A stretch of 26,852 nt of DNA from a virus. Positions 1-26,852 of the stretch are shown here, one piece after another (within the stretch, counting starts at the first letter, position 1; each line of letters begins with the position of its first letter). The stretch covers positions 1 through 26,852 of IMG/VR virus record IMGVR_UViG_3300020055_001934. One strand, written 5' to 3'. Position numbers and translations under genes: made by a program. The notes under the pieces are model-generated. The model saw nothing but the letters and a program-made list of their open reading frames with translations. It had not been told where the DNA came from and did not search any database.

Positions 1-12
1 TATAATTGCCAT
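1..12 (-). CDS. start of a truncated downstream gene (MAII...)
   Basis: Only the first four codons are inside the window, read as Met-Ala-Ile-Ile from an ATG at position 12. It follows the stop of the 209-residue virion gene by 13 bases. The same GATAAGATATG or near-identical leader precedes the gp6-like gene, which supports a true start. It continues the tail gene operon. Nothing can be said about its function. Confidence 0.45.
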
Positions 13-25
13 ATCTTATCCTTTA

Positions 26-655
26 TTAATTGTTACTTCTATAAGTTACAGTTACAGGAATGGTTTGTGAACCACCCGTCTCATTTCCATATACAGTTAT
101 TGTAGTAGAAACATTAGATGTTAACGATGGATTAGGTGAGAATGTAAATCCTAAACCACTAACAACTTGTGCCGTAGTTGTGATTTCCTCTCCTAAGAAA
201 ACAGGAACCGAACCGGCTGCTGTTGCTCCTTGCGTTACTGCTAATGTACCAGCTCTCTGGTCTGCTAATACAACAGTATATCCAGCACCAGTATTTCCTT
301 GTGGTGAAGTTGTAGGTGAGAGAGCAACTTGCCCCTCATCTTGGAAAACTCCTACTGAAGAAATACCTAATGCTACAACTGGAATCTGAGTTGTACCTTT
401 TGGTAATGTAACTAACTTGTATCTTAATACTTGTGTTTCGTCTGGACTAGCTTCCAGAATTGGTATCGCCTTAATTGCTGAGTCATAATACGCTGAACCC
501 TTTGGGTGCGCTGGCTCATACAATGTATAATCAATCTCATCATCTCCTAATGCGAATTTGGAAATGTTAAGGGATTGACCAGATGCCAACTTCTGTCTAC
601 CTTTTTTGGTTAGGATGGCATCGACTGTAATTGATGTATTGTCTAAATATCCCAT
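26..655 (-). CDS. virion structural protein with Ig-like C-terminal part
   Basis: A 209-residue protein, probably a tail or fibre-associated virion component. The N-terminal ~100 residues (ITVDAILTKKGRQKLASG, then KFALGDDEIDYTLYEP) resemble a family I recall from tail modules of T4-like phages of marine bacteria; that cannot be verified here. From about residue 95 the chain is Ser/Thr/Val/Gly-rich with alternating hydrophobics (TTAQVVSGLGFTFSP, STTITVYGNETGG, TIPVTVTYRS), which suggests one or two beta-sandwich, Ig-like domains. Cysteine appears absent. It follows the 1421-residue protein after a 64-base gap that carries a promoter-like TATATTTATTA, so it may also be transcribed separately. 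Structural role is likely; exact role unknown. Confidence 0.7.
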   Translation of the reverse strand: MGYLDNTSITVDAILTKKGRQKLASGQSLNISKFALGDDEIDYTLYEPAHPKGSAYYDSAIKAIPILEASPDETQVLRYKLVTLPKGTTQIPVVALGISSVGVFQDEGQVALSPTTSPQGNTGAGYTVVLADQRAGTLAVTQGATAAGSVPVFLGEEITTTAQVVSGLGFTFSPNPSLTSNVSTTITVYGNETGGSQTIPVTVTYRSNN

Positions 656-691
656 AATTTTTTTTAATTTGCCCTTTTGTTTATTATGTAC

Positions 692-702
692 TAATAAATA
701 TA
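692..702 (-). promoter_or_regulatory. candidate late promoter element TATATTTATTA
   Basis: On the coding strand TATATTTATTA lies 36 bases before the ATG of the 209-residue virion gene, in the only sizeable gap between it and the upstream giant gene. It shares ATATTTAT with the identical 11-mers before three other genes. It also resembles the Bacteroidota -7 element TAnnTTTG with A in place of the last G. No -33 TTTG is evident. Confidence 0.35.
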
Positions 703-719
703 ACTATTTTAAAATTTAA

Positions 720-3700
720 TTAATCTACCTCAAGAATCGGTTCTCCACTTCCTCTACCAGTATCCGCAACTCTTAAAATGTTTGGATTCGTAGTAAATGT
801 TTCAACAGGTGATAAACCATCTGGGGTTGTATCTTGTGTTTGTTTTGAACCTTCAAAGAATGAATTCTTCAATCCTTGTGATAAGTTATTTTTGTATCTA
901 TAATGAGATGGTAGGTATCCCTTTAAAGCAGTAACTTCAACTATATCATTTCCAACAGTTGGGTCTGGTGCTCCGAATGGAACTTTTGTTACTTTGTATC
1001 TAAACTTAGTAACTTCTACATCCTCATATCTAATCTGCTCATTGTTTGTGGTAGTAGGATATCCAGCTACCTGAGTAGATATTGTTTCTTTATATTGTTC
1101 TTTTACTAAATATACTTGTTGTCTACTTCCTGATAGGTTTCCGAATATATCCAATGTACTAATCTCACCATACTTTTCGATTGGTGTAAATAACCCAAAC
1201 CCAGCATTATTTAATGAATTCGGGTCCATTCCGATTTGTTCAAATCCAAATGATGCTGCAGTTGCATCTAATACTCCACCATCAGGTACATTTATTTCAG
1301 AAACATATGTTGGATAATTACCACTTAAAGTAGTTTCATCATCAACATCAATAGAAGAGTCATATTGTGGATTAGTCGATGTTAATACTACATCTTCCTC
1401 ACCATCAAGATTCGCTTCATAATTATCGTACTGATGTGAAAGGACTACATCAGATTCTCCATCTATGTTTGCTTGGAATTGATTGTTATCACCTAATAGT
1501 ATTACATCTTCATCAACATCAACACCAGTTTCATAATCTCGTTTTTCAGATGTTGGTTTTTCCCATTTAGTTTTACTTCTTTCTAAAAAGTGAGGTTCAA
1601 TCAATAAACCTTTAGAAACCTTTGCCCTAGCAGGAACTAAATCTTCCAATACATCAAATAACGATTTATCAATGTATCTAATTAATCTAATGTATTCATA
1701 AATATCTCTATTTAATCTTTGGAAGTAGTAATCTCTTAAAGATTTTAATTCGGTATATTCATCTTTATATTCATCCGCAGGTGCTCCAATGTAATTATCA
1801 ATATTGAAATTACCAAAGGATTTGATAATATCCATATTCAACTCTTTGATTGGTGAGAAGAATAATCCTAATCGAGATGAATCGATTGGAGCTCTATCTA
1901 ATGATTTTTTAGTTGCCCTAACTTTATGTGATAAATCACCAACTAAAGTTTGAGTTTCAAATCTAATTTTATCAGCTTGATTAAATCCTAATGAAGGAAC
2001 TTTTGCAGTAATTGTTCTTTCATAACTTCTATAATGATATGGATAATCGGATATAGAATTAAATCCAACTGCAGTTCCATCAACATTGTACTCGGTACTA
2101 ATAGCAACATTATTTACATTTGTTGATGATGATAAATCTTTAGGATATTCAAAATCAAATCTAAGTACTAAATCTTCAGCTGAAGCTGTATAGCTATTAC
2201 CTGCTATTGAATCAGGTTGTAAGGTATGAGTATCTAATAAATTTGTTTCTAATGGCGTTTTCCATAATCTAAATTCATCCAATGAACCACCAAAACCATT
2301 ACCCAATCTAATAGTATTCGATATACCACTACCAGTCCAATTAGATGCACCATTAACAGTTAAGGTATCGGAAGATACTTCAGTTCTAATTCTACCATTT
2401 TGTGAATCTCTTAAATAAAGATTAAATGTATCATTTACACCATCTTCACCTTTATTTATTAAAATTTGCTTGTATTCACCATCAAAGAATCTAACATTAT
2501 CAATAGATGCTGATTCTAATGTTGAACTTGAACTCACATATAAATCTAAGTTAGCAAAACTACCTGTGGTTTGTGATATTTTAAATTCCCACTCAACATT
2601 TGAACCAAGAATATCCATACCCTTAATTAATGATGTTGTTTTGGGTGTAGTTGAATTTACTCTAAACTCAATGGATTTAGGCCAATCATCATCAACAGCT
2701 CTCCAAGGTATTTGAATATATTCATTTGTATCTTCACTAAGTACTATCTCAGCTGTTCTATCATCAAATGTAAATGGTTGAGTACCACCATCAGTTGGGT
2801 CAGTTGGTCCTCCAAACTCCATAATTGTAAGAAGTGATTGTGGAACACCATAACAAGCCATTACTGCTTTCAAAGAACGAGAAGTACCTTTGTGTTTTAG
2901 TAAATAAGGTAAGTTATTAAGTATTCTTCTCCAAACCTCTTCATTTGCTGATTTAAGTGATTGTTGATACTTCTGAGTACCATCTTTATATTGTCCTAAT
3001 GCATATTCCCATAAGTGTTGAGAATCATATGCTTTCTTACCTTCCCAACCTAATGATTCTAATAATGAGTAAACTAAATCATTTGAGAATCCTAAATCAG
3101 CTTTATGTTCTGGTTTTCTTATATTATTTAATCCATTAATATATGCCCATATAACATCAAAGTGATGCCCTAGCATATCCATAAACAACATAAAGTCCTC
3201 ATTTTGATAATCCTCCTTAATAAACTCTGGAAGGTTATTGTTTAGATAATCTATGTTATTTCTATCGAATAATGCTGCATCATTTACAGCAGAGTTATAC
3301 CAAGATATCGCTTCTGTAGATGTTGATGATAGAACCGAACTTCCACTTTTTGGATATCCCAAAGAAGTGGTTGATGTGTATAAGAAGTTTTCAAATCCAT
3401 CAAATGTTCTAATTAAATTATTTATATTAGTTAATTGTTGATTTGCTTGTACTACTGATGCAGCTGTTACAGATACTGCTTCAATTTGTAAGCTTGAAGA
3501 AGCTGGTTCACTTATGATTGTATATTCATCAACAGAACCACCCTCTGCCAAAAGATATCCTAATTCTACTTGAGATACTGATAAACTATTGTATTTATTT
3601 TGATAATTTTCTAATAGTTCGATTTTGTATTGGAAATTTTTTATTCTCTCTTCAGCTGAACCAAAGTGTACAAAGTTTTCAAATACATACTCAGAACCAC

Positions 3701-4985
3701 TATAATATTGTATGTTTAACTTTTTAGTATCTACACCAATCTTCTCACCATACTGTCTTATAAGTGCTTCATTTGTTGAAGAACCACTTGCTAATAAATC
3801 ATCATATACTTGATAACCAATACCATTATCAGGTTCCAATGAAAAGTTTGGTCCTTGTAAAGGTGGACAATATCCTGTACTATCACCAACTAATGTAAGA
3901 GTTTCAATTATAGGGCTTGTTTGGATTTTAGTAATCCAAGCCTTTTGGTTTGTTTGTATATTATTAGGTAGTGGTTCATATAGTTTAAGAATCAATGATG
4001 ATGCATCTGCACCAGTTTGTGTTGATTCTTTTAACCCCCTCCATGTTGTAATTACTTTATTATCACCATTACCCAAATGTAGTAAATGTGTAAGATAAGT
4101 TGAATCATCAAAATTACATTTATTAAATTGAGATATAAATCCTTCGGATATTCTATTAATAACAACTGAACGAGGGATATCTAAATCACCTTTATCAAAT
4201 AAAACAGTGAATGTTTCTGTTTCACCTTTTACTTTTTCTTTTCTTAAATTTTGGTTTACAGGTGTTAATGATATAGGTATTTTAATTTTATCAACATCTT
4301 CAGTACCTTCCATATCGAAGTAGTTGATTAAAATCTCTTGTACATTAAAGTTGAGTTTAAAATCTCTAGTTGTAAATGCGAGTTTTGTTCTACCAATACC
4401 CACTTCTACATATCCACCCCTATCTAATCCAGAAACATTAAATGTTATATTGAAATCAACATCATATCCAATAAAGTCAGCACCCCTAATTTCTCTAGGG
4501 TATCGTATGCTTCTAATATCAGGTACATTTACTGTATATTCATCAACAACATTAATTGTTAAATCAATACCTCTATCTAAAATATTTTTAGTTTCTTTGT
4601 CTTGAGTTCCTTCATCTAATTTAGTTACAATATCTTTTTGTTGTTCAACTTCATTTAAATCCTTAGGTCTATCTGATAAAGATATTGGTGGTAAATTAGA
4701 TTTTAATCCTAAATCATTTATTGGTTTTGTGGGTGCATTAATTGGATTAATTGGTTTAGTAATACCAAAAGTTGGTTCAACTCTACCTTTTTGCGATTTT
4801 ATACTTTTGTATTGTTTTAATCTATCGGCTTTTCGTCTTCGTCTCCTACCACCAAAGAATGCATTTGTGAGCGCTCCAATTGAAGTGAAGTTCGAAGAAA
4901 TATTGCTAGAACGTCTACGAGAACGTCTTTTATCTCTCTGTTTATCCTTTCTTCTTCCAAATATACCTCTTCTTCTTCTAGCCAT
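720..4985 (-). CDS. giant baseplate/tail protein with LamG-like domain and 19-residue repeats
   Basis: A 1421-residue virion protein, the largest gene here. Residues 1-60 are extremely Arg/Lys-rich (MARRRRGIFGRRKDK; GGRRRRRKADRLKQ). Residues ~100-650 look like mixed beta domains. Around 685-715 lies WRRILNNLPYLLKHKGTSRS and CYGVP, a motif I associate with large tail proteins of marine T4-like phages. Residues ~740-935 read as a concanavalin/LamG-like jelly roll, ending in GGSLDEFRLWKTPL, which could bind glycans or act as a structural module. Residues 1155-1249 hold five 19-residue acidic repeats. A helical/aromatic stretch at ~1080-1130 precedes them. The ATG shares one base with the stop of the preceding gene (TAATG), implying translational coupling. 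Likely a baseplate-periphery or fibre-connector protein, by position and domains. Confidence 0.75.
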   Translation of the reverse strand: MARRRRGIFGRRKDKQRDKRRSRRRSSNISSNFTSIGALTNAFFGGRRRRRKADRLKQYKSIKSQKGRVEPTFGITKPINPINAPTKPINDLGLKSNLPPISLSDRPKDLNEVEQQKDIVTKLDEGTQDKETKNILDRGIDLTINVVDEYTVNVPDIRSIRYPREIRGADFIGYDVDFNITFNVSGLDRGGYVEVGIGRTKLAFTTRDFKLNFNVQEILINYFDMEGTEDVDKIKIPISLTPVNQNLRKEKVKGETETFTVLFDKGDLDIPRSVVINRISEGFISQFNKCNFDDSTYLTHLLHLGNGDNKVITTWRGLKESTQTGADASSLILKLYEPLPNNIQTNQKAWITKIQTSPIIETLTLVGDSTGYCPPLQGPNFSLEPDNGIGYQVYDDLLASGSSTNEALIRQYGEKIGVDTKKLNIQYYSGSEYVFENFVHFGSAEERIKNFQYKIELLENYQNKYNSLSVSQVELGYLLAEGGSVDEYTIISEPASSSLQIEAVSVTAASVVQANQQLTNINNLIRTFDGFENFLYTSTTSLGYPKSGSSVLSSTSTEAISWYNSAVNDAALFDRNNIDYLNNNLPEFIKEDYQNEDFMLFMDMLGHHFDVIWAYINGLNNIRKPEHKADLGFSNDLVYSLLESLGWEGKKAYDSQHLWEYALGQYKDGTQKYQQSLKSANEEVWRRILNNLPYLLKHKGTSRSLKAVMACYGVPQSLLTIMEFGGPTDPTDGGTQPFTFDDRTAEIVLSEDTNEYIQIPWRAVDDDWPKSIEFRVNSTTPKTTSLIKGMDILGSNVEWEFKISQTTGSFANLDLYVSSSSTLESASIDNVRFFDGEYKQILINKGEDGVNDTFNLYLRDSQNGRIRTEVSSDTLTVNGASNWTGSGISNTIRLGNGFGGSLDEFRLWKTPLETNLLDTHTLQPDSIAGNSYTASAEDLVLRFDFEYPKDLSSSTNVNNVAISTEYNVDGTAVGFNSISDYPYHYRSYERTITAKVPSLGFNQADKIRFETQTLVGDLSHKVRATKKSLDRAPIDSSRLGLFFSPIKELNMDIIKSFGNFNIDNYIGAPADEYKDEYTELKSLRDYYFQRLNRDIYEYIRLIRYIDKSLFDVLEDLVPARAKVSKGLLIEPHFLERSKTKWEKPTSEKRDYETGVDVDEDVILLGDNNQFQANIDGESDVVLSHQYDNYEANLDGEEDVVLTSTNPQYDSSIDVDDETTLSGNYPTYVSEINVPDGGVLDATAASFGFEQIGMDPNSLNNAGFGLFTPIEKYGEISTLDIFGNLSGSRQQVYLVKEQYKETISTQVAGYPTTTNNEQIRYEDVEVTKFRYKVTKVPFGAPDPTVGNDIVEVTALKGYLPSHYRYKNNLSQGLKNSFFEGSKQTQDTTPDGLSPVETFTTNPNILRVADTGRGSGEPILEVD
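1239..1523 (-). repeat. five tandem 19-residue acidic protein repeats
   Basis: Within the giant tail protein (residues ~1155-1249) there are five consecutive 19-residue units. Their starts are VDVDEDVILLG, IDGESDVVLSH, LDGEEDVVLTS, IDVDDETTLSG and INVPDGGVLDA. The consensus is [ILV]-D-x-x-x-D-x-V-L, followed in most units by a Tyr or Phe about 15 residues in. Unit boundaries fall every 57 bases. The DNA is diverged between units, so the repeat is old and maintained at protein level. Confidence 0.7.
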
Positions 4986-6463
4986 TAGTATTGTCTTATA
5001 TCGTTAAAAGGTCTATCATTTCTTCCAAAGTCATCGAATCTATCTCCGAAATCATTAAATTCTTCTCTTTCTATGAATTCGTTTCGGCCTCCGCCACCGC
5101 CACCTCTACTTCCACCACGTGGTGGTGATGGTAATGGTTTATATGGATTTGTTTTATCTTCTGGTTTTGGTGGTGGTGGTAATTCTTTAATTGGTTTTTC
5201 ATTAAAGGTGGGTGTAACCTCTACTGGTTTTATTTGAACCGGCTCTTCCTCTTCTCTGATTTGTGTTTCATAATCATCAAATGAGAATGGGAATAATTTT
5301 ACATTATATTGTCCTATTTTTTTAAACACTCTATGTGGTATTGTTATACCAACTATTTCATCACCATTTCCCTCTTCATAAGTATCTCTACCAAAATTAT
5401 CAAACTCCAAAATATCATCACCAACTATAATTGTGATGGCTTGTACATCTTTATTTTTTTGAATTAATAAAGGTACACCTGATTTAGTATTGATATTGTA
5501 TTTTCTTGGGTCTGTCTTTACCAACGATATTTGAGGGTCTAATCCAGACAATGGTGCTGGTATCGATTCTGTATCTATCTGAACCTCATAGTTTGCATTT
5601 AAAGTTATACTTGCTTCTAATGTTTCACCATCCTCAGCAGACAATATTGTTGGTGTATTACCAGCACGTATTAAACGCATTTCAGTTATTCTATATAAGC
5701 TGATATCAGATGTACTGATTGTGTATTTTGTACCACCAGCATCTTCATATTCAGTATCACCAGCATTTGGAAAGAACTCTGCGTTTTTGTTTCCGTTTTT
5801 TAATATACTAACAGGAGCACCTTCTCCACTTATTTTAAACTTTACTTTATATCTAGTGGGTTCTTCATATTCATCTCCACCTCCCTTTGGTTTCTTATTT
5901 AATGTGAAATTTAAAAATACCGAAGTTGAACTACCAATACCAACTTCTTCAACAATTTGGTTATCAACATATTTGATAAGAGATATTGCTTTTGTATTTA
6001 ATCCAAGTAGTTTATTATCCTTTAAACCTTGGTTTTCTATTATAGGAGCCCCATCATCTAACATAGATACAATGTAATACTCATTACACAAATATCCTTC
6101 TTTAGATACCTTTATACGTTTATCCTCTCTAGCTAATTGTTCTCTTGTAATTCTTACTAATGAATTTATACCAACTTTTTCATTATTTACAAAAGTTGAA
6201 AATCCCCTTTCATTTGTTTTTACAATAAAAAGAAAAGTATCTACAATAGTATCCTTTGGTGGTTCTTCTGGGTCTTCTGTATCACCAAAAGGGCCCTTTG
6301 GAGAGTTACCACCAGTATTACCAGTATTACCGGTATTACCAGTACCAGGTCCATTACCCACACCAGGGTCTTGGTCTGGCTCTTGTGGTGTAGTACCATC
6401 ATCAAACCCATCATTAGGGTCTAATATTTCATCAAAATCAATATTTTTTATTGGTGCTGGCAT
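4985..6463 (-). CDS. virion protein with Gly/Asn/Thr repeat and Gly/Pro-rich tail
   Basis: A 492-residue protein of the tail module, not matched to a named family. Residues ~1-65 are acidic and low-complexity with a repeated GNT triplet (GNTGNTGNTGG) flanked by Pro and Gly, giving a flexible linker. Residues ~70-200 and ~205-390 are two or three beta-rich segments with FLFIVKTNERGFSTF and YKVKFKISGEGAPVSI, resembling Ig-like or fibronectin-like folds. The C-terminus from ~420 is Pro-rich, then Gly-rich (GGSRGGGGGGRN), then Asp/Phe/Arg-rich (DFGDRFDDFGRND). It precedes the giant protein with a TAATG overlap, so the two are probably made together. Likely a baseplate accessory or fibre-attachment protein; the tails may mediate assembly contacts. 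Confidence 0.65.
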   Translation of the reverse strand: MPAPIKNIDFDEILDPNDGFDDGTTPQEPDQDPGVGNGPGTGNTGNTGNTGGNSPKGPFGDTEDPEEPPKDTIVDTFLFIVKTNERGFSTFVNNEKVGINSLVRITREQLAREDKRIKVSKEGYLCNEYYIVSMLDDGAPIIENQGLKDNKLLGLNTKAISLIKYVDNQIVEEVGIGSSTSVFLNFTLNKKPKGGGDEYEEPTRYKVKFKISGEGAPVSILKNGNKNAEFFPNAGDTEYEDAGGTKYTISTSDISLYRITEMRLIRAGNTPTILSAEDGETLEASITLNANYEVQIDTESIPAPLSGLDPQISLVKTDPRKYNINTKSGVPLLIQKNKDVQAITIIVGDDILEFDNFGRDTYEEGNGDEIVGITIPHRVFKKIGQYNVKLFPFSFDDYETQIREEEEPVQIKPVEVTPTFNEKPIKELPPPPKPEDKTNPYKPLPSPPRGGSRGGGGGGRNEFIEREEFNDFGDRFDDFGRNDRPFNDIRQY

Positions 6464-6468
6464 AATTA

Positions 6469-7728
6469 TTAACTTATATCAGAGATGAGTCCTCCACCCC
6501 CTCTATTTGGATTTGTAACTGGTGTTGATATTGGTTGTGGCGTTCCACCACCTCCTATATTATTATCTAATGGAGGTCTGTTAGGGAAATTCTTAAATCT
6601 ATCCATAAAAGACCTTTTATTTCTACTCTTAGTTGGGTTTGGTGGGATGAACTTTGGTGTTGGTAAATCAACAGGTACTTCATCCTTTATTGCTTTTGCT
6701 AAATTTGTTTTTTCTACAATTTTTTCTTTGGATTCTTTTGGTTTTTCTTTTGTTACTTCTACCGCAGGAATATTTGGTTGTATAATTACATCCGATTCTC
6801 TACTTCGTATAACTTGTCCAATTTTATCTCTGCTAGCATCAAACTCGTTTTCTCTAACTGTTCTTGGTTGAATTGTTCTTTGTGGTAAAAACGTATCCAC
6901 ACATTCTATTAAAATCCTTTGAGCTGTTTTATAAACCGCTTCCTTTGATAAGGATAGAGATTCTTTTATTGGTTTTTGTTTACCATAGTTTGTATCACTA
7001 ATATATGAGTTTCTATTTAAGTACTCATACTTCATTGCTTCTGCGAATTTTTTATGAATTCTAGTTGTTAACTTATCAAATTCTCTAATACCAAATTCTG
7101 CAACCATTTTATTGTACCACTTTTCGGTGTATATTCTTTTAATAAATGAATCAATTTCCTTTGAATCTATTTTTTCAATAAACTCACCAATGTATGGTAT
7201 AATATCATCTCTAAAAGATTGCCCTTCTACCATAATGTTAAATCTTTTTAGTAAATCAGTTTTTTCGGAAACTTCATTTCTAATAGGTAATAGTTTTACT
7301 TCAGTTCTTGATGGTGATATTTCTTTAATCCAAAGTTTTTCATTTAAACTATCAAATCCCACTCTTTTATTTAATAATGTTATTTGTGCTTTAAATATAC
7401 CATTGTTGTATCCAGCCTCATTTATTAATCTTTCCGCATCAATAAAATATTCATTTGGAAAATTAAATGCTTGAAATTCAGTTCCATCTGCTATTAGAAA
7501 ATAATCTTTAATATTTTCTGAATTAAGAGGGATGTATCTAACTAACTTACCATCATCTCCTTGAGGTAATTGATTTTCGTTAGCATCATAGACAATAAAC
7601 TCAATCATATCTGAATCGGAGAATCCAAAGAATGATTGTAGAGTTCCTTTTTCGAAAATCTCTCTATCTTTAGTAGAGATTCGATACCCTTTATTATCTA
7701 TTATTTCTTTAAATGTTTTAATTGCCAT
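6469..7728 (-). CDS. unknown virion protein with disordered Gly/Pro-rich C-terminus
   Basis: A 419-residue protein I do not recognise by family. Residues ~1-150 (MAIKTFKEIIDNKGYRIS, then MIEFIVYDANENQLPQ) look like a folded alpha/beta domain. Residues ~150-300 are mostly helical, with many charged residues and several aromatics (IYTEKWYNKMVAEFG). From ~310 the chain is disordered: Lys/Glu/Pro-rich, then basic (KSRNKRSFMDRFKNF), then Gly-rich (NNIGGGGTPQ, NRGGGGLISDIS). The Gly-rich tail echoes that of the next gene, so both may use similar docking segments. It starts two bases after the preceding stop, inside the baseplate operon. A virion or assembly role is inferred from position only. Confidence 0.6.
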   Translation of the reverse strand: MAIKTFKEIIDNKGYRISTKDREIFEKGTLQSFFGFSDSDMIEFIVYDANENQLPQGDDGKLVRYIPLNSENIKDYFLIADGTEFQAFNFPNEYFIDAERLINEAGYNNGIFKAQITLLNKRVGFDSLNEKLWIKEISPSRTEVKLLPIRNEVSEKTDLLKRFNIMVEGQSFRDDIIPYIGEFIEKIDSKEIDSFIKRIYTEKWYNKMVAEFGIREFDKLTTRIHKKFAEAMKYEYLNRNSYISDTNYGKQKPIKESLSLSKEAVYKTAQRILIECVDTFLPQRTIQPRTVRENEFDASRDKIGQVIRSRESDVIIQPNIPAVEVTKEKPKESKEKIVEKTNLAKAIKDEVPVDLPTPKFIPPNPTKSRNKRSFMDRFKNFPNRPPLDNNIGGGGTPQPISTPVTNPNRGGGGLISDIS

Positions 7729-7730
7729 TA

Positions 7731-9029
7731 TTAACCTCTATTTTTTCTTAAATTAGTTGTAAGTGTTACACTATCTTTAGTTCCATCTTCAAATGTAACT
7801 TCACATTTTAATGATAGTCCTTTATAGTTTGTACCTTTTCCTTTCCAACCAATTGTTCTTCTTCTTGGTTTTAATCCTTTTTTCTTAGATTCACCAATCA
7901 CCTTATTATCAAATTCAGTTCCAAATGTTACTGCTTTTTCCGGCTCTACAACTTTATCGTTACCAGTAACTTTAAACCATTCTGGTGAACCATCAAACGT
8001 CCATGATACATCAGTTATCTTTAAATCGGTAGTAACATTGGCAACTTCTAGTGTACTTGTCATTTTACGAGAACCAGCATCTTTAGCACTACACTTAGCC
8101 CAAATATCTTGGGCCTGTTGTGATGCATCCCCATTACCATTAGTAACCTTAACAGTAAAGTTATTACTAGCACCACTCTTAGCACCCTCTGCTGTTTGTG
8201 CAGATAACCCAAATAATTGTTCTCTCAATGATTCATTTTCTTGCAACAATGCCTCATTCCTAGCATTTAAAGATACTCTTTGAATTGCTTCATTAATTGA
8301 GTTTTGAACTGCATTTTGTAAATCAATTGTTGTTTCTGCTATTTGTTGGTTTGCTATATCAGCTTGTTCTCTAGCTATATTTGCTTTTAATTTTTCATTA
8401 TCCAACTCTATTCTAAGAGTTTCGGCAATAGCTTCTAACTCTTGTATGATGGAATTTAAACCAATAATATCTCCATTTAGTCTTTCAACTTCATTTGTTA
8501 AATCATCTATTCTATCTAATGCTTCTTGATAAATTGAACGAAGTACAGTATCAGGTAGTGGTGCTGGTGCATTTGGTATTAATTCAAATATACGAGTATC
8601 TATTGATTTTTCCAATTCAACACTATCGTATTTAGGTCTAATTAATTTACCACCAACTATACCGCCATCCATTTCTTGCTCACTAATATATCCATATAGT
8701 TCATCATATTCAGAACTATTAACATCATTCCAATCTATGCTAGATGGATTTACATTGGGTTCAATGGTTGTAGAATCAATTGGTTTATTTCTAATTGTAT
8801 TAGATAGTGGATTGATTGGTTTACCCTTAATTACATTCTTTTTTGCTATTCGTACACCACGTTCATTTTTTTTAGGAAGATTAAGAGAACCACCATCTTT
8901 AAGCTTGTTATAGAATCGCTCATCAGCTAAACCACGTTTTGGAACAAGGTTTTCATTACCCATCCCATCACGTCCACGTTTTATAGCTTCTCGCTTTTGT
9001 TTTGCTCTTTTATCTTTTTTGTTAAACAT
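7731..9029 (-). CDS. coiled-coil virion protein with basic N-terminus and Ig-like C-terminus
   Basis: A 432-residue protein in three parts. Residues 1-70 are strongly basic (MFNKKDKRAKQKREAIKRGR; IAKKNVIKGKP), like the N-terminus of the giant tail protein. Residues ~155-275 form a long coiled coil (LDRIDDLTNEVERLNGD, LEAIAETLRIELDNEKLKAN, LLQENESLREQL), so a trimeric or dimeric fibre-like stalk is plausible. Residues ~290-432 (NNFTVKVTNGNGDAS, TDVSWTFDGSPEWFKV, KCEVTFEDGTKDSVTL) look like one Ig-like beta-sandwich. It lies between a DNRLRE-like protein and an unknown virion protein with 2-4-base spacings. I infer a short fibre or whisker attached to the baseplate; the sequence does not prove this. 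Confidence 0.65.
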   Translation of the reverse strand: MFNKKDKRAKQKREAIKRGRDGMGNENLVPKRGLADERFYNKLKDGGSLNLPKKNERGVRIAKKNVIKGKPINPLSNTIRNKPIDSTTIEPNVNPSSIDWNDVNSSEYDELYGYISEQEMDGGIVGGKLIRPKYDSVELEKSIDTRIFELIPNAPAPLPDTVLRSIYQEALDRIDDLTNEVERLNGDIIGLNSIIQELEAIAETLRIELDNEKLKANIAREQADIANQQIAETTIDLQNAVQNSINEAIQRVSLNARNEALLQENESLREQLFGLSAQTAEGAKSGASNNFTVKVTNGNGDASQQAQDIWAKCSAKDAGSRKMTSTLEVANVTTDLKITDVSWTFDGSPEWFKVTGNDKVVEPEKAVTFGTEFDNKVIGESKKKGLKPRRRTIGWKGKGTNYKGLSLKCEVTFEDGTKDSVTLTTNLRKNRG

Positions 9030-9033
9030 AAGT

Positions 9034-10101
9034 TTACGAAATTACGCTAAATGTGTAATCATCATCAAAGAAATAATCAGTTCCATTGATTCTAATTTTA
9101 AATTCTATAATATATACTCTATCAACTTCCCAATTAGATAAATTTAAATTAAAGTAGTTACCATCAGTATCACAACTTAATTTTGTGTAATCTGAAAATG
9201 GAACGATTACTTCACCCGAATGATAATCACATATTTGGTAATATGATGTTGTTGGTAAGAATTTACTAATACCATATTGCGCAGTTGATGAGAATGTTTT
9301 AATTGGATATAAGTCTCTACCAATTACCCTAAATTTAGGAGTTGTGTTTACTTTATATTCTTTTTTGAAGTTTCTAATTCCAACTTTGATTTCTTCAGAT
9401 GTTAGTTCATCTAATGAGCCAGTTGAAAATACCGAATCATCCCATCCTATTCTAATCTTTGGTTGATGAATAGTGTTTGTTTCTTTACTAAAGAACTTTA
9501 AAATACCATAATCATTGTTATCCTCTTCTTTTTCCAATGGTAATTTTAATATAATACCATCATTTGGAATAGAACCACTAATCCAATCAACCATAATGTC
9601 TTTGATATCCATTGAAATATCTGTGGTCTTATATTCAAAGTTTTGTAATGAAGAAGATGCATAATAAAATGTACCACCCTTACCTTCATATGAACCAGTA
9701 GATACACTACTAAATTCAGATGTTTCTAACCATCGTAATACAGAATCACCCTCTCTATTGTTCCAAGTTACACCACTTGTAGTAATATCATCGAATCTAG
9801 TACCATTACCCATCTCCCAACTTTGAGAAATCGGATATGCTTCTATTTGAAATTCTAATGGAAGTTCTTCCGATTCAGTTTCTTTTAATATAAGAGTTGC
9901 TTCTGACATTGTTACCGAACCCTCAGATAAACTGGAGGATAGTCCGTTTACATCAAATTTAAGAAGTGCTCTTGATACATCTTTAATATTACCATAGTAA
10001 ACCTTACTTACTTCTAATACCTCATCTAAACCAGCGTTTTGGTCGGGTTGTTGTAAGTACACCGATGCATCTTTTGATGCTGTTAAAAAATAGTATGCCA
10101 T
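9034..10101 (-). CDS. baseplate-module protein with DNRLRE-like beta domain
   Basis: A 355-residue protein. Residues ~5-205 fit the pattern of DNRLRE (carbohydrate-binding-like) domains of secreted and surface proteins: SKDASVYLQQPDQNAG, then SRALLKFDVNGL, ATLILKETES, AYPISQSWEMGNGTRF and GVTWNNREGD, in the expected order. The second half (~215-355) holds beta-rich segments (FRVIGRDLYPIKTF, WEVDRVYIIEFKIRING) that may form another sandwich. Its start shares one base with the stop of the gp6-like wedge gene (TAATG), tying its synthesis to the wedge. In a phage the domain could be a structural piece of the wedge or contact host polysaccharide. Domain call moderately sure; role inferred. Confidence 0.65.
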   Translation of the reverse strand: MAYYFLTASKDASVYLQQPDQNAGLDEVLEVSKVYYGNIKDVSRALLKFDVNGLSSSLSEGSVTMSEATLILKETESEELPLEFQIEAYPISQSWEMGNGTRFDDITTSGVTWNNREGDSVLRWLETSEFSSVSTGSYEGKGGTFYYASSSLQNFEYKTTDISMDIKDIMVDWISGSIPNDGIILKLPLEKEEDNNDYGILKFFSKETNTIHQPKIRIGWDDSVFSTGSLDELTSEEIKVGIRNFKKEYKVNTTPKFRVIGRDLYPIKTFSSTAQYGISKFLPTTSYYQICDYHSGEVIVPFSDYTKLSCDTDGNYFNLNLSNWEVDRVYIIEFKIRINGTDYFFDDDYTFSVIS

Positions 10102-12134
10102 TATCTTGCCCTCCCTTTTATATCCGAATTTGGAAATTTAACTTCGAAAACCGATGGGTCTAAAGATGGATATAAAATCTTATCTTTAATCGCCGCTTCT
10201 ATATTATATGAGTTTGGTGTATATTGACCACCACACTTATTTACAATTTTTAATTTTGGTACTGAACTAACTCCCTCAACATTTGCCACAATCAATTCTA
10301 ATTCAGAAAGATTAATAGTATTATTAAAAGTCCAATTATCAATACTAAAATAATCTTGTAGTTCAGATATACAATCTGATAGTACTTCACTTTTATTATA
10401 ACTTTTTAAAGTTATAATTTCAAACTCAACACCAATATTAATGATAAACCCATCATTTATATTTACACCATCAGTTAAAATTTTGTATTCTGAAAGATAT
10501 GTTTTTAAATTTTCCTTTACTGCTCTATTAAGATTTGTTAACTTCTTTTCGGAATCATATCCTAATAAATAAAGATTAATAGCAAATGGATTATTCTTTT
10601 CATTATCATTAGATGTTTTACCAGTTAGATATTTTTGTATCTCTTGCTTAACACTTCTTCTATCAGGTTCCTCATTATCAGGTTTTTCTACAAAACTCAT
10701 TACCAATTCGGTAAACTCATTAAGAGCTTGTGGTGAGCTTAATATAGAAGATGGTGAGTTATTATCCAATGTTCCATCTGCTGTAGCGTATGCTTTTGCA
10801 ATCGAACCAAACTTAGTTGGCATCGATAATGCTCTGATTTCATAATCCTTAGAAGTTACTGCTCTATTTTGTGAACCGAAGTTAGCCAATGCATTTTGTC
10901 TAATCTCCTCCATTGTATCACCACCCTTACCACCAGTTGCAGGAACCTCATTATCTACTGCGATAGAGTTTTTAGCTGCATTGTATATTGATAATTGGGT
11001 TGGTGTAAATAATGTTGTATCTTCTTCAAATTCCGTACTTCTAATTTGAGTAATTGAACCTTTCTTTACATTTGATTCCACACCACCACCAACTAAATAC
11101 TTTACAGTTATAGTTGTGTTAGATGGAGATGTACCATATGTTTTAGTTTTCAAAAAGTTAGTTGGGTCAAATGATTCTTCTAATTTAGAAATAGAATTAG
11201 GTAACCCCAATCCAACGTTTTTAAGGTTAGGTATAATCGTTTCATCATTTGATGTTGGGTCTCCAGCTCCAAATTGAATAGTTGTTGTACTGTCTGGGTT
11301 GATTTGTTTAACAAATCTACGAGATGTTTTTAATGTATTTAAAACATAAGGTACAGTTGATTTAAATTGATAAAGGTCTGGGTCATTTGATTCTGTATTT
11401 GGGTAATCCACAAATACTAATTCTTGTGCTAAATAAGGTACTTCATAGAATTTGTTACCATTTGAATCCCTTACATCATAGATATCTATTATGTTGGTAT
11501 CTAATAAATCAATACTTTGAAAAGATTCATATGCACCAAACGTAAACTCTTCCTCTTTTATTTCAGCTGAAATAGCATTTACCAATTTCTTAACTAAATA
11601 AAATGAAGTTTCTCCACTTACTGAATCAGTTTGGTATATTGTAATTTCTCTATCTGTTGAATCTGAAAAATCTACAACATCTCTAGTAATAAACTTAACC
11701 CCATTTGATGATTCTAATATCATACCTTCTTTAATTTTTAAAAGATACGTTTCATCAAATGTATTATTTGCACCTGTTCCAGTTGATGGAACCAATTGGT
11801 AAACTGAAAGAGTTGTTACTGCTGGTGAGGATACTTTTGGTTTATATCCTAAGTATTGTGAGAGTGCTATCACATTCTCAATATCATCAGCATAAGTCAT
11901 TAATGATTCCTTTAAGGTATCATCAACATAATATGAAAGTGAATCACCAATGTAAGATGCCATTTCAATGAACATCATACCCGGTGAAGATTCGTTAAAA
12001 TCAGAATAAGTTTGTGGGAAATAAGTTTTAGCAAACTCAATAAGATTAGTTCTGAATTCAGTAAAATCTTTATTGAGGTATTTTATATCCTTACCTCTAT
12101 TCTTAAAATTCTTTGTTGTTTTTGTAATTGCCAT
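10101..12134 (-). CDS. baseplate wedge protein, T4 gp6-like (baseplate J family)
   Basis: A 677-residue protein, similar in length to T4 gp6 (about 660). In T4, gp6 forms the continuous ring that links the wedges of the contractile-tail baseplate. The N-terminus carries KYLNKDFTEFRTNLIEFAK and DFNESSPGMMFIEMASYIGD, the classic opening of gp6/gpJ-type proteins. Residues ~395-450 contain GGKGGDTMEEIRQNA, NFGSQNRAVTSKDYEIRAL and FGSIAKAYA, the hallmark of the baseplate J fold. The C-terminal half (~520-650, with GFIINIGVEFEI and SVPKLKIVNKCGG) matches the later wedge domains. It follows the gp25-like gene by six bases, the usual T4-like order. Function is secure by family; the symbol is left blank because the phage is not identified. 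Confidence 0.9.
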   Translation of the reverse strand: MAITKTTKNFKNRGKDIKYLNKDFTEFRTNLIEFAKTYFPQTYSDFNESSPGMMFIEMASYIGDSLSYYVDDTLKESLMTYADDIENVIALSQYLGYKPKVSSPAVTTLSVYQLVPSTGTGANNTFDETYLLKIKEGMILESSNGVKFITRDVVDFSDSTDREITIYQTDSVSGETSFYLVKKLVNAISAEIKEEEFTFGAYESFQSIDLLDTNIIDIYDVRDSNGNKFYEVPYLAQELVFVDYPNTESNDPDLYQFKSTVPYVLNTLKTSRRFVKQINPDSTTTIQFGAGDPTSNDETIIPNLKNVGLGLPNSISKLEESFDPTNFLKTKTYGTSPSNTTITVKYLVGGGVESNVKKGSITQIRSTEFEEDTTLFTPTQLSIYNAAKNSIAVDNEVPATGGKGGDTMEEIRQNALANFGSQNRAVTSKDYEIRALSMPTKFGSIAKAYATADGTLDNNSPSSILSSPQALNEFTELVMSFVEKPDNEEPDRRSVKQEIQKYLTGKTSNDNEKNNPFAINLYLLGYDSEKKLTNLNRAVKENLKTYLSEYKILTDGVNINDGFIINIGVEFEIITLKSYNKSEVLSDCISELQDYFSIDNWTFNNTINLSELELIVANVEGVSSVPKLKIVNKCGGQYTPNSYNIEAAIKDKILYPSLDPSVFEVKFPNSDIKGRAR

Positions 12135-12140
12135 ATCTTA

Positions 12141-12569
12141 TTATCCCTGAACTGTAAATGTTAGAGTTTCTAAATTAATATCATCTCCTATTCTAAATTT
12201 AATCGAAACATTTAATTTATTGTTATCTCTCAATTCATCAGTTGATTCAATATCAATCTCTTCTGCTGTAACATAAGGTAACCATTGTTCTAAACTATCG
12301 TTTATAGTATCTTCTATTCTACCTTCCAAATCATCTACATTTGGTTCAAACAATAACGATTGTAAACCACTACCAAATTCAGGTTGTATAATACGTTCCC
12401 CCTTTTTAGTAAGTAGAAGATTTTTAATATTTGATTTAACTTGGTCTTTGGTTAGAAACGATTGCTCGAATGTATTTTCACCAAATTGTAATGGTAAAGT
12501 GATACCAATCGCATAGTTTGCAAATTCTTTAGTATCTTTAACAATTCTTCTTCCTAACTCAACTGCCAT
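12141..12569 (-). CDS. baseplate wedge protein, T4 gp25-like
   Basis: A 142-residue protein of the gp25/W family, the sheath-initiator component of the wedge core in contractile tails; the T4 protein is about 132 residues. Visible hallmarks are GITLPLQFGENTFEQSF near residue 22, then the family-defining LLLTKKGERIIQPEFGSGL (about 51-70) with LLFEPN. The Glu-Arg and Pro-Glu-Phe-Gly-Ser positions are kept. The C-terminus is beta-rich (KLNVSIKFRIGDD, LETLTFTVQ). It sits eight bases after the preceding virion gene and six bases before gp6-like, so the wedge genes are cotranscribed. Very likely correct. Confidence 0.92.
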   Translation of the reverse strand: MAVELGRRIVKDTKEFANYAIGITLPLQFGENTFEQSFLTKDQVKSNIKNLLLTKKGERIIQPEFGSGLQSLLFEPNVDDLEGRIEDTINDSLEQWLPYVTAEEIDIESTDELRDNNKLNVSIKFRIGDDINLETLTFTVQG

Positions 12570-12577
12570 AATCTATA

Positions 12578-13111
12578 TTACATTCCCGGTCTCCAAGGAC
12601 CTTTCTTTTTATCCAACGCTTTCATTAAACCACTATAATCTCTATTTAGTGCTTTATCCAATCCAGTGTTTCCAGTATGAACACCTAAACCTTGTTTTGG
12701 TGCCATATCTCCGTAACCCATTTTTTGTGCTATATTTGATGCACCTAATGTATGTACTGAGTTTGAATCGAAGTTCATCGTACCAGACGATACTTCGGTT
12801 GGTGCCCCAGCATATGATGGAACATTAGTTCCACTTCTTTGTTGTGAGTTAAAGGGTTGTGTTTGTGCCAATACCTCATTTAATGCAGGATTCTTACTAA
12901 ATATTTTTTGTGGTTGAACTGGTTCTTCCACTACATTTGAATCCATAAATGTTGGTTGTTTTGGTGTAACAGCTTCTTTAAGTTTTTTGTTTTCTTTCAA
13001 TAACTTAGCCATTTCTTTTTTAACACCCTCTTTAACAAGTTTAGGAAGAATCACTTTGATTTCCTCCTTAACTATAATTTGTATTGCTTTTATTAATTTA
13101 TCAGTGTCCAT
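12578..13111 (-). CDS. small virion protein with N-terminal helix and Gln/Pro-rich tail
   Basis: A 177-residue protein. Residues 1-48 form a strongly amphipathic Lys/Glu/Ile helix (KAIQIIVKEEIKVILPKLVK, KKEMAKLLKENKKLKEA), probably a short coiled coil. The remainder is low in hydrophobics and rich in Gln, Pro, Ser, Gly and Asn, ending in DKKKGPWRPGM. The repeated pattern GAS...MGYGDMAPKQGLG and GNTGLDKALN suggests an extended peptide laid along other proteins. Family not recognised. It begins 21 bases after one of the three identical ATATTTATATA elements, so it may head a transcription unit with gp25 and gp6. Likely baseplate or tail assembly, by position. Confidence 0.65.
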   Translation of the reverse strand: MDTDKLIKAIQIIVKEEIKVILPKLVKEGVKKEMAKLLKENKKLKEAVTPKQPTFMDSNVVEEPVQPQKIFSKNPALNEVLAQTQPFNSQQRSGTNVPSYAGAPTEVSSGTMNFDSNSVHTLGASNIAQKMGYGDMAPKQGLGVHTGNTGLDKALNRDYSGLMKALDKKKGPWRPGM

Positions 13112-13132
13112 TGTATAAAATGTTTTCCTTTC

Positions 13133-13143
13133 TATATAAATAT
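13133..13143 (-). promoter_or_regulatory. candidate late promoter element ATATTTATATA
   Basis: The coding strand reads ATATTTATATA, ending 21 bases before the ATG at 13111, in the 47-base gap after the 281-residue gene. The identical 11-mer occurs before the genes starting at 16012 and 24416 at almost the same distance. The + strand reading contains TATAAATA, the T4 late consensus, but pointing away from the genes. Confidence 0.45.
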
Positions 13144-13158
13144 TTGATTTAGGTTTTT

Positions 13159-14004
13159 TTAATTTTTAATACAATCAGGTCGTATTGCAACCAATTGTTT
13201 CTTAAATTCTTCTATTTGTTTATTGATAGGATTGCCATCTCCAATATCATCAATGCCATCACCCAACGTTGTGTTAACTATATCTTCAAATGAACTATCA
13301 CCATCTAAACCATCCGATGGTAACTCATATTCTTGCATAGGTCCAACCTCACTTATTGTATTATTATCAGGTTGTTGTATTACCGCTGGTTCACTTCCAT
13401 CTTCAGATGGAAAGTTTATGTTTGGTAATGGAATAGTTGGTGGTATTATATATGCAGTCCAAGGTATAACTGCTGGTGCTGGTATTGGTGAAGGTGATGC
13501 TGGATATAATGATGTTGTTTGTATAAATCCACCTATTGAAAATAAATGTACAATAGCCGCAAGTACAAACATATTAACCATTATCTCTTGCTTTTTTGCT
13601 GGTTTTAATGGTGGATATAGTGGCCACACCCCAACATTACTTACTAAGTTTGAATTAACTGCTATGTTTTGAATTGTACCTGGTGCTGGAATAAGTGGAA
13701 TTGGGAATGGATTCATAGGTGCACCCGCCCAATATGCTTTTACACCATTTCCAAATTCATTTGGTAATGAGAAATCAACACCAGGTGGAGTTGATAATCC
13801 TTTCAATAAAGCTACCCTAAAGAGAGTTTCCATTATTTGTTTGTTACCAGATTGTACAGCCTCACCATTAATTAAATCTCTACCCCTCTTAACGCATGCA
13901 TCATATTCATTAGCCCAAATTTTTGCAACTTTATTTACATCTAAAGTATTATAATTCGGATTTGTTTGTCTTAATACATTTCTTTTGAATAATCCCCAGG
14001 ACAT
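13159..14004 (-). CDS. virion protein with Pro-rich hydrophobic centre
   Basis: A 281-residue protein. Residues 1-75 are folded and helical (MSWGLFKRNVLRQTNPNY, then IWANEYDACVKRGRDLI and METLFRVALLKGL); I recall similar openings in tail proteins of marine T4-like phages but cannot verify it. Residues ~90-210 are unusually rich in Pro and Ile (NPFPIPLIPAPGTIQ, ASPSPIPAPAVIPW, IIPPTIPLPNINFP), with a hydrophobic stretch at ~142-162 (MVNMFVLAAIVHLFSIGG) long enough to cross a membrane. The C-terminus is acidic (DGLDGDSSFEDIVN, DGIDDIGDGNP). It starts four bases after the Pro-rich 126-residue gene. A tail-tip or membrane-contacting baseplate component is one possible reading. Confidence 0.6.
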   Translation of the reverse strand: MSWGLFKRNVLRQTNPNYNTLDVNKVAKIWANEYDACVKRGRDLINGEAVQSGNKQIMETLFRVALLKGLSTPPGVDFSLPNEFGNGVKAYWAGAPMNPFPIPLIPAPGTIQNIAVNSNLVSNVGVWPLYPPLKPAKKQEIMVNMFVLAAIVHLFSIGGFIQTTSLYPASPSPIPAPAVIPWTAYIIPPTIPLPNINFPSEDGSEPAVIQQPDNNTISEVGPMQEYELPSDGLDGDSSFEDIVNTTLGDGIDDIGDGNPINKQIEEFKKQLVAIRPDCIKN

Positions 14005-14007
14005 TTT

Positions 14008-14388
14008 TTATTTTTTTAATAAATCCAATGGATTTGGTAAATTAACATCAGGTATCCCAACTTTTGGTATTTTGGGTAATTCTATATTAGGTATTTTAGG
14101 AATATCAATATTAGGTATTTCAGATATCTTTGGTATTTCTGGAATTGGTGGTAAGTTAGGTGGAGTTGGTAACTTAGGTAATCCTTTTTTAAGTTTAGGA
14201 TTTTTTTCTACCTTCTTTTTTCTAAACTTTGGAATTGGTGGTAACTTTGGTAACCTAATTTTAGGTAATTCAGGTTTTTCAATCTTTGGTATTTTTGGAA
14301 CCTCAGGAACTTTAGGCACATCAATAGGTAATGATTTAGCCAAATCACCAATTTTTCCAGTTTGTTTAGATAAATCTTTTAGTGCCAT
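14008..14388 (-). CDS. proline-rich PKIP-repeat protein next to the hub gene
   Basis: A 126-residue protein of which 28 residues are Pro and a large share are Lys, Ile, Leu and Val. After a short N-terminal helix (MALKDLSKQTGKIGDLAKSL) it is a run of P-[KE]-[IVL] triplets (PKVPEVPKIPKIEK, PKIPNIELPKIPKVG) interrupted by a basic block (KFRKKKVEKNPKLKKG). This should give an extended polyproline-like rod rather than a globular domain. It begins one base after the gp5-like hub gene ends and four bases before the Pro-rich 281-residue gene. The composition is continuous and in frame throughout, so this is a real gene. Function unknown; a rod or tether in the hub is an inference. Confidence 0.65.
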   Translation of the reverse strand: MALKDLSKQTGKIGDLAKSLPIDVPKVPEVPKIPKIEKPELPKIRLPKLPPIPKFRKKKVEKNPKLKKGLPKLPTPPNLPPIPEIPKISEIPNIDIPKIPNIELPKIPKVGIPDVNLPNPLDLLKK

Positions 14389-14389
14389 A

Positions 14390-15610
14390 TTATTTAAGTT
14401 GTACGTTATTACTTAACATTGATTGTAATTTAGTTTTCAATGTTGTAAATTGTGCTATATTGGTTGGACCGGGTGATGATGGACCGGCTGGAGTTAAATA
14501 TATTTGTTGTGTTATTAAATCTATCATTTCACCCAATAACTCTACCAAAGTTTCACCCTTAGCAGCGGCTTCCAATTCACCATCAGTTCCTAACATAATA
14601 GAACCATTACCAATATCTAAGTTAATATCTCTATCTTGTGTATCAACAAATATATGATTATCGGTTGTAATGTTTATACCATCAGTTGCATCAATTGAAA
14701 ATTGACCATCGGTTATAAACCCTACATCTTTTTTTGCAGAAAAAATCATTTCAGCTGCTTTAGCAGAAACGATTATTCTATCTGAATTTAGTAGAATTTG
14801 ATTTCCCTTTAATTCAGAAGGGTAATTGTAAAATGATGGATATTCATTTTCAGTTGGTAATGTATATTCTAATAATCTATCACCACTACCTAAATAAATA
14901 ATATTACCATCATCATTAATATTTTCTTCAGTAGATGCTCCAATTGGTTTTGTTAAAGATTCACCATTTTCTCCATTTCTAATTGTAATGCTTGGTGAAA
15001 AAATGTTATCAGGATTATTATATCCACTAAATCTAATTGATTGACCAAATCTGCTTTCTATTAAATTATCACCTTCATATAATTTAAGTTTATGAATAGT
15101 TCCATCTGGTGTGAAATATTCACCCAATGTTGAGGTATCAGTTTCATCTAAGGAACTTTCAGCTCTTGGTATTCCAGTTGATTGTACACTACTATAATTA
15201 GAAGCTGTATTAGTATCTGCTGCTTTTTCTTTTTTCTGAACACTACTTATCTCATCTAAGCTAGTGTTAACATTTGGTAAAGATGAACCTATAATTCGTT
15301 CATACACATAACCACCGCTGGGTGAGTTAATTATATGAATAGTTTCATTTACAGTTGGTAATGAAACATTTGTTTTATTTTTAGGTAAAGCTAAACTCAG
15401 TGCTTCATCTTTTTTATTTGGACTATTCGATGCTCTGAATAATACGGCTCCAATGTATTTACTCTTTAATTCTTCTACTATTTCTAAATCAGTAAGAATA
15501 TCATCAGAAGTATCCAAAATAACCTTATACACCACACCCATAGTGGATGTTGGTTTAGGTTTTCTATCAACTCTTTGATTAGATTGTACATTACTATTTC
15601 TATTGAACAT
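14390..15610 (-). CDS. baseplate hub/spike protein, gp5-like without lysozyme
   Basis: A 406-residue protein. Residues ~22-130 (GVVYKVILDTSDDILTD, YIGAVLFRASNSPN, TVNETIHIINSPSGG) fit the OB-fold entry domain of gp5/VgrG-type spikes. Residues ~195-215 carry QSIRFSGYNNPDNIFSPSI, followed by RNGENGES. From ~265 comes a beta-helix pattern: SDRIIVSAKAAEMIFSAKKD, GFITDGQFSIDATDGINIT, IFVDTQDRDINLDIGNGSIM, typical of the trimeric spike shaft. A short helical tail follows (TLVELLGEMIDLITQQI). No T4-type lysozyme domain is present; T4 gp5 (about 575 residues) has one between its OB and beta-helix parts. It is followed closely by the Pro-rich protein. Role: membrane-puncturing central spike; quite sure of class. 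Confidence 0.75.
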   Translation of the reverse strand: MFNRNSNVQSNQRVDRKPKPTSTMGVVYKVILDTSDDILTDLEIVEELKSKYIGAVLFRASNSPNKKDEALSLALPKNKTNVSLPTVNETIHIINSPSGGYVYERIIGSSLPNVNTSLDEISSVQKKEKAADTNTASNYSSVQSTGIPRAESSLDETDTSTLGEYFTPDGTIHKLKLYEGDNLIESRFGQSIRFSGYNNPDNIFSPSITIRNGENGESLTKPIGASTEENINDDGNIIYLGSGDRLLEYTLPTENEYPSFYNYPSELKGNQILLNSDRIIVSAKAAEMIFSAKKDVGFITDGQFSIDATDGINITTDNHIFVDTQDRDINLDIGNGSIMLGTDGELEAAAKGETLVELLGEMIDLITQQIYLTPAGPSSPGPTNIAQFTTLKTKLQSMLSNNVQLK

Positions 15611-15616
15611 AGCCGT

Positions 15617-16012
15617 TTACTTTTCTATTTTTTGTTTTACTTCTTCTATTTCATTTTGTAAATCATCTACCCTACTAACCTCATCTTGAACTTGTTCAAT
15701 CTCTGAAAGTAATTGTTCTCTTTCTGCATCGGTAAGATATCCAGTATCTCCTTCTGATTTTTGGCTTGATGCGATAATTCTTTGTGCGATAGTTGCTAAC
15801 TTAACTAATTGGTCATCGTTACGAACTGATGTATCAATTAAGTCTTTGATGACCGGGCCTAAGATTCCCATATCACCATTATGTCTAATCATTTTTCTGA
15901 TTTCAAAGATGACTTCAGAAATATGTTTCTTTTTATTTATTTGATTGTTATAGATATCCTCAAACAACCCACTAAGGTTTTTGCCTGGGAATAATTCAAA
16001 ATCTGTTGACAT
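15617..16012 (-). CDS. small helical tail/baseplate protein
   Basis: A 131-residue protein, mostly helical. Residues 1-85 (FELFPGKNLSGLFEDIYNN, KKHISEVIFEIRKMIRHNGD, GPVIKDLIDTSVRNDDQLVK) look like a compact helical domain. I recall similar proteins directly upstream of the hub gene in related phages but cannot check this. Residues ~92-131 form a heptad-rich coiled coil (LTDAEREQLLSEIEQVQDEV, LQNEIEEVKQKIEK). It is six bases upstream of the gp5-like gene and 22 bases after an ATATTTATATA element, so it likely opens the hub operon. A hub assembly or adaptor role is inferred from position. Confidence 0.7.
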   Translation of the reverse strand: MSTDFELFPGKNLSGLFEDIYNNQINKKKHISEVIFEIRKMIRHNGDMGILGPVIKDLIDTSVRNDDQLVKLATIAQRIIASSQKSEGDTGYLTDAEREQLLSEIEQVQDEVSRVDDLQNEIEEVKQKIEK

Positions 16013-16034
16013 AGTTTATTAATATTGTGTTCAA

Positions 16035-16045
16035 TATATAAATAT
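16035..16045 (-). promoter_or_regulatory. candidate late promoter element ATATTTATATA
   Basis: The coding strand reads ATATTTATATA, 22 bases before the ATG at 16012 that opens the hub/baseplate operon. It is identical to the elements at 13133-13143 and 24438-24448, with the same spacing to within one base. It lies just after a T6 run that follows the small basic gene. Confidence 0.45.
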
Positions 16046-16067
16046 CAATAAACAAAAAAGTGTGGGA

Positions 16068-16211
16068 TTACCTACCTTGCCCCCTATATGCCTTTTTGTA
16101 GTTTCTACTATTTTTAGATTTAGAAGTTTTGCTCTTAGCGTGAACACCAGGTCTCTTCTTACTTTGAGAACGATATAACGAAATACCAAAACCTCCCTTT
16201 GCTTTTGCCAT
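16068..16211 (-). CDS. 47-residue highly basic small protein
   Basis: An ATG at 16211 opens a 47-codon frame ending in TAA: it begins MAKAKGGFGISLYRSQ, continues SKKRPGVHAKSKTSKSK and ends KKAYRGQGR. About a third of the residues are Lys or Arg, with few acids. The Lys/Ser/Gly pattern is protein-like and I recall similar short proteins in other large phages (unverified). A longer frame overlaps it in another phase (16031-16264), but that one has an implausible composition. It sits alone between the 176-residue gene and the hub operon, with 53- and 55-base gaps. Function unknown; nucleic-acid binding is plausible from charge alone. Confidence 0.75.
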   Translation of the reverse strand: MAKAKGGFGISLYRSQSKKRPGVHAKSKTSKSKNSRNYKKAYRGQGR

Positions 16212-16264
16212 AATATATTTAGATTATACCAATAAGTATATTCTATTAAACCAAACAAAAACAA

Positions 16265-16795
16265 TTACTTATTCTTATAAAAGAATTCTAATATATCTCT
16301 TTCTAAAGTAACATCCATTACGAAGTTATCTCCATACATAATGCTAGTAAATGTTCCTTCATCTTCATCGGTTATTTCGATAACATAATCTATCTCATCA
16401 AATGTTACTTTATAACTTTCACTCTTTCTGATTCTTTGTATGTTTTTATGTTCCGTAGTTCTTTCAACAACTTCTTTACCACTTATATCAGGTACATTTA
16501 GAAGTTGAGTTACACATTTAGCATAGTTTGTTTTGAGAGTATCTATAAAGAAGATATCATTCATCTTACTCATTAGATACAATCTTTGCTTTTTATCCAA
16601 ACCACCTGCCTTAAAATCACCAGTGTATTGTACTATCGGTAAAGATAGTATTGCTTTTTTAGAATCATCTTTTAGATTTCTGAAATCTACTTTGGATTTT
16701 ATTTGATGAGGATGATTGATATCTCTATCACATGGTAATGCTAAAATATCATAGAATGTATTTGTACCAAAGTGTTCTTGTATTAGAGGACTCAT
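16265..16795 (-). CDS. unknown 176-residue protein at end of the kinase operon
   Basis: A 176-residue soluble protein. The sequence opens MSPLIQEHFGTNTFYDIL and continues LPCDRDINHPHQIKSKVDFR, a mixed alpha/beta beginning. Residues ~55-105 are helical (KKQRLYLMSKMNDIFFIDTL). The C-terminus is beta then acidic (SYKVTFDEIDYVIEITDEDE, TSIMYGDNFVMDV). I cannot assign a family. It starts two bases after the coiled-coil membrane gene and so belongs to the same transcript as the kinase and regulator. Since the hub operon follows, it could instead be a baseplate-hub assembly factor that happens to be cotranscribed; position allows both. Confidence 0.65.
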   Translation of the reverse strand: MSPLIQEHFGTNTFYDILALPCDRDINHPHQIKSKVDFRNLKDDSKKAILSLPIVQYTGDFKAGGLDKKQRLYLMSKMNDIFFIDTLKTNYAKCVTQLLNVPDISGKEVVERTTEHKNIQRIRKSESYKVTFDEIDYVIEITDEDEGTFTSIMYGDNFVMDVTLERDILEFFYKNK

Positions 16796-16797
16796 CT

Positions 16798-17370
16798 TTA
16801 TTCTTTTTCAGTAGCATATTTTACACCCATAATTGTACCAACGATTGAGAATGCGTTAGTAAGGAGAATACCAAACATATTACTCCAAGTAGAACCAATG
16901 ATTTGAGTATCAGTACCAGACATCAATGCCAATCCATACATAACAGTTGTAAGAACACCAACTCCAACAATTACATAAAGTGCTACCTTTACAATCGTAC
17001 TGATTAATTCGAATTGGGTTTTCTTTTGCATTACTTCTAAATCTTCCAATGCTTTATCCTTACCCTTTTCTGCTTCCTCTCTTAACTGATTAGATTCTTC
17101 CAATGCTATTTGGAGTTCTTCCATCAGTTCATCATTTTCTTTTTGCTTATTAACAAGTTCTTTATTTTGTTGTTGAACTTGTTTAGTTACCTTTAATCGT
17201 TTTCTTCTTGATTCAGAATCCTTTTCCTTACAAAGTTTTAGATACTCTTCGAACTCAGTATCACCTTTAGGTGCTTGTAGAATTTTTAAGAAGTTTCCTT
17301 CTATGTAAATTTTTTTCTTTTTAGCAACACCTAAAAGAACATCTCTTGTATGTTTTGTAACCTCAATCAT
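16798..17370 (-). CDS. coiled-coil membrane protein with two C-terminal helices
   Basis: A 190-residue protein. Residues 1-45 are a small domain (MIEVTKHTRDVLLGVAKKKK). Residues ~46-115 are a highly charged coiled coil (KDSESRRKRLKVTKQVQQQN, ENDELMEELQIALEESNQL). Two predicted membrane segments follow, at ~122-148 (STIVKVALYVIVGVGVLTTV) and ~163-184 (SNMFGILLTNAFSIVGTIMG), with a short charged end (KYATEKE). It starts six bases after the response regulator and two bases before the next gene, so it is part of the kinase operon. Possible roles are a membrane partner or effector of the regulator, or a holin-like or structural membrane protein; nothing decides between them. Confidence 0.7.
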   Translation of the reverse strand: MIEVTKHTRDVLLGVAKKKKIYIEGNFLKILQAPKGDTEFEEYLKLCKEKDSESRRKRLKVTKQVQQQNKELVNKQKENDELMEELQIALEESNQLREEAEKGKDKALEDLEVMQKKTQFELISTIVKVALYVIVGVGVLTTVMYGLALMSGTDTQIIGSTWSNMFGILLTNAFSIVGTIMGVKYATEKE

Positions 17371-17376
17371 TATAGG

Positions 17377-17823
17377 TTACTTATAAACTTTGAATGGAGC
17401 AGTTCGGTTTAGATATCCATCATAATCTTTTCTGAAATCTTCTAATCGAGGTTCAATATCATCTGATTTAATAATCCAGAATTGTGCACCAGCCGATTTT
17501 GCCTTTTCAATTTCTTGTTTGTCATCTGATGAAGATATAATTCCGATTACACACCCATTACCATATTCGAAATTGATTTTACGAATCAACTCAATCCCAT
17601 CAAAGGATGAACCGATTATATTTAAATCAACGAATACACACTCAGGTCTATCATCATCATTGTTATCAGGAAACCATTCTTTAAATTTTTTATCAGCTTC
17701 ATCGGAAGAGTTAAGTGCTTCCAAAGATAAAGTGATATCTAAGATACTACAAGCATCTTCAAATACTAAGTGGAATAAATCCTCATCATCCACCAGTAAG
17801 ATTGAGTTAATCATTTCATTCAT
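17377..17823 (-). CDS. receiver-only response regulator
   Basis: A 148-residue CheY-like receiver domain with no output domain. Acidic pocket residues D12 and D13 sit in ILLVDDEDLF. The phospho-acceptor is D66 in CVFVDLNIIGSSFDG. The conserved Ser/Thr is S98 in GIISSSDD, and Lys119 lies in WIIKSDD. All elements needed for phosphorylation are present. The gene overlaps the histidine kinase by four bases (ATGA), so the pair is translationally coupled and almost surely cognate. Without a DNA-binding domain it must act through protein contacts. Candidates from context are the next membrane protein, the 176-residue protein or the sigma factor, all unproven. Confidence 0.88.
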   Translation of the reverse strand: MNEMINSILLVDDEDLFHLVFEDACSILDITLSLEALNSSDEADKKFKEWFPDNNDDDRPECVFVDLNIIGSSFDGIELIRKINFEYGNGCVIGIISSSDDKQEIEKAKSAGAQFWIIKSDDIEPRLEDFRKDYDGYLNRTAPFKVYK

Positions 17824-19052
17824 TTTAAATTAATTCTTAATTTAGTGCCGTTATTTAATTTTTCGGCTGTTATTCCAAAACCATGTTCATTCAGAATTGC
17901 GATACAAATATTTAATCCCAATCCAGAACCCCCCTCTTTTTGTCCTTCTTTTCTTGTATATGGTTTGGATAACTCAATGAACTCATCATTAGTAATCCCC
18001 CTCCCATTATCTTCTACACACATTGTTGAGTTATTTTCCATATAAACTCTAACCATCTTTGTACTACTATCGTTATACTTTAATCCATTTCTGATTAAGT
18101 TATCTATTGCCGTACAAAAGAGTGGTTCGTTTACTGGTGTGGTTGGTAATCTCTCTATCTTAACTTGTGAGATATAAGATGTAGAAGATAAATAGTTTCT
18201 AAGTATCTCAGCAAGGTTACATTCTACCATATCTAATTGTGCATCTTCCTTTACCAAATTGGTAAATTCTTTTACACCTGAATACACTTTCTGAGTATGT
18301 CTTAATCCTTCCTCTAACATTCGTAGTGGAGAACCTATTTTTAATTCTTTAATTTTTTCTTCCGATAATCTTCGTTGTAAGGATGATAATCCTCTTGGCA
18401 TATATGTGTTGATACCACTATGCATATCGTGTCGGAGAATCTTTGCAGCATGTTCTAAGTAAGAGTTTTTCTGATTAACTTCTACCTCTGCTAAGTGTTG
18501 TAGTGTTGTATCGGTTGCTATCTTTAGAACTCTATCATAACCACCATTAATACTTTTAATAGGAGTATAATTACCAAACAACCAAACAGAACTTCCATCT
18601 TTTGCTATTCGTTCAAACTCACCACTTATATTTTCTCCTCTTTTTAATCTTTGCCAAAACTCTCTATATTCCAAACTTTCTCCATATTGCTTTGGAACTA
18701 ATGTTTTATGTTGTTTATACTTCAAATCCTTTTCAGTACATTTCATTGTACTACAAAATTTTGAATTAGCTTCTAAAACATAGCCATCCATATCCAACAT
18801 TACAACTAAGTTTGATTTATCAATTGCTGCTAGTTGTAAATCAATATTCTTTTCTTTGAGTTTTGTACTTTTTATGAAATTATATATGACGTAAGCAAAT
18901 GGTGGTATAAATAAAATTATACAACCATATCCAAATTCAGCTAAAAGATAAGAAGGTTCTAACCATCTGAATATAATACAAGTTTGTACTATAAAAAAGA
19001 TGAATATAATAGAACCCGCTATGCCTAAACATATTTTTGCGAACTTATTCAA
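17820..19052 (-). CDS. membrane sensor histidine kinase with PAS domain
   Basis: A 410-residue kinase. Two membrane helices (residues ~9-29 and ~40-62) are separated by only a short loop, so no large extracellular sensor exists. A PAS domain follows at ~75-185 (VVMLDMDGYVLEANSKFC, KDGSSVWLFGNYTPIK). The dimerisation/phosphoacceptor helix carries H208 in KILRHDMHSG. The ATPase domain has the N box with N318 and N322 (AIDNLIRNGLKYN), G1 (D348-NGRG) and G2 (GGSGLGLNI, ~374-382). All catalytic motifs are intact. The start codon is TTG, with an in-frame TGA 18 bases upstream and no ATG before the membrane helices. It heads a four-gene operon behind a nested inverted repeat. Signal unknown. Confidence 0.88.
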   Translation of the reverse strand: MNKFAKICLGIAGSIIFIFFIVQTCIIFRWLEPSYLLAEFGYGCIILFIPPFAYVIYNFIKSTKLKEKNIDLQLAAIDKSNLVVMLDMDGYVLEANSKFCSTMKCTEKDLKYKQHKTLVPKQYGESLEYREFWQRLKRGENISGEFERIAKDGSSVWLFGNYTPIKSINGGYDRVLKIATDTTLQHLAEVEVNQKNSYLEHAAKILRHDMHSGINTYMPRGLSSLQRRLSEEKIKELKIGSPLRMLEEGLRHTQKVYSGVKEFTNLVKEDAQLDMVECNLAEILRNYLSSTSYISQVKIERLPTTPVNEPLFCTAIDNLIRNGLKYNDSSTKMVRVYMENNSTMCVEDNGRGITNDEFIELSKPYTRKEGQKEGGSGLGLNICIAILNEHGFGITAEKLNNGTKLRINLK

Positions 19053-19065
19053 TTTATAAAATATC

Positions 19066-19102
19066 GTTCAAATTATATTATCGGGGAGATAACTGTTTGA
19101 AC
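19066..19102 (-). promoter_or_regulatory. nested inverted repeat before the histidine kinase gene
   Basis: Outer arms GTTCAAA and TTTGAAC (7 bp, perfect) enclose a second perfect stem TTATC / GATAA with a 5-nt loop (TCCCC on the coding strand). The unpaired internal loop is CAG on one side and TATAA on the other. The structure ends 13 bases before the TTG start. There is no T run after it, so it is not an intrinsic terminator. It could be a protein operator or an RNA structure controlling translation. Confidence 0.5.
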
Positions 19103-19125
19103 TTTTTGGGTGTGAAGTATTATAA

Positions 19126-19146
19126 CCTATTTAGAATAAATATAGG
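19126..19146 (-). promoter_or_regulatory. CCTAT...ATAGG imperfect palindrome with late-promoter-like core
   Basis: Immediately after the sigma-factor stop, the coding strand has CCTATATTTATTCTAAATAGG broken here as CCTAT + ATTTATTCTAA + ATAGG. The core TATATTTATT matches the candidate late element before the 209-residue virion gene. No T run follows, so a terminator is unlikely. It could be the promoter of the kinase operon, about 80 bases upstream of its start. Confidence 0.3.
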
Positions 19147-19147
19147 T

Positions 19148-19867
19148 TTAGTAAGAAAAGAACTCATCTTCATCTTCAGTATCTTTGACTTCACCATAAT
19201 CCAAATAATCATTTAGCATTTTCTTTTGGTGGACTTTCATTACATTTACAACCTTAGTAATGTAGTGAGTTTTACAATCAGTCATTTCTCTGATTAGAAG
19301 ATACAAATGTTTTTTGTTGAAGTTTTCAATATATTGACTTCTTCTGAATAATTCTAAGATAGCATCTGCTATTTGAATATCTCTTTTCTTTGTAAATATT
19401 TTTGTTAGATTCTTATCCCAATACTTTAACATAAGTTGTTTAAACTCACTAAACTCATCCCCCTGCTCTCTATGATAAAAATCATCTTCGGGATTCCAAG
19501 TTTGTGGCATTTGGGATAATAAATCAGTTTTCTTATATCTTTTATAGTTTGAATTATTGTTTAATATAAGATAATTTTTTGCTACAATAGAAAAATAAGA
19601 GAACGCCTTACCCTTACCTTCTTTGAACATATGAATTTTTTGAATTAATATAGCAACTACCTCTTTTTGTACATCTTCTTTTGGTACATCAAAGTAGGAG
19701 AACTTAAATGTGTTTAAAATATTTTCTGCTAATTTTTCAAATGGATATTTAATTCTCGTACGATACAATTCATTTTTTTCTTTATCGTTTGTAGAGTTGT
19801 TATACGCTATAATCGCATCTTGCGTATCTTGTGTAAAATATTGTTTGTTTTTTCTAGGTCTTGGCAT
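19148..19867 (-). CDS. putative late sigma factor, T4 gp55-like
   Basis: A 239-residue protein matching the layout of T4-type late-transcription sigma factors (gp55), which are small relatives of sigma-70 region 2. A basic N-terminus (MPRPRKNKQYF) is followed at ~38-72 by KYPFEKLAENILNTFKFSYF and KEDVQKEVVAIL. Residues ~85-115 give KGKAFSYFSIVAKNYLILNN, then YKRYKKTDLL. The AFSYFSxxAKNYL core corresponds to the region 2 helix of this group. The C-terminal half is helical with aromatic and charged residues and an acidic tail (DTEDEDEFFSY). It follows the small membrane gene by three bases. It would direct host RNA polymerase to phage late promoters; the ATATTTATATA elements are the obvious candidates. 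Confidence 0.72.
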   Translation of the reverse strand: MPRPRKNKQYFTQDTQDAIIAYNNSTNDKEKNELYRTRIKYPFEKLAENILNTFKFSYFDVPKEDVQKEVVAILIQKIHMFKEGKGKAFSYFSIVAKNYLILNNNSNYKRYKKTDLLSQMPQTWNPEDDFYHREQGDEFSEFKQLMLKYWDKNLTKIFTKKRDIQIADAILELFRRSQYIENFNKKHLYLLIREMTDCKTHYITKVVNVMKVHQKKMLNDYLDYGEVKDTEDEDEFFSY

Positions 19868-19870
19868 ACT

Positions 19871-20143
19871 TTATAAATTGTTTTGATACTTTTCAATGAT
19901 ACCTTTTAATTCTTTGAAAACCACCCCAACCTCATCATCTGATTCAAATGAACCTCTAATATCTATTTGTTTCATCTCTTCCTGCATTTTTGTTAGTGTT
20001 TCAATAGTTTGTTCATTAATAGTATCAGATTCGTTTATAGCATCTTCAACCTGTCTAACTAATTGAGTCCCTCTGTAAATGAAGAAAATATTTGAAAGTG
20101 TTAATACTCCAATAATAATATATAATATGTAGATTGTTTCCAT
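19871..20143 (-). CDS. small single-pass membrane protein
   Basis: A 90-residue protein with one N-terminal membrane helix (residues ~4-24, IYILYIIIGVLTLSNIFFIY), followed by a basic residue and a soluble helical domain. The pattern IDIRGSFESDDEVGVVF near residues 59-75 is distinctive and I recall it from small proteins of other T4-like phages (unverified). The middle (ESDTINEQTIETLTKMQEEM) is likely coiled coil. Cotranscribed with the sigma factor, three bases apart. Probably anchored in the inner membrane with its C-terminus in the cytoplasm. Function unknown. Confidence 0.75.
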   Translation of the reverse strand: METIYILYIIIGVLTLSNIFFIYRGTQLVRQVEDAINESDTINEQTIETLTKMQEEMKQIDIRGSFESDDEVGVVFKELKGIIEKYQNNL

Positions 20144-20176
20144 GTAGTTAAAATATTATACTAATATACAAAAAAA

Positions 20177-20184
20177 TATTTATA
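20177..20184 (-). promoter_or_regulatory. TATAAATA element before the sigma operon
   Basis: On the coding strand TATAAATA lies 33 bases before the ATG at 20143, in the 49-base gap after the 82-residue gene. This is an exact match to the T4 late promoter -10 consensus in the correct orientation. In such AT-rich DNA it may be chance. An overlapping TTTTTTTG followed by TATA-rich sequence could alternatively give a Bacteroidota-type promoter. Confidence 0.3.
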
Positions 20185-20192
20185 ATTCCAAA

Positions 20193-20441
20193 TTATGCTT
20201 CACCTTTTTTTCCATAAAAAGGTATTCCATTAATTGATAATTCAAAATTATCATCCTCATCTTCAGTCAATTCAATTTTTTCATTATGAATTTCTTCAGA
20301 TAACTTTTTAATTCTTTCTAAAATTCTACTATCCAATCTTTTTGAATTTATTAATTTTTCTTCTATTAATTCATCTACTAATGATTCTAATATAATTTCT
20401 AAAGTTGCTAATTTTTGTTCTAATATAAAAAGTCTATTCAT
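20193..20441 (-). CDS. small charged helical protein
   Basis: An 82-residue protein, mostly a long charged helix (FILEQKLATLEIILESLVDE, RLDSRILERIKKLSEEIHNE) with heptad spacing, so a coiled-coil dimer is likely. It ends in an acidic segment and a short hydrophobic motif (FELSINGIPFYGKKGEA). It starts three bases after the stop of the 83-residue gene and is the last gene of the uvdE-led operon. Family not recognised. Confidence 0.65.
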   Translation of the reverse strand: MNRLFILEQKLATLEIILESLVDELIEEKLINSKRLDSRILERIKKLSEEIHNEKIELTEDEDDNFELSINGIPFYGKKGEA

Positions 20442-20444
20442 TAA

Positions 20445-20696
20445 TTAGGTTGTAAGGGAACCAGTTAGTTCACTAACCGATTTCATAAATTCTTTAAAAT
20501 CTCTATCCGATTCCGTTTCGTAATCTAAACTACCAAACGCATTCTTAACAGAATTATGATGATAACCCATTGCGTGTGCCAATCGAACACACATAATCTT
20601 ATATTCATAAATATTCATATCATCAGGAACATCGAATGAAATGTTTTTTGCTTCCCTATTTAGGGAATCTTCTGATTCGTAACTAAAAATTCCCAT
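20445..20696 (-). CDS. small conserved-looking phage protein
   Basis: An 83-residue soluble protein. It contains DVPDDMNIYEYKIMCVRLAH and MGYHHNSVKNAFG, a helical domain with paired His and Cys residues (C36, H40, H45, H46). This might bind metal but has no canonical site. The end is FKEFMKSVSELTGSL. I recall similar small phage proteins with the MNIYEYK and GYH elements but cannot verify the family. It follows the deformylase-like gene by two bases, within the same operon. Confidence 0.65.
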   Translation of the reverse strand: MGIFSYESEDSLNREAKNISFDVPDDMNIYEYKIMCVRLAHAMGYHHNSVKNAFGSLDYETESDRDFKEFMKSVSELTGSLTT

Positions 20697-20698
20697 AA

Positions 20699-21277
20699 CT
20701 ATACTAATTTATATCCTTTATCTAAAAGAGGTTGTGCTTTTTTGTATTTAACAAATTCCATATCTCCTTCAGGTGATTGTAACATTACTCTTTCGTTTCT
20801 ACCTGGCTTCTTTTCAACTTTTCTTTCTTGGCTATATCTTCGTATAGGTGAGTTTATATCAATACCATCAATTGAATCGATTAATCTTTGTGCGGTAATA
20901 CATTCGAACAATCCCAAATCATTCATAAACTCATCTTGATTTTTCCAAGTTTCTTTATCTGATGAAAATTCTACAATACCTAAATTATCAGTATCTACTT
21001 TAAAAGATTTATGTCTTACTGTTTTTCTAATTTTATTTTTCTTAAAAGAATCTTTTTCAAAGTACTGAACCATATCATTTGAGGTTTCAGTAACTTTTGG
21101 ATTAACTAAAGTTAAATCTTCATAATCACCACCAAACTTAATCGTAACAATTCTTTTATCCATACCAACATCTAATGCGGTAACTGCAAACTCTTTATCT
21201 AATTTAGATATTTTTTCTTTATATAGGTTTAACTCTTCGTTTGTAACGGGAGTTCTTTCAACTCTTTTTACTATCAT
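20699..21277 (-). CDS. degenerate peptide deformylase-like protein, predicted inactive
   Basis: A 192-residue protein with the peptide-deformylase order of motifs but altered catalytic residues. Motif 1 (GxxAxQxG in enzymes) reads TALDVGMDKRIVTIKFGG at ~33-50, with Asp36 where Gln stabilises the reaction. The LVNPKVTE strand (~57-64) is kept. Motif 2, EGCLS in enzymes, reads FEKDSF (~73-78), so the metal Cys is gone. Motif 3, QHExDHxxG, reads QRLIDSIDGID (130-140): the two His and the Glu are Arg131, Ser135 and Leu132. A C-terminal extension ends in FVKYKKAQPLLDKGYKLV. The frame is long and clean, so this is not a decaying pseudogene. It could bind N-terminal formyl-peptides or ribosomes without catalysis. 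Confidence 0.7.
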   Translation of the reverse strand: MIVKRVERTPVTNEELNLYKEKISKLDKEFAVTALDVGMDKRIVTIKFGGDYEDLTLVNPKVTETSNDMVQYFEKDSFKKNKIRKTVRHKSFKVDTDNLGIVEFSSDKETWKNQDEFMNDLGLFECITAQRLIDSIDGIDINSPIRRYSQERKVEKKPGRNERVMLQSPEGDMEFVKYKKAQPLLDKGYKLV

Positions 21278-21434
21278 AATATTTTTCTATTTCTTCGGTT
21301 AGGTAATCTACTGATTCTGAACTTCCGATAAGTGCTCCATACTTTGAATAGTATTCAATCCATTTATCTTTATCAGATTCAAATTGTTCTTTTAATTGAT
21401 ATATTTCTGGCACATGAACTTTTATGTAACTCAT
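21258..21434 (-). CDS. 58-residue acidic helical protein between cupin and deformylase-like genes
   Basis: An ATG at 21434 overlaps the cupin stop by four bases (ATGA) and opens 58 codons ending in TGA at 21258, which overlaps the next gene by 20 bases. The protein starts MSYIKVHVPEIYQLKEQFE, continues DKWIEYYSKYGALIGSSES and ends EEIEKYYDSKKS. Coupled overlaps at both ends and an amphipathic, protein-like sequence support a real gene filling what would otherwise be a 150-base gap in the operon. Family not recognised. Confidence 0.7.
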   Translation of the reverse strand: MSYIKVHVPEIYQLKEQFESDKDKWIEYYSKYGALIGSSESVDYLTEEIEKYYDSKKS

Positions 21435-21817
21435 AATAAATCCTCAGGTGTTTCTCTATAAACTCTATAACTATCTTCATCAAAGTGTTCAGTCGAAACC
21501 TCAAATACAATTGAGTTATCTTCTAATGAAATTAACTGATGAGGTAATCCTCTTTCAATTAAAACACTATCACCCTTCTCTAAAGTTTTACCTTCTAATT
21601 TTCCATCTTCTACATTCAACCAATTAAATTGAAATCTTCCTTCTTGTACATACCAACTTTCTTTTTTCTTTAAGTGGTAATGCATTGAAAATCTATTTCG
21701 TTCTTTTGTGAATACCAATAATTTCCCACAATACTCTTCATCGTTGTGAATCCATAGTTCATATCCCCAATTCTTTTCTACTCTCTTAGGAGCTTTAATA
21801 TCTACATCTATAATCAT
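21431..21817 (-). CDS. cupin, phosphomannose isomerase type II-like
   Basis: A 128-residue single cupin domain. The opening EKNWGYELW matches the KPWGxE motif at the start of the sugar-phosphate isomerase cupin domain. Metal-ligand candidates are H46, H48 and E53 (FSMHYHLKKKESWYVQEG) and H93 (RGLPHQLISLED). The length is that of a stand-alone cupin, similar to the C-terminal isomerase domain of bifunctional mannose-1-phosphate guanylyltransferases. It overlaps the uvdE stop and the next small gene by four bases each. A role in sugar-nucleotide or surface glycan metabolism is suggested by family, but many small cupins have other substrates. Confidence 0.75.
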   Translation of the reverse strand: MIIDVDIKAPKRVEKNWGYELWIHNDEEYCGKLLVFTKERNRFSMHYHLKKKESWYVQEGRFQFNWLNVEDGKLEGKTLEKGDSVLIERGLPHQLISLEDNSIVFEVSTEHFDEDSYRVYRETPEDLL

Positions 21818-22767
21818 TCTGCGTAACTTTGTGTGTTTAACAATCCACTATAAGCACATACACTTTCTCTTGCAACAAACGGCATAATAGCCAATTCCTT
21901 TGCTTTAGCTTCTACCATTACATCAACATTGGTTCCATATAGGTTTGGTAATTCATTGATATAATCTGAGTGTGCTTGTGGTTTTAATTTATCATTCTCT
22001 TCGTGTAATGCTTTACTTTCAGAGTAATGAACAATAGGTTTAATATCTTTTGGCCAAGTTGAGATTGCTAATCTTAATGCTTCTTCTTCACTCAATCCAC
22101 CAGTATTGAATTTGTGGTGATGGTAATCAAATACAATAGGGATACCAATTTTTTCATGCAAATACATCAAGTCTTTTACTGAATACATTGATGCTTTATC
22201 ATCGTTCTCAACAGTCAATCTACTTTTTACCGAATCAGATAATCTTTCAAAGTTCTTACAAAATCTATCCATAGCTGATTTCTTATCTCCATAAACACCA
22301 TTACAATGAATGTTGATTTTGTTATAATGTGATTTTTCTAATCCTAACAAATCAAAAATCTTACCATGCATTTCTAAATCAGTAATTGTATTTTCTACTA
22401 CATTCTCTCTTGGAGATACTAATACGTTAAATGGACCAGGATGTGATGTAATTCTAATTCCATTTTGTTTTGCATAATGACCACAGCCTTCTAACATTGT
22501 CTTAATTCTTAGATAATGTGGTGATTTTTCAATATCATACTCAGAACCCCAAGGAAACATTTCAGATGATAATCTGAATAGTTTTATTCCGTTTTTATTA
22601 TTCCATTTTAAAATATGAAATAAATCTCTTGCATTTTGTAACCCCAATTCAGTTGCGTATTCAACACCCCTTTCTAAGAATGTTCTTTTAATCATAGAAC
22701 GATTGGTAGTTATTTTTGGTTTTTGACCCGATAGAGTCATATTAATACAAGCGTATCCTAAATTCAT
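21814..22767 (-). CDS. uvsE: UV-damage endonuclease UvdE/UVDE
   Basis: A 317-residue TIM-barrel endonuclease that nicks DNA 5' of UV photoproducts and other lesions, starting an excision repair pathway independent of UvrABC. All regions expected of the family are present in order: LGYACINMTL at the start, SEMFPWGSEYD (~68-78), SHPGPFNVL (H109), NIHCNGVYG (H154), TVENDD (E187), FDYHHHKFN (D214, H217), HYSES (H247), QAHSDYI (H266) and DVMVEAKAKE (E286). These positions correspond by pattern to the trinuclear metal ligands of the Thermus enzyme, so it should be active. Length is typical. It opens an operon through a promoter overlapped by a 19-bp palindrome and overlaps the cupin gene by four bases. 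Confidence 0.93.
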   Translation of the reverse strand: MNLGYACINMTLSGQKPKITTNRSMIKRTFLERGVEYATELGLQNARDLFHILKWNNKNGIKLFRLSSEMFPWGSEYDIEKSPHYLRIKTMLEGCGHYAKQNGIRITSHPGPFNVLVSPRENVVENTITDLEMHGKIFDLLGLEKSHYNKINIHCNGVYGDKKSAMDRFCKNFERLSDSVKSRLTVENDDKASMYSVKDLMYLHEKIGIPIVFDYHHHKFNTGGLSEEEALRLAISTWPKDIKPIVHYSESKALHEENDKLKPQAHSDYINELPNLYGTNVDVMVEAKAKELAIMPFVARESVCAYSGLLNTQSYAE

Positions 22768-22783
22768 CTTTTGTATGATTTCT

Positions 22784-22802
22784 TATTTGTTATAAACAAA
22801 TA
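22784..22802. promoter_or_regulatory. 19-bp operator-like palindrome at the uvdE promoter
   Basis: The + strand TATTTGTTATAAACAAATA is a perfect inverted repeat with 8-bp arms and a 3-bp centre. It overlaps the -7 element and the expected transcription start of the uvdE promoter and ends 17 bases before the ATG. Symmetry and location fit a dimeric repressor site. The repressor is not in this window. Confidence 0.55.
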
Positions 22803-22828
22803 TACGAAATTATTTTCAAAAAACCAAA
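22797..22828 (-). promoter_or_regulatory. Bacteroidota-type promoter for the uvdE operon
   Basis: The coding strand has TTTG (22828-22825), a 20-base spacer and TATATTTG (22804-22797). These match the -33 TTTG and -7 TAnnTTTG elements of the primary sigma factor of Bacteroidota at the usual spacing. Transcription would start near 22791, leaving a leader of about 24 bases. Confidence 0.6.
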
Positions 22829-22834
22829 TTATTT

Positions 22835-24229
22835 TTAATAAGTTTTAGAATCGAAATCAGTAGGATAGTTTGTATCCTTTTCATTTTTGATATAAGTTAA
22901 CCAATAGTTTACTGCGTTTTGGTTATTTATCCATTTACTTCTATCACCCCAATTGAAATCAGGTCTAGCATAATATGGTTTGGTTGCTGCTACATACTTT
23001 GCTCTCATAGATGATGAAGGAACTGGTTCATCAATTAACCCATCACCACTATTATCATATCCATCAATAGTACCATCACCATCAATATCAACACCTCGTC
23101 TTTTTGTATCTTTTTTTAACTCAACACCACCAACAACTACAGTTTCATCAACTTTTTTTTTTAAATCTTCTGCAGCTTCTTTTAACTCTTCGTTGGGTTC
23201 TGATTCTTTTTCGGATTCTTCTACAATTTTTGAAATATCCTTTGGTGATAAATCAGATACCATATCATTCATTACCATATCCAATGCATGGTCTTCATCA
23301 AACTCTTCTTCTGTTGGTGGAGCAAATCCTCTTGCTTCATCTGGTAAGGTTTTTTCGTTTTCTTCTTCAACAATTTCTTCTTCAGTTACTTCATCATATA
23401 ACTCTCTTTTACGAATTACCTTTTGTTTATCAACAACTCCTTTATCAACTTTCAAAGCATTATTAAATGCAACAACCAATGCTACTGCTAATGGGTCGAA
23501 TACAAAGATAATAATAAGAATAAACCAATTAATAATTTGGTCCATTGGTTTATCCAATAATCCGCTAAGGTATTGTAAAGGACCTAGTTCTGATGAAACA
23601 CCTTCCGATGATTCAACATCCAATATTTTTAATTGAATAGATTGTAATGAATCAGCTGCTACTTCTCTTTTTGCTTGAACCCCTTTACGATTCTCTTCTT
23701 CAACTGATATTCGTTGTTGTGATAATCTTAATTCGGTTGTTGAAATAGTATTTCTAAATCCAGTTGTTGATGAAGTATCTCTAACTTGAATAGAACTTGC
23801 TTTAGCATTTGATAGTGTTGCTATATTATCTGATATTCTTTCTAACTCTACATCATATCGAGCTACATCATCTCCCCAAAACTTTTCTTTTTGTTTTAGA
23901 AATGATAATTGTTTTTCTTGAACACTAAACTGATTAAATGTATCTTGAAATGCCGATGTAAGGAATCCGTAGATACCCAATGATGTAATTAGTATTAAAA
24001 TAACCACTGCTCCACTTAGATAGATTCTAAATGTTTTGTTTATCTTTTCCCAATAGTTGTAAAGATATCCAGCCGTAATTAATTTAGCTAATTCCAATGA
24101 ACTTGCCATTATCATAACGGAGAATGCTGCTCCTGCAAATAGTTTAGATAAACCACTTACGGAGAAGAATGCTGCGTTAAATGCTACGAACAACGCAGAT
24201 AACCCCAATAATAGTGTTCTGAATTTCAT
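22835..24229 (-). CDS. four-helix membrane protein with coiled coil and EF-hand-like loops
   Basis: A 464-residue membrane protein. Helices lie at ~4-24 (LLLGLSALFVAFNAAFFSVS), ~31-52, ~70-92 (GAVVILILITSLGIYGFL) and ~236-262 (WFILIIIFVFDPLAVALVVA). Between helices 3 and 4 is a long, probably coiled-coil, domain (~95-225: QEKQLSFLKQKEKFWGDD, TTELRLSQQRISVEEENRK). The C-terminal region is very acidic (EEEIVEEENEKTLPDEA). Near ~380-402 two calcium-loop-like motifs, DIDGDGTID and DNSGDGLID, lie side by side. I recall related membrane proteins in large marine phages, of unknown role (unverified). It follows the 57-residue gene by 13 bases. Confidence 0.75.
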   Translation of the reverse strand: MKFRTLLLGLSALFVAFNAAFFSVSGLSKLFAGAAFSVMIMASSLELAKLITAGYLYNYWEKINKTFRIYLSGAVVILILITSLGIYGFLTSAFQDTFNQFSVQEKQLSFLKQKEKFWGDDVARYDVELERISDNIATLSNAKASSIQVRDTSSTTGFRNTISTTELRLSQQRISVEEENRKGVQAKREVAADSLQSIQLKILDVESSEGVSSELGPLQYLSGLLDKPMDQIINWFILIIIFVFDPLAVALVVAFNNALKVDKGVVDKQKVIRKRELYDEVTEEEIVEEENEKTLPDEARGFAPPTEEEFDEDHALDMVMNDMVSDLSPKDISKIVEESEKESEPNEELKEAAEDLKKKVDETVVVGGVELKKDTKRRGVDIDGDGTIDGYDNSGDGLIDEPVPSSSMRAKYVAATKPYYARPDFNWGDRSKWINNQNAVNYWLTYIKNEKDTNYPTDFDSKTY

Positions 24230-24242
24230 TTGAGGTAGAACG

Positions 24243-24416
24243 TTACTTAATTAGATTGCGAGATAACTCGAGTAACTTATCAATTTTTTTTGTTAACGAT
24301 ATTGCATCTTTTTGATTAGATGGTCTTTTTCCTTCTAACATCTCTTGGATTACTTTATTAGAATTTTCTATTCCATCCAAATGAGATAATACCATTTCTT
24401 TGTATTCTGGTTTCAT
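24243..24416 (-). CDS. 57-residue helical protein upstream of the membrane gene
   Basis: An ATG at 24416 opens 57 codons: MKPEYKEMVLSHLDGIENSN, then VIQEMLEGKRPSNQKDA and KKIDKLLELSRNLIK, stop TAA. It is amphipathic helical with a short linker. It lies 21 bases after an ATATTTATATA element and 13 bases before the membrane-protein start, so it appears to be the first gene of that transcript. The overlapping frame at 24358-24609 runs through the terminator and the hsp20 3' end and is not credible. Confidence 0.7.
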   Translation of the reverse strand: MKPEYKEMVLSHLDGIENSNKVIQEMLEGKRPSNQKDAISLTKKIDKLLELSRNLIK

Positions 24417-24437
24417 AAATAACTTTGTTTGTTAATA

Positions 24438-24448
24438 TATATAAATAT
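24438..24448 (-). promoter_or_regulatory. candidate late promoter element ATATTTATATA
   Basis: The coding strand reads ATATTTATATA, 21 bases before the ATG at 24416 and just downstream of the hsp20 terminator. This is where the next transcript must begin. It is the third identical copy of this 11-mer. Confidence 0.45.
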
Positions 24449-24457
24449 AAGAAAATG

Positions 24458-24487
24458 AAAAAAGGGAGATTTTTTAACCTCCCCTTT
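24458..24487 (-). terminator. intrinsic terminator after hsp20
   Basis: On the coding strand AAAGGGGAG, a loop GTTAAAAAAT, then CTCCC and a run of T's ending in C. The stem is GGGAG/CTCCC (24483-24479 with 24468-24464), extended by A-T pairs past one bulged G. The T run immediately follows, 22 bases after the hsp20 stop. This is the clearest terminator in the window. Confidence 0.8.
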
Positions 24488-24508
24488 ACTGAACTAACAC
24501 CACTAAAA

Positions 24509-24871
24509 CTAAAATTTAATCTTAACTTTTTTGGATTTTCTTTCTTCTTTTTTATCCAAAAGAATGGTAAGTAAACCATTTTCAATGGATGCTTCGGCAG
24601 AAGTTCCATCGTAATCTTTTCCCACTTTAAATCTTAGATTTACATTACCAACTACCGCATTTACGTTTTCAGTTTCTGCTTTAATTGTAATTAAATCGTC
24701 TGTAACATTTAATTCAACATCTTTAGGATTATGCCCTACAACATTGATTAGGAGTTTTTGTTTTCCATCTTCAGTTGTAATAGAATAATTACCTTGTTGG
24801 TGATTAATTTGAAGTGGTTTGAATCCTCTATCAAACACATCATCAAATAAGTTGTCAATTGTATAAATCAT
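24509..24871 (-). CDS. small heat-shock protein Hsp20
   Basis: A 120-residue alpha-crystallin-type chaperone. The beta-sandwich runs from about residue 27 to 108 (GNYSITTEDGKQKLLINVVG, PKDVELNVTDDLITIKAE, FKVGKDYDGTSAEASIENG), with the family signature A-x-x-x-N-G-L-L-T-I near 94-103. The C-terminus is basic (ERKSKKVKIKF); the usual I-x-I oligomerisation motif is represented by VKIKF. The N-terminal arm is short (YTIDNLFDDVFDRGF). It is monocistronic, with its own upstream region and terminator. Phages of the T4 group in marine bacteria commonly carry Hsp20; it may protect virion proteins during assembly. Confidence 0.9.
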   Translation of the reverse strand: MIYTIDNLFDDVFDRGFKPLQINHQQGNYSITTEDGKQKLLINVVGHNPKDVELNVTDDLITIKAETENVNAVVGNVNLRFKVGKDYDGTSAEASIENGLLTILLDKKEERKSKKVKIKF

Positions 24872-24912
24872 ATTTTTTATTTTTTAAGTTAAACATACAA
24901 TCTATATATTAC

Positions 24913-24920
24913 CAAATCTA
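24913..24920 (-). promoter_or_regulatory. possible -7 element for hsp20
   Basis: The coding strand has TAGATTTG, an exact match to the Bacteroidota TAnnTTTG -7 element, 41 bases before the hsp20 ATG. No TTTG is found at -33; a 13-bp palindrome begins 17 bases upstream instead, which could bind an activator. Confidence 0.35.
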
Positions 24921-24937
24921 TACCAATTCTTTTTAAA

Positions 24938-24950
24938 TGACATTTTGTCA
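24938..24950. promoter_or_regulatory. TGACA-TTT-TGTCA palindrome upstream of hsp20
   Basis: A perfect inverted repeat with 5-bp arms and a 3-bp centre lies just downstream of the HD-gene stop and 17 bases before the putative -7 element of hsp20, about where a -35-region regulator would bind. Short, so chance is possible. Confidence 0.35.
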
Positions 24951-24957
24951 GTTATAC
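24945..24957. repeat. 13-bp direct repeat, copy in the hsp20 upstream region
   Basis: The + strand TTGTCAGTTATAC occurs here, overlapping the palindrome and the first base of the HD-gene stop codon. The same 13-mer occurs at 24976-24988 inside the last codons of the HD gene, in the same orientation, 31 bases away. Confidence 0.6.
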
Positions 24958-25643
24958 TAAAAGTTTTCTGAATAATTGTCAGTTATACCCATCTTTTTCT
25001 TATATTCAGAGTTTTCAATAGCTGTACTCATATGGTCAGCCCAATGAATAATCAATGGAAGATTTGTTTTAAGTTGAAAATCTTCATTATATGATATCCA
25101 ATATTTTTTAGTTGCTTCATTATACAACCCATCAGCCATATGAATACCCAATTGTTCTTTCTGAGTATATTTGATTCCATATTGATTTAATAACCAAAAT
25201 GCTCTATCGGTTACATCAAAGTATTGTAACTTTGGATTATGAGCAAAATATGATTTTTTATTTTTCATATGCCACTCTGATTGTTCTGGTAGATAGTATG
25301 GTTCTTTACCATCACCCAACTTTCCTAAATCGTGGTGGAAAGCTGCAAATAATAATTCTTCATCAGTAAAGTTCACAATACCACCACCCTCTTCAAACAT
25401 CTTTTTTATTTTATAAGCATTTCTAGCTACATTCATTACGTGGTCAATATAACCACCAACATAACAACTATGAAAGTTAAGTTTTCCACTGGCGGGTGCA
25501 ATTGCTAACTCCGTTCCCAATTCTTCTGGAGAATACATATGGAGAAGTTTTTCTAATCGTTCTCCAGTAAACACTTTTTTAATAGCTTCTATAAACTTAT
25601 TATAGTTTGCTTCTAATTGTTCTTCGGTGTAATTTCTAATCAT
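24957..25643 (-). CDS. HD-domain phosphohydrolase
   Basis: A 228-residue metal-dependent phosphohydrolase of the HD superfamily. Candidate metal ligands in order are H68 (GGYIDHVMNVAR), H104-D105 in AAFHHDLGKLG, and D203 in IIHWADHMS. H58 (NFHSCYVGG) and H158 (LGIHMADG) are further conserved-type positions. The fold is the typical all-helical HD domain with an N-terminal helical lead (KVFTGERLEKLLHMYSPEEL). Substrates of such enzymes are nucleotides or nucleic acids. The nearby deoxyribonucleotidase suggests nucleotide-pool control here, which is inference. It overlaps the preceding gene by four bases. Confidence 0.85.
   Translation of the reverse strand: MIRNYTEEQLEANYNKFIEAIKKVFTGERLEKLLHMYSPEELGTELAIAPASGKLNFHSCYVGGYIDHVMNVARNAYKIKKMFEEGGGIVNFTDEELLFAAFHHDLGKLGDGKEPYYLPEQSEWHMKNKKSYFAHNPKLQYFDVTDRAFWLLNQYGIKYTQKEQLGIHMADGLYNEATKKYWISYNEDFQLKTNLPLIIHWADHMSTAIENSEYKKKMGITDNYSENF
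24976..24988. repeat. 13-bp direct repeat, copy inside the end of the HD gene
   Basis: The + strand TTGTCAGTTATAC here encodes the Ile-Thr-Asp region near the HD protein C-terminus. The other copy at 24945-24957 follows the stop codon. The arrangement suggests a short duplication or two binding sites for the same factor. Confidence 0.55.
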
Positions 25644-26014
25644 TCTTCTATATATTTTGATGTTAGTGCTCTATATAATATTTCTAATTCTTCTTCAGTT
25701 GTACAAAATCCAAGTCCATCGAAATCTAATATCTCAATAAAATATTGACCTGGCTTCAATCCCATATTTCGTAACTCCATATCATCATCAGATGAATTGG
25801 TTACAAATCTTGGTGCGTATTTATCCGTTCTTTCTTTCGGAATTGGTATAGTCCAAAAGTATGGTTTATCTAATTCATCACCCTCTTCAACATCTTCTCT
25901 ATTTTCAATGAAATCAGGTGTACCATTATAATCATTTGTTATATGTTTTGACCAACCCTGCCTTTTAAAAGTTTCATCGGTTAGTGGTGTTGCTTGTAAT
26001 CTTACCTTTCTCAT
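25640..26014 (-). CDS. unknown 124-residue phage protein
   Basis: A soluble 124-residue protein with no recognised family. It begins MRKVRLQATPLTDETFKRQG with SKHITNDY, then an acidic linker (NREDVEEGDELDKP) and YFWTIPIPKERTDKYAPRF. A compact C-terminal part follows (MELRNMGLKPGQYFIEILDF, GFCTTEEELEILYRALTS). Trp/Tyr-Pro motifs and the conserved-looking FIEILDFDGLGFCTTEEEL indicate a folded domain. It overlaps both neighbours by four bases, between the lipoprotein and the HD hydrolase. Confidence 0.65.
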   Translation of the reverse strand: MRKVRLQATPLTDETFKRQGWSKHITNDYNGTPDFIENREDVEEGDELDKPYFWTIPIPKERTDKYAPRFVTNSSDDDMELRNMGLKPGQYFIEILDFDGLGFCTTEEELEILYRALTSKYIEE

Positions 26015-26559
26015 TCTAATATGATTCTAATAGTTTCTTCTAAATCTTCAAATCTTGCTTTAACGATAAGTGTATCTCCTACCATTTCATCTATTGGTGC
26101 AATTACTGTATTTATTTCTCCACCAGTTCCACTATATGAAAACTCATTTATAGTAGGTACAATGGTTCCAGCAAATCCAGTTACATAAGTTGTATCTACA
26201 TCTACCCAATCACCTAATACATTTATAGTTCTTCGAATGAATACATAAGCAGTATCATTTAAAGTCCATTGATGTGATGATTCCCATTCAACTAATTGTG
26301 GATATGGTTCTTCTCCATTGTTCAAAAGTTTACCTGTAATTCTATGAATTGTTTGAATAGAATTATCAGTTGAATTTAATTCTAATTTATATAAACCCTC
26401 ATTAGTTGTATCTAGTCTACCATCTAACTCCATTGTGTAATTATCGGGTAAATCTGATAATGGGTCATCCGTACAAGATGTTAATGTTCCTAATAACATT
26501 AGTGAATAAAAAACTAATGCAAACTTTAATAAAAAATTTATACTATCGAATTGTTTCAT
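26011..26559 (-). CDS. phage-encoded lipoprotein
   Basis: A 182-residue lipoprotein, taking the ATG at 26559 (MKQFDSINFLL). This start gives a 4-bp ATGA overlap with the nucleotidase gene; a possible in-frame start at 26586 would add nine residues and overlap more. The signal peptide (LLKFALVFYSLMLLGTLTSC) ends in lipobox LTSC with the lipidated Cys at residue 29. It is followed by TDDP, an acidic motif like the lipoprotein export signal that sends Bacteroidota lipoproteins to the outer cell surface. The mature part is beta-rich (YTMELDGRLDTTNEG, AYVFIRRTINVLGDWVDVD), without a named domain. Superinfection exclusion or surface modification are possible roles. Confidence 0.75.
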   Translation of the reverse strand: MKQFDSINFLLKFALVFYSLMLLGTLTSCTDDPLSDLPDNYTMELDGRLDTTNEGLYKLELNSTDNSIQTIHRITGKLLNNGEEPYPQLVEWESSHQWTLNDTAYVFIRRTINVLGDWVDVDTTYVTGFAGTIVPTINEFSYSGTGGEINTVIAPIDEMVGDTLIVKARFEDLEETIRIILE

Positions 26560-26852
26560 AATAAGTAATCTAAAATAGAATCCCAATCAGGGTATTCGTT
26601 TGGCTTGTTATCGTTTTCCCAATCGTATCCGAATCTTAACAACTCACCACCAAACTCACCAGCACCATTCTTCAATCTATCATCGATTAGGTAATCACCC
26701 ATCAATAAATCTTTTCTGTGAGTGGTAAATAATCTTTTGTGAAAGATATTATCGAAGTAATCTTCTAACCAAAATCTTTTATCAGTAAGAGATTGAGGAT
26801 TACCCCAAGGAGCAGAAGTGGCGATGAATAATTCATACTTACCACTATTGTG
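26556..26852 (-). CDS. 5'(3')-deoxyribonucleotidase, C-terminal part
   Basis: The last 98 residues of a HAD-family deoxyribonucleotidase (NT5C type), whose N-terminus lies beyond the window. The visible part has motif II in KYELFIATSAPWGNP, the DYFDNIFHKRLFTTHRKDL helix-strand, and motif IV in GDYLIDDRLKNGAGEF, all in the order and spacing of the family. The catalytic N-terminal DxDG motif is not visible. It would remove phosphate from deoxyribonucleoside monophosphates, so it affects nucleotide pools during infection. It ends overlapping the lipoprotein start (ATGA) and heads the visible part of an operon with the HD hydrolase. Confidence 0.85.
   Translation of the reverse strand, partial: HNSGKYELFIATSAPWGNPQSLTDKRFWLEDYFDNIFHKRLFTTHRKDLLMGDYLIDDRLKNGAGEFGGELLRFGYDWENDNKPNEYPDWDSILDYLL

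Follow-up and report, generated by a model that had tools for sequence, protein, structure and literature searches.

The window, a stretch of 26,852 nucleotides that covers positions 1 to 26,852 of the viral record IMGVR_UViG_3300020055_001934, contains on its minus strand an intact open reading frame of 192 codons with an ATG start (20699..21277). Coordinates and strand had been given exactly in the first-pass annotation. The encoded protein was recognized by the Pfam deformylase family PF01327 (E=1.6e-6, 28.2 bits, above the curated cut-off of 22.8); matches to the NCBIfam deformylase models were weak. Other members of the dead clade described below reached 27.6-30.9 bits with PF01327, and the L083 type stayed under the cut-off with 17.1 bits.

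In the alignment to active phage deformylases the order of the motifs is recognizable and the residues of the site are replaced. D36 (21170..21172) stands for the glutamine of motif 1 (GxGxAAxQ); aspartate was found in 19/19 distinct dead sequences, glutamine in the active ones. EKDSF (21044..21058) replaces E(G/Q)CLS, with D76 (glutamate in some relatives) in place of the metal-binding cysteine. At motif 3, QRLIDS (20873..20890) replaces QHExDH. HExxH accordingly reads R131-L132-I133-D134-S135 (RLIDA in the L083 type), and both metal-binding histidines and the catalytic glutamate are gone. All three segments lie on the minus strand. Thus, the protein is without the three metal ligands, the catalytic glutamate and the motif-1 glutamine, and carries D36, D76, R131, S135 and L132 instead. 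In E. coli numbering the replaced glutamine is Gln50. E74, R88, Q130 and G138, residues general for the family, are retained. The first-pass annotation had described the same three replacements and the loss of every metal ligand in an intact frame; the alignment confirmed this in place and detail.

The dead form was detected in 31 IMG/VR contigs, corresponding to 19 distinct proteins, including that of the window, with 62-88% identity. All 19 share D36, D/E76, R131, L132 and S/A135. Since the same losses occur in 19 proteins from 31 contigs, they are neither due to chance nor to one bad assembly, and an artefact of a single contig was rejected. Active relatives with 41-47% identity for most were found in more than 80 contigs (L093-L100, L180-L259, LR756508) and have an intact QCHEH site. 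No relatives of the close family were found in the bacterial genomes scanned, and single-sequence scans of IMG/VR with the LR756508 and phage OC proteins gave no matches. With the PF01327 match, an AF2 model and 31 contigs, the window protein is a peptide deformylase homologue with a dead site and is predicted to be non-catalytic.

At live and dead loci the gene order is deformylase, o83, TM, sigma-like, baseplate. The gene for o83 (83 aa, 20445..20696) lies directly downstream of the deformylase gene and, like the others of the block, on the minus strand. It is followed by the small protein o82 (20193..20441), by TM90 (19871..20143), a short protein whose N-terminal part includes a hydrophobic segment, and by the sigma-like protein (19148..19867), a possible late sigma factor. 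Orthologues of the latter were identified in LR756508 (48% identical) and Flavobacterium phage immuto (38%); its name is tentative, as Sigma70_r2 was matched with E=0.05 only, in one member. Beside the deformylase gene, o83, TM90 and the sigma-like gene are present in 31/31 dead and in 85-86/87 active contigs (85/87 for o83, 86/87 for TM90), and o82 in 31/31 dead and 35/87 active contigs. The gene had been described as embedded in an operon, and a conserved gene block was indeed present in all 31 dead contigs. For o83 no family match over the cut-off was obtained; it is a possible partner of the deformylase homologue.

Further genes were observed around this block. The first 7 codons of the deformylase gene overlap a 58-aa open reading frame at 21258-21434. 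A cupin gene (21431-21817) adjoins the dead deformylase in 29/31 dead and, within the flanks examined, in 0/87 active contigs; this distribution may reflect descent only. A PAS histidine kinase (17820-19052) and a response regulator (17377-17823) are located between the sigma-like and the baseplate genes, and both are present in 9/31 dead-lineage contigs.

In the 484-kb phage LR756508 the deformylase site is intact (SAIQ, EGCLS, QHETDH). This protein ends in the same tail as the window protein, and its gene lies upstream of a matching block with sigma-like, spike, gp25 and gp6 genes. The block was also found in Flavobacterium phage immuto, the closest named phage whose host is known to belong to the Bacteroidota; there, the deformylase family profile gave no match. 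Similarity of gp6 (38-43%) links the window to LR756508, immuto and Microcystis phage Mel-JY01, and on this basis a host among the Bacteroidota is possible for the window phage. The dead form is carried by a group of T4-like phages, most of them marine. No second deformylase was detected in two dead-lineage contigs of 252 kb and 271 kb, which are metagenomic and may be incomplete; each large contig searched gave one match.

The AlphaFold model was calculated from 55 family members and reached a pLDDT of 87.3 and a pTM of 0.71. This alignment consists of IMG/VR loci and the window and contains active deformylases, which pull the model towards their fold. An earlier model from 14 close relatives only, without the active ones, was poor (pLDDT 51); its best fold matches were still deformylases. 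With Foldseek, deformylases occupied all 50 best ranks against the PDB (E from 6e-6, probability 1.00), and the TM score by target length was 0.66-0.67 for the window model and the deformylase of phage S-SSM7. Significant named matches in the viral library included deformylases as well. Hence, the objection that a structure model might not superpose on deformylases, raised in the first-pass annotation, fails. In both AlphaFold models the tail forms a beta hairpin and a helix with a pLDDT of about 85.

In a tree of 101 proteins the dead sequences form a clade with 100/100 support, nested in a larger group of tail-bearing deformylases, mostly with intact QCHEH site. With 2.37 changes per column, the clade has a long stem branch, and thus the change was old and large. 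The median pairwise dN/dS was 0.21 for the dead clade and 0.19 for the active relatives, by counts of the Nei-Gojobori type that are rough at these distances. The dN/dS check proposed earlier thus indicates purifying selection, with the dead site kept. Loss of all catalytic residues and the long stem branch would also be expected of a decaying pseudogene. Against decay, however, the frame is open in every copy, dN/dS is 0.21, the tail is almost invariant and the block is intact in 31 contigs. A decaying pseudogene is refuted as far as sequence can refute it, and we regard this explanation as extremely unlikely. Recent decay in particular was rejected: relatives with an intact site do exist (L093-L100, L180-L259), yet the loss is old and fixed across the clade. 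Taken together, the window protein is almost certainly a pseudo-deformylase that arose from an active enzyme of phages and is kept by selection.

The mean conservation of motifs 1 and 2 was 0.68 in the dead clade, compared with 0.95 and 1.00 in the active proteins. The motif-3 helix QRLIDS had a conservation of 0.99, the 99th percentile of the dead-clade core, and the tail was the best conserved section with 0.94 versus 0.79 for the core. Judged from these alignments, constraint has moved in the dead clade: it has weakened at motifs 1 and 2 and is retained at the motif-3 helix and the tail. At the former active site, D36, E74, R131 and D134 make up a new set of invariant polar residues, which could belong to an enzyme that is still active with an unusual site, using another metal or another chemistry. 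But three metal ligands and the catalytic glutamate are lost together with the conservation of motifs 1 and 2, and other dead lineages have different replacements; such an enzyme is very improbable. On the nucleotide level, the tail codons (observed/expected 0.34-0.58) and the first 30 codons showed depressed synonymous change, an effect restricted to the dead clade. The tail has no conserved alternative reading frame, and an overlapping frame as the source of its synonymous constraint was not supported.

The C-terminal tail GRNERVMLQSPEGDMEFVKYKKAQPLLDKGYKLV comprises 34 residues (159-192; 20702..20803, minus strand). It is common to the dead clade and its active relatives and corresponds to the SEC-C tails that related deformylases of phages carry. 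The first-pass annotation had counted the C-terminal extension in favour of a new function. As the extension is present in intact relatives, it predates the loss and is no argument for a new function. What stands of that proposal is selection for a non-catalytic role: the dead site, the purifying selection and the conserved block make it the natural reading, and the extension drops out as support.

Among active phage deformylases, a neighbouring group carries at the same place either a KYKKA-type tail or a true SEC-C motif (PF02810). PF02810 was detected in the L108 deformylase with E=1.1e-9 and on at least 42 of the best 80 relatives of L108; three more (L261, L275, L283) were recognized by reading. 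None of the best 80 cellular deformylases, a non-exhaustive sample, had a KYKKA-type or SEC-C tail. On a tree calculated from the core only, the tail type switches about 15 times, and at least 6 switches are forced by well-supported branches (L260-L339 group). Compared with L335, L339 has the stop codon of a KYKKA tail directly followed by DNA that nearly matches the final codons of SEC-C and the gene downstream. L328, compared with L275 and L283, has the same arrangement. The DNA after the stop in L339 and L328 is a relic of tail replacement.

The window-type tail (GRNE...KYKK) and the SEC-C tails share the frame GRN[DE]...K[YF]KK. No cysteine is present in the window tail, so the metal ligands CxC...C(C/H) of SEC-C are absent. 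PF02810 gave no match in the window protein nor in four large related contigs, and the tail profile scored 0.4 bits against the SEC-C-tailed L108, which is not significant. The link between the two tails is thus drawn from position, shared frame and exchanges, and not from a profile score. From the alignments, exchange at one position is shown, and common descent of KYKKA-type and SEC-C tails is possible. Within the examined loci, the tail was not recognized with a significant score in any other protein. A tail-only search of phage records led to tail proteins of Kagunavirus with E about 1 and above; these matches were insignificant and were dropped.

In SecA, the SEC-C domain by itself binds to 70S ribosomes and can be crosslinked to uL23, and modification of its metal-binding cysteines abolishes ribosome binding (PMC6620043). 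Ribosome binding of the E. coli deformylase requires the C-terminal helix, which viral deformylases usually lack (PMC5591237). The first-pass annotation had suggested nascent peptides, the ribosome or the host deformylase as partners. Through the exchange with SEC-C and the ribosome binding of the SecA domain, the ribosome appears to be the best of the three. The missing metal-binding cysteines of the window-type tail, together with the cysteine requirement in SecA, count against ribosome docking. Furthermore, most phage deformylases, including the active Vp16 enzyme, are without ribosome-binding extension (PMC5591237); contact to the ribosome need not matter.

From these observations the following course emerges. 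The ancestor was an active phage peptide deformylase carrying a C-terminal, probably docking, tail. One lineage lost the metal site together with the catalytic glutamate, in a single burst of change, and purifying selection has since kept the dead protein at the same locus. The tail may still position the protein at the ribosomal exit region. There, the deformylase fold might occupy the position of the nascent chain or of the host deformylase while the formyl group is not removed, and N-terminal processing in the host could thereby be competed with or timed. This mechanism, in which a pseudo-deformylase with a docking tail acts non-catalytically, with the ribosome or the nascent chain as its most likely site, has about an even chance of being correct. 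A wider version is more tentative: phage pseudo-deformylases in general may dock at the exit tunnel via an interchangeable SEC-C-type tail and block or retime host N-terminal processing, and active ones may use the same tails for targeting. This is conceivable but less likely than not.

The fold could also bind another partner now, a virion, transcription or repair protein, away from the ribosome, with the tail as a general protein-protein module. The sigma-like gene, o83 and the baseplate genes of the block would fit such a partner, as would a tail without metal ligands. Moreover, two other phage deformylases with a dead site, from Ochrobactrum phage OC and Rhizobium phage RHph_I1_18, have no such tail and adjoin gp46-type recombination nuclease genes. 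However, active deformylases occupy the same position in the block, so that the gene context gives no explanation for the loss, and the tail is the same as on active enzymes. We consider this explanation possible but rather unlikely. An inhibitor or decoy acting on the host deformylase by direct contact, e.g. as heterodimer or by sequestration, and not via the ribosome, would agree with a retained fold and lost catalysis; in other families, regulation of the live enzyme by a dead paralogue is common. On the other hand, deformylases are mostly monomeric, and no interface was identified in this analysis; a decoy is improbable.

With the locus held either by an intact enzyme or by a fixed, selected dead version, deformylation cannot be the whole of its contribution. 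The exchangeable tails, zinc SEC-C and metal-free KYKKA, point to ribosome targeting as part of its role. Docking at the exit tunnel, if true, would be a step of takeover at the level of the ribosome that is new to description. In ocean metagenomes, deformylases of phages rank among the viral genes reported as most abundant, as a paper on viral deformylases states with reference to earlier work (PMC5591237). In the open full-text literature searched, no paper was found that joins SEC-C with deformylase or pseudoenzyme with peptide deformylase.

Three further deformylases were identified as dead. At the five sites the protein of Ochrobactrum phage OC has M, C, R, A, A, that of Rhizobium phage RHph_I1_18 has Q, S, Q, L, I and that of the IMG/VR locus L105 has T, -, Q, M, L. 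On the tree, 4 changes are needed for the loss of the site and 3 are forced by starred branches, a count that is uncertain on account of very long branches. According to the tree, these three probably lost the site separately from the window clade, with uncertain placement. Like the window protein, they are annotated or recognized as PF01327 and have lost the metal residues. Unlike it, the proteins of OC (L008 2887-3381) and RHph_I1_18 (L033 1312-1893) have no GRN tail and other neighbours. Both are site-less proteins that annotation pipelines name 'peptide deformylase'.

Compared with known systems, the window protein resembles the deformylases of S-SSM7 and Vp16 (PF01327, PHROG 2890) in having a homologous fold, being phage-borne and occurring in a single copy per record searched. 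In these enzymes motifs 1 to 3 are intact and the C-terminus is very short (PMC5591237), whereas the window protein has no metal site and a tail of 34 residues. The viral deformylases described in PMC5591237 are short and active; inactive Type 3 forms are mentioned there for archaea and trypanosomatids. The Type 3 proteins of archaea and trypanosomatid mitochondria, with substituted motifs and weak or no activity, are cellular and are likened to the window protein by description only. SEC-C (PF02810, the SecA tail) agrees with the window-type tail in its place, the GRN[DE] start and the K[YF]KK core, but the window-type tail has no cysteine ligands and is longer. The deformylases of L093-L100, L180-L259 and LR756508 share tail and gene block with the window protein, but QCHEH is intact in all of them.
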